A DNA stretch of 64,000 nt. It comes from Flavobacterium branchiicola. Lineage in GTDB: Bacteria; Bacteroidota; Bacteroidia; Flavobacteriales; Flavobacteriaceae. Below are positions 1-64,000 of the stretch, piece by piece (position 1 is the first letter of the stretch; the number at the start of each line of letters is the position of its first letter). Where the stretch lies: assembly GCF_018383905.1 (NCBI RefSeq), contig NZ_JAGYWA010000005.1, forward strand, positions 310,001 through 374,000, written 5' to 3'. The position numbers were made by a program, and so were the translations under genes. The notes under the pieces were generated by a model. It was not told the origin of the DNA and made no database searches. It saw only the letters and a list, made by a program, of their open reading frames with translations.

Positions 1-446
1 GCTTCGGGAGTAAAACCAATGATAACAGCATTTCTATAATTACTGCCTGTTAGTATTCGGTATTCTTTTAAATAAAAAAAGAGCGAAAACTTAAAAATAG
101 TAATAAACAGAAGGATCAAAGAAATAAAAACAGCAATAGTTGTTTCACTAAAAATTGCTTCTCTCGAAAACGGAAAAAATGCAACTACGGTTAATAAAAA
201 CAAAATTCCTTGTTTCAGAATTTTAGATGCAATTTCGATTGGTGTTGTAAATCGATAAATAGCATAAAATTTTATGCTGTAAGCGATTAAACCCCAACTA
301 ACAATTTGATAAAAAAGCAATAAAAGAATATCTGAAACCAGCTCACTAAACAGCAAAAAACTTATTACAACAATAATTATCAGATCAATTAAAATACTAA
401 TTGGCCTGATATATTTGGAGTATCTTCCTATTTGAGATCTGGTCAT
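1..446 (-). CDS. Undecaprenyl-phosphate sugar phosphotransferase, N-terminal part (cut by window edge)
   Basis: Only the first 148 codons lie in the window. They give about four hydrophobic helices followed by the start of a soluble nucleotide-binding-like region (RNAVIIGFTPEA), the architecture of WcaJ/WbaP-type polyprenyl glycosylphosphotransferases. The catalytic domain would lie beyond the left edge and cannot be seen. Members of this family put the first sugar phosphate on undecaprenyl phosphate to start a polysaccharide repeat unit at the inner membrane. The start at 446 follows the end of the UDP-glucuronate decarboxylase gene by 27 bp in the same direction, so the two are likely co-transcribed. 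The family call comes from the membrane layout and the junction motif only. Confidence 0.72.
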   Translation of the reverse strand, partial: MTRSQIGRYSKYIRPISILIDLIIIVVISFLLFSELVSDILLLLFYQIVSWGLIAYSIKFYAIYRFTTPIEIASKILKQGILFLLTVVAFFPFSREAIFSETTIAVFISLILLFITIFKFSLFFYLKEYRILTGSNYRNAVIIGFTPE

Positions 447-473
447 AATTGCTTTTAATGCTAAAAAATAACC

Positions 474-1457
474 TTATTTTATGTAACTTGAGAAATCTTT
501 ATGCTCCTCTTTAGAAAGTTCTTCTTTAGAAAGTGATCTAAAATAATCGTACGTAATTTTCATTCCTTCAGAACGGTTTACTTTTGCTTCCCAACCTAAC
601 AATTCTTTAGCCTTTGTTGTATCCGGCTGACGCTGTAATGGATCATTTATTGGTAAAGGATGATAAACTACTTTTTGATTCGTTCCTGTAAGTTTTATAA
701 TTTCTTCGGCAAAATCTTTAATTGTTATTTCATCAGGATTTCCAATATTTACCGGATAAACATAATCTGAATGTAATAATCTATAAATTCCTTCCACCTG
801 ATCATCAACATAACAGAAAGAACGCGTTTGCATTCCGTCTCCAAAAATCGTTAAATCTTCCCCACGCAATGCCTGACCAATAAAAGCTGGAATAACACGA
901 CCATCATTTAGTCGCATTCTTGGTCCGTAAGTATTAAAAATACGCACAATTCTGGTTTCTACACCATGAAAAGTATGATACGCCATGGTTATAGATTCCT
1001 GAAAACGTTTTGCTTCATCATAAACGCCTCTTGGCCCAATTGTATTTACGTTTCCGTAGTATTCTTCGGTTTGAGGATGTACTAATGGATCTCCATATAC
1101 TTCAGAAGTCGATGCAATTAAAATTCTGGCTTTTTTCACGCGTGCCAAACCTAATAAATTATGAGTTCCAAGTGATCCAACTTTTAAAGTCTGAATTGGA
1201 ATTTTTAAATAATCTATAGGACTTGCAGGAGATGCAAAATGCAAAATATAATCTAAATCACCTGGAACATGAACAAATTTGGTAATATCATGATGATAAA
1301 ACTCAAAATGTTCCAGTTTGAATAAATGCTCAATATTTTTAAGATCTCCTGTTATCAAATTATCCATTCCAATAACATAATAGCCTTCTTTGATAAAACG
1401 ATCGCACAAATGTGATCCTAAAAAACCCGCTGCTCCGGTAATAAGTATTCTTTTCAT
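474..1457 (-). CDS. UDP-glucuronate decarboxylase (UDP-xylose synthase), SDR family
   Basis: This 327-residue extended short-chain dehydrogenase converts UDP-glucuronate to UDP-xylose with NAD. Seen directly: the Rossmann glycine motif GAAGFLG at residues 8-14, the catalytic YxxxK (Y146, K150), the STSEVYGDP segment and [11 protein letters not shown], all typical of bacterial UXS enzymes. An in-frame ATG lies 13 codons upstream, but those residues are not conserved-looking and MKRILITG is the usual beginning, so 1457 is chosen. It sits in a surface-polysaccharide locus and would supply xylose or a related pentose for the repeat unit. An alternative is another NDP-sugar epimerase or decarboxylase of the same family. 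Confidence 0.88.
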
Positions 1458-1621
1458 AATGATTTTTTGACCTTTTGTTTTTGATAATCTCTGCAAATAT
1501 GCACAAATGTAATAAAATATACGGCCTTTGAAATGACTAAAACTTGAAGTAAAAGAGAGATTTGTTTTTTATTTAATATTAATTGGTTTATTTTACTTTT
1601 ACTGAACTAAATTTATCTGTT

Positions 1622-2698
1622 TTGAAAGTTGTACATGTTGTTGAAGCACTAGAAGGTGGCGTTTATACTTATTTTAAAGATCTTTCATGGTTCTTTGGAA
1701 GTGAAGAAATACGTAAAACTGTCGACACGACAATCATTTACAGTGGTCATCGAAACGGGGTAAATCCCGCAAAAGTACAGAAAGAATTTTCTACCGGAGT
1801 TCAATTACTGCATATAAGTATGGTTCGCGAAATTTCGCTGTTTAAGGATTTAAAATCACTTTATAAATTAAACCGTGAACTCAAAAAAATCAATCCGGAT
1901 ATTATTCATCTGCATTCTTCAAAAGCAGGAGTTTTGGGGAGAATAGCTGCTTTTGCCTTATTAAAAAAAAAGAAAGTTTTTTATACCCCTCACGGTTATG
2001 CCTTTTTAAGAACCGATATTTCAAAAGCATCACAAAACCTTTATTTCACAATTGAGAAGAGTTTTCAGCAAGTTTTTGGCGGAACAACCATTGCTTGTGG
2101 TGATACAGAATTTGAAATTGGTAAAAAAATCGGGGCTTCAAAACTCATTAGAAATGGGGTTGACATAACAGAAATACGTCAGTATTTTTTACCTCATCAA
2201 AACTCAAAACTTACAATTGGTATTTTGGGCAGAATTACTGCTGCAAGAAATCCCGAACTATTTAATGAAATTGCGCTTCGTTTTCCCAATTTCAATTTTA
2301 TATGGATTGGAGATGGGGAGTTAAAACATCTTATTACAGCTCCAAATATTCAAATCACTGGTTGGATTTTAGATAAAAATGTCGTTTTAAATGCTTTAAA
2401 TGAAATTGACATTTATCTTCAGACTTCTCTTTGGGAAGGATTACCAATTGCCGTTCTTGAAGCTATGGTTTTGGAAAAACCAGTAATTGCGACGAATATT
2501 GTGGGGAATAAAGACATTGTAATCCTAAATGAAACCGGATTTCTTTTTGATGATATAAGCGAGTTAGAAAATTATTTTGAAACTCTAAAAGATCCAAATA
2601 CCAGAGTAACTTTTGGAGAAAAAGCATTCAAAAGATGCCAGGAATTATTCGATATCAATCAAAATTTTAAACAACTTCAGGAGCTGTATTTGGAATAG
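1622..2698 (+). CDS. Glycosyltransferase family 4
   Basis: GT-B fold retaining glycosyltransferase of about 358 residues that should transfer a sugar to a lipid-linked oligosaccharide in the cytoplasm. N-terminal half: VVHVVEALEGGV acceptor-domain start and IIHLHSSKAG. C-terminal half: ILGRITAARNP and the E(x7)E region SLWEGLPIAVLEAM, the nucleotide-sugar binding signature of GT4. No ATG is available near the start; a TTG at 1622 puts KVVHVVEALEGG at the N-terminus, as usual for the family (a TTG at 1583 is the alternative). It is the only gene of the polysaccharide locus on this strand, and its last 32 bp overlap the 3' end of the convergent O-antigen ligase gene. Confidence 0.85.
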   Translation: MKVVHVVEALEGGVYTYFKDLSWFFGSEEIRKTVDTTIIYSGHRNGVNPAKVQKEFSTGVQLLHISMVREISLFKDLKSLYKLNRELKKINPDIIHLHSSKAGVLGRIAAFALLKKKKVFYTPHGYAFLRTDISKASQNLYFTIEKSFQQVFGGTTIACGDTEFEIGKKIGASKLIRNGVDITEIRQYFLPHQNSKLTIGILGRITAARNPELFNEIALRFPNFNFIWIGDGELKHLITAPNIQITGWILDKNVVLNALNEIDIYLQTSLWEGLPIAVLEAMVLEKPVIATNIVGNKDIVILNETGFLFDDISELENYFETLKDPNTRVTFGEKAFKRCQELFDINQNFKQLQELYLE

Positions 2699-3971
2699 AT
2701 TTCTTTTGCATCCAATAACTGGCAAAAATTGAAAACCATAATCCGCTGAAAGCAATGCCATCAAAACGAAGGAGAAAATCGTCTGTTAAGTTTGAGGCAA
2801 AAAAGATGAAAAAGAATGAAAATATAATCGCATTTTTAAGATCATAACCCAAATATCCAATCGTGAAGATATAAAACAAAGCCACTATAGGACCCAGAAT
2901 TCCAAATTTTAGTAAAAAATCAAGAAACTGATTGTGCGTAGGAAGTTTGTATTTGGCTAAAAAATACTGATTAGTTTCGGCAAAATATTTATTTAATTCC
3001 GGTTTACTATCTGCTGCTCCAACACCAAAAGGAAGATTTTTTACCGACAATTCCCAAGCCGATTTCCAAATAGAAACTCTTGTTACCAGTGAATTATAAA
3101 CCTTTATTTCTGGATGATCAATTTCATCTAATTTGCCCACTTTATCCATATAAGCAAATGTAGTCGAAGTATACTTCTCTTTCATATACGGATTTTTCTG
3201 AACGAAGAAAAACAACGTTACGCCCAGCAAAATCAAGGCAATTGTACTCGTTAAAATCATTTTTCTAATATTGATTCTAGCGCTGATTTCAAAAAATATC
3301 ACAATTAAAAAACCTGCCAATACATTTAACAATGCCATTCTGGTATTCACAAAAAGAACAAAAAAGAAAGACAAAACAAAAACGGTAAGCCTAACTACCT
3401 TTAAGCCCAATTTTTCATTGTTCCTAAAGCTGTAAAAAACAAAATAAAGTGCACAAACGGATACAAATGCCAAATGCATATTTAAGGCCGGGGCATGAAT
3501 ACCAAGCGTTTCTGAGAATTTATATCCCATTTCAAACAAATCAATTCCGCTTAAATATTTCTGCATCAATTCGGGATAAACAACATTAAACCTGATGAAA
3601 AAAAATAATATTATTGCTGCGGTTACGGCAGAATAAGTCTGCAATAATTTAAAAAAATAGATACGCTGATAATTTCCAATAATAAAAACCGGAAACAATA
3701 ACAAAGAAATATTCTTTTCAAGCGATTTAAATCCTTTGGAAAAAGAATCATTAGCCCAAAAAAGTAAAATTTCAAGTAAAAGTGGAGACGCAATACAAAC
3801 CACTAAAATAAATGCTGTCTTGTCAAATTTTAATTTCCGAACAAAAATCAAATTAAAAACGCCAAATAAAATGATAAGCAATGTACATGGTTTTCTGAAA
3901 ATCATGGTAACCGCTATCAGGCACAAGAAAATATGAAAAATTCTATTGAAGTTCTTTTCGGAAAGATTCAT
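2667..3971 (-). CDS. O-antigen ligase/polymerase family membrane protein
   Basis: Polytopic inner-membrane protein of about 434 residues with some ten hydrophobic helices and one large periplasmic loop containing the motif LPTHNQFLDFLLKFG, the Wzy_C/O-antigen ligase hallmark. Such proteins polymerise repeat units or attach a finished polysaccharide to its acceptor. The start at MNLSEKNF is chosen; an ATG four codons earlier is equally possible. It overlaps the preceding gene of the operon by about 30 bp, suggesting translational coupling. With the neighbouring EpsG-like protein the locus has two candidate polymerase/ligase proteins; which one does which cannot be told from sequence. Confidence 0.8.
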   Translation of the reverse strand: MNLSEKNFNRIFHIFLCLIAVTMIFRKPCTLLIILFGVFNLIFVRKLKFDKTAFILVVCIASPLLLEILLFWANDSFSKGFKSLEKNISLLLFPVFIIGNYQRIYFFKLLQTYSAVTAAIILFFFIRFNVVYPELMQKYLSGIDLFEMGYKFSETLGIHAPALNMHLAFVSVCALYFVFYSFRNNEKLGLKVVRLTVFVLSFFFVLFVNTRMALLNVLAGFLIVIFFEISARINIRKMILTSTIALILLGVTLFFFVQKNPYMKEKYTSTTFAYMDKVGKLDEIDHPEIKVYNSLVTRVSIWKSAWELSVKNLPFGVGAADSKPELNKYFAETNQYFLAKYKLPTHNQFLDFLLKFGILGPIVALFYIFTIGYLGYDLKNAIIFSFFFIFFASNLTDDFLLRFDGIAFSGLWFSIFASYWMQKKSIPNTAPEVV

Positions 3972-5007
3972 AATATAAAGCAAAATAAATTAAAGGAAAA
4001 ACACCTATTTTGTGTCTTACAGCGGTTCCTAAATCCGGCTCAAAAACTCCTTGTACGATAAAAAAAGCAAAAATAATAAGCAGCACCAAAAGCTCTTTGG
4101 AGTATCTTTTTCTATTTGTCAGACATTTAGCAAAACGTACCAGTAAAATATAAAATAACAGCAGCTGCCAGATTATAAAAATAATAATTTGGGGAGATAG
4201 AATATGTTTTAAACCGTTTATTGGAATATTTACAGTAAAAAAGCCATAAAAGATACCTATCGTTTCTCCATACCATGTATTAGTTTCTATTGGTGAAATT
4301 ATTATAGAATTGGCATCTGAAGAGCCAACCCGATCGCTGTTTACTACTTCCCTGCTAATCTCAGAAAGGTATTTCCCTTTTAAAACTCCATGGCTAAAGG
4401 ATAAAAAAACAGCAATCAATAAACCATAAAATATGGTGGTTATGGTTTTGTTTTTAAAAGTCATTAAACTTAACAAATACATACCAACGCCAATAACAGG
4501 AATTAAAAGATAATAGGGTCTAAAAAACACTCCAAAAATTAATAATAAAAGTATAGAGTACCAGATCGTTTTCTTTAAAGAAATCTCTTGATTTATACAC
4601 ATAAAAACAATTGGTGAGACATATAAAAAAGTGATAAATTCCTTTGAAGGCATTGACATAAAAATGGCAATCATTAAGATTCCCATATAAACCAATACAT
4701 TCTTAACGTTTATTTTTTCAAACTGATCCGGAATGCCGATTTTATATAAAATATACATTAAAACAGGAAACTGAATCAAGGCAATAATAGGAAATGGTAA
4801 ATAACGCAGTCCTGAAATTTTGTATAGTAAAATTGAAAGTGGATAGCTACCAAAATAACCAATTTCATTTCCCTTATCGTAAGCTATAATAGCCGCATCA
4901 TAAAAAAACTTAGGCGGTAAAATAAAAAAAGTAAGCACTGCAACAAGCAAATTTGCCGCTGCAATCAGTAAAAATGCTGCTTTACTTTTTTTTATTTTGG
5001 TGTTCAT
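3943..5007 (-). CDS. EpsG-like putative polysaccharide polymerase, polytopic membrane protein
   Basis: A 354-residue protein made almost entirely of hydrophobic helices (about ten), with an early polar loop around FYDAAIIAYDKGNEIGYFGSYP and a MPSKEF segment. The layout resembles EpsG/Wzy-type polymerases, whose sequences diverge strongly, so the call leans on position between the Wzx flippase and an O-antigen ligase family gene. It would act in the inner membrane on lipid-linked repeat units. It starts 15 bp after the flippase gene ends, in the same operon. The exact family is uncertain. Confidence 0.55.
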   Translation of the reverse strand: MNTKIKKSKAAFLLIAAANLLVAVLTFFILPPKFFYDAAIIAYDKGNEIGYFGSYPLSILLYKISGLRYLPFPIIALIQFPVLMYILYKIGIPDQFEKINVKNVLVYMGILMIAIFMSMPSKEFITFLYVSPIVFMCINQEISLKKTIWYSILLLLIFGVFFRPYYLLIPVIGVGMYLLSLMTFKNKTITTIFYGLLIAVFLSFSHGVLKGKYLSEISREVVNSDRVGSSDANSIIISPIETNTWYGETIGIFYGFFTVNIPINGLKHILSPQIIIFIIWQLLLFYILLVRFAKCLTNRKRYSKELLVLLIIFAFFIVQGVFEPDLGTAVRHKIGVFPLIYFALYYESFRKELQ

Positions 5008-5022
5008 ATTAAAACTCGCTTT

Positions 5023-6327
5023 TTAATGTAAAAAAATAAAGATTTTATCTTTTCTATATATAACAATAGCTGAAATGCAATTCCAAAAAAAAGCACTCAA
5101 AACGTACGCAATTGCACCGCCGGTCATTCCGTAAATTGGAATTAAAAATCGGTTTAAAAGAAAATTAATTACAACCGCAGCAACTAATATAATTTGAAAA
5201 ATATGTTGTCTTCCGGTCATATTTAAATAAACGGGAGCAGAACCAAATAACGAACAAATTCCTTGTCCGATAATTAAAATTAAAAAGGCCTGCTGCGCCA
5301 CAATATACTGATGTCCGAAAAAAGACAAAACCTGTTCTGAAAAAATACTGATTAAGAAAATTACCGGAAAGGTAATGTAGAAAATTAACCGGGAGCTGTT
5401 TCTCATAACTTTCTTTAATTCTGCCATATTTTGGCTCGAAAATAACTCCGCAATTTTTGCCGAAACAGTAATATTTACTGTCAAAATAATAACTGAAACA
5501 ATGGTCATAATTTTTACTCCAACAGAATAAAATGCAACTGCTTCGTCGTTTCGGTATTTTTTTAAAAACATAATGTCAAAACACATTAATAAAAACATTG
5601 CCATTCCGCTTATTGCAATTGGATATGATTTTATAAAAATTTCCTTTTTAGAAAAAATTTCCGGTGTGCCTGCTTCCACTATTTTATTAAAATAAATGAA
5701 AACAAAAATTGAACTTAAAATTGCTAAAACAACAAATCCCAATAAAAAAACATCTACTAAATAAGTTTCTTTATGCCAATAAAATAAGACTATAGAACCT
5801 ACAATAAGCGGAATATATTTTAAGATATTTCTAAATAACTCTGCGATATATAATTTATCTAAAGCTCTAAAAACTTCAGTATTAAAGAGTGATAATCCGT
5901 AGAAAAATAATGTTGCTGCACCTTTTAAAAGCAGGGTATAAACCTCATCATCTAAAAAATAGTTATTTATTGTTTTTTTATCAATACACAAAATGATAAG
6001 GAAAGCCAATATCGAAGCTATCAAAAGCATCATTACCATTTTACCATAAATTTTTTTGAGCTGTTCAAGTGCATTTTGGCTCGCCAAAAAACCTTTAAAA
6101 TATAAAATAGACTGATCAAAACCAAGCATACAAATACATCCTGCAGCCAGTAAAAATGATCGTATAAAATCATATTGTCCAACCAATTTTGGAGTATAGT
6201 TTTTAGTTAAAAAAACGGTGAAACCAAACAATAAAAGAACGCCAAATATTCGCAGCAGCAAAGTGCTTAAACTTTGCTTTATAAATGGATTTTTTGAAAC
6301 TCTTTCAAAGATTTTGTTCGTTTTCAA
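5023..6327 (-). CDS. Polysaccharide flippase (Wzx-like, MOP superfamily)
   Basis: A 434-residue protein with about twelve transmembrane helices and an N-terminus (KQSLSTLLLRIFGVLLLFGF) typical of Wzx/RfbX oligosaccharide flippases, which move undecaprenyl-linked repeat units to the periplasmic face. Internal features such as the VGVKIMTIVSVIILTVN helix and the late pair ending LIPIYGMTGGAIAYVLS fit the MATE/MOP fold seen in this family. It lies between the Wzz-like gene (8 bp upstream) and the EpsG-like gene (15 bp downstream), a classical Wzx/Wzy arrangement. Substrate unknown. Confidence 0.83.
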   Translation of the reverse strand: MKTNKIFERVSKNPFIKQSLSTLLLRIFGVLLLFGFTVFLTKNYTPKLVGQYDFIRSFLLAAGCICMLGFDQSILYFKGFLASQNALEQLKKIYGKMVMMLLIASILAFLIILCIDKKTINNYFLDDEVYTLLLKGAATLFFYGLSLFNTEVFRALDKLYIAELFRNILKYIPLIVGSIVLFYWHKETYLVDVFLLGFVVLAILSSIFVFIYFNKIVEAGTPEIFSKKEIFIKSYPIAISGMAMFLLMCFDIMFLKKYRNDEAVAFYSVGVKIMTIVSVIILTVNITVSAKIAELFSSQNMAELKKVMRNSSRLIFYITFPVIFLISIFSEQVLSFFGHQYIVAQQAFLILIIGQGICSLFGSAPVYLNMTGRQHIFQIILVAAVVINFLLNRFLIPIYGMTGGAIAYVLSAFFWNCISAIVIYRKDKIFIFLH

Positions 6328-6334
6328 ATGAATG

Positions 6335-7321
6335 TTATTTAACCTGCGATTTCAAAAGCTGTTTACGATAAAACTTTTTGAATAAATGAACTAAAACAAA
6401 AATTAAAAGAAAGAAAACCGGAAATAAAATTTTAAAATTCCCGTTTGTAATTTTCGTGTTATTAATGTTTAAAGTTGTATTAATTTCTTTAATCGCTTTA
6501 TCATAATTCACCAGTTTTAATCTGTTTTTTCCCTGATCTGTTATTAAATACTGTTTTGTTTTAATAATGTCATTCAGCTGTGTATTTTCATTATAATAAA
6601 CTAGCTTGTCATTTCTAGATCCGTTTTTTACCGTGTTCGAAAAGCCGTTTAAAACCTGGTCAATTTGATATATAATAGTATCATTTTGTACAATTTGCTG
6701 CTCCAGATTTTTGTAACCAATTTTTTGAAGCGCTTTAAAATATTCAGAGCTATTCAAATATTTCATCAAGGGTTCAACAATTTCTTTATCGTCTGTAATT
6801 TTGTTTGATACAAACGAAATAGTGTGAAAAGTATAGTTTTTACTCGTTACATTATCTTCCAAAACTTTGTTGACTTCACCAACTTCAGCCATTAATTTTA
6901 TAAGCTCAAAATTTTGCTCTTTGTCTTCAATAAATTTGTAGACATCGGCAATTGGTTTTATTTCAATTTTTTTGATTGTTTTTGGGTGCTTTATTCCAAC
7001 AACAGTCTTTAAGAAAACAGTATCACCTGAAATAATTTTAGAATCTATTAAATTAATTTTAGAATAAAGATAATCGACACTTCCAAAATTTGGAGTTACA
7101 ATTACTTCATTTTGAAATGTTTTTTTACTAGAATCCAAATACCATCCTAATCCAGATCCAAGGATTATTAAAATTAAAACAATAATCCAGTTTCTAACAA
7201 AAAACTGGATTGAATTAAAAATAATTGAATTTATCCTGTCAAAAAAATTGCCGATACTTTTCGAAAGCTGGAAAATATCAATTTCCTGATCAGAATTATT
7301 CTGGGGTACTTTTGTACTCAT
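6335..7321 (-). CDS. Wzz-like chain-length determinant / polysaccharide co-polymerase
   Basis: A 328-residue protein with one membrane helix near residues 42-62 (WIIVLILIILGSGLGWYLD), a long, largely helical periplasmic region and a second helix near the C-terminus (ILFPVFFLLIFVLVHLF) followed by a basic tail. Two terminal helices enclosing a periplasmic domain is the Wzz/PCP-1 topology. No kinase domain is attached. It heads the leftward polysaccharide operon with 8 bp to the flippase gene and follows the DUF6909 gene by 8 bp, so all may share one transcript. Called from topology and context, not from a strong motif. Confidence 0.62.
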   Translation of the reverse strand: MSTKVPQNNSDQEIDIFQLSKSIGNFFDRINSIIFNSIQFFVRNWIIVLILIILGSGLGWYLDSSKKTFQNEVIVTPNFGSVDYLYSKINLIDSKIISGDTVFLKTVVGIKHPKTIKKIEIKPIADVYKFIEDKEQNFELIKLMAEVGEVNKVLEDNVTSKNYTFHTISFVSNKITDDKEIVEPLMKYLNSSEYFKALQKIGYKNLEQQIVQNDTIIYQIDQVLNGFSNTVKNGSRNDKLVYYNENTQLNDIIKTKQYLITDQGKNRLKLVNYDKAIKEINTTLNINNTKITNGNFKILFPVFFLLIFVLVHLFKKFYRKQLLKSQVK

Positions 7322-7329
7322 TTATGAAT

Positions 7330-9009
7330 TTATTTTACGTTGAAAATTTGTTCCAAAATTTTAATAGTAATCAAATAAGTTGGTTTAACACCAGTTGTTC
7401 CAAGTCCGCCGGAAGCCAGTGTACTTCCTGTTTCCAATGGATTATCTGATGCATAATACGCGTAACGAACTTTAATATCGTGCGGAACGCTTTTTCTAAT
7501 TTTTGAAGCAGACTGAATCGCTTTTTGGTAATAAGAACCCTCCATTTCCAGACCAATTACACCCCAGGTTGATTCGTGAAAAAATTTCAGCAAATCTCTG
7601 TTTTGTAAAGACGTTCCTAGAACGGTAACCATTGCACCTTCAAAAACAGCAATGTCATTTCCTTCAAACATTGCCCCTGTTAATTCATTTTCGAAGAAGT
7701 AATTATCTGCCGTTCCTTCGTTGATATGTGCCGTTGGGATCATGATATCTCCCTTTCCACCTTCCAGAATTCCGGCTTTACCCATAATCGAAACTGATTT
7801 TACATTCAGTAACGTTTCTTTTTTAAATGGTTTTAAAAGTTCGTCGATTGTCTCATAAGCCTGCTCGCCAAAAGCATAATCCATTACAATAATGACCGGT
7901 TTTTCTTCGCCTACATTTGCGTTTGAAAATGCCGTTTTAGACCAGTCAATTTTAGCAGTATCAAAAATCTGAACGTCAATATTGGTTCCTGAACAATCCG
8001 GAAGCGAAATCATTCCGTTTTTCAGAGCTAAATCTTCAACCTGACTTCTGATTTCTTTTGATCCAGAACTACTTAATTCTTCATAAATAAAGAAATCTGT
8101 TTTGTTTTTATATTTTGATGTTAATAATGGCGTTGCAAAAAGCGAGTTCATTACACTGTGCATGTTGGCACTAATAACGTGAATTGGACGCTTTAAAAGA
8201 TTATTCGCTTTTAAAACTTCCTTGATATTAGTTGCCCAGATTTCTCCGTGAATATGATGTCCCAGACGTTCACGCAAAACCGGACTAAATGTAATTGTAC
8301 GTTTATTGTTTTCAACAATTTCTTCAATTGCCAATTTTCCTAACCAATAAATAACGTGCAGGAAACGATCTGGCGCATTTTCTGAACCAAAAGCGTCGTA
8401 AATATCCAAAACCTCTTCGAACGTTCTTCCTAAAATATTAGCTACATGCGAAATTGCTTTTTCTTTTTCGATTAAAGTCAATTTTTTAGTTTGCATTACA
8501 GCTTGCTCCAATTTCAGCCAGTCTCGAGAAACTTCACCTCCATCATCAACTAAAACTCTATTTTTAATTTTATGGGATTCTATGAAAATAAAAGTCAAAT
8601 GCGTCAGAATATCATAAATGTCCGAACGTCCGCGTGTGATTTCTACATTCATTTGTTCCTCATCTATTCGGTAACAATTTCTTCTTCTTTTTGGAGGAAC
8701 TATAGCTTGAAAATGCGATTTAGAATACCCTTCATCTGAAGTTAAATTGATAAATCTACATTGTTCAATTCCTATCGGAAGACGTTCTATTACGTATAAA
8801 AGTCCGTTTAGTTCTACTTTTTCTTCTGCAATATTCCCGTAAATTTCCGGACGTAATGCCAATAATGATTCTCTTAAACTGTCACCAGAAACTCCCATTG
8901 GTTTATAAAAACCACGGTTAAATAAATGGCGCATTGTTATGTACATTTTTTCGATAGCTGCAGATGATTCCTGCGCTCTTGATCTTGATATATGTTTGGT
9001 TTCTTTCAT
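7330..9009 (-). CDS. DUF6909 family protein, phosphorylase-like C-terminal region
   Basis: A 559-residue soluble protein of a family I associate with DUF6909 in Flavobacteriia; its biochemical role is not established to my knowledge. The C-terminal third contains GLEMEGSYYQKAI and a TLASGGLGTTGVKPTY segment that recall the nucleoside-binding part of purine/uridine phosphorylases and AMP nucleosidase (an EMEG motif), and the middle holds MISLPDCSGTNIDVQIFD. The N-terminal half is helical and has no recognised motif. It is encoded directly before the Wzz-like gene on the same strand (8 bp gap). A link to nucleotide metabolism is inference only. Confidence 0.6.
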   Translation of the reverse strand: MKETKHISRSRAQESSAAIEKMYITMRHLFNRGFYKPMGVSGDSLRESLLALRPEIYGNIAEEKVELNGLLYVIERLPIGIEQCRFINLTSDEGYSKSHFQAIVPPKRRRNCYRIDEEQMNVEITRGRSDIYDILTHLTFIFIESHKIKNRVLVDDGGEVSRDWLKLEQAVMQTKKLTLIEKEKAISHVANILGRTFEEVLDIYDAFGSENAPDRFLHVIYWLGKLAIEEIVENNKRTITFSPVLRERLGHHIHGEIWATNIKEVLKANNLLKRPIHVISANMHSVMNSLFATPLLTSKYKNKTDFFIYEELSSSGSKEIRSQVEDLALKNGMISLPDCSGTNIDVQIFDTAKIDWSKTAFSNANVGEEKPVIIVMDYAFGEQAYETIDELLKPFKKETLLNVKSVSIMGKAGILEGGKGDIMIPTAHINEGTADNYFFENELTGAMFEGNDIAVFEGAMVTVLGTSLQNRDLLKFFHESTWGVIGLEMEGSYYQKAIQSASKIRKSVPHDIKVRYAYYASDNPLETGSTLASGGLGTTGVKPTYLITIKILEQIFNVK

Positions 9010-9076
9010 TCTGTTTTATTTTGTAAACTCAAATGTAAGCAAATACAAGGCATCCCATGTATCTACTACATTATTT

Positions 9077-9682
9077 TTATTTTGATTTATCTTCTCTTTT
9101 AAATTTATCCTTTGTCCAATTTTCTGGATTTGAAACAATGTAATCAGAAATTCTTTGATATTGATTATTGTCTCTAATGATATTATCGTAAAATAATTTT
9201 TGCCATTGATGCGGATATCCTAATCTATTGGCATGTTTAGTTACAGCAGATTTGTAGGATCCAACAATAGACGAAATGGTATTTTTTCCAATATTTTGAA
9301 AACGTTGCGAACCTGGGTTCGATGATAGAGACAGGACATGCCCTGTCTCTACACCATCAACGTCATTCATATTATTTACGTTTTCCAAATCAATATTATT
9401 CAATTGTTTATCAATAATCAAAATTCCGTGAATATGATTCGGCATAACCACAAAATCACCCAATTCAACATTATCATGGTGCATGGGAATTTGATGCCAC
9501 AATAAATCGGCAATAATACCAACCTGTGATAAAACCATTTTATTATTTCGAATTTCTCCAAAATAATGTACTCTGTCTTGTGTACAAATTGTTATAAAAT
9601 ACGCTCCATTCCAACCATAATCCCACCATTGTGCTCTTATTGAAGAAATACGGTATTTATTTTGAAATTTTCCTTGACTCAT
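9077..9682 (-). CDS. REP-associated tyrosine transposase (RAYT, Y1/IS200-like)
   Basis: A 201-residue HUH-type single-strand endonuclease domain. Visible: the N-terminal YFITICTQDR strand, the HUH motif in FVVMPNHIHGILII, and a C-terminal helix region QWQKLFYDNIIRDNNQYQRI with the candidate catalytic tyrosine(s). These proteins are domesticated or solitary relatives of IS200/IS605 transposases that act on REP palindromes. It has no partner TnpB and no obvious IS ends. An 8-10 residue stretch (GVETGHVLSLS), encoded by an embedded palindrome, interrupts the family pattern between the HUH motif and the C-terminal helix. Gene borders are clean and the frame is open. Confidence 0.88.
   Translation of the reverse strand: MSQGKFQNKYRISSIRAQWWDYGWNGAYFITICTQDRVHYFGEIRNNKMVLSQVGIIADLLWHQIPMHHDNVELGDFVVMPNHIHGILIIDKQLNNIDLENVNNMNDVDGVETGHVLSLSSNPGSQRFQNIGKNTISSIVGSYKSAVTKHANRLGYPHQWQKLFYDNIIRDNNQYQRISDYIVSNPENWTKDKFKREDKSK
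9326..9351. repeat. REP-like palindrome inside the RAYT gene
   Basis: Two perfect 10-bp arms (TAGAGACAGG and CCTGTCTCTA) enclose a 6-bp centre, ACATGC, which is one base short of being palindromic itself. The element lies in frame within the transposase coding region and encodes ETGHVLSL. It resembles the short GC-richer palindromes that RAYT proteins use as substrate, and it is clearly more GC-rich than its surroundings. Confidence 0.8.
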
Positions 9683-9750
9683 TAATTTTCATTTACTTAT
9701 CCGTCTAAATTCATTGGATAAATAACTGTTTAATCTTGGAAATATTATCT

Positions 9751-11238
9751 TTATTTTGTAAGATTATCCGCAATATCCCTATTATTCGACAATCTAGGAA
9801 TTTTATTTTGTCCGCCTAATTTTCCTTGAGATTTCATGTATTCTTGAAAACCGTTTTTTGAAACTTTGGTTACAACTACTTTCTGTAACACATTTCCGGT
9901 AATTAAATCATCGTAATATATGTTTTGCTTTCGCATTGAATCGTCTATGGCTTCGGCGAAAGCCTGAAGATTTTCGGGCTCTTTTTCAAATTCTATCAGC
10001 CATTCATGATAGGGTAATCCGCTGGCTGGTGTGATTTGCGGCGCGACGGTAAATTCGTTTATTACTATATTGGTTTCGGAAGTTGCTTCTTTCATCGCGT
10101 TTTCGACTTCGTTGGCAATAACATGTTCTCCAAAAGCGGAAATATAATGTTTGATACGTCCTGAAACAATAACTCTGTGCGGAAATAAAGTAGTAAACTT
10201 AACCGTATCACCAATATTATAACGCCAAAGTCCGGCATTTGTAGAAACAATCAAGGCGTAATTAACTCCGATTTCTACTTCACCAATTGTATAACTTTTT
10301 GGATTTTCTTCAAAGAATTCATCGGCTTTAATGAATTCGTAGAAAATACCAGAATTCAGCAATAAAAGCATTCCTTTTTCTTTCTGTGAATCCTGATAAG
10401 CAAAAAATCCTTCAGAAGCTGGAAATAATTCGATACTATCTACCTTTTTGCCAATCATTTGTTCAAATTTGGCGCGATACGGTTCATAATTCACTCCACC
10501 ATAAATAAACAGATTAAAGTTTTTGAATATTTCGCCAATCTTCTTCCCTCCGCTTTTTTCCTGTAAACGTTCAAAATACATCTGAACCCAGGAAGGAATT
10601 CCAGAAATCACCGACATATCTTCTGTGATCGTTTCGGCTACGATGGCATTTACTTTAGTATCCCAGTCTTCAATACAATTAGTTTCCCAGGATGGCATTC
10701 TGTTTTTCTGCAAATATTTGGGAACAAAATGTGCTACAATTCCAGAAAGTCTCCCAAAATTAATTCCGTGTTTTTCAGTCAAAATAGGACTTCCTTGCAA
10801 GAAAATCATTTTGCCATCGACAAAATCAGCCTTTCCCGTTTCATGAACATAATGTAAGATTGCATTTCTTGCAGCCTCAATATGATAAGGCATTGACTCT
10901 TTGGTAAGCGGAATATATTTTGCCCCCGAAGTTGTTCCGGATGTTTTGGCAAAATAAAGTGGTTTGCCTTTCCAGAGAATATTTTCTTCACCAATTTTAA
11001 CCTTATCAACATACGGTTTTAAATCTTCATAATCGCGTACTGGAACATTATTTTGAAAATCGGCAATCGTTTTAATGGTACCAAAATGATGATCTTTTCC
11101 AAATTCTGTTTTGTTAGCATTTTTGATCAGGCTTTTAAAAACTTCCTGTTGGGTTTCAACCGGTTTACTCGACCAACCAAGTGTCTGAATGTATATTTTA
11201 CGGGCAAACAATTTTGCCGCTATAGCTTTAATTGACAT
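9751..11238 (-). CDS. GH3 auxin-responsive promoter family protein
   Basis: A 495-residue member of the GH3 branch of acyl-adenylate-forming enzymes, a family common in Bacteroidota. Seen: the ATP-binding loop FAKTSGTTSGAKYIPLT near residues 93-110, FIYGGVNYEPYRAKFE, ASEGFFAYQD, WRYNIGDTVKFT, and FGEHVIANEVE in the C-terminal subdomain. Plant members join acyl acids to amino acids; the bacterial substrate is not known. It starts 11 bp downstream of the next gene on this strand, so the two form an operon. Confidence 0.87.
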   Translation of the reverse strand: MSIKAIAAKLFARKIYIQTLGWSSKPVETQQEVFKSLIKNANKTEFGKDHHFGTIKTIADFQNNVPVRDYEDLKPYVDKVKIGEENILWKGKPLYFAKTSGTTSGAKYIPLTKESMPYHIEAARNAILHYVHETGKADFVDGKMIFLQGSPILTEKHGINFGRLSGIVAHFVPKYLQKNRMPSWETNCIEDWDTKVNAIVAETITEDMSVISGIPSWVQMYFERLQEKSGGKKIGEIFKNFNLFIYGGVNYEPYRAKFEQMIGKKVDSIELFPASEGFFAYQDSQKEKGMLLLLNSGIFYEFIKADEFFEENPKSYTIGEVEIGVNYALIVSTNAGLWRYNIGDTVKFTTLFPHRVIVSGRIKHYISAFGEHVIANEVENAMKEATSETNIVINEFTVAPQITPASGLPYHEWLIEFEKEPENLQAFAEAIDDSMRKQNIYYDDLITGNVLQKVVVTKVSKNGFQEYMKSQGKLGGQNKIPRLSNNRDIADNLTK

Positions 11239-11249
11239 TTTTTGCGATA

Positions 11250-11750
11250 TTATTTTTTGTCACTTTTCTTTTTCTTTGCCGTGCTTTCGCCCTGCTCCTT
11301 CTCTATTTTGGCAACTTCTTCTCTTAATTTCATTTCTTCTTCTGAGGCTTTCATATTAACTTCTGATGGCTCATCGACATCGGCTAAAATGGAATCTTTA
11401 TTGAATTTTGCGTATTCTAGTTCCCCTTTCAAAACTTTCTGAACTCCTTTTATATAGGCTTCATTTTTCTTTAAAGCATTCTCGAGCGAATCTGATTTTA
11501 TAGCCAGTTCTGTTGCGTTTCTTTTTAATTCTGATGACGAATAACCCGGAATAAATTCCCGTAGTGGTGTAAAAGCAATAATAAAAGTAGTAACTAAAAT
11601 TAAAAATATTCCGCCTAAAGTAAATATTACAAAGACATTCATTAAAGTAAGTCTAAATGAAAAAATTTCCTCAAAAGTGTTTTCATTCAAAATTACCAAT
11701 CTGTTTTTGATGAATAATTTCTTTCTAAAATCGAATTTTTTCTTCGCCAT
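11250..11750 (-). CDS. Single-pass membrane protein with coiled-coil tail, function unknown
   Basis: A 166-residue protein: basic N-terminus (MAKKKFDFRKKLFIKNR), an EEIFSFRLTLMN segment, one transmembrane helix at about residues 40-62, then a highly charged helical tail rich in Glu and Lys. The conserved-looking juxtamembrane part TPLREFIPGYSS resembles N-terminal regions of Bacteroidota proteins annotated as peptidase-related, but no peptidase domain is present. An upstream ATG at 11771 would add seven residues; MAKKK is preferred. It precedes the GH3 gene by 11 bp. Confidence 0.65.
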   Translation of the reverse strand: MAKKKFDFRKKLFIKNRLVILNENTFEEIFSFRLTLMNVFVIFTLGGIFLILVTTFIIAFTPLREFIPGYSSSELKRNATELAIKSDSLENALKKNEAYIKGVQKVLKGELEYAKFNKDSILADVDEPSEVNMKASEEEMKLREEVAKIEKEQGESTAKKKKSDKK

Positions 11751-11888
11751 TTTGGTTGTTTGTACGAGCAAATATAGTGATTAATCGTATTGCTATTATT
11801 GGAGAAAAAACGACAAATAAGGTAATTTTATTATTTTATAAAATATTTAACGCTGTAATAAACAAATATTTTAATCCAAAAGCTCTAG

Positions 11889-11914
11889 TTGTTCGTATAT
11901 TCTATATACCTTTG
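11889..11914 (+). promoter_or_regulatory. Possible Bacteroidota-type promoter for tatA
   Basis: TACCTTTG at 11907-11914 matches the -7 consensus TAnnTTTG, and a TTG lies at 11889-11891. The 15-bp spacer is shorter than the usual 17-23. It lies 46 bp upstream of the tatA start in a divergent intergenic region. Confidence 0.45.
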
Positions 11915-11959
11915 CGGTGAAAATGAAAATCAATTTGCTTCGGCATTAAATATACAATC

Positions 11960-12136
11960 ATGGGAAGATTAGGTCTTACAGAAATCCTTGTAATAGTAGG
12001 TATTGTGATATTACTTTTTGGAGGTAAAAAAATTCCAGAATTAATGAAAGGTTTAGGAAGCGGAATTAAAGAATTCAAAAACGCTGCTAAAGACGATCAA
12101 CCTGCGGCTAAAAAAGAAGAGGAAGAAACAAAATAA
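11960..12136 (+). CDS. tatA: Twin-arginine translocase subunit TatA/TatE
   Basis: A 58-residue protein: a short N-terminus, one hydrophobic helix ([20 protein letters not shown]), the [14 protein letters not shown] hinge and amphipathic helix with the conserved Phe-Gly, and an acidic/basic tail ending KKEEEETK. This is the complete TatA/E pattern. TatA oligomers form the pore through which folded proteins with RR signal peptides cross the inner membrane with TatC. No tatC is adjacent. A strong hairpin terminator follows 20 bp after the stop. Confidence 0.93.
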
Positions 12137-12154
12137 TAGCCTTCAAAACTTATT

Positions 12155-12195
12155 AAAAAATCCCAAACTGCAAATTGTAGTTTGGGATTTTTTTA
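12155..12195. terminator. Bidirectional intrinsic terminator between tatA and tex
   Basis: AATCCCAAACT pairs with AGTTTGGGATT around a CAAATTGT-type loop, with an A-run before and a T-run after. It can end both the rightward tatA and leftward tex transcripts. Confidence 0.85.
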
Positions 12196-12237
12196 TTTCT
12201 TTCTTTTTAAAATTTGGTATTTCAAAAATTGATTTTT

Positions 12238-14361
12238 CTAAAGTACCATTGTCAATTGAATTCTCTTTCTATCTTCATCAACCTCCGTAACCTTAACATC
12301 AACATGTTGGTGCAATTTCACTACTTCATTTACGTCACTTACAAAACCAGCTTTTAACTGTGAAATGTGAACCAATCCACTTTCTTTGATTCCGATGTCA
12401 ACAAAACAACCAAAATTGGTAATGTTATTCACAATTCCCGGTAAAATCATTCCGGTTTTCAAATCTTTGATGGATTTTACATTCGCATCAAATTCAAAAA
12501 CCTTAGCCGATTTTCTTGGGTCCAATCCAGGTTTTTCAAGCTCTTTAATGATATCCTTTAGCGTAAGTAAACCAATTTCAGGTGTAATATAGTTTTCGGC
12601 CTTAATAAGGGCTGTTTTCTCTTTATTTGCAATTAAGTCGTTTACTGAAAGTTTCAAATCTTTCGCCATCTTTTCTACAACCGGATAAGCCTCCGGATGT
12701 ACTGCCGAATTATCCAACGGATTTTTAGCATTTGAAATTCTAATAAACGCCGCTCCTTGCTGATACGCTTTATCTCCTAAACGTGGCACTTTTTTCAGTT
12801 GTTTTCGGTCTTCAAAAGGACCATTTTCTGAACGGTATTGTACAATGTTTTCTGCCAGCTTCTCCCCGATTCCACTCACATAACTTAGTAAATGTTTACT
12901 TGCGGTATTGATATTGATTCCAACCGAGTTTACACAACGAATTACCGTATTATCCAATTCCTCTTTTAGTTTAGTCTGATCCACATCATGTTGATATTGT
13001 CCAACTCCAATTGCTTTTGGATCAATTTTTACCAATTCTGCCAACGGATCTGAAAGTCGTCTTCCGATAGAAACCGAACCACGAACCGTTACATCATAAT
13101 TAGGAAATTCTTCTCTGGCAATTTTTGAAGCAGAATATACTGAAGCTCCAGCTTCAGAAACTATAAAAACTTGTATTGGTTTATCGAATGCGATTTTTTT
13201 GATGAAAAATTCAGTTTCGCGAGAAGCTGTCCCGTTTCCGATAGAAATCGCATCAATTTGATAAGCATTTACCATCGAACGGATTTTTTTTATCGCCATA
13301 GTTTCCTCGTTTTGAGGTGCGTGCGGATAAATAGTTTCGTTGTATAATAAATCGCCTTTTTCGTCCAGACAAACTACTTTACAACCACTTCTAAATCCTG
13401 GATCTATTGCAAGAATTCGTTTTTCACCCAACGGCGGAGCTAATAACAACTGCCCTAAATTATTGGCAAAAACCTGAATAGAATTGGCATCAGCTTTTGC
13501 TTTTGCTTCCTGTAAGGTTTCATTTCCAATTGCTGGATTCAATAAACGTTTGTAACTGTCTTCAATCGCTAGCTGTAAATGTGCTGTTGAATTATTTTGT
13601 TTTTTAATGATAATTTCGTCGATAACATCGTAAGCATCATCAATATCAACATCGATTTTCAGTTTAACAAAACCTTCATTTTCAGCACGAAGCATTGCTA
13701 ATAATCGGTGCGAAGGCGCTTTTGTTAAATTTTCATCCCAATCAAAATACTGACTGAATTTTTGTGCTCCTTCTTCTTCCGCTTTCTTTTTTACAACTTT
13801 AGTTCCAATAGTTGCTTTTCGCTGATACAATCTACGAAGTTGTTTACGAACATAAATATTCTCATTGATCCATTCGGCAACAATATCTCTAGCTCCTTGA
13901 ATAGCAGCTTCTTCATTAACTACATTTTCATTAATATACTGCGTCGAAATAAAATCAATATCCGAATCACTTTCAGCTATAATCAATTTTGCTAAAGGTT
14001 CTAATCCAAATTCGCGAGCTACATCAGCTCTTGTTTTTTTCTTCTTTTTATATGGAAGGTAAAAATCTTCAATTTCTTGTAAATCAAAACTATCTTCAAT
14101 TTTTTTCTTCAATTCTGGCGTAAGTGCCTTTTGCTCTTCGATTGATTTTAAAACTGCTTCTTTACGTTTTATAAGTGTATCATATTCTTTTTGAAGCTTT
14201 GCAATCTGCTCGATTACAACTTCATCAAGATTTCCGGTTGTATCTTTTCGGTAACGCGAAATAAACGGAATCGTACAATCTTCTTCTAGTAATTTTACTG
14301 TATTCTGAATGTTGATTGCAGCTGTTTGAACAGTCTTTGAAATGAATTGAATGTTAGTCAT
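12238..14361 (-). CDS. tex: Tex family S1 RNA-binding protein
   Basis: A 707-residue protein with the full Tex order: helical N-terminal domain (FISRYRKDTTGNLDE), YqgF/RNase H-like domain beginning LAIDPGFRSGCKVV near residue 315, helix-hairpin-helix block (NINTASKHLLSYVSGIG ... QYRSENGPF), and a C-terminal S1 domain (GIVNNITNFGCFVDIG ... LVHISQL). Tex binds nucleic acid and is linked to transcription and RNA surveillance, like eukaryotic Spt6. The start at 14361 lies just downstream (in transcription sense) of one of the 41-bp palindromic repeats that flank fic. Confidence 0.95.
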   Translation of the reverse strand: MTNIQFISKTVQTAAINIQNTVKLLEEDCTIPFISRYRKDTTGNLDEVVIEQIAKLQKEYDTLIKRKEAVLKSIEEQKALTPELKKKIEDSFDLQEIEDFYLPYKKKKKTRADVAREFGLEPLAKLIIAESDSDIDFISTQYINENVVNEEAAIQGARDIVAEWINENIYVRKQLRRLYQRKATIGTKVVKKKAEEEGAQKFSQYFDWDENLTKAPSHRLLAMLRAENEGFVKLKIDVDIDDAYDVIDEIIIKKQNNSTAHLQLAIEDSYKRLLNPAIGNETLQEAKAKADANSIQVFANNLGQLLLAPPLGEKRILAIDPGFRSGCKVVCLDEKGDLLYNETIYPHAPQNEETMAIKKIRSMVNAYQIDAISIGNGTASRETEFFIKKIAFDKPIQVFIVSEAGASVYSASKIAREEFPNYDVTVRGSVSIGRRLSDPLAELVKIDPKAIGVGQYQHDVDQTKLKEELDNTVIRCVNSVGININTASKHLLSYVSGIGEKLAENIVQYRSENGPFEDRKQLKKVPRLGDKAYQQGAAFIRISNAKNPLDNSAVHPEAYPVVEKMAKDLKLSVNDLIANKEKTALIKAENYITPEIGLLTLKDIIKELEKPGLDPRKSAKVFEFDANVKSIKDLKTGMILPGIVNNITNFGCFVDIGIKESGLVHISQLKAGFVSDVNEVVKLHQHVDVKVTEVDEDRKRIQLTMVL

Positions 14362-14384
14362 TTTATTTTACTATTTAAAAAGAT

Positions 14385-14425
14385 GTAAAAAATGCGAGAT
14401 TTTACGAGAATCTCGTATTATTTAC
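14385..14425. repeat. 41-bp palindromic repeat, left copy flanking fic
   Basis: Imperfect palindrome built on GCGAGA...TCTCG, identical at 39 of 41 positions to the reverse complement of the copy at 15743-15783. It overlaps the fic stop codon and sits 24 bp upstream of the tex start, so it could serve as fic terminator, tex operator, or element end. Confidence 0.85.
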
Positions 14426-15720
14426 AATTTATAAGATTTTAGAATTTTATTAAACTGTTTAGATTTAATAAAATTGTGTTTTATTTTATTAACTTGTATT
14501 TTCTCTAAAAAACCTAAATTTTCAAGATTATTCAAATCTGTTCTAGCCGTAAAATTTGAAATTCCAAATCTATTTTCGATTTCTTTACTACTTAAAACTC
14601 TATCTGAATCTTCATTTAAGATTTTTAAAATTTGAGCTTGACGTTCATTAACATTTGGTATTTTAATAAATTTTGCAGCTTGAATTACTTCATTTTGTTT
14701 TCTACCTATATATTCCTTTAATGCAGTAAATGCTTTCTCCATTGTCTTTATATGATAGGTTATAAAATAAGTCAGATCATTTTGATCAATTTCTGAATAT
14801 AAAAAAGCTTTTTCATATTGTACTTTTGTATCTTTTATAATCGTTGAAATTGTTAGATATTCCGTAAGCCAGTAACCATTCTTAAGCATATACCAATAAA
14901 ATAATGCACGTGCTGTTCGTCCATTACCATCAGAAAAAGGATGTATCCAACCTATCATAAAATGAATTATAATTCCCTTAATAATTGGGTGAATAAAAGT
15001 TTTTTGTTCTTCATTAAAAAATAAACATAAATCACTAATCAGCTTTTGTAATTCTTCATTTTTTGGTGGTGTATGTACTACTTCGCTATTTGAATAATTT
15101 ACTACATAAATATCATTATTCTCTCTATACTTACCTTCATCTTCAACATCTTCTAATGTATTATTAGATATAAGTTTATGAATGTATAAAAGATTCTCTG
15201 GTGTCAAATTATCATTTTTGTGTTGAACAATATATCTCATTGTGAGATAATTATTCATTATCATCTGTTCTGACTTATTTTTTGGTTTTCGTTCTTTTTG
15301 AATCATTTCTTTTGCAGCCTTTCTGGTAGTATTTGCACCTTCCATTTGACTACTAGAAATAGCTTCTTCCATTATTGAACTTATCAGAAATTTATTTTTA
15401 TCAGTATCTGTTATACCAATATTACTTCCCAAATTTCCTCCAATATGTAAATCAAAGTGATGTAAAAGTCTAAGAATATAATCTGTTACATTAAAATTAA
15501 AAAAATACGTTCCAAATAAGATGTTTTGTTTGTTTAACGAACGTGATAATTTAACAACATTCCAATATTGTTCAGGCTCAATAGATTTTGCTTTATATTT
15601 AATTTTATCCCAATATAAATATTCATCATTGATTTCCTTTAATTCACCTGACAATGTAAGCTCAGTAAGCAAGTTTATAGTATTATTGTCATATTTCGAT
15701 ATAGGAGGACTTTCTAACAT
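14422..15720 (-). CDS. Fic family protein with N-terminal inhibitory helix and C-terminal winged helix
   Basis: A 432-residue Fic protein. The catalytic motif HPFSDGNGRTAR (HPFx[D/E]GNGR) is intact at about residues 259-270, so AMP transfer from ATP to a protein hydroxyl is plausible. The autoinhibitory motif SSQMEG ([S/T]xxxE[G/N]) near residue 121 makes it a class II Fic protein with its own inhibitor. The region AQILKILNEDSDRVLSSKEIENRFGISNFTARTDLNNLENLG near the end is a DeoR-like winged helix-turn-helix, suggesting DNA binding and autoregulation. It is boxed between two 41-bp inverted repeats and unrelated housekeeping genes, as if inserted as a unit. Target protein unknown. Confidence 0.92.
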   Translation of the reverse strand: MLESPPISKYDNNTINLLTELTLSGELKEINDEYLYWDKIKYKAKSIEPEQYWNVVKLSRSLNKQNILFGTYFFNFNVTDYILRLLHHFDLHIGGNLGSNIGITDTDKNKFLISSIMEEAISSSQMEGANTTRKAAKEMIQKERKPKNKSEQMIMNNYLTMRYIVQHKNDNLTPENLLYIHKLISNNTLEDVEDEGKYRENNDIYVVNYSNSEVVHTPPKNEELQKLISDLCLFFNEEQKTFIHPIIKGIIIHFMIGWIHPFSDGNGRTARALFYWYMLKNGYWLTEYLTISTIIKDTKVQYEKAFLYSEIDQNDLTYFITYHIKTMEKAFTALKEYIGRKQNEVIQAAKFIKIPNVNERQAQILKILNEDSDRVLSSKEIENRFGISNFTARTDLNNLENLGFLEKIQVNKIKHNFIKSKQFNKILKSYKL

Positions 15721-15742
15721 ATAACTTTTTTATGCTAAATTA

Positions 15743-15783
15743 GTAAATAATGCGAGATTCTCGTAAAATCTCGCATTATTTAC
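15743..15783. repeat. 41-bp palindromic repeat, right copy upstream of fic
   Basis: Perfect 17-bp arms (15741-15757 and 15769-15785) around an 11-bp centre, TTCTCGTAAAA. It starts 20 bp upstream of the fic start codon, a natural operator position for the winged helix of Fic. It is the inverted partner of the copy at 14385-14425. Confidence 0.87.
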
Positions 15784-15817
15784 TAATTTAAATTTTTTTC
15801 GTCAAATTTTATTAATA

Positions 15818-15843
15818 TTGATGACACTAAAATAATATATTTG
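15818..15843 (+). promoter_or_regulatory. Possible promoter for the DUF1294 gene
   Basis: TATATTTG at 15836-15843 fits TAnnTTTG; TTG at 15818-15820 gives a 15-bp spacer, a little short. It lies 20 bp before the chosen ATG, which argues against the GTG start inside it. Confidence 0.4.
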
Positions 15844-15863
15844 TGAGATTTTTTTTAATAATT

Positions 15864-16133
15864 ATGAGAATTTTATTACTTTATTTTTTAATTGTAAATT
15901 TCTTCGTTTTTATTCTTGCCGGATATGATAAATATCAAGCAAGAAAAAGTAAAAGAAGAATTCCCGAAAATACCCTGTTTTCTCTTGCCTTAATAGGAAG
16001 TACTCCAGGTTTATTAACAGCGATGTTATTATTTAAACATAAAACGAGTAAAACTTCTTTTATTGTGAAATTTGTAGTTATTCTAGTAATTCAGATTACA
16101 CTTATAATTGCTTTTCTAAAGTATAAAAACTAG
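15864..16133 (+). CDS. DUF1294 family small membrane protein
   Basis: An 89-residue protein with two or three hydrophobic helices. The DUF1294 pattern is clear: LAGYDKYQARKSKRRIPENTLFSLALIGSTPG followed by KHKTSKTSFIVKF. The function of the family is unknown. A GTG seven codons upstream overlaps the likely promoter, so the ATG at 15864 is chosen. It is a single gene transcribed away from fic. Confidence 0.85.
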   Translation: MRILLLYFLIVNFFVFILAGYDKYQARKSKRRIPENTLFSLALIGSTPGLLTAMLLFKHKTSKTSFIVKFVVILVIQITLIIAFLKYKN

Positions 16134-16282
16134 ATATTAACATTGTTAATAACTCAAAAATAGCAGATTGTATAATAATAAAAAACATTGATATATAATA
16201 ATTTAAATAAAAAACCGAACAAATTAAAAAATCTGCCCGGTGTGTTTATTAATAAGTGCGAAGCACTGAATTTTTTTGCTAT

Positions 16283-16714
16283 TTATGCACAAGCAATTTT
16301 ATTCACTCTGTTTTGGTGTCTTCCACCTTCAAAAGCGGTATCTAAGAAAGTTTCAACGATTTCAACAGCTTGATGAATTGATGTAAATCTCGCCGGAATA
16401 CTCACAATATTTGCATCATTGTGTAAACGTGTTAAATACGCGATTTCTTTAGTCCAGCATAAACCAGCTCTAACTTTTGGGTGTTTATTAACAGTCATTG
16501 CAATACCGTTACCGCTTCCGCAGATTACGATTCCAAAATCAGCTTTTCCTTCCGATACATCATTCGCAACCGGATGTCCAAAATCAGGATAATCTACAGA
16601 AGCATCTGTATCTGTACCATAATTAGTTACTTCATATCCTCTTGCTTGCAACATTTCAACAATTGCTTTTTTATATTCTGGACCAGCGTGATCGTTTCCT
16701 ATTGAAATTTTCAT
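16283..16714 (-). CDS. rpiB: Ribose 5-phosphate isomerase B
   Basis: A 143-residue RpiB/LacAB enzyme interconverting ribose 5-phosphate and ribulose 5-phosphate in the non-oxidative pentose phosphate pathway. Motifs: GNDHAGPEYK at the N-terminus, YPDFGHPVA, the catalytic cysteine in VICGSGNGIAM, and LCWTKEIAYLTRLHNDANI. The length is normal. It is the last leftward gene before the gene-free AT-rich stretch proposed here as a replication origin. Confidence 0.94.
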   Translation of the reverse strand: MKISIGNDHAGPEYKKAIVEMLQARGYEVTNYGTDTDASVDYPDFGHPVANDVSEGKADFGIVICGSGNGIAMTVNKHPKVRAGLCWTKEIAYLTRLHNDANIVSIPARFTSIHQAVEIVETFLDTAFEGGRHQNRVNKIACA

Positions 16715-16729
16715 TTTTAATACTATTTA

Positions 16730-17515
16730 GTTGTGTTCTGCAAATTTACTTAATAAATAGATGTTTGCCACGAATTGCACTAATTTTCACAAATTTTTTT
16801 CTTTTTGAACGCTATATCAACAACTCAATTATAATTAGAATACATTCGTAAAATTTGTGGTATAAAATTATCATTCTATAACTATCTTTATTTCAAATAT
16901 TTAACAGTTATCAACAATATTAATAACTCTATAACTCTCTCACAATCAATAAATAATAAACAGAATATTTGTTAAAATTTTGCAGTGTTAATAGCAGTTC
17001 GTAATTCGTTGATATTCAATTAACTTTAAGTTAACAGAAAATGTTAATAAGTTCGAAAAGAAAATAAGAAGTTTTTTTTGGTTGTTTCAAAAAATTACCT
17101 AATCCAAAACTGTAATTTAATATGCAAGAAAAGTTTCGTGAATTTTTGGAAAAGTTATCAATATCAAAAATGCAATTTTCAACAGAAATCAACATATCAA
17201 CTTATCTACAAAATGAATTCATTTTTGGTTGTTAACCGTTGTTAATTAAAATCCAAAAAGTCTTAAGAATTAAACTTTTAACCCAAAATAACTATGTTGA
17301 TAACTCCCAATAACTAAGAGAAACTTCATTTCAATACTTTTAAAAATAAATTTATTCGACATATTAACACACTATAATAACCAACAAATTTTTTTAAATT
17401 TTTAAAAATCTTTTTTGTTGTATTTAATATATGTTGAAAACTAAAAAAGTTGAAAAGGAAAAAAAATTTAATTTGAATTGACTTTTGAATTGAATTGAGT
17501 TTGTTTTGAATTTTT
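16730..17515. other. Gene-free AT-rich region with DnaA-box-like 9-mers (candidate oriC)
   Basis: About 790 bp with no convincing gene. It contains TTATCAACA at 16908-16916 (+) and at 17295-17303 (as TGTTGATAA, - strand), TTATCTACA at 17202-17210 and TTATCAATA at 17155-17163, each one or two changes from the DnaA box TTATNCACA. It also has several TTAACAG/GTTAA repeats and long A/T runs suitable for unwinding. Genes on the left run mainly leftward and those immediately right mainly rightward. A parS cluster lies about 17 kb away. The origin role is inference. Confidence 0.5.
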
Positions 17516-17518
17516 GTT

Positions 17519-17752
17519 TCAGACGATTTTGAGAGGATTGTTGAGATTGTCCAGAATTTCCTGAACTTGTTCGAAATCGTCCGGATGAATTTTAAGACGG
17601 ATGCCACCCAGTGCTGCAGAATACATTGGGGCGACTGAAAGTGTCATTTCGTTTTCAAAAAAATAAGGGATTCCTTCCTGTTCCAATAAGTGTTTCAGGA
17701 CAACAGTTTCGTGCTGATAATTGAATATTGCAATGGTTTTAAAGCTTTCCAT
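17519..17752 (-). CDS. DUF2007 family small protein
   Basis: A 77-residue soluble protein with the DUF2007 (putative signal-transducing) pattern: TIAIFNYQHETVVLKHLLEQEGIPYFFENE, then GGIRLKIHPDDFEQVQEIL. The fold is expected to be ferredoxin-like; the role is unknown. It is encoded divergently from rnr with a 109-bp gap and borders the candidate origin. Confidence 0.85.
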   Translation of the reverse strand: MESFKTIAIFNYQHETVVLKHLLEQEGIPYFFENEMTLSVAPMYSAALGGIRLKIHPDDFEQVQEILDNLNNPLKIV

Positions 17753-17861
17753 AAAGGTCTTTTTGTAAATGTACGAAAAGTTATAATTTTAATAATTCTA
17801 ATTGTTAAAATCTATATTCTGATATCTTATTTGTAATTTTAAACCTTATAAGAAAAGATAT

Positions 17862-20042
17862 ATGAGTAAGAAAATTAGAAAGCCGATAAAAAAAGAGAAA
17901 GATTTCTCTAGTAAGATAGTAAAAATTTTATCGCAAAGTGCTAATAAAGCATTCAATTATAAACAAATAGCAGCAAAGTTAGAACTTGATGATACAAAAA
18001 GCAGAAACCAGATTATAAAAGATTTAAAAATTCTGGCTGCTTCAAAAAAAATAATAGAAACAGAACCTGGTAAGTATTTAGTTAAAGCAGAAAGTCAGGA
18101 TTACTACGAAGGAACGATAGATATGACGAGCAGAAAAACGGCCTATTTTATTTGTCCTGATTTTGCAGAAGATGTTTTTATCCCGACCAATAATTTAAAT
18201 CGTGCATTAGATAAAGACAAAGTAAAAGTTTATGTTTATAACCGAAGAAAAGGTAAAAGACCTGAAGGTGAGGTTATTGAAGTTATAGAAAGAGATAAAA
18301 CAGAATTTGTTGGAGTTATTGACATTCAGGCCAATTTTGCTTTTGTTTCCACTGCAAATCCTAAAATGTATACTGATATTTTTATTCCAAAGGATAAAAT
18401 AGGAGAGGCAGAAAATGGTGATGTTGTTTTAGTTAAGATTGAAGACTGGCCAAAGAGAGCTGATAGTCCGTTTGGATCAGTAATTCGAGTTTTAGGAAAA
18501 CCTGGAGAACATAATACGGAGATTCATGCTATTTTAGCTGAATACGGTTTACCAGCTGATTTTCCGGTTGAAGTTGAAGTGTATGCACAAAAAATAGATA
18601 CTTCGATTCAGGAATCTGAGATTGCAAAACGTCGTGATATGCGTGATACACTTACGTTTACGATAGATCCAAAAGACGCAAAAGATTTTGATGATGCCTT
18701 GTCTTTCAAAAAATTAGAGAACGGAAATTATGAAATAGGAATTCATATTGCCGATGTTTCGTACTATCTTGAAGAAGGAACAATTCTGGATGATGAAGCC
18801 TATCAAAGAGCAACTTCGGTTTATTTGGTAGATAGAGTAGTGCCAATGCTTCCGGAAGTTTTATCTAATTTTGCATGTTCGTTACGTCCAAATGAGGAAA
18901 AATATACTTTCTCTGCTGTTTTTGAAATTTCGAAAGATGCAAAAGTTATTAACCAATGGTTTGGAAGAACAGTAATTTATTCTGATCAGCGTTTTGCTTA
19001 CGAAGAAGCTCAGTATATCATTGAAACAAAAGATAATATTATTCCGGTTGATGTTTCAATTACCGGAGTATCTTATGTTGTTTCAGATGAAATTACTCAG
19101 GCGACTTTAAAATTAGATGAATTAGCAAAGATTTTAAGAAAGAAAAGAATGCAAAATGGTGCTATTTCTTTTGATAAAGTTGAAGTTAAATTTAATTTGG
19201 ATGAAGAAGGAGAACCAGAAGGAGTATATTTTAAAGTTTCTAAAGATGCCAATCATCTTATTGAAGAATTCATGCTTTTAGCCAATAGAAAAGTGGCGGA
19301 ATACATTGGAAAACAAAAGAAAACATTTGTTTACAGGATTCACGATGAACCAAATGAAGATAAATTAATTGCGATGCAAACTGTAATTGCTAAATTTGGT
19401 TACAAGATAGATTTTAGAAATAAAGGTGATATTTCGAAATCATTAAACGCTTTAATGGAAGAAGTTAATGGTAAGAAAGAACAAAATCTTATTGATACTC
19501 TTGCGATTAGAAGTATGAGTAAAGCCAAATATTCGACTGATAATATTGGTCATTATGGTTTAGCTTTTGATTATTACAGTCACTTTACATCGCCAATTCG
19601 TCGTTATCCTGACGTAATGGTACATCGTTTGTTGCAATATTATTTAGATAATGGCGCTTCTGTAGATGAAGAAACTTATGAAACGAAGTGTTTACATTGT
19701 TCAAACATGGAAAGTTTAGCTACAAATGCTGAACGTGACAGTATTAAATACATGCAGGTTAAATACATGCAGGATCACCAGGATGAAGAATTCCTTGGTG
19801 TTATTTCAGGAGTTACTGAATGGGGAATTTATGTTGAAATCGTTTCAAATAAATGTGAAGGAATGGTGAGAATCAGAGAGATAAAAGATGATTACTATAC
19901 TTTCGATGAAAAACAATATGCATTGGTTGGAGCAACTTCTAACAGTTTATTGCAATTAGGAGATGAGATTTATGTTAAAGTAAAAAATGCTGATCTAGTT
20001 AAAAAACAACTTGATTTTCATTTTTTACGAAGAGCTGAATAA
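17862..20042 (+). CDS. rnr: Ribonuclease R
   Basis: A 726-residue RNase II/R family 3'-5' exoribonuclease. Order: N-terminal winged-helix-like region (QSANKAFNYKQIAAKLE), two cold-shock/OB domains, the RNB catalytic domain with the metal-binding run IDPKDAKDFDDA near residues 268-279 and YCS-type motif NIGHYGLAFDYYSHFTSPIRRYPD, then a C-terminal S1 domain (GVISGVTEWGIYVEI). It degrades structured RNA and functions in RNA quality control. It heads a likely operon with the GIN-domain protein (23 bp gap) and the LysE-type exporter. Confidence 0.96.
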   Translation: MSKKIRKPIKKEKDFSSKIVKILSQSANKAFNYKQIAAKLELDDTKSRNQIIKDLKILAASKKIIETEPGKYLVKAESQDYYEGTIDMTSRKTAYFICPDFAEDVFIPTNNLNRALDKDKVKVYVYNRRKGKRPEGEVIEVIERDKTEFVGVIDIQANFAFVSTANPKMYTDIFIPKDKIGEAENGDVVLVKIEDWPKRADSPFGSVIRVLGKPGEHNTEIHAILAEYGLPADFPVEVEVYAQKIDTSIQESEIAKRRDMRDTLTFTIDPKDAKDFDDALSFKKLENGNYEIGIHIADVSYYLEEGTILDDEAYQRATSVYLVDRVVPMLPEVLSNFACSLRPNEEKYTFSAVFEISKDAKVINQWFGRTVIYSDQRFAYEEAQYIIETKDNIIPVDVSITGVSYVVSDEITQATLKLDELAKILRKKRMQNGAISFDKVEVKFNLDEEGEPEGVYFKVSKDANHLIEEFMLLANRKVAEYIGKQKKTFVYRIHDEPNEDKLIAMQTVIAKFGYKIDFRNKGDISKSLNALMEEVNGKKEQNLIDTLAIRSMSKAKYSTDNIGHYGLAFDYYSHFTSPIRRYPDVMVHRLLQYYLDNGASVDEETYETKCLHCSNMESLATNAERDSIKYMQVKYMQDHQDEEFLGVISGVTEWGIYVEIVSNKCEGMVRIREIKDDYYTFDEKQYALVGATSNSLLQLGDEIYVKVKNADLVKKQLDFHFLRRAE

Positions 20043-20065
20043 GTGTTAATTAAAAAAATAGAAGT

Positions 20066-20734
20066 ATGAAAAAGTTAATTATAGGAGCGGCAATTTTATT
20101 TGTACAAATGTCTTTTGGTCAGGTAGTCAAAGAATTAGGAGATTTCGATACCGTTAAAGTATTTGATAAACTAAGTGTAAAAGTAGTTCAGGCAAATGAA
20201 AATAAAATTGTGATAAAAGGAGCAAGGGAGGCAGAAGTTGAAGCTGTTAATAAAAATGGTATTTTGAAATTAAGAATGCCTTTTCCTAAACTTTTATCAG
20301 GAAACGATCTAAGTATTACTTTGTATTATAAACATATAGAGCTTATAGATGTTAACGAAGGCGCAACTGTAACAAGTAATGAAGCTATCAAAGCAACTTC
20401 GTTTAAAGTAAGTGCACAGGAAGGCGGAGTTATTAATGTTGATTTAGATGTTGATAAGTTAAAAGTGAGCTCAGTTTCAGGAGGTTCTATTACTTTGACA
20501 GGTAAAGCTGAAAATCAGGTTGCAAGTTTAGGTGCAGGTGGTTATTTGTTAGCAAGTAAATTAAACACGTCTCAGACTACTGTTAGCGTTTCTGCGGGCG
20601 GAAAAGCAGATGTGAATGCATCAACCCTTGTCGATGCAAAAGTGAGCGCAGGAGGCTCTATTTACATTTATGGGAAACCGAAGCAAATAAATCAGAAAAC
20701 AGTTTTTGGAGGTAAAATAGAAGAAGTAAAATAA
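20066..20734 (+). CDS. Secreted head-GIN-domain (DUF2807) protein
   Basis: A 222-residue protein with a signal peptide (MKKLIIGAAILFVQMSFGQ) and the repetitive beta-strand pattern of DUF2807 (FDKLSVKVVQANENKIVIKG ... SGGSITLTGKAENQVASLGAGG ... GKADVNASTLVDAKVSAGG), which predicts a right-handed beta-helix-like fold on the cell surface or in the periplasm. Function unknown. It lies 23 bp after rnr and 13 bp before the LysE-type gene. Confidence 0.82.
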   Translation: MKKLIIGAAILFVQMSFGQVVKELGDFDTVKVFDKLSVKVVQANENKIVIKGAREAEVEAVNKNGILKLRMPFPKLLSGNDLSITLYYKHIELIDVNEGATVTSNEAIKATSFKVSAQEGGVINVDLDVDKLKVSSVSGGSITLTGKAENQVASLGAGGYLLASKLNTSQTTVSVSAGGKADVNASTLVDAKVSAGGSIYIYGKPKQINQKTVFGGKIEEVK

Positions 20735-20747
20735 CAAATCGTATTTA

Positions 20748-21425
20748 ATGATAAATGATATTCTGGCTGGACTGCCATGGGGACTCGTTCTTAGCTTTAT
20801 GGTAGGTCCGGTATTTTTTGTTTTATTAGAAACCAGTATTACAAAAGGTTTCAGATCTGCAATTGTTTTTGATTTAGGAGTAGTGCTAGGAGACATTTTT
20901 TTTATAGCTATTGCTTATTTAGGAAGTTACAGATTGATTTCAAGTTTAAAAGATGATCCGGCTCTTTTTATTTTTGGCGGAATAATTATGCTTTCTTACG
21001 GTATTATTTCCTTTATAAAACTTAAGAAAGAAGAAAAAATAAACGATGAAGAAATTGATCGTGATATCTTAAAAAGAAACTATGGAAGTTTATTCGTAAA
21101 AGGATTTTTACTGAATGTTATTAATATTGGTGTTCTTGGTTTCTGGCTTGCTGTAATTATTTCTGTAGGACCAAAATTAGAAATGCAGACACCAAGAATG
21201 ATGACATTTTTTACTGCCGTAATTATTACTTATTTGTTAGTTGATTGCATTAAAATTGTTTTAGCCAAACAATTAAAAACCAAAATGACACCAACCAATA
21301 TTCTTAAAATTAAAAAAGGAATTAGCGTTGTTTTAATGGTTTTCGGATTTGCTTTAGTAATTCAAGGCTGGTTTCCAAAAGAAAAACAAATGGTTAAAAA
21401 TGCTTTTGAAAAGATTGAAAAGTAG
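20748..21425 (+). CDS. LysE/RhtB family exporter
   Basis: A 225-residue inner-membrane protein with about six helices and the family start GLPWGLVLSFMVGPVFFVLLETSITKGFRSA, where a GP follows the first helix, as in LysE amino-acid exporters. A second half with NVINIGVLGFWLAVI completes the family pattern. The substrate is likely an amino acid or similar, but this cannot be told. A rho-independent terminator follows. Confidence 0.87.
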   Translation: MINDILAGLPWGLVLSFMVGPVFFVLLETSITKGFRSAIVFDLGVVLGDIFFIAIAYLGSYRLISSLKDDPALFIFGGIIMLSYGIISFIKLKKEEKINDEEIDRDILKRNYGSLFVKGFLLNVINIGVLGFWLAVIISVGPKLEMQTPRMMTFFTAVIITYLLVDCIKIVLAKQLKTKMTPTNILKIKKGISVVLMVFGFALVIQGWFPKEKQMVKNAFEKIEK

Positions 21426-21452
21426 TTGTTAATAACTCAAAATTATAAAATT

Positions 21453-21480
21453 AAACCTCTGAATTTCAGAGGTTTTTTTG
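21453..21480 (+). terminator. Intrinsic terminator after the LysE-type gene
   Basis: AAACCTCTGA / TCAGAGGTTT hairpin with a T7 tail, 28 bp after the stop codon. Confidence 0.88.
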
Positions 21481-21504
21481 TGTTTATAAGTGTGGTGAAA
21501 TAAC

Positions 21505-21537
21505 AAACCCGACAGGTTTTTAAAACCTGTCGGGTTT
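21505..21537. repeat. Perfect 16-bp-arm palindrome, AAACCCGACAGGTTTT type
   Basis: Arms 21505-21520 and 21522-21537 are exact reverse complements around a single T. There is no U-run beyond the arm, so it is not a typical terminator. Related CCCGnCA-stem hairpins with T-runs occur at 45834-45867 and 48452-48487. Confidence 0.7.
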
Positions 21538-21563
21538 ACTTTTGTAATAAAAAATTAAGCATA

Positions 21564-21591
21564 AAAACCTCTAAAGTAATTTAGAGGTTTT
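21564..21591 (-). terminator. Hairpin downstream of the tRNA remnant
   Basis: Arms AAAACCTCTAAA and TTTAGAGGTTTT with a 4-bp loop. On the minus strand a short U-run follows. It directly adjoins the 3' end of the tRNA-like fragment, as the other terminator does for tRNA-Cys. Confidence 0.65.
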
Positions 21592-21616
21592 GAGGTATCG
21601 TTCGGATTCGAACCAA
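21591..21616 (-). pseudogene. tRNA 3'-end remnant (T-arm and acceptor strand)
   Basis: The 24 bases at 21591-21614 match the 3' end of the neighbouring tRNA-Cys (21683-21706) at 22 positions: acceptor strand CGATACC and the TTCGAA T-loop are kept. No D-arm, anticodon arm or 5' acceptor strand lies next to it. It has its own hairpin terminator. It could be the scar of a lost tandem tRNA gene or an att-like duplication. Confidence 0.7.
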
Positions 21617-21649
21617 TATTTTTAATTAATTTTTTCTAAAAATTAGACA

Positions 21650-21680
21650 TAAAAAAAAGAGATACATTTCTGTATCTCTT
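21650..21680 (-). terminator. Intrinsic terminator of tRNA-Cys
   Basis: AAGAGATACA / TGTATCTCTT stem with a 4-bp loop, followed on the minus strand by U8. It starts 5 bp after the tRNA end. Confidence 0.85.
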
Positions 21681-21684
21681 CTTG

Positions 21685-21755
21685 AGGCATCGTCCGGATT
21701 CGAACCGGAGTAGGAGCTTTTGCAGAGCCCAGCCTAGCCGCTCGGCCACGACGCC
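21685..21755 (-). tRNA. tRNA-Cys (anticodon GCA)
   Basis: A 71-base cloverleaf on the minus strand. The acceptor stem GGCGTCG/CGATGCC pairs with one G-U; the anticodon loop is CTGCAAA on a 5-bp stem (GGGCT/AGCTC); the T-arm is TCCGG-TTCGAAT-CCGGA. The discriminator base is T, as in other bacterial tRNA-Cys. The CCA end is not encoded. Confidence 0.96.
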
Positions 21756-21849
21756 ATTACTTGAACGGATGGCAAAAGTAACTAAAATCTTTAAATTTCA
21801 AAAGTTTCGAATGAAGTATTTTAAAAAAATACAATTTTAATTGTGGTAA

Positions 21850-22209
21850 TTACTTTCTAATTTCCGTCATTTTTATTGTAACTGATTCTACATCACCACC
21901 AATAGGAGGATTTATTTTAGAAACCCAAACTGTTGTTTTTTCTACACTTTCTATCTCTGCAAGCACACGATTATTGATTCTTTTAGCAACATGCTCTAAT
22001 AAATGGGAACGAATTGCCATTTCTTCAGCAATAATTTTGTTCAAATGAACATAATCAACAGTATCCAAAAGGTGATCTGTTTGTGCTGATTTCTGTAAAT
22101 TGGTTTTGATTTTAAGATCTACTGTATAATCAGATCCTATTTTTCCTTCTTCAATTAAACATCCGTGGTAAGAAAAAGTACGGACATTTTTTAGTTTTAT
22201 AACTCCCAT
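21850..22209 (-). CDS. folB: Dihydroneopterin aldolase
   Basis: A 119-residue FolB. It cleaves 7,8-dihydroneopterin to 6-hydroxymethyl-dihydropterin and glycolaldehyde in folate synthesis. Motifs: IKLKNVRTFSYHGCLIEEGKIGSDYTVDL at the N-terminus, DTVDYVHLNKII, the SHLLEHVAKRI segment with the catalytic Glu region, and SKINPPIGGDVESVTI. The length is normal. It starts 8 bp after the toxin gene stops, on the same strand. Confidence 0.92.
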   Translation of the reverse strand: MGVIKLKNVRTFSYHGCLIEEGKIGSDYTVDLKIKTNLQKSAQTDHLLDTVDYVHLNKIIAEEMAIRSHLLEHVAKRINNRVLAEIESVEKTTVWVSKINPPIGGDVESVTIKMTEIRK

Positions 22210-22217
22210 TTTTTGTA

Positions 22218-22529
22218 TTATAATTTAATTCTTGTAGTGTTTGGATCTTGATAATTGGATGTTACAGCTTGTATAGAAACAATTTTTTCGTCTTCATTGA
22301 CTGTAAAATGAATTGTGTAAGGGAATTTTTTTAAAGGTAACGTACGAACAATGTTGTATTTTTCCTCAAAAAAAGGCAATTTTTTTAATGTAAGAGCATA
22401 GTTTTTAAACTCTTTATAAAATAATTTGCCCAAGCCTTTTCTTATAGATTCATAATAAAAAGCTGTTTCATCTACTTCTAATTTTGCTCTTGGAAGAATT
22501 ACGGTTTTATAATTTTCTTCTAAAGCCAT
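22218..22529 (-). CDS. RelE/ParE-family toxin
   Basis: A 103-residue protein with the ParE/RelE fold pattern: ILPRAKLEVDETAFYYESIRKGLGKLFYKEF (helical hairpin), then LPLKKFPYTIHFTVNEDEKIVSIQAV (final strands with the KFPY signature). ParE members poison gyrase and RelE members cleave mRNA; this sequence is nearer ParE, but the target is not certain. The start overlaps the end of the upstream antitoxin gene by 10 bp, the usual coupling of such pairs. Confidence 0.85.
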   Translation of the reverse strand: MALEENYKTVILPRAKLEVDETAFYYESIRKGLGKLFYKEFKNYALTLKKLPFFEEKYNIVRTLPLKKFPYTIHFTVNEDEKIVSIQAVTSNYQDPNTTRIKL

Positions 22530-22735
22530 TTTTTATCTAACTCTTTTAAAGCATCCTCTAGAGGAATATAATCTTCTGGTTTAGCATTTTTTATGCGATC
22601 TAAAACCATTTCTTGTTGCCATAAAGGAATTTCATTCGCTGTATTTTCATTTATAGAAACGTCAGGAATATGTTTGAAAAAACTAACAAAAGTTTCGTAA
22701 AAATCGTCTGGAATTGTAACAGTTAATTGTCTCAT
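22520..22735 (-). CDS. Antitoxin of the ParE-like toxin
   Basis: A 71-residue protein beginning MRQLTVTIPDDFYETFVSFF, a strand-helix start like ribbon-helix-helix or addiction-module antitoxins, then an acidic helical tail (EDYIPLEDALKELDKKWL) that should wrap the toxin. The frame stays open further upstream, but those residues are non-conserved and the ATG at 22735 gives the expected size. Antitoxin and toxin overlap by 10 bp; the antitoxin comes first. Confidence 0.8.
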   Translation of the reverse strand: MRQLTVTIPDDFYETFVSFFKHIPDVSINENTANEIPLWQQEMVLDRIKNAKPEDYIPLEDALKELDKKWL

Positions 22736-22826
22736 AATTCTGAATATTTGTACAAAAGTACTAAATATATTAATTTCAGGTACAACGTTTAACGTTTCAG
22801 ATTTACTGATAAGTTTCCAAAGAAAA

Positions 22827-22855
22827 CCATAAACTATAAACCGTAAACTATAAAC
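22827..22855. repeat. Short tandem repeat in the glnS leader
   Basis: Two copies of a 14-bp unit, ATAAACTATAAACC/GTAAACTATAAAC, lie between the divergent antitoxin and glnS genes. Simple AT-rich word repeat; no function seen. Confidence 0.5.
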
Positions 22856-22887
22856 TTTTTTATCTTTGCTAAAATTACTATAAAATA

Positions 22888-25005
22888 ATGGCATCAGAAG
22901 AGAAATCACTCAATTTTATCGAACAAATCATAGAGGAAGACGTAAAATCAGGTCTTTCAAATACTAAACTTCGCTTTCGTTTTCCACCAGAACCTAATGG
23001 TTATTTACACATTGGGCACGCAAGTTCTATTGCGTTAAATTTTGGTTTAGGAATTGATTATCAATCTCCTGTAAATTTACGTTTTGATGATACAAACCCT
23101 GAAAAAGAAGAACAAGAATTTGTTGATGCTATTAAAAAAGATGTAGAATGGTTAGGATATACCTGGGCAGAAGAACGTTATGCTTCAGATTATTTCCAAC
23201 AATTATATGATTGGGCAGTTTTATTAATTAAAAAAGATAAAGCGTATGTTGATAGCCAATCATCAGAAGATATGGCGATTCAAAAAGGAACTCCGTCAAC
23301 AACTGGAACAGATAGTCCGTACAGAAATCGTTCCGTTGAAGAAAATCTTGATTTATTCGAAAGAATGAAAAACGGTGAATTTGAAGCTGGTACACATATT
23401 CTTCGTGCAAAAATTGACATGAAATCAACCAACATGTTAATGCGTGATCCTATCATGTACAGGATTTTACATAAACATCACCATAGAACTGGAGATGCCT
23501 GGAAAATCTATCCAATGTACGATTGGGCACATGGGCAAAGTGATTATTTAGAACAAATTTCACACTCATTTTGTACTCTAGAATTTTTACCTCACCGCGA
23601 ATTATACGATTGGTTTTTAGACCAAATTTTTGATGATAATAAACTACGTCCAAAGCAAAGAGAATTTGCAAGACGTAACTTATCACATACTGTTGTTAGT
23701 AAAAGAAAATTACAACAACTGGTTAAAGAAAAGCATGTTAACGGTTGGGATGATCCAAGAATGTCAACAATTTCTGGATTAAGAAGACGTGGTTACACCG
23801 CTGCTTCATTACGTAATTTTGCAAATACAATTGGTATTGCAAAACGTGATAATTTGATTAATGTATCAGTTTTAGAATTTTGTATTCGTGAAGATTTGAA
23901 CAAAATTGCACCTCGTGTAATGGCGGTTTTAGATCCTGTGAAAGTGGTAATTACAAATTATCCAGAAGGAAAAGAAGAATGGTTAGAAGCTGAAAATAAT
24001 CAGGAAGATGAAAACGCAGGATTCAGAAAAGTACCTTTTTCACGTGAATTATACATTGAAAGAGAAGACTTTTTAGAAGAAGCTCCAGCTAAATATTTCC
24101 GTTTGACTTTAGGAAAAGAAGTACGTCTTAAAAATGCTTATATCATTAAAGGAGAATCTGTTATAAAAGATGCTGAAGGCAATATAACTGAAATTCATGT
24201 TACGTATGATACTGATTCTTTAAGCGGAAGCGGAACAGAAGCAAGCCAAAGAAAAGTATCTGGAACTTTGCATTGGGTTTCTATTCAACATGCAGTTGAA
24301 GCAGAAGTTCGTTTGTACGATCGTTTGTTTACAGATGAAGCTCCAGACAGTTATAAGGACAAAAATTTCTTGGATTTTGTAAATCCAAATTCGTTAGAAA
24401 TTGTGACTGGATATGTTGAACCAAGTTTATCAACAGCTCAAAACGAAGATAAATTTCAGTTTCAACGTTTAGGATATTTTACTGTTGATAAAGACTCAAC
24501 TGCTTCAAAATTAGTATTTAACAAAACTGTTGGATTGAAAGATGCTTGGGAAGAAAAGGGAAAAAAAGAAGAAAATAGCCTTAATAATTCTTTGAAAGAT
24601 ATTAACAAATATTTTAAAGTTGAAACTAAAGCGGAACGTATTGCAATTGAAAGTGCAATAGGAGAGAACATCGCAACTATTTCTAGTTTCTCTTTGATTC
24701 AGAATTCATTAAAGAAGAATATCAACAATAATAAGGCTTCATTATTGTTTTCTCAGTTTATTTTGAAGTATTCAAACTGGAAGTCTACAGATTTTGAACA
24801 AGAAGATATTAAGAAATTATATTCAATGTCTTTAAAAAGTGAATCGACTTATGTAAGATCAAAAGCACTTTTAAATTTGAGAGATTTAGAAAATGAAAGT
24901 TTCAGAAATCAATTTGATGATGAAATTTTAAAATTATATTCAAATCCGCCAAAAAATGCTTCAGAGAGAGAAATTGAAATTCTTTCGGAAATGGTAAAGA
25001 AGTAA
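22888..25005 (+). CDS. glnS: Glutaminyl-tRNA synthetase with YqeY-like C-terminal domain
   Basis: A 705-residue class I synthetase. HIGH motif at residues 41-44 (PPEPNGYLHIGHASS); KMSKS-equivalent VVSKRKL near residue 270; catalytic and anticodon-binding beta-barrel domains reach about residue 555. After that comes an additional helical domain of about 145 residues (residues 560-705, KEENSLNNSLKDINKYF onward) like the YqeY/GatB tail, which is fused to GlnS in several Bacteroidota. It charges tRNA-Gln directly. A terminator follows 17 bp after the stop. Confidence 0.95.
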   Translation: MASEEKSLNFIEQIIEEDVKSGLSNTKLRFRFPPEPNGYLHIGHASSIALNFGLGIDYQSPVNLRFDDTNPEKEEQEFVDAIKKDVEWLGYTWAEERYASDYFQQLYDWAVLLIKKDKAYVDSQSSEDMAIQKGTPSTTGTDSPYRNRSVEENLDLFERMKNGEFEAGTHILRAKIDMKSTNMLMRDPIMYRILHKHHHRTGDAWKIYPMYDWAHGQSDYLEQISHSFCTLEFLPHRELYDWFLDQIFDDNKLRPKQREFARRNLSHTVVSKRKLQQLVKEKHVNGWDDPRMSTISGLRRRGYTAASLRNFANTIGIAKRDNLINVSVLEFCIREDLNKIAPRVMAVLDPVKVVITNYPEGKEEWLEAENNQEDENAGFRKVPFSRELYIEREDFLEEAPAKYFRLTLGKEVRLKNAYIIKGESVIKDAEGNITEIHVTYDTDSLSGSGTEASQRKVSGTLHWVSIQHAVEAEVRLYDRLFTDEAPDSYKDKNFLDFVNPNSLEIVTGYVEPSLSTAQNEDKFQFQRLGYFTVDKDSTASKLVFNKTVGLKDAWEEKGKKEENSLNNSLKDINKYFKVETKAERIAIESAIGENIATISSFSLIQNSLKKNINNNKASLLFSQFILKYSNWKSTDFEQEDIKKLYSMSLKSESTYVRSKALLNLRDLENESFRNQFDDEILKLYSNPPKNASEREIEILSEMVKK

Positions 25006-25022
25006 TATCAGATAAATTTATT

Positions 25023-25050
25023 AAAAGCGCTTTTATAAGCGCTTTTTTTT
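25023..25050 (+). terminator. Intrinsic terminator of glnS
   Basis: AAAGCGCTT / AAGCGCTTT hairpin followed by T8. Confidence 0.9.
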
Positions 25051-25853
25051 ATTATATAATATGTCTATTATTTTTAAATATTTTATAGATTTTTTAAATA
25101 AAAAACAGCTTTCATAAATTGATTTTAAAAGAGAAAAAAAATATGTTGGATAACTTATTCCTATTTTAAAAGTTGATTTATTAAAAGTCTTTATTTCAAT
25201 TTTACTCTTTTTTTCCTTGATTTTAGGCTAATTTTTAGAAAATGAAAATTTTGTACCTAAAATAGTCTTTTTGCCAGGTTTTTTGATTATAGATTTTAGT
25301 GATGATAAAAAAATATTTTTATAATAATTGGTTATTATTTACTTTATTGATGGTTTTAAAATTTTAAATTGTTTTTATTTATTAAAAATAACCTCTATAT
25401 ATTGATTTTAAGCTATTTTTTTTACTAGGTCGATAGATTATTCATTTTTTGAATTATTGTTTAAATAGCGTCTTTATTTAACTTTTTACTGTCGTTTTTG
25501 TTAGTTTAACGGGTTATTAACATACAATTGTTTATAAATCAGTACTTTTATGACTATACCAAAAGTCAGAGATGATTTTATAAAAATTAATTTTTCCGAA
25601 GAGATTCTAAATTGAATTAGGCCAAAGTTTAAAAATGTAGATTTTTGTTTTGGTGTTTACTTCAAAATTGAATTCTTGAGAAGACAATTTTATGTTCTAA
25701 TTTTTATTGTGATTTAGTTTTGATAATATTTCGCGTAAAAGGTATTTTTCAGAATTAGTTCAGAATTACAAAATTCCATAATGAGATTCTTAGGTTGCTA
25801 ATTTTTATATTTCAATCTGATCAGTTTTAATTTTTAATTTAAATCTAATTATC
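25051..25853. other. 800-bp gene-free AT-rich stretch
   Basis: I see no open frame of note, RNA gene, palindrome or repeat array here. The composition is extremely AT-rich with many T-runs. It may hold the promoter of the following secreted-protein gene, but no clean TTG/TAnnTTTG pair was found. Confidence 0.6.
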
Positions 25854-26333
25854 ATGAAAGTATTATATTTTACGCTAGCCTTATTATTTGCAAATATTGC
25901 AATTTCTCAAACACATCAAATTACAAAACACAATGGTGAACAACTTGATGTTAATTTTATAAAAAGTGAAAATGATTTAATTTATTATTCATTTGACGGA
26001 AGTTCGGAAGAACAAAAAATTAGCAAATATGCTGTTTCACAAATAACAAATAAGCAAACGAATCAAACTCAAAAAATTTCTGATAAAATAATAGTTGATT
26101 CAAATGACGATTACAAAATGGTAACTGTTTTACCACAAGAAAAGACAATAGGTTTAAAACAAGTTGCTAATTTTTCTGGTGTTTCTACAAAGACAAAAGG
26201 GGAGCCGCCAATTGCAAATCAAAAGCAAACTGCAATGAGAATAAAAAGTAAATCGGCTTCAAATGGTTATCCGTTTGTTAGCATAATCGAAAAATCAGAT
26301 GGTAAATATGAAGCTGTAGCTTATGTGTATTAA
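25854..26333 (+). CDS. Secreted protein of unknown function
   Basis: A 159-residue protein with a signal peptide (MKVLYFTLALLFANIAIS, cleavage near SQT). The mature part starts HQITKHNGEQLDVNFIKSENDLIYYSF, a short beta-rich pattern seen in Bacteroidota periplasmic proteins, then a low-complexity Lys/Gln/Thr linker and a strand-rich end (YPFVSIIEKSDGKYEAVAYVY). I do not recognise the family. It stands alone between two gene-poor stretches. Confidence 0.6.
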   Translation: MKVLYFTLALLFANIAISQTHQITKHNGEQLDVNFIKSENDLIYYSFDGSSEEQKISKYAVSQITNKQTNQTQKISDKIIVDSNDDYKMVTVLPQEKTIGLKQVANFSGVSTKTKGEPPIANQKQTAMRIKSKSASNGYPFVSIIEKSDGKYEAVAYVY

Positions 26334-26424
26334 TTGTATTGTTAATTTTTTGTAAATATCATTTAACCAATATTTTATAATTTAAAAAAAGAGTACCTTT
26401 ATTAATCATTTAAATTTAATTATT

Positions 26425-26751
26425 ATGTCAAAGAACTTAAATACTGCTGCTGCTATATTAGCTGCTGCTGCTGCAGGTGCAGCGATAGGAATTTTGTTTG
26501 CTCCAGATAAAGGATCAAAAACTCGTGCAAAATTGAAAGAAGGTATTGACGATGCAAAACATAATTTGCAGGATTCACTTTCAGCAGGTTCTGAAGTTCT
26601 TCGTGAAAAATTCAAGAGCGCAAAACATAATATGGATGGAACTTATGAAGAATTACTTTCTAATATGAGTTACAAGACAGAGGAAGTAATTACTTTTTTA
26701 GAATCTAAGTTGGCAGATTTAAAAGCTCAAAACGCTAAACTTCAGAAATAA
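26425..26751 (+). CDS. YtxH-domain protein
   Basis: A 108-residue protein: an alanine-rich hydrophobic N-terminal helix (AAAILAAAAAGAAIGILFAPDKGSKTR, the YtxH signature GxxxGxLxAPxxGxxTR) followed by an amphipathic helical tail. The family is small and stress-associated in several bacteria. It is first of three short genes in the same direction with envelope-type proteins. Confidence 0.87.
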   Translation: MSKNLNTAAAILAAAAAGAAIGILFAPDKGSKTRAKLKEGIDDAKHNLQDSLSAGSEVLREKFKSAKHNMDGTYEELLSNMSYKTEEVITFLESKLADLKAQNAKLQK

Positions 26752-26884
26752 GAATACCGAAGCACAAAGCTTGTTTTGATTTTGAGGTTGTATTTGGTTT
26801 ATTTTATTTAATTTTAAAATGAACAAAATACAGTTTTTTAATCAACTTGTTTTGTGCTTCTTTTTTAAAATAAATTTTGGAATT

Positions 26885-27235
26885 ATGGCTTTTGAAGAAT
26901 TAAAAGAAAATACTGAAAACATTCAGGATCAGGCTAAAGAGTATATAGACAGTCATTTAGCGTATTATAAACTTTGGGGTTTTAAAGTTGCGATGAAATC
27001 AACAACTTTAATATTTAAGTTTACTTTGATTTTATTATGCTTTAGTATGGTTTTACTTTTCGGATCTTTTGCTGCAGCTTATGCTTTTGGTACCTTGTTT
27101 GAAAGTACAGCTTTGGGATTTTTGGCAGTAGGAGGGATCTATTTATTTTTTACAATTATACTTTTCTTTGTAAAAGATAAGTTTGTTGAAGGTCCAATTT
27201 TGGAGAAATTTTCGGAAATCTTTTTTAACGATTAA
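26885..27235 (+). CDS. Phage-holin-family-like membrane protein
   Basis: A 116-residue protein with an amphipathic N-terminus (MAFEELKENTENIQDQAKEYIDSHLAYYKLWGF) and two membrane helices (ILLCFSMVLLFGSFAAAYAFG and GFLAVGGIYLFFTIILFFV). This is the pattern annotated as phage holin family or competence-type proteins in Flavobacteriia; no phage genes are nearby, so lysis is unlikely. An in-frame ATG 22 codons upstream gives an unlikely N-terminus; 26885 is preferred. It is followed after 6 bp by the next small gene. Confidence 0.65.
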   Translation: MAFEELKENTENIQDQAKEYIDSHLAYYKLWGFKVAMKSTTLIFKFTLILLCFSMVLLFGSFAAAYAFGTLFESTALGFLAVGGIYLFFTIILFFVKDKFVEGPILEKFSEIFFND

Positions 27236-27241
27236 GGAATT

Positions 27242-27496
27242 ATGGAAAAGAAAAAATACTCATCGTACGCAGAATTAGATAGAGATCTGGAAATTTTGAA
27301 GTTAGAAAAAGAGATCAATTATCAAAAATTAGTTTTAAGTTTTCAGAGAACTAAAGAAAGTATTACACCACAAAAAATTGTAAATGGCTTTATTTCATCT
27401 TATACAGATTACTTTTCAAACTCATATGTAAAAATTATCCAGTCAGTTTTACCGTATATTATTGGTTGGTTTATGAATAAAAAAAGAGGCAATTAA
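27242..27496 (+). CDS. Small protein of unknown function, possibly DUF6327
   Basis: An 84-residue protein: charged helical N-terminus (YAELDRDLEILKLEKEINYQKL) and a mildly hydrophobic C-terminal segment (SVLPYIIGWFMNKKRGN). I associate this with DUF6327 but cannot confirm it. It is the third gene of the YtxH/holin-like set, and its stop lies inside the stem of the following terminator. Confidence 0.55.
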   Translation: MEKKKYSSYAELDRDLEILKLEKEINYQKLVLSFQRTKESITPQKIVNGFISSYTDYFSNSYVKIIQSVLPYIIGWFMNKKRGN

Positions 27497-27510
27497 GCCT
27501 CTTTTTTCTT
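27481..27510. terminator. Bidirectional terminator between the small-gene trio and the SPFH gene
   Basis: AAAAGAGGC / GCCTCTTTT stem with a 6-bp loop and T-run; the stop codon TAA of the upstream gene lies in the loop. Confidence 0.85.
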
Positions 27511-27517
27511 TTATATA

Positions 27518-28498
27518 TTATTGTATTTCCGGTTGAATATCATCTTCATAACCAGATTGAGGATGGTTCGGTTTATGTTTTTCTACTTTTTTATTGGTCT
27601 TTTTCATCATCTCACCAACTTGGTTTGAAGCAGTAAATGAAGCAACCATATTATTCAGCATGTCGCTTCCGGCTTGTGGAGAATTTGGAAGAAGAATTAA
27701 GTTTGAATTTGCATCAGCTCCAATTGCTTGTAGTGTATCATAATGTTGTGTAACAACAATCAAGGCAGAAGCTTCCTGAGAATTAATCCCAACATTGTTT
27801 AAAACTTCAACACTTTCTACTAAACCTCTTGCAATTTCACGACGTTGATCTGCAATACCTTGTCCTTGTAAACGTTTACTTTCAGCCTCAGCTTTTGCTT
27901 TTGCAACGATTCTGATTCTTGAACTTTCAGCTTCAAATTCAGCAGCCGTTTTCTCTCTGTCTGCAGCATTAATTCTGTTCATTGCATTTTTTACCTGGAT
28001 ATCAGGATCAATATCAGTAACCAAAGTATTGATAATATCATATCCATAAGTAGACATTGCTTCGTTTAATTCACGTTTTACTGCAACAGCAATATCATCT
28101 TTTCTTTCAAAAACATCATCTAGTTTTAGTTTTGGTACTTCGGCGCGAACAACATCAAATACATAAGAAGTGATTTGATCATGTGGATATTCTAGTTTAT
28201 AAAAAGCTTCATATACTTTTTCCTGAATTACTTTAAACTGAACTGAAACTTTCATTTTAATAAAAACGTTGTCTCTAGTTTTAGTTTCAATGATGACATC
28301 CAACTGCTGAATTTTAAGATTTACACGTCCGGCCAATCTGTCAACCAACGGAATTTTAAGTTGTAATCCCGAATTTCTAACACTTTGAAATTTCCCAAAT
28401 CTCTCGATTATTACAGATGATTGTTGTTTTACTGTAAAGAAAGACGACAGTAAAATAAATAATCCGAAGACTATTATAATAATAAATGCTGTACCCAT
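27518..28498 (-). CDS. SPFH/Band 7 (stomatin-like) protein
   Basis: A 326-residue protein: one N-terminal membrane helix (AFIIIIVFGLFILLSSFF), then a Band 7 domain (QQSSVIIERFGKFQSVRNSGLQLKIP ... TYGYDIINTLVTDIDPD), a long Ala/Glu-rich helix (AADREKTAAEFEAESSRIRIVAKAKAEAESKRLQGQG) and a polar tail. These proteins form membrane rings or microdomains and often protect or organise membrane proteases. No NfeD partner gene is adjacent. It is a single-gene unit between two terminators. Confidence 0.9.
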   Translation of the reverse strand: MGTAFIIIIVFGLFILLSSFFTVKQQSSVIIERFGKFQSVRNSGLQLKIPLVDRLAGRVNLKIQQLDVIIETKTRDNVFIKMKVSVQFKVIQEKVYEAFYKLEYPHDQITSYVFDVVRAEVPKLKLDDVFERKDDIAVAVKRELNEAMSTYGYDIINTLVTDIDPDIQVKNAMNRINAADREKTAAEFEAESSRIRIVAKAKAEAESKRLQGQGIADQRREIARGLVESVEVLNNVGINSQEASALIVVTQHYDTLQAIGADANSNLILLPNSPQAGSDMLNNMVASFTASNQVGEMMKKTNKKVEKHKPNHPQSGYEDDIQPEIQ

Positions 28499-28573
28499 GG
28501 TAATATTAATTTAGTTTTTATGATCTGGTAAATTACGAAAATTCTTCTAAAATAAAATTATTAGATATTAAAA

Positions 28574-28620
28574 AAACGCTAAGAACATTTTTTAGATGTT
28601 GCTTAGCGTTTGTTTTTTTG
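28574..28620 (-). terminator. Intrinsic terminator downstream of gltX
   Basis: AAACGCTAAG (28574-28583) pairs with CTTAGCGTTT (28602-28611), with an inner AACAT/ATGTT extension. T-runs on both sides allow use in either direction. Confidence 0.82.
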
Positions 28621-28741
28621 AACCATTAAGGTCATTTAGAAAATTAAGGTAAAAGTTTTGTCAAGACAATTAAGCTTTATGAACCTTTTTTTTTCTATTA
28701 AGTTGAGCTTGATAAACTTAATATCTTAATGGTAAAGTATT

Positions 28742-30247
28742 TTATAAAGTTGAAATTGCTTTCTGAATTCTCGAAATAGTTTCTTCTTTTCCGATGATTT
28801 CAACAATATCAAATAGGTGAGGACCTTTTAGAGCTCCAACCAAACTTAAGCGGAAAGGTTGCATTACTTTACCCATACCAATTTCATTTTTAGTCAACCA
28901 GTCTTTTACGATTGCTTCAATATTTGCTGAATCAAAACCTTCAATATATTCAAGAGTAGAAATCAGTTCCTGCATTAAAGCTGGAGTTTCTTCTTTCCAG
29001 TTTTTGCTTGCTTTTTCATCATACGACGTTGGCGCCTGAAAAAAGAAATCAGTTAAATCCCAAAAGTCAGAAACAAAATTAGCACGTTCTTTAATCAAAG
29101 AAACGATTCTTGTAACATCATATTTAGAAATATCAACACCTTTTTCTTCTAAAATAGGAGAGAAGTCTTTCGCTAAATCTGCATCATTTTGTTTGATAAG
29201 ATATTGGTGATTGAACCATTTATTTTTCTCAGGATCAAATTTTGCTCCTGCTTTATGAACTCGGTTTAAGTCAAAAGCTTCTACCAATTCTTCAAGAGAA
29301 TATAATTCTTTTTCAGTTCCATCATTCCAGCCTAACAAAGCAAGGAAATTTACAACCGCTTCCGGGAAAAATCCTTTCTCTCTGTAACCAGATGAGATTC
29401 CTTCTTCCGTTTTCCATTCTAAAGGAAACACAGGAAATCCTAATTTATCACCATCTCTTTTAGATAATTTTCCATTTCCAATTGGTTTCAATATCAAAGG
29501 CAAATGTGCAAATTCGGGAGCATCCCAACCAAAAGCTCTGTACAATAAAACGTGAAGAGGCATAGAAGGCAACCATTCTTCACCACGAATTACATGTGAA
29601 GTTTCCATCAAATGATCATCAACAATATTAGCTAAATGATACGTTGGCATTCCATCACTTTTAAAAAGAACTTTATCATCAAGTAAGCTTGTTTCAAATT
29701 TTACATCACCACGAATGATATCTTTTAAATGTAAAGTTTCATCAACCGGAGTTTTAAAACGTATCACATAATGTTCTCCATTGGCAATTCTTTTAGCAAC
29801 TTCTTCAGCAGAAATTACCAAAGAGGTATCTAGCTTTTCACGAATTGTATGGTTGTAAATAAAAGTTTTTCCATCCGCTTCTTGTTCTTTTCTCAAAGCA
29901 TCAAGAGCTTCAGGAGTATCAAAAGCATAATAAGCCCAACCGGAATTGATCAATTCGTCAGCATATTTTTGGTATAAGTCTTTACGATCGCTTTGTCTGT
30001 ATGGACCAAATTTCTCATTTTTTCCAACAGTTTCTTCTGGTGAAATTCCTAACCATTCTAAAGCTTCCATAATGTAAGCTTCTGCACCAGGAACAAAACG
30101 AGTCTGATCTGTATCTTCAATTCTTAGATAGAAAACACCGTTATGTTTTTTTGCAAATAAATAATTAAATAGGGCAGTACGAACTCCGCCAATATGTAAT
30201 GGTCCTGTTGGACTTGGTGCAAAACGCACCCGAACTTGCTTTGACAT
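28742..30247 (-). CDS. gltX: Glutamyl-tRNA synthetase
   Basis: A 501-residue class I synthetase. HIGH-type motif PSPTGPLHIGGVRTALFN at residues 12-28; GKLSKRDGDKLG (KMSKS equivalent) near residue 257; FDLNRVHKAGAKFDPEKNKW leading into the anticodon-binding helical domain. The ATG seven codons upstream is disfavoured, since MSKQVRVRFAPSP is the normal beginning. It is a single leftward gene, divergent from the DUF4175 gene. Confidence 0.95.
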   Translation of the reverse strand: MSKQVRVRFAPSPTGPLHIGGVRTALFNYLFAKKHNGVFYLRIEDTDQTRFVPGAEAYIMEALEWLGISPEETVGKNEKFGPYRQSDRKDLYQKYADELINSGWAYYAFDTPEALDALRKEQEADGKTFIYNHTIREKLDTSLVISAEEVAKRIANGEHYVIRFKTPVDETLHLKDIIRGDVKFETSLLDDKVLFKSDGMPTYHLANIVDDHLMETSHVIRGEEWLPSMPLHVLLYRAFGWDAPEFAHLPLILKPIGNGKLSKRDGDKLGFPVFPLEWKTEEGISSGYREKGFFPEAVVNFLALLGWNDGTEKELYSLEELVEAFDLNRVHKAGAKFDPEKNKWFNHQYLIKQNDADLAKDFSPILEEKGVDISKYDVTRIVSLIKERANFVSDFWDLTDFFFQAPTSYDEKASKNWKEETPALMQELISTLEYIEGFDSANIEAIVKDWLTKNEIGMGKVMQPFRLSLVGALKGPHLFDIVEIIGKEETISRIQKAISTL

Positions 30248-30411
30248 TTTGTATATATTTTGTTGCAAAGATACAACTCTGAATTAGAAAATTAGAAAAT
30301 GAGTTTAATGAGATAATGTCTTAACCATAGCTTCATTGACTAATTTTCTAATTGATCATTTTCTAATTATAATTAGTACTTTTATGGGTTACAATCAAAA
30401 GAGATTTTATT

Positions 30412-33400
30412 TTGAAAACATCATCGGCAATATATCAAAAGTTAGAAGGGTTTATTAAAAAGTATTATACAAATGAATTGATAAAAGGAGCACTTCTTTT
30501 TATTGGTTTTGGGTTATTGTATTTTCTATTCACGCTTTTTGTTGAGTATTTTCTATGGTTAAAACCTGCAGGAAGAACCCTTTTATTTTGGTTATTTATT
30601 GGAGTAGAAGTATTCCTGTTGTTTCGATTTATCTTGTTTCCGATTTTTAAATTGTTAAAACTTCAAAAAGGAATTGATTATAATCAGGCTTCGGCAATTA
30701 TTGGAAATCATTTTACAGAAGTAAGTGATAAACTAACGAACTTTTTGCAGCTTTCTTCAAATGAAAATTCAAGTGAAAGTTCAGAATTAATGTTAGCTTC
30801 AATAGAGCAAAAAGCTAATTCTTTGCAACCAATCCCTTTTGGAAACGCAATTAATTTTAATACTAATAAGAAGTATTTGCCATTAGCAATTATTCCGATT
30901 TTACTTTTTGCTGTGTTTTATATTTCGGGAAACAGTACAGTAATATCTCAAAGTTTTAATAGAGTAGTACATTTTAATGCTTCATTTTTACCGCCGGCTC
31001 CATTCAAATTTGTAGTTTTAAATGGTAATCTTCAAACAGAACAAAACAAAGATTTTGTTGTAAAAGTAGAAACCGATGGAAAGGTAGTTCCAGAAAATGT
31101 CATGATTCATATTGGTAGCGAAAGTTATTTTATGGAATCTTCTCAGCCAGGAAAGTTTGAATTTAAAATTGAGAAGCCAGTTAGTAATGTTGCTTTTTCT
31201 TTTGAAGGCAATGCAGTTTCATCTGATGAATATGAATTAAAAGTTATTACAGTTCCATCAATTGCCAACTTTGAAATGGTTCTGAATTTCCCGGCATACT
31301 TAAAAAAGAAATCGGAAACAATTCAGGGAACAGGAAATGGTATCGTTCCAGAGGGAACTACAGTGACCTGGAAAATGAATACACAATCAACACAAGAGAT
31401 TGTCTGGAAGGATGAGAATGCAGTTTTAAGATTTACAAAAGCTGAAAATGAGTTTAAACTGGTAAAAAATATCAGTCAAAATACAGAATATCAAATTCTT
31501 ACTTCAAATAATAAGGTCAAAAACTATGAAAAATTAGATTATCAGCTGTCTGTTATCAAAGATCAGCATCCAACAATCACAGTTTCTCCAGCACCGGATA
31601 GTTTAAAGCTGGATAAAAATTATGTTTTAGGAAGAATGGGTGATGACTATGGTTTATCAAAATTGCAGATTGTTTATTACGAAAGAGGTAAACCTCAAAC
31701 AGCAAAGCGCGGAACTATTCCGGTAAAGCAAGCTGTGTTTGATCAGTTCGTTTTTAATTTCCCAAGTAATCTTGCTGTAGAAGAAGGAGTATCTTATGAA
31801 TACTATTTTGAAGTTTTTGATAACGATGCGCCTCATCATTTTAAGAGTACAAAGTCTTCTGTGTTTTCAGACAGAGTTTCTACTGCCGATGAGATTCAGG
31901 ATGCAGAATTGCAACAACAAAATCAGAATATAAATAGTCTGGAAAAATCATTAAAGAATCAGACCAAGCAGATTTCTGAAATGGATAAGATTCAGAATAC
32001 CGGAAAAGAAAAAGATAATTTAGAATTTAAAGATCAGCAGAAGATCAATGATTTTATCAAACGTCAAAAACAACAAGACGAAATAATGAAACAGTTTGCT
32101 GAAAAGATGAATAAGAATTTAGATAAATTCAAAGACGAGAAGAACGATAAAACTGCTGAAGATTTACAAAAACGTTTAGATAATGCAGAAAAGGATTTAG
32201 AGAAAAATCAAAAATTATTAGATGAATTAAAGAACTTAAACGATAAATTAAATAACGAAGATTTGTTTGATAAGATGGAAAAGTTCAAACAAATCAGTAA
32301 AAACCAATCTCGTAATTTAGAACAATTAGTTGAATTGACCAAGCGTTTTTATGTTTCTAAGAAGGCAGAACAGGTTGCTGAAAAGTTGAATAAACTTTCA
32401 GATCAGCAAGAACAGTTATCAAATAAAGAGAAAGAAAACACGAAAGAAAAGCAAGATGATATTAATAAGTCTTTTGATAAAATACAGGAAGACTTAAAAG
32501 ATTTGAAAGAAGAAAATAAAACATTGAAAGCTCCTTTGGAGATTACGCAGGATGCTTCAAAAGAAAAAGACCTTGATAATGATTTGCAAAAAGCTTCAGA
32601 AGAGTTAGAGAAAAAGAATACTTCTTCGGCTAAACAAAAACAGAAAAGTGCTGCTCAGAAAATGAAGAGTATGGCAAAGCAAATGGAGTCGAGTATGGAT
32701 GGTGGAGAACAGGAACAATTAGAAGAAGATGTTGCAATGCTTCGTCAGGTTTTGGATAATCTTCTTGCATATTCTTTATCTCAGGAAGATGTAATGAAAC
32801 AATTTAAATCAATGAAATTAGGTTCATCTGCTTATACTAAGAATATAAAAATCCAGCAGAATTTAAAACAACAGTTCAAACATGTTGATGATAGTTTGTT
32901 TGCATTGTCATTAAGAAATCCAAAAGTAGCAGAAGATGTAACGAAGGAAATTGGAAACGTGCAATACAATATAGATAAAGCAATTGAAACTTTGACCGAT
33001 GTTCAGATTCCAAAAGGAGTTTCGCACCAGCAGTACGCCACTTCATCTGCAAATAAGCTGGCCGACTTTTTAAGTGATTTATTAAACAACATGCAAATGT
33101 CTATGTCTAAACCGGGATCTGGAAAACCAAAACCGGGTGATGGACAAGGAATGCAATTACCTGATATTATACAAAAGCAAAAAGGTTTAGCTGATAAAAT
33201 GAAGGAAGGAATGAAAGAAGGTAATAAACCCGGAGATAGTCAACAAGGTCAAGGAAGCGAAAGTAAGCAAGGTCAGGGTAAAGATGGACAAGGTAAAAAC
33301 GGTCAGGGCAAAGAAGGACAAGGAAACAAAAACGGAGGAAAAGGAAATGATGGAAAAGACGGAAATGATGGAGAAGGAGATGCTGAAAAGATTATGGAGA

Positions 33401-33783
33401 TTTATAAAGAACAAGTAAAACTTCGTGAAGCATTACAAAATGAATTAGCTAAAAAAGGTTTAGACGGACAAGGTAAATCTGTTATTGATCAAATGAAACA
33501 ATCCGAAAAGCAACTTTTAAATAAAGGATTTAAGAACGAGAACCTTCAGAGAATTTTAAATATTCAACAAGAATTACTAAAATTAAACAACGCAGTTCAG
33601 CAACAAGGTCAGGATACGAAACGTCAATCTGAAACAAATAAGACTGAATTTTCTAATAGAACAAATGCTTTACCAAGCTCATTATTAGAATATTTAAATA
33701 GTGTAGAAATTTTAAACAGACAATCGTTACCTTTGCGCTCAAATTTTAACCAAAAGGTTCAAGAATATTTTAATACAAAATGA
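30412..33783 (+). CDS. DUF4175 family membrane protein with long coiled coil and Gly/Gln-rich linker
   Basis: A 1123-residue protein. N-terminus: two membrane helices (about residues 25-85) and a third near 150-165, then beta-rich periplasmic repeats to about residue 500. Then comes a very long Lys/Glu/Gln-rich coiled coil (residues 505-790), a GQG/KDGQGKNGQG low-complexity linker around residues 940-990, and a helical end. This is the DUF4175 layout common in Bacteroidota; the role is unknown. Translation begins at TTG (30412), with no better start nearby. The stop overlaps the ybeY start by 4 bp (ATGA), so the two are translationally coupled. Confidence 0.85.
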   Translation: MKTSSAIYQKLEGFIKKYYTNELIKGALLFIGFGLLYFLFTLFVEYFLWLKPAGRTLLFWLFIGVEVFLLFRFILFPIFKLLKLQKGIDYNQASAIIGNHFTEVSDKLTNFLQLSSNENSSESSELMLASIEQKANSLQPIPFGNAINFNTNKKYLPLAIIPILLFAVFYISGNSTVISQSFNRVVHFNASFLPPAPFKFVVLNGNLQTEQNKDFVVKVETDGKVVPENVMIHIGSESYFMESSQPGKFEFKIEKPVSNVAFSFEGNAVSSDEYELKVITVPSIANFEMVLNFPAYLKKKSETIQGTGNGIVPEGTTVTWKMNTQSTQEIVWKDENAVLRFTKAENEFKLVKNISQNTEYQILTSNNKVKNYEKLDYQLSVIKDQHPTITVSPAPDSLKLDKNYVLGRMGDDYGLSKLQIVYYERGKPQTAKRGTIPVKQAVFDQFVFNFPSNLAVEEGVSYEYYFEVFDNDAPHHFKSTKSSVFSDRVSTADEIQDAELQQQNQNINSLEKSLKNQTKQISEMDKIQNTGKEKDNLEFKDQQKINDFIKRQKQQDEIMKQFAEKMNKNLDKFKDEKNDKTAEDLQKRLDNAEKDLEKNQKLLDELKNLNDKLNNEDLFDKMEKFKQISKNQSRNLEQLVELTKRFYVSKKAEQVAEKLNKLSDQQEQLSNKEKENTKEKQDDINKSFDKIQEDLKDLKEENKTLKAPLEITQDASKEKDLDNDLQKASEELEKKNTSSAKQKQKSAAQKMKSMAKQMESSMDGGEQEQLEEDVAMLRQVLDNLLAYSLSQEDVMKQFKSMKLGSSAYTKNIKIQQNLKQQFKHVDDSLFALSLRNPKVAEDVTKEIGNVQYNIDKAIETLTDVQIPKGVSHQQYATSSANKLADFLSDLLNNMQMSMSKPGSGKPKPGDGQGMQLPDIIQKQKGLADKMKEGMKEGNKPGDSQQGQGSESKQGQGKDGQGKNGQGKEGQGNKNGGKGNDGKDGNDGEGDAEKIMEIYKEQVKLREALQNELAKKGLDGQGKSVIDQMKQSEKQLLNKGFKNENLQRILNIQQELLKLNNAVQQQGQDTKRQSETNKTEFSNRTNALPSSLLEYLNSVEILNRQSLPLRSNFNQKVQEYFNTK

Positions 33784-34199
33784 TCAATTTTAATTACGAA
33801 ACAGATTTTAATTTAGATAACGAAGAAGCCTTTTCTGATTGGTTGAGTGCTGTAATTGTTTCTGAAAACAAAAACGAAGGAGAGATAAATTATATTTTTT
33901 GTGATGATGAATATCTTCATAAGATTAATGTAGAGTATCTGGATCACGACACACTAACAGATATTATCAGTTTTGATTATACAGTTGGGAATGAATTAAA
34001 CGGAGATATATTTGTTTCTGTAGAAAGAGTTGAAGATAACGCAAAGGATTTTAATGTTTCTTTTGAAGAAGAATTAAAACGTGTATTAGCTCACGGTATA
34101 TTACATTACTGTGGATACAAAGATAAATCAGATGCAGATGCGGATTTAATGCGTTCTAAAGAAGATGAAAAAATAGCAATGTTTCACGTGGAACGCTAA
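33780..34199 (+). CDS. ybeY: Endoribonuclease YbeY (rRNA maturation)
   Basis: A 139-residue YbeY, the metal-dependent RNase for 16S rRNA 3' processing and ribosome quality control. Motifs: DYLH-type strand, EYLDHDTLTDIISFDY, and the metal site LAHGILHYCGYKDKSD near residue 104. The usual third histidine of HGxLHxxGxDH is not present at its place (KDK), as in other Bacteroidota versions I recall. The final six codons (FHVER) are encoded by a parS-like site that runs up to the stop codon. Confidence 0.93.
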   Translation: MINFNYETDFNLDNEEAFSDWLSAVIVSENKNEGEINYIFCDDEYLHKINVEYLDHDTLTDIISFDYTVGNELNGDIFVSVERVEDNAKDFNVSFEEELKRVLAHGILHYCGYKDKSDADADLMRSKEDEKIAMFHVER

Positions 34200-34522
34200 T
34201 TAAACATCTATTAAAAGTTTAAAATATATGTTCCACGTGAAACGTTTAAGATTTTAAATCTAATAAAATGTTTCACGTGGAACATGTGAGTTTAGTTGAT
34301 ATTAGAAATTACTAAATTTTGTTCCACGTGAAACAAAATTTTAAAAGTTAAGATTTATAAAGTGTTTCACGTGGAACGTTTGTTTTAGATCGTGATTATA
34401 AATGTAGTTTTTATTTTGAATGGTTTTGAGTAGACTGTCGATGTGTTCCACGTGGAACTTTAATCGGTTTGATTAATTTGAAATTTGAAACCTGAAATAG
34501 AATTGAAGTTCCACGTGGAACA
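34180..34522. promoter_or_regulatory. Cluster of seven parS-like sites
   Basis: Seven 16-mers with a CACGTG core and TTTC/TTCC-GAAA/GGAA arms: 34180-34195, 34229-34244, 34269-34284, 34320-34335, 34363-34378, 34444-34459 and 34507-34522. The fourth, TGTTCCACGTGAAACA, is the parS consensus known from B. subtilis. The first five alternate in orientation of the asymmetric arms (TTTC-left, then TTCC-left); sites 6 and 7 are symmetric. An eighth site is at 36556-36571. ParB/Spo0J proteins bind such sites near the origin to load SMC and segregate chromosomes. Confidence 0.93.
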
Positions 34523-34584
34523 AAAGAAGAAAAAGTTAATTCTGAGAATCGCCTTAAACGGTTTGCAGAGAATAATAAAACAAA

Positions 34585-36456
34585 ATGTTTTTAGAAGAAT
34601 ACGATGTTATAGTGGTTGGAGCCGGCCATGCTGGTTCAGAGGCCGCGGCAGCGGCCGCAAATTTAGGTTCTAAAACTTTGCTGGTTACAATGAGTTTGCA
34701 GAACATTGCACAAATGTCTTGTAACCCTGCAATGGGAGGAATTGCAAAAGGACAGATTGTTCGTGAGATTGATGCACTCGGAGGATACTCCGGAATTGTT
34801 TCAGATAAAACGGCGATTCAATTTAAGATGTTGAATAAATCGAAAGGTCCTGCAATGTGGTCGCCAAGAGTTCAAAGTGATCGAATGCGTTTTGCTGAAG
34901 AATGGAGAATGATGTTGGAGGGAACTCCAAATTTGGATTTCTATCAAGAAATGGTGAAAGGTTTAATTATTGAGAACGGAAAGATAAAAGGAATCAGAAC
35001 TTCGCTTGGAATTGAAATTCGATCGAAATCTGTTGTTTTGACAAACGGAACTTTTTTGAATGGTTTGATTCATATTGGAGACAAACAGTTCGGTGGAGGA
35101 AGAGCTGGTGAAAGTGCTGCAACAGGAATTACCGAAGATTTAGTTTTGGCAGGTTTTGAAGCAGGAAGAATGAAAACGGGAACACCACCAAGAGTTGATG
35201 GACGTTCTTTGGATTATTCTAAAATGAACGAAGAAAAGGGAGATGCAAAACCGGATAAGTTTTCTTATTCTGATTTGACAACTCCTTTAACGCATCAGAG
35301 ATCTTGCCACATGACATACACGTCTTTGGATGTTCATGATATTTTGAGATCTGGTTTTGATCGTTCGCCAATGTTCAACGGTCGTATAAAAAGTATCGGT
35401 CCAAGATATTGTCCTTCGATAGAAGATAAGATTAATCGTTTTGCTGATAAAGAGCGTCACCAGTTATTTGTTGAACCGGAAGGTTGGAATACTTGTGAAG
35501 TTTATGTAAACGGATTTTCGACTTCTCTTCCGGAGGATATTCAGTTTAAAGCATTACGTACTGTTGCCGGTTTTGAGAATGTGAAATTCTTCCGTCCGGG
35601 TTATGCAATAGAATATGATTATTTCCCACCGACACAATTAAAACATACTTTGGAAACAAAGCTTGTTGAAGGTTTATATTTTGCCGGACAGATTAACGGA
35701 ACAACAGGATATGAGGAAGCAGCATCTCAAGGTTTGATGGCCGGAATAAACGCGCATTTAAAAGTGCATGAAAAAGCGCCTTTGATTTTAAAACGAGATG
35801 AAGCATACATTGGAGTGTTGATCGATGACTTGATTACGAAAGGAACAGAAGAACCTTATCGTATGTTTACATCAAGAGCAGAGTATAGAACATTGTTGCG
35901 TCAGGATAATGCCGATTTCAGATTAACGCCAATGTCGCACGAAATTGGTTTAGCTTCAGAAAAGCGCTTACGCAGAATGGAGCAAAAATTAAACGAGTCT
36001 GAAAAGATGGTTGCGTTCTTTAGAGAAACGAGTGTTTCAGTTGCAGAGACCAATCCAATTTTGGAAGCGAAAGAAACTGCTCCGATTACACAAGGCGATA
36101 AAATGTTTAAAGTGTTTTCGCGTCCGCAGATTGATTTGGATGATATGCTGAAATTTGAAAAAGTAAAAGAGTATATCGAATCAAATGATGTGGATCAGGA
36201 AATTTTAGAGCAAGCAGAGATTCAAGTGAAATATTCAGGATATATTGAGAAGGAAAGAAATAATGCGGATAAACTAACTCGTTTAGAAGAAGTGAAAATT
36301 CCGGAGAATTTCGATTATAACAAAATCAAATCAATGTCGATTGAAGCAAAACAAAAACTAGGTAAAATTCGCCCGGTTACAATTTCGCAAGCTTCAAGAA
36401 TAAGCGGAGTATCACCAAGTGATATTTCCGTGCTTTTGATTTATATGGGAAGATAA
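34585..36456 (+). CDS. mnmG: tRNA uridine-5-carboxymethylaminomethyl modification enzyme MnmG (GidA)
   Basis: A 623-residue FAD protein. Dinucleotide-binding motif VVGAGHAGSEAA at residues 9-20, the catalytic-type SCNPAMGGIAKGQ segment, GTFLNGLIHIGDKQFGGGRAGE, and the C-terminal ISGVSPSDISVLLIYMGR helical domain. With MnmE it modifies the wobble uridine of several tRNAs. The gene lies between parS sites, as gidA often does near bacterial origins. The ATG at 34585 is the standard beginning. Confidence 0.96.
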   Translation: MFLEEYDVIVVGAGHAGSEAAAAAANLGSKTLLVTMSLQNIAQMSCNPAMGGIAKGQIVREIDALGGYSGIVSDKTAIQFKMLNKSKGPAMWSPRVQSDRMRFAEEWRMMLEGTPNLDFYQEMVKGLIIENGKIKGIRTSLGIEIRSKSVVLTNGTFLNGLIHIGDKQFGGGRAGESAATGITEDLVLAGFEAGRMKTGTPPRVDGRSLDYSKMNEEKGDAKPDKFSYSDLTTPLTHQRSCHMTYTSLDVHDILRSGFDRSPMFNGRIKSIGPRYCPSIEDKINRFADKERHQLFVEPEGWNTCEVYVNGFSTSLPEDIQFKALRTVAGFENVKFFRPGYAIEYDYFPPTQLKHTLETKLVEGLYFAGQINGTTGYEEAASQGLMAGINAHLKVHEKAPLILKRDEAYIGVLIDDLITKGTEEPYRMFTSRAEYRTLLRQDNADFRLTPMSHEIGLASEKRLRRMEQKLNESEKMVAFFRETSVSVAETNPILEAKETAPITQGDKMFKVFSRPQIDLDDMLKFEKVKEYIESNDVDQEILEQAEIQVKYSGYIEKERNNADKLTRLEEVKIPENFDYNKIKSMSIEAKQKLGKIRPVTISQASRISGVSPSDISVLLIYMGR

Positions 36457-36473
36457 CTTATACTTGTTTATTT

Positions 36474-36544
36474 TGTTTCAAGTTTCAAGTTTCAAGTTTC
36501 AAGTTTTGATTGAGATGTGAAACCTGAAACTTTAAACTTGAAAC
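36474..36544. repeat. AGTTTCA tandem array with inverted partner
   Basis: Four tandem AGTTTCA heptamers at 36474-36505 are followed 14 bp later by GAAACCTGAAACTTTAAAC and CTTGAAAC, which are complementary words. The transcript could fold into a long imperfect hairpin after mnmG; it has no clear U-run. Confidence 0.65.
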
Positions 36545-36555
36545 AAAAAGCAAAT

Positions 36556-36571
36556 TGTTCCACGTGAAACT
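36556..36571. promoter_or_regulatory. Isolated eighth parS-like site
   Basis: TGTTCCACGTGAAACT, one base from consensus, 100 bp after the mnmG stop and 18 bp before the acetyltransferase start. Confidence 0.9.
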
Positions 36572-36588
36572 ATTTTGAAATTTGTATT

Positions 36589-37053
36589 ATGAAGATTATT
36601 CAAAAAGATAAATTATCTGTAGAAGAAAAAGAAGTTTTACGAGAACTTTGGAATAAGGAATATTCAGTAAAATTGATATATAAAACTACTGAAGATTTTG
36701 ATTTTTATTTAAAGGGACTTTTAAATATAAATCATTATTTGTTGGTTGATGATTCAAATCAGGTCAATGGCTGGATTTATACTTTTTTGAGAGAAGAAGA
36801 AATTTGGTTCGGATTAATTCTGGATCATAAAATTCAAGGCAAAGGGAATGGTTCTGTTTTGCTCAATGAAATAAAAAGTAAAAATACAAGTTTGAATGGT
36901 TGGGTGACCGATCATGAAAATGAGATAAAACAAGACGGAACATTTTATAAATCTCCGATGCAGTTTTATCTTAAAAATGGTTTTGCAATTATTCCGGAAA
37001 TTAGAATTGAAAACGAAAAATTGTCGGCCGTAAAAATAAATTGGAAACAATAA
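36589..37053 (+). CDS. GNAT-family acetyltransferase-like protein
   Basis: A 154-residue protein with the GNAT acetyl-CoA loop GLILDHKIQGKGNGSVLLNEIK (Q/RxxGxG/A pattern as QGKGNG) near residues 80-100 and a C-terminal strand-helix (FYLKNGFAIIPEIRI). Substrate unknown. It starts just after a parS-like site and ends before a strong terminator, so it is a single gene. Confidence 0.8.
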   Translation: MKIIQKDKLSVEEKEVLRELWNKEYSVKLIYKTTEDFDFYLKGLLNINHYLLVDDSNQVNGWIYTFLREEEIWFGLILDHKIQGKGNGSVLLNEIKSKNTSLNGWVTDHENEIKQDGTFYKSPMQFYLKNGFAIIPEIRIENEKLSAVKINWKQ

Positions 37054-37080
37054 AAGAAAAATATAAATATTAAAAACAGA

Positions 37081-37113
37081 AACCCTAAAAGCAATTATTT
37101 TGCTTTTAGGGTT
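37081..37113. terminator. Intrinsic terminator after the GNAT gene
   Basis: AACCCTAAAAGCAA / TTGCTTTTAGGGTT, 14-bp arms with a 5-bp loop. Confidence 0.8.
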
Positions 37114-37150
37114 TGCTATGAAATTAAACCAAAATACCTGTAATTAAAAA

Positions 37151-37999
37151 ATGGACGTTTTAAACAAAAAACATTTTCTGACTGTAAAAGATCATTCAGT
37201 TTCTAAAGAAATTTTTGAATTGTATTATGATGAAAATCTGGATATGCTAATTACATCTCCACAACCGGATTTAGAAAATCTTGGAAGATATTATGAAAGC
37301 GAAGATTATATTTCGCACACAGACAACAAACGTTCATTGTTTGAAAAAGCATATCACTTTGTAAAAAATATTGCTTTAAAAAATAAACTGAATTTGATTA
37401 ATTCAGAACAAACCAAAAAGGGTAAAATTTTAGACATTGGTGCCGGAACAGGAGATTTTTTATTAACAGCAAAAAATAACGGTTGGGAAACTGTTGGAGT
37501 AGAACCAAGCGAACGAGCAAAAAATATCGCCAAGGAAAAAGGAATTTCATTTGTTGAAGAAATCAGTGAACTTGAAAATAATTCTTTCGACGTAATTACG
37601 ATGTGGCACGTTTTGGAACACGTTCCAAATTTAGAATTTCAAATTCAGGAATTGAAGCGTTTATTAAAGCCAACTGGAACATTAATTGTTGCGGTTCCAA
37701 ATTTTAAATCTTTTGATGCAAAACATTACGGAGAATTTTGGGCAGCTTTTGATGTGCCAATTCATTTTTGGCATTTTTCAAAAAAAGCAATTAAATCACT
37801 TTTTGAAAAAGTTGATATGAAACTGGAAAAAGTATTGCCAATGAAATTTGATTCATTTTACGTTAGTTTATTATCTGAAAAATACAAAAGCGGAAAAATG
37901 AATTTCATCAGCGCATTTTTTATCGGTTTAAGATCAAATTTAAAAGCGGCAAGTACAAAAGAGTATTCGTCGCACATTTATGTCCTAAAAAACAAGTAA
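37151..37999 (+). CDS. Class I SAM-dependent methyltransferase
   Basis: A 282-residue protein. After an N-terminal extension with paired short motifs (LYYDENLDMLITSPQP ... YYESEDYISH), the SAM-binding glycine motif KILDIGAGTGDFL lies at about residues 94-106, with FDVITMWHVLEHVPN as motif II/post-II. This matches Methyltransf_23-type enzymes that often act on small molecules or sugars. The substrate is unknown, and it is not in an obvious operon. Confidence 0.85.
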   Translation: MDVLNKKHFLTVKDHSVSKEIFELYYDENLDMLITSPQPDLENLGRYYESEDYISHTDNKRSLFEKAYHFVKNIALKNKLNLINSEQTKKGKILDIGAGTGDFLLTAKNNGWETVGVEPSERAKNIAKEKGISFVEEISELENNSFDVITMWHVLEHVPNLEFQIQELKRLLKPTGTLIVAVPNFKSFDAKHYGEFWAAFDVPIHFWHFSKKAIKSLFEKVDMKLEKVLPMKFDSFYVSLLSEKYKSGKMNFISAFFIGLRSNLKAASTKEYSSHIYVLKNK

Positions 38000-38008
38000 A
38001 ACGCAAAG

Positions 38009-38121
38009 TAAGCGCATTTAAAGCACTTTTTTGTAGTAATTGAGGGTTTGTGTTGTCTTTTTAGAGAAGATTGCTTTAAAAAAGGCTGTGAAAGTCACTT
38101 TTAATAGTGATATTTTATAGT
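38009..38121. repeat. Non-coding direct repeat, copy 1
   Basis: About 112 bp, containing GAGGGTTTGTGTTGTCTTTT and CACTTTTAATAGTG (a small hairpin). It matches copy 2 at 38420-38532 along its whole length with scattered substitutions and one or two indels. Not coding in any frame. Confidence 0.75.
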
Positions 38122-38156
38122 AAAAACACCCTCCATAAATAAAAACAATATTGAAA

Positions 38157-38196
38157 AAACAGTGTGAAATTTCGAAATTTTACGCTGTTTTTTTGT
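38157..38196 (+). terminator. Hairpin with T-run between the two repeat copies
   Basis: AAACAGTGTGAAATTT and AAATTTTACGCTGTTT arms (imperfect) around CG, followed by T7. Likely terminator of the methyltransferase transcript or of an RNA starting in repeat copy 1. Confidence 0.65.
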
Positions 38197-38419
38197 TTTT
38201 AAATTTTAGCTGAAAAAAATTGAAGATAAATTGAAATGCAAATTTTTTAGCATTTTTTAAAACGACGAAATTTTAAATTTTTATCAAATTTTGAAAATTG
38301 CAAAATTAAAAGGGTAAATTATGTTCATTCTTTTTTTTGATCACTTCAAAATTTAAAGTTTCGACCACAAAAAGATTTCGTTGGAGATTTTAATGCTAGA
38401 AAACGGTTAAAACTTAAAA

Positions 38420-38532
38420 TAAGCGTATTTAAAGCAAGTTTTGAGTAGTAACGAGGGTTTGTGTTGTCTTTTTTTAGAAAACCGCTTAAAAAAAAGCTAT
38501 GAAAGCCACTTTTAATAGTGAGATTTTATGGT
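38420..38532. repeat. Non-coding direct repeat, copy 2
   Basis: Second copy of the block at 38009-38121, about 410 bp downstream, same orientation. It lies 62 bp before the -33 element of the ompH-like gene. The 650-bp region around the two copies has no gene. Confidence 0.75.
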
Positions 38533-38593
38533 TTAATTTTAGTCGATAAATAAAACTAATATCATAAAATTTGGGCATTTTTTAAACTTTATG

Positions 38594-38622
38594 TTGGTGC
38601 TATTTATTTTTTTATATTTTTG
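38594..38622 (+). promoter_or_regulatory. Bacteroidota-type promoter of the OmpH-like gene
   Basis: TTG at 38594-38596, 18-bp spacer, TATTTTTG at 38615-38622, fitting TTG-N17-23-TAnnTTTG. About 35 bp precede the start codon. Confidence 0.72.
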
Positions 38623-38656
38623 TCTTCAATACTTAAAAAAATTAGAAATTTAGAAA

Positions 38657-39232
38657 ATGAAAAAAGCATTAGTAATTATCGCACTTTCAATTTCGGTTGT
38701 TTCGTGTAATAAAGCAACAGAAGTTAAGGAAGTAAAAACAGCTTACGTAGATACTTCGGTTTTAATGAAAGAGTACACCGAAGCGAAAGACCTTGAGGCT
38801 AAATACAAAGCTCAGGCTGAGGAAAAAGGAAGACAACTGCAAGCTGAAATTACTCGTTTTAAACAAGACGCTGCTAATTTTCAAAGCCAGGCGCAGGCAA
38901 ATGGTCAGCAATGGGCACAACAAAGAGGTGCTGAGTTACAAAAAAGAGAGCAACAATTAGGATATGCTCAACAAGCTTTATCTCAGCAATTACAACAAGA
39001 AAGTGGTACAGAAATGGATTCTCTTGTAAGTGGAGTTAAAAAATTCATTAAAGAATACGGTAAGAAAAACGGTTACGCTTACATCTACGGAACTGGTGAT
39101 GCTGCAACGATTTTGTACGCAGAAGACAAATTTGATATTACAAAAGATATCATTAAAGCTTTGAATGAAAAATATCAGGCTGCTCCAAAAACAGAAGCTA
39201 AACCAGCTGTAAAAGAGGAAGCTAAAAAATAA
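38657..39232 (+). CDS. OmpH/Skp-family lipoprotein
   Basis: A 191-residue protein with a lipoprotein signal peptide (MKKALVIIALSISVVSC, lipobox VVSC), TAYVDTSVLMKEYTEAKDLEAKYKAQAEE, a long Gln-rich coiled coil, and the closing Skp strand segment (KKNGYAYIYGTGDAATILYAEDKFDITKDII). Skp-type proteins are periplasmic chaperones for outer-membrane proteins. This one would be tethered by its lipid anchor, unlike soluble Skp. Its own consensus promoter and terminator make it a single-gene unit. Confidence 0.88.
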   Translation: MKKALVIIALSISVVSCNKATEVKEVKTAYVDTSVLMKEYTEAKDLEAKYKAQAEEKGRQLQAEITRFKQDAANFQSQAQANGQQWAQQRGAELQKREQQLGYAQQALSQQLQQESGTEMDSLVSGVKKFIKEYGKKNGYAYIYGTGDAATILYAEDKFDITKDIIKALNEKYQAAPKTEAKPAVKEEAKK

Positions 39233-39257
39233 ACTGCCCAAAAAACTAACTATTTTA

Positions 39258-39292
39258 AAAACCTAAATCTCATAAGGATTTAGGTTTTTTCT
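39258..39292 (+). terminator. Intrinsic terminator of the OmpH-like gene
   Basis: AAAACCTAAATC / GATTTAGGTTTT with T-run. Confidence 0.85.
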
Positions 39293-39333
39293 TTTATAAA
39301 AATGCGCTAATTTTAGCATTTAATAAACGCCTA

Positions 39334-41613
39334 ATGCAAAACGTTTCAGAAGCTGCAGCTTACACTTTACAATTCATAAATCAAACGCAAAAATCAATAT
39401 TTCTTACCGGTAAAGCGGGTACAGGAAAGACTACTTTATTGCGCGAAATAATCGCTACAACCCATAAAAGTACTGTTGTAGTAGCTCCAACGGGTATTGC
39501 GGCGTTAAATGCAGGAGGAGTTACGATTCATTCTATGTTTCAGTTGCCATTTTCGGCTTTTATTCCAACCTATCAGGAAAGTTCTCAGTTTACCGAAACC
39601 GTAAAATTTGAGAATAAAGAATCACTTCGCAGGCATTTTAAAATGAATAATGTAAAGCGAAATGTGATTCGAAGTATGGAATTACTGATTATTGATGAAG
39701 TCAGTATGCTTCGCGCTGATTTACTGGATGCTATAGATTTTATGATGCAGACTGTTCGTAGAAGCACCCAGCCTTTCGGTGGCGTTCAGGTACTTTTTAT
39801 TGGAGATTTACTGCAATTACCACCGGTAATTCGGGATGAAGAATGGCGAACTTTGCGTAATTATTACAAAGGGAAATTCTTTTTTCATTCGCATGTAATG
39901 CAGCAGAATCCGCCTTTGTATATTGAATTATCTAAAATTTATCGTCAGAGCGATGATGTTTTTATATCTGTTTTAAACAATCTTCGTAACAACCAGATTA
40001 CCAAAGAAGATGTTCAGGTTTTAAATCAATATGTAAAACCGGATTTTGATTTAAAACTGAATCCCGGATTTATAACGTTGACAACACATAATGCAAAAGC
40101 AGATGCAATCAACGAACAAGCAATCAATGATTTATCAGGAAATGAATATGCTTTTCAGCCTTTTGTTGTTGGTGATTTTCCAGAGAAAATTTTTCCTGTT
40201 GAAGAAAATCTAAAACTTAAAGTTGGTGCGCAGGTCATGTTTGTAAAGAACGATCTCTCTTTTGAAAAGCGTTATTTTAACGGAAAAATGGGGGTTATAA
40301 AATCACTTTCGCCCGAAGAAATTTTTGTTCATTTTCCGGAAGAGAACAAAACAATCGAAGTAGAAAAGTACGAATGGAAAAACATTCGCTACAAGGTAAA
40401 TGAACAGACAAAAGAGATAGAAGAAGAAGTTTTAGGAACATTTGCACATTATCCGCTCAAGCTCGCGTGGGCAATAACGGTTCATAAAAGTCAGGGTTTA
40501 ACTTTTGAGAAAGCTGCGCTCGATGTATCGCAAGTTTTTCTGCCCGGACAGGCATATGTTGCACTTTCACGTTTAACGTCCTTAAACGGGCTTATTTTGC
40601 TTTCTCCGATACAAATGAACGGACTTTCGAACGATCAGGATGTAATGGATTATGCTTTGAATAAAGCCACCGAAGAAGTTTTGAAAAATTCGCTGCATTT
40701 TGAAACCAAGAATTTTATTCATAACTATTTGGTTAACAGTTTTAACTGGACAGATCTTGCGCAAGAATGGCGCAATCATCGTTTTAGTTATAATGAAAAT
40801 GCAACTGGTTCAGAAAAAGGTAAACATGCGGTCTGGGCTCACAAGCGACTGGAGATTATTGACGGACTTGTAGATCCGTCGCAAAAATTCATTCAACAGC
40901 TTAATAAAATCTTTAGTAAAGAGGCTGTTGATTTATATTTTGTTCAGGAAAGAGTAGAGGCAGCCTATGATTATTTCTTCAAGCCAATGGATAAACTGGT
41001 TTCGGATCTTTTGAGTAAAATGGCTGAAATTCAGAAATTTAAAAAAGTTAAAGAGTTTTACGAAGAACTGACATTTTTGGATGATATACAAACTAAAGCA
41101 GTTTTGCGTCTGATGAAAGCAAAACTGCTGATTGAAATTGTGGTTTCACATGAAACAATCTGCAAAGAAAAATTAACGTCTCCGGCCATCAAGAATTATA
41201 AAACTGATAAAGTTTCAAAAATTCGCGAAGAGCATAAAATGACCAATACAGACATTTTTCAGGTTGATGAACCCGTAACACGGTATACAGCTAAAAAAGT
41301 TGATAAAACAGCTCAAAAAGGCCCAAAAAAGACGACTGTAGAAGAGACGCACGATCTCTGGTTAGAAAAAAATTCTGTTGAGGATATTGCACGCATCAGA
41401 AAACTGACGGTACAAACTGTAGAAATGCATTTGATAAAACTTATTCAGGCTAGAAAAGTAGATATTGCAGAGGTGCTTCCAGATGACAAAATTCTGGCGC
41501 TTCGTGATGCTTTCGAGTTTTATCAGGAGGAATCTCTAAACGGATTAAAAGAAAAACATGGAGATGAATTTACCTGGGATGAACTTAAAATGTTCAAGGC
41601 CAGTATAAATTAG
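39334..41613 (+). CDS. Pif1/RecD2-like helicase with C-terminal helix-turn-helix
   Basis: A 759-residue SF1B-type helicase. Walker A GKAGTGKTTLL near residues 26-36, VVVAPTGIAALNAGG, Walker B LLIIDEVSMLRADLLD, GDLLQLPPV (motif III), and WAITVHKSQGLTFEKA with AYVALSRLTSLNGL (motifs V and VI). After residue 560 comes a helical region and a tail (TTVEETHDLWLEKNSVEDIARIRKLTVQTVEMHLIKLI) like the HTH_40 domain found at the end of RecQ helicases. A role in unwinding G-quadruplex or recombination intermediates is plausible from the family. Confidence 0.9.
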   Translation: MQNVSEAAAYTLQFINQTQKSIFLTGKAGTGKTTLLREIIATTHKSTVVVAPTGIAALNAGGVTIHSMFQLPFSAFIPTYQESSQFTETVKFENKESLRRHFKMNNVKRNVIRSMELLIIDEVSMLRADLLDAIDFMMQTVRRSTQPFGGVQVLFIGDLLQLPPVIRDEEWRTLRNYYKGKFFFHSHVMQQNPPLYIELSKIYRQSDDVFISVLNNLRNNQITKEDVQVLNQYVKPDFDLKLNPGFITLTTHNAKADAINEQAINDLSGNEYAFQPFVVGDFPEKIFPVEENLKLKVGAQVMFVKNDLSFEKRYFNGKMGVIKSLSPEEIFVHFPEENKTIEVEKYEWKNIRYKVNEQTKEIEEEVLGTFAHYPLKLAWAITVHKSQGLTFEKAALDVSQVFLPGQAYVALSRLTSLNGLILLSPIQMNGLSNDQDVMDYALNKATEEVLKNSLHFETKNFIHNYLVNSFNWTDLAQEWRNHRFSYNENATGSEKGKHAVWAHKRLEIIDGLVDPSQKFIQQLNKIFSKEAVDLYFVQERVEAAYDYFFKPMDKLVSDLLSKMAEIQKFKKVKEFYEELTFLDDIQTKAVLRLMKAKLLIEIVVSHETICKEKLTSPAIKNYKTDKVSKIREEHKMTNTDIFQVDEPVTRYTAKKVDKTAQKGPKKTTVEETHDLWLEKNSVEDIARIRKLTVQTVEMHLIKLIQARKVDIAEVLPDDKILALRDAFEFYQEESLNGLKEKHGDEFTWDELKMFKASIN

Positions 41614-41685
41614 TTTTTCAGATTTTGTAACTTAGTGTTTTCATTTTCAATATACTATAAAAACATTATGTAAAATAGAAATTTT

Positions 41686-42444
41686 ATGAGAAAGCTAATT
41701 TATTCCCTGTTTGTTGTTTTTTGTTTCAGCAATAGTTTTTGTCAGGACTTGAAACCGGAGTACAAAACGATCATCGAAACTTTTATTAATACTATTAAAA
41801 CGGATAACAAAGAAGCACTCGGTGAGATGGTTTCTTATCCGCTCAAAAGAGAATATCCAATTCCCGATATTAATGATAAGGCAGATTTTATAAAACGATA
41901 TTCTGAGGTATTTGACACTACATTAAAAAATGAAATTGTAAAATCTGATCCTTTAAAAAACTGGTCAGATATGGGGTGGCGCGGCTTAATGCTTAATCAG
42001 GGTGATATTTGGCTGGATATTGATGGAAAACTGATCGCAGTAAATTATCAGTCAAAATTTGAAAATGATCTTAAGAGCAAACTCAATGCCGATCAGAAGA
42101 AAAAGTTGGACCCAAGTATTGCCTTTTTTCAAAGTCCAATTTGTGTGTTAGAAACGTCCAAATTTAAAATCAGAATTGATAATTTGGGGAACAATAATTA
42201 CCGTTATGCATCCTGGTCGATTAAAAAGGAAATGACTGAAAAGCCTGATTTAGTGATAAATGGTGGTGAACTTGTGGTCGAAGGGTCTGGCGGAAATCAT
42301 CAGTATGAATTTAAAAAAGATAATTACTTGTACGAATGCGCGATCATCGTTTTAGGCGAAAAGAATTCTCCATCTGCAAGGTTAGTTATTTATCAATCCA
42401 AGAAAGTAATTCTTTCACAAGATGCGAAAATTGTTTCACGATAA
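41686..42444 (+). CDS. Secreted protein of unknown function
   Basis: A 252-residue protein with a signal peptide (MRKLIYSLFVVFCFSNSFCQ). The mature part begins with a helical stretch resembling NTF2/SnoaL-like domains (YKTIIETFINTIKTDNKEALGEMVSYPL, then KADFIKRYSEVFD), followed by a beta-rich half. I do not recognise a named family. It follows the helicase gene by 72 bp and ends at a terminator shared with the convergent gene. Confidence 0.6.
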   Translation: MRKLIYSLFVVFCFSNSFCQDLKPEYKTIIETFINTIKTDNKEALGEMVSYPLKREYPIPDINDKADFIKRYSEVFDTTLKNEIVKSDPLKNWSDMGWRGLMLNQGDIWLDIDGKLIAVNYQSKFENDLKSKLNADQKKKLDPSIAFFQSPICVLETSKFKIRIDNLGNNNYRYASWSIKKEMTEKPDLVINGGELVVEGSGGNHQYEFKKDNYLYECAIIVLGEKNSPSARLVIYQSKKVILSQDAKIVSR

Positions 42445-42448
42445 ACAA

Positions 42449-42476
42449 AAAAACCTATTCAGATGAATAGGTTTTT
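42449..42476. terminator. Bidirectional terminator
   Basis: AAAAACCTATTCA / TGAATAGGTTTTT, between the convergent genes ending at 42444 and 42482. Confidence 0.88.
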
Positions 42477-42481
42477 TGTTA

Positions 42482-42928
42482 TTATGATTGTCTACTTATC
42501 TTTTCGAGTTTCTTCTGCTGGTCAATTTTTTTAAGTTTAAGTTTCTGAATTTCAAGTTCGTTTTCTTTTAACTTTATTTGTTGTTTCTGGGCATCTTCGA
42601 CAGAAAGTGTACTGGTGGTAATTCTGTTTGAAACCTTTTGATTCTGAGCTTCTAATTTTTCAATTTTTTTGCTCGTTTTTTCAATATCTTTTTGAGCGCT
42701 TTTTAAATCCTTTTGATATTTTTCTGTTTTGTTTTGCTCTTTTTTAAGCCTTTTTTGTTCATCTTCGAGTTTTTTAAGATAATCCTGTGATGATTTCATG
42801 CTTTCAGTATCAGATTTTGATAAAGCGATTTGCTGAGCCCGCTCTGGAGTCATTGCTTGTTGAGAGAATGTAAAATTTGAGACTAAAATTAGTACTAAAG
42901 TGAAAAGTAATTTTGCTATGCATTTCAT
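42482..42928 (-). CDS. Secreted coiled-coil protein of unknown function
   Basis: A 148-residue protein: signal peptide (MKCIAKLLFTLVLILVSNF, cleavage near FSQ), then an almost continuous Lys/Glu/Gln coiled coil (LEDEQKRLKKEQNKTEKYQKDLKSAQKDIEKTSKKIEKL). Composition alone gives no function. A terminator of nearly the same sequence stands on both sides of the gene. Confidence 0.6.
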   Translation of the reverse strand: MKCIAKLLFTLVLILVSNFTFSQQAMTPERAQQIALSKSDTESMKSSQDYLKKLEDEQKRLKKEQNKTEKYQKDLKSAQKDIEKTSKKIEKLEAQNQKVSNRITTSTLSVEDAQKQQIKLKENELEIQKLKLKKIDQQKKLEKISRQS

Positions 42929-43021
42929 TGTTTTGTTCTTTAAAGATTTAGAACAAAAATAGATATGGGTTTATAAAACAAGGGTTGGATTAGGTTTTTT
43001 TAAGGACAGAATAAGTCACAA

Positions 43022-43050
43022 AAAAACCTATTCTTTACGAATAGGTTTTT
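43022..43050. terminator. Terminator downstream of the SPOR protein gene
   Basis: AAAAACCTATTC / GAATAGGTTTTT with 5-bp loop; the stem sequence is almost the same as at 42449-42476. T/A runs on both sides. Confidence 0.85.
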
Positions 43051-43056
43051 TGTTTT

Positions 43057-44022
43057 TTATAAATTTTCTACAAGAATCCAGGCTTCTGGATTTTCGCCTC
43101 TCTGTATTTCTTTTTGTGCTTTTTCAGCTTCAGACATTGTTGCATAACTTCCGTATAACACCGGAAATAATCCATGTTTGTTTTCAGGCAGCATTCGGGC
43201 TTCATAACCATCTTTTATCAATTGGTTATAAGCTTTTCTTGCATTTTGTTCGCTTCTGTATGCACCAGCCATAATGTGATAGGACATTACTTTAGTTTCT
43301 GCAACGGCTACTTTCGCTGAATCAACTGATAAAGTTACAGCCGGCAAAGGATTCTGAATAAAGAAAGTGGCTTCCTGAATTTTGTTTTGTACTTTTTTCT
43401 GAACAGCACTTTCAACAATTAAAGTTTTAGTGTTAATTTGATTTTGGTATAATGGATAACCAATGCTTCCTGTAATTCCAAGACCAAGAATAAAAATTGC
43501 AGCGTATTTTAAGAAAGAATTTGACGATTTTCCTTCTTCATCGCCATACAAATCGATTGGTTCTCTTTCTGAAATTGCTTCGATTGTTTTCTCGAAAATT
43601 TCCTTTTTAAGCATCGGAGAAACAAACGGACTTAACCCGAACGAAGTTGCTAAATAATTGATTTGATCGTTAGGAGTGAATATGATATTTTTCTCCGAAT
43701 TAAAACGAATTTCACCAATTCCCTTTAGAAAAATAGTACCGTTTTCTTCCAGAGTTTTCTTCCAGTTAGCCACTTCAAAAGCAATAGCACTTACAGCAAA
43801 ACCATAAGAAGTTTTTTCTGCATTTGCGATATGGTTAGCCAACAAGCCATCATTATTTTTTAAATGACTGTTGAAAGAAATCATTTTTTTCGGTGGAAAA
43901 AAAGAATTGGTGCTTTCATTCAGCTGTGCCGACTGAATTTCTGTTAAGAATGCTCCAAATCCTGGAACCGTTACACACTGATAACGATACAATAACTGTC
44001 CGATGTAGGTTTCAATTTTCAT
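43057..44022 (-). CDS. HU-CCDC81 and SPOR domain-containing membrane protein
   Basis: A 321-residue protein. Residues 1-135 resemble the bacterial CCDC81-like HU domain pair (MKIETYIGQLLYRYQCVTVPGFGAF ... FGLSPFVSPML); one membrane helix lies near residues 172-190 (YAAIFILGLGITGSIGYPLY); residues 240-320 form a SPOR domain (YHIMAGAYRSEQNARKAYNQLIKDGYEARMLP). SPOR domains bind denuded peptidoglycan at division sites. The topology puts the HU-like part in the cytoplasm and SPOR in the periplasm, so it may link DNA or protein partners to the wall. Confidence 0.88.
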   Translation of the reverse strand: MKIETYIGQLLYRYQCVTVPGFGAFLTEIQSAQLNESTNSFFPPKKMISFNSHLKNNDGLLANHIANAEKTSYGFAVSAIAFEVANWKKTLEENGTIFLKGIGEIRFNSEKNIIFTPNDQINYLATSFGLSPFVSPMLKKEIFEKTIEAISEREPIDLYGDEEGKSSNSFLKYAAIFILGLGITGSIGYPLYQNQINTKTLIVESAVQKKVQNKIQEATFFIQNPLPAVTLSVDSAKVAVAETKVMSYHIMAGAYRSEQNARKAYNQLIKDGYEARMLPENKHGLFPVLYGSYATMSEAEKAQKEIQRGENPEAWILVENL

Positions 44023-44260
44023 AGTAACAAAGTTAGCTAATGAATATAGTTATCAAAATTTTATTCACAATTTTTATTAACAATTGATCTTTTTTTATAT
44101 ACAATTAGTTTCCAGAAGTTTAGTATTTATGTTATTAGTTTTTCAAGATTAATGGCTACTAAATATTATCTATTTATTAAGAAATTACTTTATTTTTAGC
44201 ATATTTGCAGTTCTGAAATAAAACTTTTTTCTATTCTATTTTACATAATATTTTAAGCCA

Positions 44261-45361
44261 ATGTCAGATCAGGAATTATACTATTTATTAGCACTACTAA
44301 AAGTGGATGGAGTCGGGGATATTATGGCCAAAAAGTTATTAACTCAATGCGGAACTGCTGAGGCGGTTTTTAAAGCAAAATCAAATCAAATTGCTGCTAT
44401 AGATGGAGTTGGTACTGTTTTATTAAAGAATTTAAAAGATAAAACGATTTTTGAGAAGGCAAGTCTTGAATTAGAATTTATTAAAGCTGATGGATTAAAA
44501 GTCTCTTTTTTTCAGGATCAGAATTATCCGGATCGTCTTAAACATTGCATAGATTCGCCTGTTTTGCTTTTTTCATCGGGAAATATCGATTTGAAAAATA
44601 GAAAGATTATTAGTATAGTAGGCACACGACAAATAACATCTTATGGAACTGAGTTTTGTCGAAAATTTATTGAAGATCTCGCGCCCCTTGATCCGGTTAT
44701 TGTTAGTGGATTTGCTTATGGAGTTGATATTGTGGCACATCAGTTGGCAATAGAAAATAATTTGCAAACTATTGGTGTTCTGGCACATGGACTAAATCAG
44801 ATTTATCCCAAAACGCACAAAAAATATGTAGCAAAAATGGAAGAAAACGGCGGTTTTATTACCGAGTTTTGGAGTTCTTCAAATCCGGATAAGGAAAATT
44901 TTGTTCGAAGAAACCGCATTGTAGCGGGAATGAGTGAGGCAACTATTGTAATCGAATCTGCAGATAAAGGAGGATCACTTATTACCGCAAATTTGGCCAA
45001 TGATTATAATCGGGATGTATTTGCCGTTCCTGGCCGCGTTACAGATCGCTACAGTCAGGGTTGTAATGACTTGATTAAAACACAAAAAGCAAGTGCCTTA
45101 ACAAGCGCCGCAGATCTTATTTATGTTTTAAACTGGGATATTAATAATAAGCCGAAACCTATTCAGAGACAACTCTTTATCGAGCTTGAAGCTGATGAAC
45201 AAAAGATTTATGATTTTCTGCTAAAAAACGGAAAAGAGATGATGGATATCATTGCACTTGAATGTGATTTGCCCATTTTTAGAATTTCGGGAACCCTTGT
45301 AAATATGGAGCTTAAAGGAGTTATACGTCCATTGCCCGGTAAAATATTTGAAGCTGTTTAA
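44261..45361 (+). CDS. dprA: DNA-processing protein DprA
   Basis: A 366-residue DprA/Smf: N-terminal helix-hairpin-helix-like region (LLALLKVDGVGDIMAKKLL), the Rossmann-like core (RKIISIVGTRQITSYGTEFCRKF ... VSGFAYGVDIVAHQLAI ... ENFVRRNRIVAGMSEATIVIES), and a C-terminal winged helix (EQKIYDFLLKNGKEMMDIIALECDLP). DprA loads RecA on incoming single-stranded DNA in transformation. It is a single gene here; no other competence gene is adjacent. Confidence 0.95.
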   Translation: MSDQELYYLLALLKVDGVGDIMAKKLLTQCGTAEAVFKAKSNQIAAIDGVGTVLLKNLKDKTIFEKASLELEFIKADGLKVSFFQDQNYPDRLKHCIDSPVLLFSSGNIDLKNRKIISIVGTRQITSYGTEFCRKFIEDLAPLDPVIVSGFAYGVDIVAHQLAIENNLQTIGVLAHGLNQIYPKTHKKYVAKMEENGGFITEFWSSSNPDKENFVRRNRIVAGMSEATIVIESADKGGSLITANLANDYNRDVFAVPGRVTDRYSQGCNDLIKTQKASALTSAADLIYVLNWDINNKPKPIQRQLFIELEADEQKIYDFLLKNGKEMMDIIALECDLPIFRISGTLVNMELKGVIRPLPGKIFEAV

Positions 45362-45383
45362 TTAAAATAAATGACCAGTAATT

Positions 45384-45755
45384 TTACTTATGAGATTTTA
45401 AAATTGCTACAAAAAACAAAAGTAAAGAGAGTACTGAAGTAACTAAACTAGCGATAAAATTTTCGAAAGACATTAAAGCTAAAGTAATGATAATGAGTTC
45501 AAAATGTGCTAAAGAAATGTAGAAACTGGTTTTTCGTTTCAGAAGAAAAATTATTAAATAGCCAAGGATAAAAATAATTTGAGAGAAAGAAAAAATGAGA
45601 GAAATTAGTACCTGATTATTAATTGAATAAGCCCAACCAACTGTTTTATTTATTCCGTAAGATTCCATATTTCCAAATAAATAGGCTAATGTAAACCCAA
45701 GCGCAAAAAGCACTGTGAGCAGAAGAAACATATATTCGGTGAATATTTTTTTCAT
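45384..45755 (-). CDS. Small four-helix membrane protein of unknown function
   Basis: A 123-residue protein with four predicted membrane helices and short polar loops (FGNMESYGINKTVGWAYSINNQ is the longest). No recognised motif. It is encoded convergently with dprA (22 bp gap) and followed on its own strand by nothing; the trpS gene and its terminator lie upstream of it. Confidence 0.6.
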   Translation of the reverse strand: MKKIFTEYMFLLLTVLFALGFTLAYLFGNMESYGINKTVGWAYSINNQVLISLIFSFSQIIFILGYLIIFLLKRKTSFYISLAHFELIIITLALMSFENFIASLVTSVLSLLLFFVAILKSHK

Positions 45756-45833
45756 GTAGCAATCTGAATGAAAGGTAGTTACATAGTTATTAATTCTTTC
45801 GGTTTTTAGAAATTTGATGTTTTTTTAAATAAA

Positions 45834-45867
45834 AAACCCGGCAGATTTTTGATTTTCTGCCGGGTTT
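45834..45867 (-). terminator. Intrinsic terminator of trpS
   Basis: AAACCCGGCAGA / TCTGCCGGGTTT, 12-bp arms, U-run on the minus strand. GC-rich stem typical of the CCCGnCA family in this window. Confidence 0.88.
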
Positions 45868-45877
45868 AGTATCGTTT

Positions 45878-46852
45878 TTACTTTTCAAATCCAAGAACAT
45901 TTCTAACTTTTGCTAAAGTTGCGTCGGCAACAACAGATGCCTTTGCTGCGCCTTTTTTTAGTAAAGTATCCACTTCTTCAAGATTGTTGATATAGTAATT
46001 ATATTTCTCTCTTTCTGTTTTAAATTTTTCAGTAATTAATTCAAAAAGAGCTTGTTTTGCATGTCCATAACCATAATTTCCGCCTAAGTAAAGAGCTCTC
46101 ATTTCGGCAATCTGAACTTCAGTTGCCAATAAAGAATAAATTGCAAAAGCGTTACAAGTGTCTGGATTTTTAGGATCTTCAAGAGGAGTACTATCAGTTT
46201 CAATGCTCATAACCTGCTTACGTAAAGTTTTATCATCCAGGAAAATATTGATGATATTATTGGCAGATTTACTCATTTTCCCTCCGTTTGTTCCCGGAAT
46301 TAGCATGATATCTTCACGAACTTTTACTTCGGGTATTACAAATGTTTCCCCCATCTGGTGATTGAAACGAGATGCAACATCACGAGTAATTTCTAAATGC
46401 TGCATTTGATCTTTTCCAACAGGAACAAATTCTGCATTATAAAGTAAAATATCAGCCGCCATTAACATCGGATAAGTAAAAAGTCCGGCATTTACATCAT
46501 CAAGACGATCGGCTTTATCTTTGAAAGAGTGAGCCAACGTTAAACGCTGAAATGGAAAAAAACAACTTAAATACCAGGTTAATTCTGCCGTTTGAGCCAC
46601 ATCAGATTGTCTGTAAAAGGTAACTTTATCAGGATTTAAACCACACGCAAGCCATGCAGCTGCAGTACTATACGTGTTTTCTCTTAATGTTTTACCATCT
46701 TTAATTTGTGTGATCGAATGTAAATCTGCAATAAACAAAAATGATTCGTTTGCGGGATTATTCGATAATTCAATTGCAGGGATAATTGCTCCCAGTAAAT
46801 TGCCTAAGTGTGGCGTTCCTGTACTCTGAACACCAGTAAGTATTTTTGCCAT
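45878..46852 (-). CDS. trpS: Tryptophanyl-tRNA synthetase
   Basis: A 324-residue class I synthetase: GTPHLGNLLGAI (HIGH equivalent) near the N-terminus, IADLHSIT, GKDQMQHLEITRDVASRFN, and GTNGGKMSKSANN (KMSKS). It charges tRNA-Trp. An ATG 19 codons upstream lies in repeat-like DNA, and MAKILTGVQSTGTPHLG is the normal start. The upstream region contains degenerate copies of the CGCAAAGT words that flank the neighbouring GxxExxY gene. Confidence 0.95.
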   Translation of the reverse strand: MAKILTGVQSTGTPHLGNLLGAIIPAIELSNNPANESFLFIADLHSITQIKDGKTLRENTYSTAAAWLACGLNPDKVTFYRQSDVAQTAELTWYLSCFFPFQRLTLAHSFKDKADRLDDVNAGLFTYPMLMAADILLYNAEFVPVGKDQMQHLEITRDVASRFNHQMGETFVIPEVKVREDIMLIPGTNGGKMSKSANNIINIFLDDKTLRKQVMSIETDSTPLEDPKNPDTCNAFAIYSLLATEVQIAEMRALYLGGNYGYGHAKQALFELITEKFKTEREKYNYYINNLEEVDTLLKKGAAKASVVADATLAKVRNVLGFEK

Positions 46853-46959
46853 TCTAGTTTTTTTCTTAGCTGCAAAGGTCGTGAAGTTTTTTATAACCGC
46901 AAAGGGCACTAAGTTTTAAGCGCAAAGTAAAGTGAAGTTTTTTTATTGTGCTGGTATTA

Positions 46960-47014
46960 CGCAGAGTTCGAAGAGTTTTTCTCGCAAAGTACGCTAAGTT
47001 TTAAGTTTTTTGAG
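46960..47014. repeat. Inverted repeat, left arm beside the GxxExxY gene
   Basis: A 55-bp stretch with words GCAGAGTT, CTCGCAAAGT and ACGCTAAGTTTT. Its reverse complement recurs at 47559-47606 with three substitutions; the left arm has an extra 7-bp AAGTTTT duplication. Confidence 0.85.
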
Positions 47015-47030
47015 GTCTCAAAGAGTTTGT

Positions 47031-47408
47031 CTATAAGTTGTTTGCGACTCTTCTAATGCCGTTTTTGAGAAGTGCTTCGTTAAAATTTATTAATAGTCCA
47101 AGTTTATAATTTCCCAATCGTAAGTAGGTTAATGTTTGAGCTAAATGATTTACGGTTAAAGATTCAACTGCTTTAATTTCGATTATAAATTTGTTTTCAA
47201 CCAATAAATCAATACGATAACTGGAGTCTAATTTGATTTCCTCAAAAATTAAGGGTATTGATTTTTCTTTTTCAACTTGAAGACCACGTTGCTTAATTTT
47301 GTAAAACAAACATTCTTTGTAGACATTCTCCAATAATCCGGGGCCAATTGTTTTATGTATTTGGATAGCGAGACCAATTATTATGGTTGATATTTCATTT
47401 TCGTTCAT
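47031..47408 (-). CDS. GxxExxY protein (PD-(D/E)xK-like)
   Basis: A 125-residue protein with the signature GPGLLENVYKECL, which names the family, and a nuclease-like core: YRIDLLVENKFIIEIKAVESL (D...E-x-K) as in PD-(D/E)xK enzymes. The biological role is not established. It stands alone between trpS and plsC, flanked by inverted repeats of about 50 bp, which suggests a small mobile cassette. Confidence 0.88.
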   Translation of the reverse strand: MNENEISTIIIGLAIQIHKTIGPGLLENVYKECLFYKIKQRGLQVEKEKSIPLIFEEIKLDSSYRIDLLVENKFIIEIKAVESLTVNHLAQTLTYLRLGNYKLGLLINFNEALLKNGIRRVANNL

Positions 47409-47558
47409 AATAGAAATTTATAAATTAACGAGTTTTTACTTATAAATATAATTAATATTACCCGAAGATTGTGTATGTTTTGTCGTAAAGTTTTGGATAT
47501 AAAAAAATTAGGGAAAAAACAGTAGTCAAAGCTCTGTGAACTTATGCTTTTGCATTTT

Positions 47559-47606
47559 CTCAAAAAACTTAGCGTGCTTTGCGAGAAAAACTCTGTGAAC
47601 TCTGCG
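47559..47606. repeat. Inverted repeat, right arm beside the GxxExxY gene
   Basis: 48 bp, the reverse-complement partner of 46960-47014. It lies in the 150 bp upstream of the GxxExxY start (minus strand) and the plsC start (plus strand). Confidence 0.85.
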
Positions 47607-47684
47607 AAATAAAAAAGAACAGAATTACTTTTTGACATTAAAATAGTAACAAAATATTCATTTCTCTTTATTACTTTTGAAACT

Positions 47685-48470
47685 ATGAAAATATTAAAGA
47701 TTGCTTTTTGGGTTTTATGGCGGGTTTGGTTTTATGTTTTAATGGCCATTCCGATATTGATTATGCTGCCGTTTTTGCTAATTTCTATTGCGTCGGAAAG
47801 GGGATATCCCTATTTTTTCAAAATGGCCCGCATTTGGGCTAAATTTATCCTTTTCGGCATGGGGTTTTACTACACAGTGAAGCGCGAACAAAAGCTTATT
47901 AAAAATAAAAGCTATATGATTGTCGCAAACCATACTTCGATGACAGATATTATGCTGATGCTGGCTGTTGTTCGAAATCCTTTTGTTTTTGTTGGAAAAA
48001 AAGAACTGGTAAAGATTCCGTTATTTGGATTTTTCTACAAAAGAACCTGCATTTTGGTTGACAGAAACTCTTCAAAAAGTAAAAATGAAGTTTTCAAAAG
48101 AGCACAAAGCCGTTTGAATCAAGGTTTAAGTATTTGTATTTTTCCTGAAGGAGGAGTGCCGGATGATGAATCGGTTTTGCTGGATGAGTTTAAAGATGGC
48201 GCTTTCAGATTGGCAATTGAACATCAAATTCCAATTGTTCCGATTGTTTTTGCCGATAACAAAGAGCGTTTCTCGTATACTTTTTTAAGCGGAAGTCCCG
48301 GTAAAATGCGTGTTAGAATCCTGCCTTTTGTAGAAACTGCTCATCTCACAAACGATAACAGAAAAGAACTTAAAGATCAGGTTAGACAGAAAATTTATAA
48401 CGGATTGTTAGCGTTTGGAAAAGAAGATCTCAAGGAAGAATCCTTAATAATAAAACCCGGCAAAATTTAA
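47685..48470 (+). CDS. 1-acyl-sn-glycerol-3-phosphate acyltransferase (PlsC-like)
   Basis: A 261-residue membrane acyltransferase. NHTSMTDIM (HxxxxD) near residues 82-87 is the acyl-transfer site; GKKELVKIPLFGFFYKRTCILVDR, FPEGGVPDDE and VPIVFADNKERFSYTF are motifs II-IV. One or two N-terminal membrane helices. It makes phosphatidic acid for phospholipid synthesis. A TACTTTTG box at 47672-47679 precedes the start by only 5 bp, so the promoter is uncertain. Confidence 0.9.
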   Translation: MKILKIAFWVLWRVWFYVLMAIPILIMLPFLLISIASERGYPYFFKMARIWAKFILFGMGFYYTVKREQKLIKNKSYMIVANHTSMTDIMLMLAVVRNPFVFVGKKELVKIPLFGFFYKRTCILVDRNSSKSKNEVFKRAQSRLNQGLSICIFPEGGVPDDESVLLDEFKDGAFRLAIEHQIPIVPIVFADNKERFSYTFLSGSPGKMRVRILPFVETAHLTNDNRKELKDQVRQKIYNGLLAFGKEDLKEESLIIKPGKI

Positions 48471-48487
48471 TCTGTCGGGTTTTTTTT
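48452..48487 (+). terminator. Intrinsic terminator of the plsC-like gene
   Basis: AAAACCCGGCA / TGTCGGGTTTT with one G-U pair, then T7; it overlaps the stop codon region. Confidence 0.85.
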
Positions 48488-48522
48488 GAATTAAAATAAC
48501 CCCTTATTTATATTCAAAATTT

Positions 48523-48627
48523 TTATCTGTGTATTATTTTTTCTGAAATAAAACGTAATACTTTTTTAAACTTTAGTCTTGTTTTTTTTCGGTTTTTATT
48601 CACCAGCAATTCTATTTTCTCTTTCAT
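48523..48627 (-). CDS. Possible 34-residue basic protein
   Basis: Open frame MKEKIELLVNKNRKKTRLKF plus 14 residues ending IIHR, lysine/arginine-rich and helical. It lies in a 500-bp stretch between plsC and recA that otherwise holds only two hairpin terminators. No recognised family, and the start context is ordinary. It could be chance. Confidence 0.28.
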   Translation of the reverse strand: MKEKIELLVNKNRKKTRLKFKKVLRFISEKIIHR

Positions 48628-48760
48628 GGTTAAAATATTATTTGGTTGATAATAAAGAGTTTAATTATTTAAACTCAAGTTAACGTCACATAATATACAG
48701 AGAGTAAAAAATGAAAATGGTTGCGTTGAAAACCTGATTTTGTTTGAAAAAAAATTAAAA

Positions 48761-48792
48761 AAATCCGTTAGCCCTTGAAAACTAACGGATTT
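48761..48792. terminator. Hairpin between plsC and recA
   Basis: AAATCCGTTAG / CTAACGGATTT with a 10-bp loop and A/T runs on both sides. The gene it serves is unclear. Confidence 0.65.
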
Positions 48793-48920
48793 TAATTAAA
48801 TAACAAACCAAATTTATTCTAAAAAAAACCGCGAATGCTACTCCAAACAAATCGCATTTCTTTAATAGATGAATGCTTTTTAAAATGGTTGCGTGTTTTT
48901 TTTACTTTTTTTCAATAAAA

Positions 48921-48952
48921 AACCCGATTAGATTTTAAAGTCCAATCGGGTT
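48921..48952 (-). terminator. Intrinsic terminator of recA
   Basis: AACCCGATT / AATCGGGTT, with U-run on the minus strand, 38 bp after the recA stop. Confidence 0.82.
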
Positions 48953-48989
48953 GTGATAAAAATACTGTAAAATACAGATTTATATAGTT

Positions 48990-49997
48990 TTAAGCATTTG
49001 CTAGTTCTTTGATGTGTGCTTTAATTTTAACTTCTAATTCATCAGCTAATTCCGGATTATCTTTAATTAAAGATTTAACCGCATCACGTCCTTGTCCTAA
49101 TTTTGTATCTCCGTAGCTAAACCAAGATCCTGCTTTTTTAACGATTTCAAATTCAACTGCTAAGTCAAGAATTTCACCTGTTTTAGAAACTCCTTCTCCG
49201 TACATAATATCAAATTCTGCCGTTTTAAAAGGTGGTGCTACTTTGTTTTTTACGATCTTAACTTTAGTTCTGTTTCCGATAACATTTTCTCCGTCTTTAA
49301 TTTGAGAAGAACGACGAATATCTAAACGAACAGATGCATAAAATTTCAATGCGTTACCTCCGGTTGTAGTTTCAGGATTTCCGAACATTACACCAATTTT
49401 CTCTCTCAACTGGTTGATGAAGAAAACAGTACAGTTTGTTTTACTAATTGTTCCTGTTAATTTTCTTAATGCCTGAGACATCAAACGAGCGTGAAGACCC
49501 ATTTTAGAATCTCCCATTTCTCCTTCAATTTCACTTTTTGGAGTTAAAGCTGCAACAGAGTCAATTACCACAATGTCGATAGCTCCAGAACGAATTAAAT
49601 TCTCGGCAATTTCTAAAGCCTGCTCACCATTGTCTGGTTGAGAAATAATCAGGTTTTCGATATCTACGCCTAATTTTTCAGCATAATTTCTGTCGAAAGC
49701 GTGTTCAGCATCAATAAAGGCAGCAATTCCGCCTGCTTTTTGAGCTTCGGCAATAGCATGCAGGGTTAATGTAGTCTTACCAGACGATTCTGGCCCGTAT
49801 ATTTCAATAATTCTTCCTTTTGGATATCCGTTTACCCCTAGAGCTAAATCAACACCAAGAGAGCCAGAAGAAATCGTTTCTACCTCCACAATGGCTCTGT
49901 CGCCCATTTTCATTACGGTTCCTTTTCCGTAGGTTTTGTCAAGTTTATCAAGCGTTAATTGTAACGCTTTTAATTTGGCTTCTTTGTCTGAACTCAT
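48990..49997 (-). CDS. recA: Recombinase RecA
   Basis: A 335-residue RecA. P-loop GPESSGKTT at residues 68-76, the N-terminal [15 protein letters not shown], the ATPase block [47 protein letters not shown] (loop L2 and adjoining). It coats single-stranded DNA for recombination and SOS. The length is normal for Bacteroidota. It is a single gene with its own terminator. Confidence 0.97.
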
Positions 49998-50106
49998 CTT
50001 TTCTTAATTATCTAGATTGTTTTTTTATCTTCACTTGAATTGGTAAAAATACTTCTTTTTTTGAAGTTTCATCATTTGTAATTGTTCCAAATTGTCACAA
50101 TTTTCA

Positions 50107-50616
50107 TTATAAAAACAAAGCCTTTAATTCTGTTGCATCAGAAGGTTTCATTTTTCCTGCAAGTACTAAACTTAGCTGTTTACGACGCAAGGCTGCTTCA
50201 AAACGCTGAATTTCTAATTCCGTTTGCGGTATAATTGCGGGCACTTCTACAGGTGTTCCGCTATCATCTACTGCTACAAATGTATATATAGCTTCGTTGG
50301 CTTTGGTTCTGCTTCCTGATTCGCGGTCTTCTACCCAAACATCAATGAAAACTTCCATAGAACTTTTAAAAGATCTGGAAACCTTTGCTTCTATTGTTAC
50401 TACGGCTCCAAGAGGAATTGCTCTGTTGAAAGCAACGTGGTTTACAGAAGCTGTCACTACAATTCGGCGCGAATGTCTGCGGGCTGCAATACTTGCTGCA
50501 CGATCCATACGGGCTAATAATTCACCACCGAAAAGATTGTTTAATGGATTTGTTTCACTTGGTAAAACTAAATCTGTAAGTATAGTTACTGATTCTGAAG
50601 GATGTTTTGGATTCAT
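50107..50616 (-). CDS. Acyl-CoA thioesterase, hotdog fold (YciA/BACH-like)
   Basis: A 169-residue protein with the hotdog signature NPLNNLFGGELLARMDRAASIAARRHSRR and the helix-strand continuation VTASVNHVAFNRAIPLGAVVTIEAKVSRSF. This is the acyl-CoA hydrolase pattern with the catalytic Asn/Asp region NxxGG. It releases CoA from acyl-CoA. The usual length is slightly shorter, and a C-terminal tail (QRFEAALRRKQ) follows. Divergence from other nearby genes is ordinary. Confidence 0.85.
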   Translation of the reverse strand: MNPKHPSESVTILTDLVLPSETNPLNNLFGGELLARMDRAASIAARRHSRRIVVTASVNHVAFNRAIPLGAVVTIEAKVSRSFKSSMEVFIDVWVEDRESGSRTKANEAIYTFVAVDDSGTPVEVPAIIPQTELEIQRFEAALRRKQLSLVLAGKMKPSDATELKALFL

Positions 50617-50695
50617 TTTTTTGATACTAAATTTTGTTTTTGCAACAGATTTAAAAGTATTAATATCTGTGGCTTATTTTTTAAATTGAAGTTGA

Positions 50696-51079
50696 TTAAT
50701 TCAACCAGTAAACTGCCATAACAGCAGGAATAAAATAGATAACGATGGTTCTTGCGCCATCATAATCTTTTACTAATCGTTGTCCAAAAAGCATCATTAA
50801 TAAACTGATGCATGAAAAAATAGCACCGTAAAAACCAAATTCACGACCGCTGTTTGTTAATAGTTGAATAGCTCCGACAACAGATAAAATTCCGGAAATT
50901 AACTCCAGAATGAGCAAGTGCAAAAGAGCTAGCGGAACCTGATTTTTTAATGGTGTTTTGGCAAAATGTTCTTTTAGCCAGGTTACATTATCTTTCCAGT
51001 AAAAAATCTTTTCATAGCCTGATTGTAAAAATGTTAAGGCTAAAAAGACTAATAAAAAAATGGAGGCAACATTATTCAT
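50696..51079 (-). CDS. DoxX-like membrane protein
   Basis: A 127-residue, four-helix protein with the DoxX start FLALTFLQSGYEKIFYWKDNVTWLKEHF and a conserved-looking LELISGILSVVGAIQLL helix. The DoxX role in bacteria is not settled (redox-linked membrane proteins). It follows the delta-prime gene by 6 bp on the same strand, so the two are co-transcribed. Confidence 0.75.
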   Translation of the reverse strand: MNNVASIFLLVFLALTFLQSGYEKIFYWKDNVTWLKEHFAKTPLKNQVPLALLHLLILELISGILSVVGAIQLLTNSGREFGFYGAIFSCISLLMMLFGQRLVKDYDGARTIVIYFIPAVMAVYWLN

Positions 51080-51085
51080 TTTAGG

Positions 51086-52234
51086 TTATTTTTTATGAAT
51101 TAAACGTGTTAGTTTTATAGATAAATCGGTAAGAATTATTTTTGCATTTCCGTTTCTTTCAATGTGGTACATAGCATCCGAAAGTTCCTTAAAAATTTCG
51201 TGAATGTTATTTCCATTTACAAAAGGCGCAAAATTTTCAAGTTTAAATTTGTCCACCTTTGGTTCAATATAAACCAGACCTGGAGCCTGATAATTGAGTA
51301 GAAGTGCCTGTCTGAACATTTCGATACAAAACTGAATGAATTTTTTCTGGCTTTCACGTCCAAGCGCAGCGATTTCTTCGCTCCACGAAATTAAATCCTG
51401 AATGGCTGCGGCATTTCCTTTTGCTCTAAAAGCGGCTCTTACCCAATTGACAAACCATTGCTCAAAAGGATATTCTGAATCATCTTCTTTTAACAAATGC
51501 AAAGCTTTGCTGAAATTTCCCTGTGCCTGATGCGCAATTTTTTTGGCTAGATTCGCATCGATATTTTCTCTTGAAACCAGTGCTTCAGCAATTACTTTCT
51601 CGGGAAGTCCGTTAAAGTGAATTACCTGACAACGAGAACGTATGGTTTGAATAATATCTTCTTCGTTTTCAGAAATTAATATAAAAATGGTTTTGTCTGA
51701 AGGTTCTTCAAGTAGTTTAAGCAACTTGTTTGAAGCGGCGATATTCATTTTATCTGCCATCCAGATAATCATGATTTTGTAACCACCTTCGTAAGATTTT
51801 AAGGCAAGAGATTTTAAAACTTCCTGGGCATCTTCAACCCTGATTTCGCCTTGTTTATTCTGAACGCCTAAAACTTTATACCAGTCAAATAATCCGCCGT
51901 AAGGCATTTCTTGTATAAAGGCTCGCCAATCCTGAATAAAATCTAAACTTTTGGGTTTAGTTTTTACATCTTCGGTGGTAACGGTAGGGTAAATAAAATG
52001 CAAATCGGGATGCGAAATGTTTTGAAATTTCAAATTACAGGAATGATTTCCGTTTTCATTTTCATCTCCGGTATTTCCGCATAAAATGTACTGGGCGTAA
52101 GCAATTGCGGTTAATAAAGTTCCGCTTCCTTCTGGCCCAATGAATAATTGCGCATGTGGAATTCTGCCTGAAGCTGCACTTTTTGTCAAGTGGCTTTTGA
52201 TGTAATCCTGACCTAAAATTTCTGAAAATTGCAT
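51086..52234 (-). CDS. holB: DNA polymerase III delta-prime subunit (clamp loader)
   Basis: A 382-residue AAA+ protein. The Walker A region reads GPEGSGTLLTA, with the P-loop lysine replaced, as expected for delta-prime, which does not hydrolyse ATP. Other motifs: NKLLKLLEEPSDKTIFILI (sensor-1 region) and TIRSRCQVIHF (SRC arginine-finger motif used to stimulate the neighbouring ATPase). Two cysteines around residues 52-67 hint at a zinc site. It opens the sliding clamp with delta and gamma/tau. The upstream 430 bp hold no gene. Confidence 0.88.
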   Translation of the reverse strand: MQFSEILGQDYIKSHLTKSAASGRIPHAQLFIGPEGSGTLLTAIAYAQYILCGNTGDENENGNHSCNLKFQNISHPDLHFIYPTVTTEDVKTKPKSLDFIQDWRAFIQEMPYGGLFDWYKVLGVQNKQGEIRVEDAQEVLKSLALKSYEGGYKIMIIWMADKMNIAASNKLLKLLEEPSDKTIFILISENEEDIIQTIRSRCQVIHFNGLPEKVIAEALVSRENIDANLAKKIAHQAQGNFSKALHLLKEDDSEYPFEQWFVNWVRAAFRAKGNAAAIQDLISWSEEIAALGRESQKKFIQFCIEMFRQALLLNYQAPGLVYIEPKVDKFKLENFAPFVNGNNIHEIFKELSDAMYHIERNGNAKIILTDLSIKLTRLIHKK

Positions 52235-52604
52235 GAAGCAAAGATAGAAGAAAATGGTCGAGTCAAAAATTTTAGAGGGAAAGTTTGTAAGAGGCTTTTT
52301 ATTTCTGAGAAATTGAAATTTTTTGCTGCAAATCTTTCACTTTGTCAACGGATTTTTGTTAATAAATGCTTCAACCTGAGGAGATATTAAGACTTTTTTG
52401 TTAATATTTTTTTTCAAAAAGCGACCAACGTACGTTTTTTTTGGTTATTAATGTAAAAACAAATATATTTTTAATAGCTTTTGTCTTACAGTAGTTCTTG
52501 GACTAATTTTAACAAAAACGTCGTTAAAACGCACATTTTCTCGACATAAGACCATTTTTTAAGTTTTTCTTAAGCTTTTTTTTTGAAAAAAGAAATCATT
52601 AAAG
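52235..52604. other. Divergent gene-free region upstream of the spr-like operon
   Basis: About 370 bp, AT-rich, between the leftward clamp-loader gene and the promoter of the rightward secretion/gliding operon. I see A/T runs and no open frame or hairpin of note. Confidence 0.6.
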
Positions 52605-52634
52605 TTGCAATTTAAGTTAATTTATATATTTTTG
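52605..52634 (+). promoter_or_regulatory. Consensus promoter of the spr-like operon
   Basis: TTG at 52605-52607, 19-bp spacer, TATTTTTG at 52627-52634: an exact fit to TTG-N17-23-TAnnTTTG. The first gene starts 34 bp further on. Confidence 0.8.
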
Positions 52635-52668
52635 TTTTCATCAACAACCAATTATAATTACAGAATCT

Positions 52669-53121
52669 ATGAAAGGGAAAATTATTCTATTAAGTACACT
52701 TTTTTTCTTGACAACTGGTGCTGTTTCGGCCCAGGCAAAAAATGCTCCAAGAAGCATTATTAGTACGACGGCTCTTATTCGCAAATACCATGATCAAAAA
52801 GAATTGAGTGGTATGCAAAAAGGTGAACTTTTGGAATTATACATTGAGCGTATTAAAGTTTTGGTGAAAACCCTTCCTTACATTGCTTTGGTTACTAAAC
52901 CGGGTGTTACTATGGCCGACTTAGGTATTCCGGACGATAGTGAACACAAAAAAGTATTGGATGCACAGGCTGTTGGAACAACAACTTTCTTAGATACTAC
53001 AGTTGATTTTCAGAGAAAAATGATGCCTTATTCTGATAAGGGTAATTTGATCGCTGCAATTTTATTTTACGAGAGTACATTGAAATCATTACACGAGTTC
53101 AACGATTTGAACGAAATGTAA
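52669..53121 (+). CDS. Secreted protein of unknown function, first gene of the spr-like operon
   Basis: A 150-residue protein with a signal peptide (MKGKIILLSTLFFLTTGAVSAQ). The mature part is mostly helical (TTALIRKYHDQKELSGMQKGELLELYIERIKVLVKTLPYIAL ... GVTMADLGIPDDSEHKK). No family recognised. It opens the operon directly behind the consensus promoter. In F. johnsoniae, short unnamed genes also precede sprC in the sprB operon, as far as I recall. A weak hairpin (AACTCGTTCCCG ... CGGGATGAGTT) lies in the gap to the next gene. Confidence 0.7.
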   Translation: MKGKIILLSTLFFLTTGAVSAQAKNAPRSIISTTALIRKYHDQKELSGMQKGELLELYIERIKVLVKTLPYIALVTKPGVTMADLGIPDDSEHKKVLDAQAVGTTTFLDTTVDFQRKMMPYSDKGNLIAAILFYESTLKSLHEFNDLNEM

Positions 53122-53315
53122 TTAATAACTATAATTTTTAAAACTTTTTTGAAGGTGTTTACGTAGATGATTTAGATTTTACAAAAACAATGTTTTAGAA
53201 AAGCTAATAAAATCAACTCGTTCCCGATGTATCTGATGATTCAGAAAAACCGGGATGAGTTTTTATCATTTACGCATACCCAAATTTATTATTAACCTAA
53301 TAACACCCCTTTATC

Positions 53316-54608
53316 ATGAAAAAAATTACTCAAATGATCTGCGTCCTTTTGACCGTTACAAGTATGAGTGCTCAGCAAGAAAAAGGAATTATGGGCTACA
53401 CCAATTGGTTAAACAACTGGACCGAATTTAAGCCTAACAAAGTAGAGTATGGAGAAGCAAACCAAATTTTAGCAGGAAATATTTCTGTTAATACCAAATT
53501 GCTGAAAAGGAATATTTATGTTTTGCAAGGAAACGTATATGTTACAAATAATGCCGTTTTAACAATTGAACCAGGTACATTAATCATTGGTGATTTTGAA
53601 TCAAAAGGAACATTGGTAGTTACAAAAGGTGCACAAATTGTTGCAGATGGTTTAGAGACAGATCCAATCGTATTTACTTCAAACCGCAGCCAGAAAAAAG
53701 CTGGAGACTGGGGTGGAATTGTTCTTCTTGGAGATGCTCCAATCAATAAATTCGGAAACGTTGGTTCTTATAACTTAGATCTTGATCCTACACTTACTAC
53801 TTACGGTGGTGACAATGCTGCAGGAAATTCAGGAATTTTAAGATTTGTAAGAATAGAGTTTGCTGGAAAAAAAGTAAAAGGTGTTGATACTTTCAACGGA
53901 CTTACAGTAGCTGGTGTTGGTAGTAAAACAATCCTTGACAATGTAATGGTAAGCTACTCTGGTGGTGACTCATTTGCTTTCTTTGGTGGTGATGTAAATG
54001 CTTCTAAATTAGTTTCTTACAAGTCAATCAATGATGATTATAAATTTACTCAGGGAGTTCAGTGTCGTTTATTTAACTCTTTAGCAGTAAGATCATCTTA
54101 CTTATCTAGTAACAAAGACGGTTCTCGTTGTATGGAGGTAAAATCTTACGAAAAGAAAAACGAAACAGACTTTACTAAAAAACAAACTCTTGTTGTTGCA
54201 ACAAATATTACAATGCTAAATGACAGTGATAACATTAAAGCTGATATTCAGGCAGGTTTAGTTAAAGAAGCAATTTATGTTGCTGAAACAGCTTCTCTTG
54301 AAATGAAGCGTACTGTAATCTCTGGGTTTAATCCTGCTGTATTATTAGACAGTAAAACTGAGATTAATGATGCCAACCTTAAAAAAATCAAATTTGAAGA
54401 AATGTATTTCAACCTATGTAACGGAAATATCTTTACAGAATACAATTCAAACAATGAAGATTTAGAGAGCTGGTACGGTAATAGCGTGTTTTTTAACGTG
54501 ATGTCTCAAAGTGATAACAAAGAAACATTCATTGATATTTACAATGCTAAAAAGCCTGATTTCAGATTACAATTAGGAAAAATTACAGCGTCTAGCGGAA
54601 ACAAATAG
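53316..54608 (+). CDS. Secreted beta-helix-type protein of the spr-like operon
   Basis: A 430-residue protein with a signal peptide (MKKITQMICVLLTVTSMSAQ). Repeating strand patterns (NIYVLQGNVYVTNNAVLTIEPGTLIIGDFESKGTLVV, GGIVLLGDAPINK, GDSFAFFGGDVNASKLVSYKSINDDYKF) predict a right-handed beta-helix, as in many Bacteroidota surface proteins. No catalytic residues or C-terminal sorting domain were identified. The gene is preceded by 194 bp in the operon. Role unknown. Confidence 0.72.
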   Translation: MKKITQMICVLLTVTSMSAQQEKGIMGYTNWLNNWTEFKPNKVEYGEANQILAGNISVNTKLLKRNIYVLQGNVYVTNNAVLTIEPGTLIIGDFESKGTLVVTKGAQIVADGLETDPIVFTSNRSQKKAGDWGGIVLLGDAPINKFGNVGSYNLDLDPTLTTYGGDNAAGNSGILRFVRIEFAGKKVKGVDTFNGLTVAGVGSKTILDNVMVSYSGGDSFAFFGGDVNASKLVSYKSINDDYKFTQGVQCRLFNSLAVRSSYLSSNKDGSRCMEVKSYEKKNETDFTKKQTLVVATNITMLNDSDNIKADIQAGLVKEAIYVAETASLEMKRTVISGFNPAVLLDSKTEINDANLKKIKFEEMYFNLCNGNIFTEYNSNNEDLESWYGNSVFFNVMSQSDNKETFIDIYNAKKPDFRLQLGKITASSGNK

Positions 54609-54706
54609 ATTATTTCGATTTTTATTTCAGCGTAAATTTTATTAATAAAGTCCCCAGACACAATTTATGTCAGTCTCGTACAGGACCAAATAAAGATCAG
54701 AACATA

Positions 54707-55114
54707 ATGGCCCCAACTATAAAAAAATATTTTATTTATATTATATTTTTGGTTTCGCCTATAGCAATAAATGCACAGAATTCAACAGGAAAAACAGTAG
54801 TTTCTCCAGATTCTTTATGCAAAGCAATGGCGTTTAGCAACAACCAAAATAACAATTCAGCTGGTGTTTCTATCAGCAAATTAGATCATTCTAATCAGCC
54901 TATAGTAGGGCTATCCACCCCCGAGGATAGCCTTATTATCGCGCCTGGTGATAAGAATCTATCTACAGAGTGTAACGAAAACAAATTACTTTCTGCAACG
55001 TATTCTGTTCTTGCAAAAGACATTATCGAGAATTACAAGTATGATTTTTCGGAAACATTTATTGATATTTTGTTTTTTGAGAATATAGATTTAGCAAGAA
55101 CACGCACTATATGA
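54707..55114 (+). CDS. Small secreted protein of unknown function
   Basis: A 135-residue protein with a signal peptide (KYFIYIIFLVSPIAINAQ). The mature part is polar and low in recognisable motif (PDSLCKAMAFSNNQNNNSAG ... YSVLAKDIIENYKYDFSETFIDILFFENIDLARTR). Its stop overlaps the next start by 4 bp, so translation of the two is coupled. Confidence 0.6.
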   Translation: MAPTIKKYFIYIIFLVSPIAINAQNSTGKTVVSPDSLCKAMAFSNNQNNNSAGVSISKLDHSNQPIVGLSTPEDSLIIAPGDKNLSTECNENKLLSATYSVLAKDIIENYKYDFSETFIDILFFENIDLARTRTI

Positions 55115-56568
55115 TTCAGAAAACTACTTTGTCTTTTTCTAAAATTTTATTTCTATTTGGTATAATTCTGTTTACTAAATCGAGCCTGCACGCGCAAACA
55201 AAATCAATTAGCCCTCAACAATTAGGCTTTGACAGAATTTGTGCAGGCCCGGATGGAAACGATTATAGCGCTACTTTTACCTATGCAGGATTTCCGGCAG
55301 GAACAGTATTTGTTGTCGAACTTTCGACCAATAATTTTACAACTATTGTTACCACAAATACAATTAGTGTTTCTGATCCGGCTGCGAATCAAAAAACGAT
55401 TAACTTTTCTGTTCCTACAGATTTAGCCGGATCAGATAGTTATAGTCTTAGAGTTTCAACTACTGGTTTTTCAAGTCCTAAGTTTGTTTCTTTTGGATTA
55501 AAAACGTCTTTCCCTATCTATTACAGAGCACATAACAATCAATACACTATTAATAATTTTAATGGTACAGCTACTTTTTGTGCTGGTGGTAGTTATTTGT
55601 TAAGTATCGATGCTGATTCAACAACCCCGTTAAATGATTCTCCTTTAAAGTTTAAGTTTTTAACTTATAACTGGTTTAAAGATAATGGACCTGTAACGCC
55701 TCCAACCCTTGTGGCTGGAGCGACAGGATCAACCTATGCTGTAACTGCAGAAGGAGTTTATTACGCAGAAACAAATTATGGTACTTGTACATCAGAGTCA
55801 TATTCAAACCGTGTTACGGTTAGCTCTTCGGCTTCTGGTTCTGCAGTTACCATCAACTCAAATTTAGGAAACCCATTTTGTTCTACAGGTTCAGGAACTA
55901 TTTTAACAGCTACAGACGGTAATAAGTTCTTGTGGAAAAAAGATGGTGTAAATTTCCCTGGTGGAACAACACGCAGTATTACAACAAATGAGGCTGGAAT
56001 TTATACAGTAGAAGTAGATTTTGGTGGTTGTGTATCTTCTGGTTCAATTGATTTAAAAAGTAATAGTTTTTCAGCTAGTATAGATGTCCCGGATACTAGT
56101 TCGATAGACGAAGGAGAAACGATTAATGTTTCTATAACTACAGATGCTGTTAGCCCGACTTTTGAATGGTTTTTAAACGGAAATGCCATTGCTGGCGCCA
56201 ACGGCAATTCATATGTGGTAGCCGTACCAGGTAATTATAAGGCAAAAGTTTCTCAGTCAACAGGTTGTTCAAGTTCTAAAGAATTTGATTTTAAAGTTAC
56301 CGGACCGGCGCAGCCAACATCAGTAATTCAAAACATTGTCAAGTTAAGCGGCCAGCATCCATATTGGAACATTCCGGACGTTTACAAGAACGAAAACACC
56401 AAAGTAATAATATTAAGCTCCAATGGCGATAAAGTTCTAGATGTTGTCAATTATCAAGGTGATTGGCCACAAAATGCAATTGATTTTAAAAATGTAAATC
56501 CAGTATATTACTATGTCATTCAAGCAGACACAGGTGAAAAAAAAGGATCAATAACTGTGATAAAATAA
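55111..56568 (+). CDS. sprC: SprC-like secreted protein with Ig/PKD-type repeats and CHU_C-like end
   Basis: A 485-residue protein: signal peptide (residues 1-29), then repeated Ig/PKD-like modules (about residues 30-400, e.g. VAGATGSTYAVTAEGVYYAETNYGTC and GSGTILTATDGNKFLWKKDG). The last 80 residues (WNIPDVYKNENTKVIILSSNGDKVLDVVNYQGDWP ... YYYVIQADTGEKKGSITVIK) match the gliding-motility C-terminal domain (CHU_C, type B sorting), but the usual TPNGDGIND stretch is replaced by LSGQHPY. By position it fits sprC of F. johnsoniae; the symbol is by analogy. Confidence 0.65.
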   Translation: MIQKTTLSFSKILFLFGIILFTKSSLHAQTKSISPQQLGFDRICAGPDGNDYSATFTYAGFPAGTVFVVELSTNNFTTIVTTNTISVSDPAANQKTINFSVPTDLAGSDSYSLRVSTTGFSSPKFVSFGLKTSFPIYYRAHNNQYTINNFNGTATFCAGGSYLLSIDADSTTPLNDSPLKFKFLTYNWFKDNGPVTPPTLVAGATGSTYAVTAEGVYYAETNYGTCTSESYSNRVTVSSSASGSAVTINSNLGNPFCSTGSGTILTATDGNKFLWKKDGVNFPGGTTRSITTNEAGIYTVEVDFGGCVSSGSIDLKSNSFSASIDVPDTSSIDEGETINVSITTDAVSPTFEWFLNGNAIAGANGNSYVVAVPGNYKAKVSQSTGCSSSKEFDFKVTGPAQPTSVIQNIVKLSGQHPYWNIPDVYKNENTKVIILSSNGDKVLDVVNYQGDWPQNAIDFKNVNPVYYYVIQADTGEKKGSITVIK

Positions 56569-56569
56569 T

Positions 56570-59500
56570 ATGAAGAAAATCCTACTATTCATAACTTTAT
56601 TTTACGGTTTTTCAAATGTACTCTATTCCCAGGATAAAACTGAGAATGGAGTTGTTTCGTTTTCATTACCTATAAGAAATTCATTAAAGTTTAATCGATA
56701 TTTAATTAACCCTGCATTTAGTTTTGTGAGAGAAACTAACGCTTATGCAAGTTTCTATAACAAAAGACAATGGGTACAATTTGAAAATGCGCCACAAACG
56801 TATTTGGTAAATTACTCCGGTCGTTTTAGAGAAAATGAAGCATTCGCATTTGGTTTATTTCAGCAGAATTATGGTTTAATGACTGTTTTTGGCGGAATCG
56901 GGAATTTTGCTCACAACATTGTTTTGCAGGAAGACAGTAATTTAACTTTTGGTATGAACGTCGGAATCTACCAAAGTGGTCTTAACAAAGGAAAAATTGT
57001 ATCTGATGATGTTGAAATTTTGAATGGAGATTATCCTTCAAATACTTTACTTACTGTTAATCCAGGTATCAATTACGGAACTACGTTTCTTGATTTTGGA
57101 TTATCGGTTAACAATTTAATTCTTTACAATTTTGGTTCAGGTGTAGTAAAAGAAGATCCGGAAAGAGCGATCGAATTACACGCAATGTATACAGGATATA
57201 TTGATACTTATGGTTTCTTTGACAGAAGTAAATTTTCCGGTATTATAAAAACGGAAATCAAAAAAGATAAAACAGTTATTTCCGGACTAGGTATGCTAAC
57301 GTTACAACAAGGAGTTTGGGCGCAGGCAGGTTACAATACTTTATACGGAGTTTCAGCAGGTTTAGGGGTTAATATTTCACCTAGCATTGCAATTGAATAT
57401 AATTATGAAAGAGGAATGGGCAATTTTGCAAACATGGGACCTTCTCATGAATTTGCAATTGCTTACCGATTTAAAAATAGAAATTACTATTACGGAGATG
57501 AAGAAGAAGGTTCTATAATAGATCCATCGAGACCAAAACCGGTACCAGCAAAACCAAAATCGGCTGCTACGCAAGTTGACAGAACTGAGATCGCAGAAAA
57601 GAACAGACTTGCTGCAGAAGCAAAAGCGGTAGCCGATGCAGAAGCAAAACAAGCACGATTAGCAGCTGCTGAAAAAGTTAAGGCAGATGCCGAAGCTGCG
57701 AGATTAAAATTATTGGCAGACAATAAAGCAAAAGCGGATGCTGCCGAAGCTCAAAAATTAAAATTAGCTGCAGATTCAAAAGCAACAGTTGATGCTGCTG
57801 AAGCACAAAAATTAAAACTAGCTGCAGATGCAAAAGCAAAAGCAGATGCTGCTGCTGCTGCAAGAACACAAACAGCGACAACAAACAGAGCAGTTGGTGC
57901 AGAACAAAAAACGCAAGCACAATTAGCTGCAGATAAAGTAAGAGCAGATGCTGAGGCACGCAGAATAAAATTAGCTGCCGATAATAAAGCAAGGGTTGAT
58001 GCTGCGGCGGCTGCAAGAGCACAAGCAATTGCAAACAAACCGACAGCAACAGCAGAACAAAAAGCACAAGCACAATTAGCGGCTGATAAAGTTAAAGCCG
58101 ATGCTGAGGCGCAAAAATTAAAACTAGCTGCAGATGCAAAAGCAAAAGCCGATGCTGAAGCAACAAAAGCACAAGTAGCTGCAAATAAACCAGCAGCAGC
58201 ACCACAAAAAACACAAGCACAATTAGCAGCAGAAAAAGCGAAAGCCGATGCTGAAGCATTAAGAGTTAAGTTAGCTGCAGATGCAAAAGCAAAAGCAGAT
58301 GCTGCCGAAGCGAAGAGAAAAGCAGATGTAAAAGCAAAAGCTGAAGCTGCCGATTTACAGTCAATTTTAGCTGCTGATGCAAAAGCAAAAGCAGACTCAG
58401 ATGCTTATCAGGCTAAACTTGCTGCTGAAGCTAAATTAAAAGCCGCTGAGACCGCAAAAACGAAAGCGAATATAGATGCGGCCAACAAAGCAAAATTAGC
58501 TGCTGACGCGAAAGCTAAAGCGGCAGAAGAAGCTGCATTAAAAGAAAAATTAGCTGCTGATGCAAAAACAAAAGCAGATGCAGAAGCAAGACAAGCTCTT
58601 ATCGCTGCAGAAGCATTAAAATCAAAACAAGCCGCTGAAGCAAAAGTTAAAGCAGAAGAAGATGCACGTCAGGCTAAACTTGCTGCCGATGCAAAAGCCA
58701 AAGTAGATGCAGAAGCATTACAAGCAAAACTAGTTGCCGATGCTAAAGCTAAAGCTGATGCGGAAGCACTTAAGATAAAACAAGCTGCAGAGGCAAAAGC
58801 AAAAGCTGATGAAGATGCAATTCAGGCAAAATTAGCTGCCGATGCAAAAGCCAAAGCCGATGCAGAAGCATTACAAGCAAAACTGGTTGCTGATGCAAAA
58901 GCAAAAGCTGATGCTCAAGCATTACAGGCTAAGCAAGTTGCAGACGCAAAAGTAAAAGCAGAAGAAGATGCACGTCAGGCTAAACTTGTTGCTGATGCGA
59001 AAGCAAAAGCCGATGCAGAAGCATTGCAAGCAAAATTAGCTGCTGATGCCAAAGCCAAAGCAGATGCAGAAGCGCTTAAAGTAAAAGAAGTACAGGAAGC
59101 AAAAGCAAAAGTGGAAGAAGAAGCTCGTCAGGCTAAATTAGCAGCCGATGCAAAAGCTAAAGCAGATGCTGAAGCATTACAAGCAAAATTAGCTGCAGAT
59201 GCGAAAGCAAAAGCGGATATGGAAGCATTACAAGCAAAACTAATTGCAGATGCAAGAGTTAAAGCTGATGCAGAAGCAACTGCAAAAGCAAAAGCCGATG
59301 CCGAAGCGAAACAATTACAGTTAGCTGAAGAAGCACGTCAGGCGAAATTAGAAGCTGATACAAAAGCTAAAGCGGATGCAGCAGCATTACAAGCAAAATT
59401 AGCAGCCGATGCAAAAGCAAAAGCAGATGCGGAAGCACTTAAAATAAAAGAAGCTCAGGAAGCAAAAGCAAAAGCAGATGAAGAAGTTCGTCAGGCGAAA

Positions 59501-61477
59501 TTAGCTGCAGATGCAAAAGCAAAAGCTGACGCAGAAGCATTACAAGCGAAATTAGCTGCCGATGCAAAAGCTAAAGCCGATGCGGAAGCACTTAAAATAA
59601 AAGAAGCTCAGGAAGTAAAAGCAAAAGCAGATGAAGAAGTTCGTCAGGCGAAATTAGCTGCGGATGCTAAAGCCAAAGCTGACGCAGAAGCATTACAAGC
59701 AAAATTAGCTGCCGATACAAAAGCAAAAGCTGATGCAGAAGCACTTAAAATAAAAGAAGCTCAGGAAGCAAAAGCTAAAGTTGAAGAAGAAGCTCGTCAG
59801 GCGAAATTAGCTTCAGACGCAAAAGCAAAAGCGGACGCAGAAGCATTACAAGCAAAACTTGCAGCTGATGCAAAAGCAAAAGCAGATATGCAGGCATTAC
59901 AAGCACAATTACTTGCAGATGCAAAAGTGAAAGCCGATGCTGAAGCTACTGCAAAAGCAAAAGCCGATGCTGAAGCAAGAGAATTACAATTAGCTGAAGA
60001 AGCTCGTCAGGCAAAATTAGCCGCCGATGCAAAAGCCAAAGCAGACGCAGAAGCATTACAGGCTAAACAAGTAGCGGATGCAAAAGCCAAAGCAGATGCT
60101 GTAGCATTGCAAGCAAAACTAGCAGCCGATGCAAAAGCCAAAGCAGATGCAGAAGCATTACAAGCAAAACTTGCAGCTGATGCAAAAGCTAAGGCAGATG
60201 CTGTAGCATTGCAGGCAAAATTAGCAGCAGACGCAAAAGCGAAAGCCGACGCAGAAGCATTACAAGCGAAACAAGCAGCTGAAGAAAAAGCAAAAGCGGA
60301 TGCAGAAGCAGTACAAGCAAAATTAGCAGCTGATGCAAAAGCCAAAGCAGATGCTGTAGCATTGCAAGCTAAACTAGCAGCCGATGCAAAAGCAAAAGCG
60401 GATGCAGAAGCATTACAAGCTAAACAAGCTGCAGATGCTAAAGTAAAAGCAGATGAAGAAGCTCGTCAGGCTAAATTGAATGCCGATGCAAAAGCAAAAG
60501 CAGATGCAGAAGCATTACAGGCGAGACTTGCAGAAGAAGCAGAATTAAAAGCAAAATTAGCAGCTGATGCTGCTGCGGTTGCCGCAGCAAAAGTAGCTTC
60601 AACGCCAAAAGACGATACAGCAAAAGCAATAGATAATTTAACACTATCTATAGAAAGTGCAAGTAAAACGCAAAAAGATTTATTGGCACAGTTTAATACA
60701 ACTGTAGCTAGTAAACAAAGAGATTTGAATGACTTGAAGGAAGAGAATGATTTAAGTGAAAAAGGAATCTACAAAGAACCAAAACCATTTAAAAGTGTTG
60801 CTGCAGAAAACAGTCAGTTAGAAGCTTTAAAAGCACAACTTGCAGAGGCGAACAAAAATCAAAAAGATGAAATTGCCCGATTGACAAACCTGTATAATGA
60901 CAGACTTAAAAAAGTTCCTAATAAAAATGATGCATTAAACAGAGCGTATCTTGAAAAGATAAACGAATTGAAAGCTGCTCAGTTGAAAATGGAAGAAGAC
61001 AGTGCAACGTTACTTTCGAATTTAGAGCGTATTAAAACGGAAACTGAAATCGAGAAAAAACGTAGAATTAAACGTGCTGCTTACGAAAACGATCAGGGAA
61101 GATACAATCAGGATATTGCAGCCCTTAAACGTATTAAGGAAACTACAAAATTGAGTAGTACACCACTTACAGCAAGAGATTTTGATTTTGGAGAAGACCA
61201 GTCAAATATGCAGATTATCAAGAACATTAAAAATTCTGAAAATGGATATTACATGATTGTTGCAGTTCATAATAGTATTGAGAAAAGAGATCAATTCCTG
61301 ACAAAAGCCGTTGCGGCAGGACGTTCAGATATTAATTTCTTTTACAATGTAACAACAAGTAAATATTATATCTACTACGAAAAATTCGATGGTTTGCAGG
61401 AAGCAACAAAAGCATTGGAGGCAAAAGGGAATAAGCCATACAATAGTAAAATGGCCATCGTAAAAGTGGAGAATTAA
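56570..61477 (+). CDS. sprD: SprD-like: PorP/SprF barrel fused to TolA-like repeats and SPOR-like tail
   Basis: A 1635-residue protein. Signal peptide (MKKILLFITLFYGFSNVLYSQ), then a PorP/SprF-type outer-membrane beta-barrel (about residues 22-305: LPIRNSLKFNRYLINPAFSFV, FGLFQQNYGLMTVFGGIGNFA, PGINYGTTFLDFGLSVNNLI, SIAIEYNYERGMGNF). Residues 330-1340 are an Ala/Lys/Asp/Glu helical repeat with a 17-residue unit (ALQAKLAADAKAKADAE), like TolA domain II. A coiled coil follows to about residue 1520. Residues 1555-1635 (GYYMIVAVHNSIEKRDQFLTK ...) look SPOR-like. It starts 1 bp after the previous stop. Placement before the SprB-like gene suggests SprD; the symbol is by analogy. Confidence 0.7.
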   Translation: MKKILLFITLFYGFSNVLYSQDKTENGVVSFSLPIRNSLKFNRYLINPAFSFVRETNAYASFYNKRQWVQFENAPQTYLVNYSGRFRENEAFAFGLFQQNYGLMTVFGGIGNFAHNIVLQEDSNLTFGMNVGIYQSGLNKGKIVSDDVEILNGDYPSNTLLTVNPGINYGTTFLDFGLSVNNLILYNFGSGVVKEDPERAIELHAMYTGYIDTYGFFDRSKFSGIIKTEIKKDKTVISGLGMLTLQQGVWAQAGYNTLYGVSAGLGVNISPSIAIEYNYERGMGNFANMGPSHEFAIAYRFKNRNYYYGDEEEGSIIDPSRPKPVPAKPKSAATQVDRTEIAEKNRLAAEAKAVADAEAKQARLAAAEKVKADAEAARLKLLADNKAKADAAEAQKLKLAADSKATVDAAEAQKLKLAADAKAKADAAAAARTQTATTNRAVGAEQKTQAQLAADKVRADAEARRIKLAADNKARVDAAAAARAQAIANKPTATAEQKAQAQLAADKVKADAEAQKLKLAADAKAKADAEATKAQVAANKPAAAPQKTQAQLAAEKAKADAEALRVKLAADAKAKADAAEAKRKADVKAKAEAADLQSILAADAKAKADSDAYQAKLAAEAKLKAAETAKTKANIDAANKAKLAADAKAKAAEEAALKEKLAADAKTKADAEARQALIAAEALKSKQAAEAKVKAEEDARQAKLAADAKAKVDAEALQAKLVADAKAKADAEALKIKQAAEAKAKADEDAIQAKLAADAKAKADAEALQAKLVADAKAKADAQALQAKQVADAKVKAEEDARQAKLVADAKAKADAEALQAKLAADAKAKADAEALKVKEVQEAKAKVEEEARQAKLAADAKAKADAEALQAKLAADAKAKADMEALQAKLIADARVKADAEATAKAKADAEAKQLQLAEEARQAKLEADTKAKADAAALQAKLAADAKAKADAEALKIKEAQEAKAKADEEVRQAKLAADAKAKADAEALQAKLAADAKAKADAEALKIKEAQEVKAKADEEVRQAKLAADAKAKADAEALQAKLAADTKAKADAEALKIKEAQEAKAKVEEEARQAKLASDAKAKADAEALQAKLAADAKAKADMQALQAQLLADAKVKADAEATAKAKADAEARELQLAEEARQAKLAADAKAKADAEALQAKQVADAKAKADAVALQAKLAADAKAKADAEALQAKLAADAKAKADAVALQAKLAADAKAKADAEALQAKQAAEEKAKADAEAVQAKLAADAKAKADAVALQAKLAADAKAKADAEALQAKQAADAKVKADEEARQAKLNADAKAKADAEALQARLAEEAELKAKLAADAAAVAAAKVASTPKDDTAKAIDNLTLSIESASKTQKDLLAQFNTTVASKQRDLNDLKEENDLSEKGIYKEPKPFKSVAAENSQLEALKAQLAEANKNQKDEIARLTNLYNDRLKKVPNKNDALNRAYLEKINELKAAQLKMEEDSATLLSNLERIKTETEIEKKRRIKRAAYENDQGRYNQDIAALKRIKETTKLSSTPLTARDFDFGEDQSNMQIIKNIKNSENGYYMIVAVHNSIEKRDQFLTKAVAAGRSDINFFYNVTTSKYYIYYEKFDGLQEATKALEAKGNKPYNSKMAIVKVEN
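57590..60590 (+). repeat. 51-bp coding repeat array within the sprD-like gene
   Basis: About 55 degenerate copies of a 51-bp unit encoding 17 residues of the AKLAADAKAKADAEALQ type. Units differ at synonymous positions (GCA/GCT/GCC) and in the last three residues (EAL, EDA, EEA). The array could expand or contract by recombination without breaking the frame. Confidence 0.85.
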
Positions 61478-61500
61478 TAGAATATATATTTAGAAAGCTC

Positions 61501-61525
61501 GTCCTTCTTAATTTTTGAGAAGGAC
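61501..61525 (+). other. Intergenic hairpin between sprD-like and sprB-like genes
   Basis: GTCCTTCT / AGAAGGAC, 8-bp stem with a 9-bp loop, not followed by a U-run. It may be an mRNA processing or stability element rather than a terminator. Confidence 0.45.
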
Positions 61526-61612
61526 ATTTATAATAAAAGTTTTAGAACGCTCTAGTTTGTTTTTTAATGCCCCTTAGAAAACAAGCGAAAAGCCCAAAAC
61601 AAAAAGAAGACT

Positions 61613-64000
61613 ATGAAAAAACCTACTATTTTTAAAGCATTAATTGCAGTCGTATTTTTATTGTTAAGTTTATCTTCCTATTCTCAGGTAAGAGAAGGTT
61701 TCAAAACAGAATATAGCGCCAGTTTAAATGGAGATATTTTGGTGATTGGAAACAACATCTTAAACAGAGATGAAAATAAAAGAAACCAGCGTGCAAATGA
61801 TGCCTTCGACGATGTAAGTAAGGTGAACGACAATTTCGAAATGAAATATATCGATATTGACGGCGATGGCAACACCTTTAATTCAAGTTCTGCGACACTA
61901 GTAATTCCCCAGGCTAGTCGAACTTGTTACGAGATTGTATACGCTGCTTTGTATTGGGCAGGAACCTATCAGGGTGCCGACCGTAGCAAAATTGCTAATG
62001 TGAAATTAAAAACACCTAAAGCTGGTGCAGCCTACAAGCCCTTAACAGGTACAATCATTTATGATGAAGGAAAACCCGGAGTGACCAATGTATATGCTTC
62101 AAAACCATACGCGTGTTTTAAAGAAATTACAGATGAAGTTAAAGATGCTAAAGACGGTGTTTATACCGTAGCAGATATAATGACTTCTGAAGGAAAAGTG
62201 ACACCAGGAGGTAATTCAGGTGGATGGTCTATTTTTGTAGTTTATAAAGATCCGTTATTACCAAACAAGTTTATCACAAGTTTTAATGGTTTTGGTATTA
62301 TCAGAGCGAGTGATCCACCGTTGGTGATTCCTGTTTCTGGTTTTAGAACGAATCCGTTTGGAGATGTAAATGCAAAACTGGCTTTTGCTGCGTTAGAAGG
62401 TGATGCTTCTTTAAAAGGAGACGGACTTAGTATACAAGGTGCTAAATCTGCAACAGCAGGTAATATTTCTTCACTGGTAAGACCAATTGCACCAGGTACT
62501 CCAGGTACACCAAACTTTTTTAATAGTACAATTACCGATGGTGATGTTATTTTGGCGGGTCGTACCCCTGGGAGTATAAACACTTTGGGTTATGATACCG
62601 GTGTAGTAAAAATTGACAATACAGGTAATACGATTATACAGAATAATGAAACAGATGCTAATCTTACGATTAACACTTCTCAGGATTCTTATTATATGTT
62701 TTTTACTGCCTTATCAGTAGAAATTATTGCGCCAAAAATTGTATTGCGCAAAAATGTACTGGATACAAATGATAAAAATATCGGCGCTCAATCAGTAAAT
62801 CTGGATCAGGAACTTCGATATGAACTTAAGTTTAAGAATGAAGGAAATGATAGTGCTAAAGGTTTTACAATTACCGATGTTCTCCCACAAAATGTAATTT
62901 TTAATGGGCTTTCAGACATCATGGTGATGGATAAAAATATTACCGCAAGCTATGATGCTGCTACCAGAACACTTTTGTTTACAGTACCAGACTATATGGT
63001 AGTTTCTAAACAAGCTGGTGGTAGTGAGTATACCATTAAATTTAAAGTTCGTGTTGTAAAAGATTGTAATGAACTAGTTGATGCTTGTTCTAACGAGATT
63101 AAAAATACGGCAGTTTCTAAATATTTTGGGGTTTTAAATACAACCAAAGAAGGATTTGGAGAGGGTAGTTATTCAACAATATCTGAGTGTAATGTTGGAG
63201 AACCTACATCAACCAATTTCTTAGTAGGTATAGACAAATGTTTATTTAGCAGAGATGTTTCTTTATGTGGTACTGCTGTTTTAACAGCTGCGTTGGGTTA
63301 TACTACTTATGTATGGAAAGACCAAAACGGTGTTATTTTCGGTGGTAATAACAGACAGGTTACTGTAAATAAAGAAGGAGTCTATACCGTTGAGAATAGC
63401 GGTGCTGTAAATTGTAAACCAATTAAGCAGACTTTTAATGTAACGGACTACCTTAAAGGAACAATCAAAAATCCGATAAAAGGAGATAATATTGATCCTG
63501 CAACAGGAGAAGCTTATGGTTGCGTTAGGGATAAGAAACCTTTCCCAAAAATTTTCTTATGTGGTTTAAACGATAAGAGATTTATTGACACTAAAATTGT
63601 TGGTGCAACAAGTATTACATGGCAGGAAACAAAAGATGTACCGCCGGCAAGTGATCCTAATCCGGATAGCTGTCCTTACGAGGGAGCTACAAACTGGACT
63701 ACTTTAGCAACCGGACCTACATATACTGTTGACAAAGCAGGTGTATTTAGACTTTTGGTTAATTACGGTAACACTTGTGTGGTAATGCATTATTTTAATG
63801 TTTACCAAAACTTGCTTGATCCAAAAGCTGAAAAACAAGATATAATTTGTGATACAAAAGGACAAATTAGAGTTACAAACCCGCCAGAAAATTCAGGATA
63901 TGTTTATAGTCTTGACGGTATTAATTACCAACCTGAAAGTACTTTTAATAATGTTGCTGAGGGAAGTTACAAAGTTCAGATTAGACAATCTGAATTAATA
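61613..64000 (+). CDS. sprB: SprB-like giant surface adhesin, N-terminal part (cut by window edge)
   Basis: Open frame of 796 codons to the window end. Signal peptide (MKKPTIFKALIAVVFLLLS onward, cleavage after YSQ), then a secreted N-terminal region (GDILVIGNNILNRDENKRNQ ... YEIVYAALYWAGTYQGADRSKIA), a DUF11-like repeat near residues 395-490 (ELKFKNEGNDSAKGFTITDV), and Cys-containing Ig-type modules. The layout suits a type IX-secreted filamentous adhesin such as SprB, moved on the cell surface by the gliding motor. The C-terminal sorting domain is beyond the window. Confidence 0.72.
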   Translation, partial: MKKPTIFKALIAVVFLLLSLSSYSQVREGFKTEYSASLNGDILVIGNNILNRDENKRNQRANDAFDDVSKVNDNFEMKYIDIDGDGNTFNSSSATLVIPQASRTCYEIVYAALYWAGTYQGADRSKIANVKLKTPKAGAAYKPLTGTIIYDEGKPGVTNVYASKPYACFKEITDEVKDAKDGVYTVADIMTSEGKVTPGGNSGGWSIFVVYKDPLLPNKFITSFNGFGIIRASDPPLVIPVSGFRTNPFGDVNAKLAFAALEGDASLKGDGLSIQGAKSATAGNISSLVRPIAPGTPGTPNFFNSTITDGDVILAGRTPGSINTLGYDTGVVKIDNTGNTIIQNNETDANLTINTSQDSYYMFFTALSVEIIAPKIVLRKNVLDTNDKNIGAQSVNLDQELRYELKFKNEGNDSAKGFTITDVLPQNVIFNGLSDIMVMDKNITASYDAATRTLLFTVPDYMVVSKQAGGSEYTIKFKVRVVKDCNELVDACSNEIKNTAVSKYFGVLNTTKEGFGEGSYSTISECNVGEPTSTNFLVGIDKCLFSRDVSLCGTAVLTAALGYTTYVWKDQNGVIFGGNNRQVTVNKEGVYTVENSGAVNCKPIKQTFNVTDYLKGTIKNPIKGDNIDPATGEAYGCVRDKKPFPKIFLCGLNDKRFIDTKIVGATSITWQETKDVPPASDPNPDSCPYEGATNWTTLATGPTYTVDKAGVFRLLVNYGNTCVVMHYFNVYQNLLDPKAEKQDIICDTKGQIRVTNPPENSGYVYSLDGINYQPESTFNNVAEGSYKVQIRQSELI

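Follow-up and report, generated by a model that had tools for sequence, protein, structure and literature searches.

The sprC–sprD–sprB locus

The window, i.e., the whole stretch of 64,000 nucleotides of Flavobacterium branchiicola DNA analyzed here, contains at 56570–61477 of the forward strand an open reading frame (ORF) of 1635 amino acids without an internal stop. The gene order sprC–sprD–sprB–sprF is the one described for F. psychrophilum in the available part of PMC9723704; hence, this ORF is sprD of the Flavobacterium gliding operon sprC–sprD–sprB, with sprF past the window end, and its placement between SprC-like and SprB-like genes in an earlier sequence-only reading is borne out. The sprC gene (55111–56568, +; 485 aa) ends one base ahead of sprD and likely encodes a type B cargo of the type IX secretion system (T9SS), the putative signal lying at about 56350–56553. 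The sprB gene starts at 61613 (+), fills the window to 64000, and continues in the genome to 5861 aa; sprF, located 3' of it, is of the PorP type and carries a CPC tail, the C-terminal end being CPCTQSPVHD (...SNCPCTQSPVHD). A 135-aa ORF at 54707–55114 has a four-base overlap with the start of sprC, with matches in 72 of 80 Flavobacterium loci and none in L044–L082.

SprD of F. johnsoniae, for which Rhodes et al. 2011 is reportedly the founding paper, is an orthologue at the same operon place with no difference in kind from the window SprD; locus L102, labelled F. johnsoniae strain CI04, encodes a SprD of the same build (1912 aa). According to the available text of PMC9389320, spreading linked to gliding is said to need SprC and SprD, while the role of both in the gliding machinery is called unknown. 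No domain description of SprD was found in the literature searched, although one may predate ours in Rhodes et al. 2011 or in most subscription journals, which lie outside its coverage; within the same coverage, no paper was found that combines “SPOR domain,” “PorP,” and “type IX secretion.”

Build of the SprD chain

The chain begins with a signal peptide (about residues 1–21; 56570–56632, +; read by eye), followed at about residues 22–302 (56633–57475, +) by a predicted outer-membrane barrel of the PorP/SprF type. Pfam PF11751 (PorP_SprF) matches residues 37–299 with E 4.8e-42 (144.8 bits, cut-off 22.3), and TIGR03519 matches residues 1–301 over its entire length (model 1–292 of 292; 185.5 bits, cut-off 90.55). 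These two curated models settle the family, and residues 1–302 are assigned to the PorP/SprF barrels; the sequence-only reading named the family correctly but took the barrel for the N-terminal third, whereas it makes up about a fifth of the protein. The AlphaFold2 model of residues 1–330, based on the window and 40 of 66 unbroken Flavobacterium sequences (78–91% identical to the window), is poor, with a mean pLDDT of only 46.1; it has 14 strands, the number given for PorP-like barrels in the available text of PMC9143113. A Foldseek search with this low-confidence model retrieves other outer-membrane barrels, including FadL and the T9SS complex chain 8gl6_F (E 2.1e-3), and is given little weight; the barrel sequence has no match among solved structures.

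Residues ~346–1345 (57605–60604, +) form an Ala/Lys/Asp/Glu rod, predicted to be helical, with a period of 17 residues (51 bases). Its core tandem array at 58606–60519 (+) comprises 37.3 copies of a 51-base unit (Tandem Repeats Finder score 1434), and identity autocorrelation over residues 401–1345 peaks at 51, 17, and 34, in agreement with the approximately 1000 residues of 17-residue repeats noticed earlier. The fractions of Ala, Lys, and Asp/Glu in residues 346–1345 are 0.40, 0.17, and 0.18; in residues 331–1340, Ala makes up 39.5%, Gly occurs once, and Pro three times. Opposite-charge pairs at i,i+4 number 203 in residues 346–1345 vs. 68 ± 7 in shuffles, as would be seen in a single alpha-helix with salt bridges, and from the composition and this charge pattern we infer that the rod is probably one helix. 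Hydrophobic periodicity is weak (power 7.7 at 3.38 residues, shuffled 95% level 6.7) and gives no indication of a plain heptad coil. Two matches on the rod/coil, Pfam DUF2807 (E 1.7e-5, barely past the cut-off) and SlyX (E 0.045), were disregarded as probably due to low complexity or coiled coil. A 131-aa ORF antisense to the rod (57678–58073, −) is probably a by-product of the repeat.

The label “TolA-like” given to the rod earlier holds for composition, which nearly equals that of Escherichia coli TolA (residues 48–310: Ala 0.40, Lys 0.19, Asp/Glu 0.19), but not for topology, as SprD starts in the outer membrane. TolA is anchored in the inner membrane and has an end domain of another kind; its rod is about a quarter as long, with the strongest repeat lengths 37, 26, 16, and 22 instead of 17. 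Pfam lists no TolA family on SprD, the chain of which starts with a barrel and ends with a SPOR-like domain.

At the junction of the rod with the C-terminal helices lies the motif DLKEENDLSEKGIYxxPKPF (residues 1388–1407; 60731–60790, +), conserved in an alignment of 22 rod-form C-terminal regions, in which the segment ahead of the tail as a whole is strongly conserved. The AlphaFold2 model of residues 1386–1635 (window and 65 of 80 Flavobacterium loci; mean pLDDT 75.6) shows two long helices at residues 1410–1525 (60797–61144, +; fragment helices 25–63 and 70–140), and then, in the tail (residues 1552–1635; 61223–61474, +), strand-strand-helix-strand-strand-helix-strand, an order that we take to be the SPOR topology. 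Of the two structure predictions suggested by the sequence-only reading, the one covering the tail gives this order of elements, and the one covering the barrel yields its strands at low confidence only.

Structural comparisons of the tail model are weak. In VIA-align, the tail pairs with a SPOR domain from DamX (Z 5.0, over 75 residues with an rmsd of 3.1) and with that of RlpA (Z 4.2 and 4.1), the best tail row being an exported Burkholderia protein, 6ozd, at Z 5.7 (also weak), and helices fill most rows. In Foldseek, the RlpA SPOR domain occupies ranks 11 and 12 (E 1.7) behind small folds of other kinds, with nothing below E 0.001. Against solved structures, the tail sequence has no match, and the C-terminal profile gives only three weak helical ones. 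The profile searches suggested earlier gave PF11751 on the barrel, but PF05036 (Pfam SPOR) has no match at E 0.1 in the whole window SprD and thus stays short of its gathering score. SPOR is also absent among 25 of the 43 families matching the C-terminal regions of the 22 sequences, window included; ILEI matches 6 of the 22 (best E 1.7e-4).

An iterative SPOR profile that includes SPOR-positive neighbors is partly circular; hence, for homology we use only the hhalign comparison of the rod-form tails. The 22 tails aligned with 19 Bacteroidota SPOR domains, hand-chosen with near-copies, short ones, and SprD-tail-like ones left out, score 26.7 (P 1.2e-4, probability 54.5), which is moderate, not strong. 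When three E. coli SPOR domains are added, the score is 24.2, with 60 column-permuted controls of that set at 13.2 or lower; the positive control, Bacteroidota vs. E. coli SPOR domains, scores 47.9; and the rod-form tails do not match the three E. coli domains alone (P 0.68). Given the profile comparison, the model topology, and the SPOR-positive relatives described below, we regard the tail as SPOR-like but divergent: the resemblance noticed earlier stands in topology and profile, but the sequence is too distant for Pfam.

The likeness to the SPOR proteins FtsN, DamX, and RlpA lies in the predicted tail topology and in the weak structural matches to DamX and RlpA. Residues Q251, S254, W283, and R285 of E. 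coli FtsN, presumably needed for SPOR binding, were confirmed by numbering in the FtsN sequence, and none of the 22 tails keeps them at the aligned places. The same places in the 19 Bacteroidota SPOR domains retain Q in 0, W in 0, S in 3, and R in 12, so that the lack of the four residues in the tails decides nothing.

Relatives and two forms of the arm

In one family sample, a match to the tail is seen in 76 of 149 genomes, for 49 of them with E 3.3e-41 or better. From named genomes, 80 of the 327 confirmed loci were retained, almost all of which carry the label Flavobacterium; they contain 66 unbroken SprD (1193–1912 aa), eight cut by a contig end, and six split. The split genes (two ORFs each; L093, L094, L150, L154, L155, L160) hold N letters in four cases, where assembly faults in the repeat are likely. 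In the 66 unbroken proteins, the part between barrel and tail, of which approximately 125 residues are conserved helix, spans 720–1437 residues (median 1039), and all 66 have 17 as one of their three best repeat lengths; in other genera, represented by 20 loci (L062, whose barrel is broken, left out), it spans 284–524 residues with best periods of 8, 16, 19, 36, and others. Lengths of this part modulo 17 show no clear pattern by eye.

SprD-like ORFs combining the barrel and a SPOR-like domain were also found in 32 of 40 SprB-upstream regions, places hand-chosen from matches to SprB-like genes; the eight regions lacking one (L183, L186, L192, L199, L201–L204) perhaps belong to paralogous adhesins. 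In many Flavobacteriaceae, SprD at the same locus is rodless, with two or three tandem SPOR-like domains in place of the rod. Such domain numbers occur in 28 of 32 rodless proteins, drawn only in part from these regions; the 28 have 658–901 aa and a spacer of 90–217 residues, and a single SPOR-like domain was detected in the other four, namely three L074 paralogues and L167. At L074:1939–6534, three tandem barrel-plus-SPOR-like paralogues lie downstream of a SprC-like gene.

Given the rodless SprD at the same locus, the basic build can do without a rod. The sequence-only reading had held that orthologues lacking the rod in the same role would speak against it: rodless orthologues exist, the sameness of role being suggested by synteny only. 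The rodless form, together with the differing lengths and periods of the middle part, is what one would also expect if the rod were a neutral expanding repeat, grown by slippage, with only the barrel and the tail of importance. However, the middle part never falls below 720 residues in the unbroken Flavobacterium SprD proteins, each of which has the 17-residue repeat among its best three, and the i,i+4 charge pattern of the window's rod is strong, so that neutral expansion appears quite improbable to us.

In a barrel tree of 62 sequences, the 26 rod-form ones form one group (support 100/98). Sequences with a barrel match below 250 residues (L062, L196) or with a cut or split SprD (L043, L063–L066) were dropped beforehand. 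L166 was rejected as a rod form (linker 44% AKDEQLR, Asn/Ser-rich by eye, outside the 26-sequence group); with L166 labelled as rod the tree needs two changes, without it the rod form is a single group. Within the group, L046 and L054 have atypical spacers (51 and 64% AKDEQLR). So either a single part of the family gained the rod or the other parts lost it, the tree being midpoint-rooted only; a tree of the SPOR copies is poorly resolved.

PF05036 was scored in three same-locus relatives of SprD, passing the cut-off of 21 bits in L178 (22.0) and L174 (43.2) and falling below it in L166. Among 32 loci scanned, three ORFs of 470–483 aa from two other families of the order combine the barrel with a Pfam-positive SPOR domain, leaving no space for a long rod.

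Relatives of the tail occur on other proteins as well. A 638-aa protein in the same genome (L010:127–2043, equal to L165:7569–9485; G000 contig C42) combines four LysM stretches with a segment at the C-terminus that is related to the tail of SprD (26% identity, E 6.4e-11); the adjacent gene product starts, by eye, with a LysM-like stretch. L077, L079, and L081 encode OmpA/PD40/carboxypeptidase-regulatory proteins, PorE-like in parts, with SPOR-like domains, one to three each, close to the N-terminus. The proteins of approximately 450 aa encoded by L069 and L070 carry HU-CCDC81 domains and, besides one Pfam-positive SPOR domain, another SPOR-like domain that stands close to the tail of SprD; L071 resembles them by profile only.

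SprC as likely type B cargo and the proposed role of SprD

The CHU_C model matches the window SprC with E 0.0014 at 19.2 bits, below the cut-off of 27, but exceeds the cut-off in all seven SprC orthologues tested; TIGR04131, the type B sorting domain, matches all seven, in one of them above its cut-off. By these signals, SprC is likely a type B T9SS substrate. In 72 of the 80 Flavobacterium loci, its gene precedes the barrel ORF by no more than 300 bases, the remaining eight, at contig ends, having neither SprC nor the barrel ORF, and a SprC ORF is present in each of the 32 SprB-upstream regions with a SprD-like ORF. In L196, which has a partial barrel match, the SprC and SprD ORFs are 624 bases apart. 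SprD thus stands beside a gene with the type B signal; this signal and the pairing of a carrier with its cargo go beyond the sequence-only reading.

A proposal in PMC9143113 (as available) has PorP-like barrels bind type B proteins and so anchor them at the cell surface, and SprF, from the same barrel family and likewise encoded beside a type B substrate gene, is the carrier of SprB; by the same logic, SprD would be the carrier of SprC. We think it fairly probable that SprD is a dedicated carrier barrel of SprC with a periplasmic arm that contacts peptidoglycan or the gliding track. The barrel would take SprC from the translocon and keep it at the cell surface, in the way that SprF keeps SprB. 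The arm would consist of a spacer followed by SPOR-like domains, one to three in number; in the Flavobacterium clade, this spacer would have developed into a long, charged rod that is probably one helix and leads to a single SPOR-like domain. By contacting its periplasmic partner, the arm may position or guide the SprC–SprD complex.

Besides the two curated barrel matches, the type B signal in the orthologues, and the adjacency, this reading is consistent with the finding that a lolA1 mutant has less SprD among its outer-membrane proteins (FC 0.05; PMC11885536, available part) and with the rodless combination of barrel and Pfam-positive SPOR domain in two other families. It is weakened by the sub-threshold CHU_C score of the window SprC and the single orthologue past the TIGR04131 cut-off, by the lack of a match of the tail to Pfam SPOR or to the E. 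coli domains alone, and by the eight SprB-upstream regions devoid of a SprD-like ORF. No report of SprD–SprC binding was found in the literature searched, in so far as its texts were available.

If straight, a helix of 1000 residues at 0.15 nm each would be approximately 150 nm long; to our knowledge, this is greater than the width of any such periplasm. The length bears on the proposal of the sequence-only reading that a single chain tethers the outer membrane to the wall, the tail binding peptidoglycan and the rod spanning the periplasm, so as to hold the gliding or secretion machinery in place. The build from barrel, rod, and SPOR-like tail, the SPOR-positive relatives of the same build, the tail relative on the LysM protein, and the proposal that PorE ties PorP to peptidoglycan in Porphyromonas gingivalis (PMC9143113, as available) agree with such a fixed tether. 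Yet the rod is not only so long when straight but also absent from the multi-SPOR form; the FtsN residues are missing from the tails (a weak point, as Bacteroidota SPOR domains are similar); and SprC is reported, in the available text of PMC12635249 citing a thesis, to move on the gliding track, which argues against a fixed wall anchor, as the latter would hinder the movement. The domain build being confirmed, the tether itself is unlikely.

The movement of SprC agrees with the carrier reading, in which SprD would most likely be mobile itself. In the division proposed in the available part of PMC9143113, mobile type B proteins are held by the barrel alone, while non-mobile ones are also tied to the wall via PorE-like proteins; a SPOR-like domain of its own combined with moving cargo does not fit neatly into this division. 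The PorP–PorE pair of P. gingivalis (PMC9143113) resembles SprD in linking a PorP-like barrel to a peptidoglycan-binding module, but there the module belongs to a protein of its own, the end of which is OmpA-like, whereas in SprD the SPOR-like module is on the same chain.

As to the track, the twin-cysteine tail of SprF is reported to form a disulfide with GldK, a protein of the track (PMC12635249, available part). SprF ends soon after the barrel in this tail; SprD, by contrast, has a long arm and, in the window, no cysteine. No periplasmic Cys-Xaa-Cys tail as in SprF was seen in SprD, while SprF of the same genome has CPC (...SNCPCTQSPVHD). Cysteines of SprD orthologues fall nearly all within the signal-peptide region: 121 of 125 distinct SprD-like proteins (127 rows minus two identical copies) have none after residue 25, the exceptions being L167, L168, L174, and L176. 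Cysteine absence as a special mark of SprD was dropped, as eight other PorP loci of the genome gave a barrel ORF in seven cases, six of the seven without cysteine after residue 22 (L003, where a different ORF was picked, and two further PorP matches left out). Since the other barrels are largely cysteine-free too, the absence means only that the SprF-type link is not available to SprD, which leaves the arm as the candidate for any link to the track or the wall.

A more specific possibility, which we consider doubtful, is that the rod and tail lie along the GldJ–GldK–GldN track in place of the disulfide of SprF, so that SprC–SprD is carried with the track. It would account for the movement of SprC (PMC12635249, available part), for a cysteine-free SprD, for the strong conservation of the segment ahead of the tail, and for the rod length, as so long a rod, if straight, has to lie sideways; on the other hand, the available main text of PMC9143113, with its SprB pull-down, does not contain the word SprD. 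Within the carrier reading, we can also imagine, with low expectation, a sideways arm on the 100 nm scale under the outer membrane, the helix of a mobile SprD carrier running along the gliding track or wall and coupling or spacing SprC complexes without the disulfide of SprF. If so, this would be a second, non-covalent way of linking outer-membrane carriers to the moving track in Bacteroidota gliding.

A carrier–cargo pair with a built-in periplasmic arm would give SprC and SprD a testable job and would set a cysteine-free carrier beside the disulfide-linked SprF, while the rod form and the multi-SPOR form offer a natural comparison of how Bacteroidota surface proteins may be linked to envelope parts, whether these move or stay fixed. 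The construction of an sprD deletion is given in the methods of PMC9870892, as far as its text is available.
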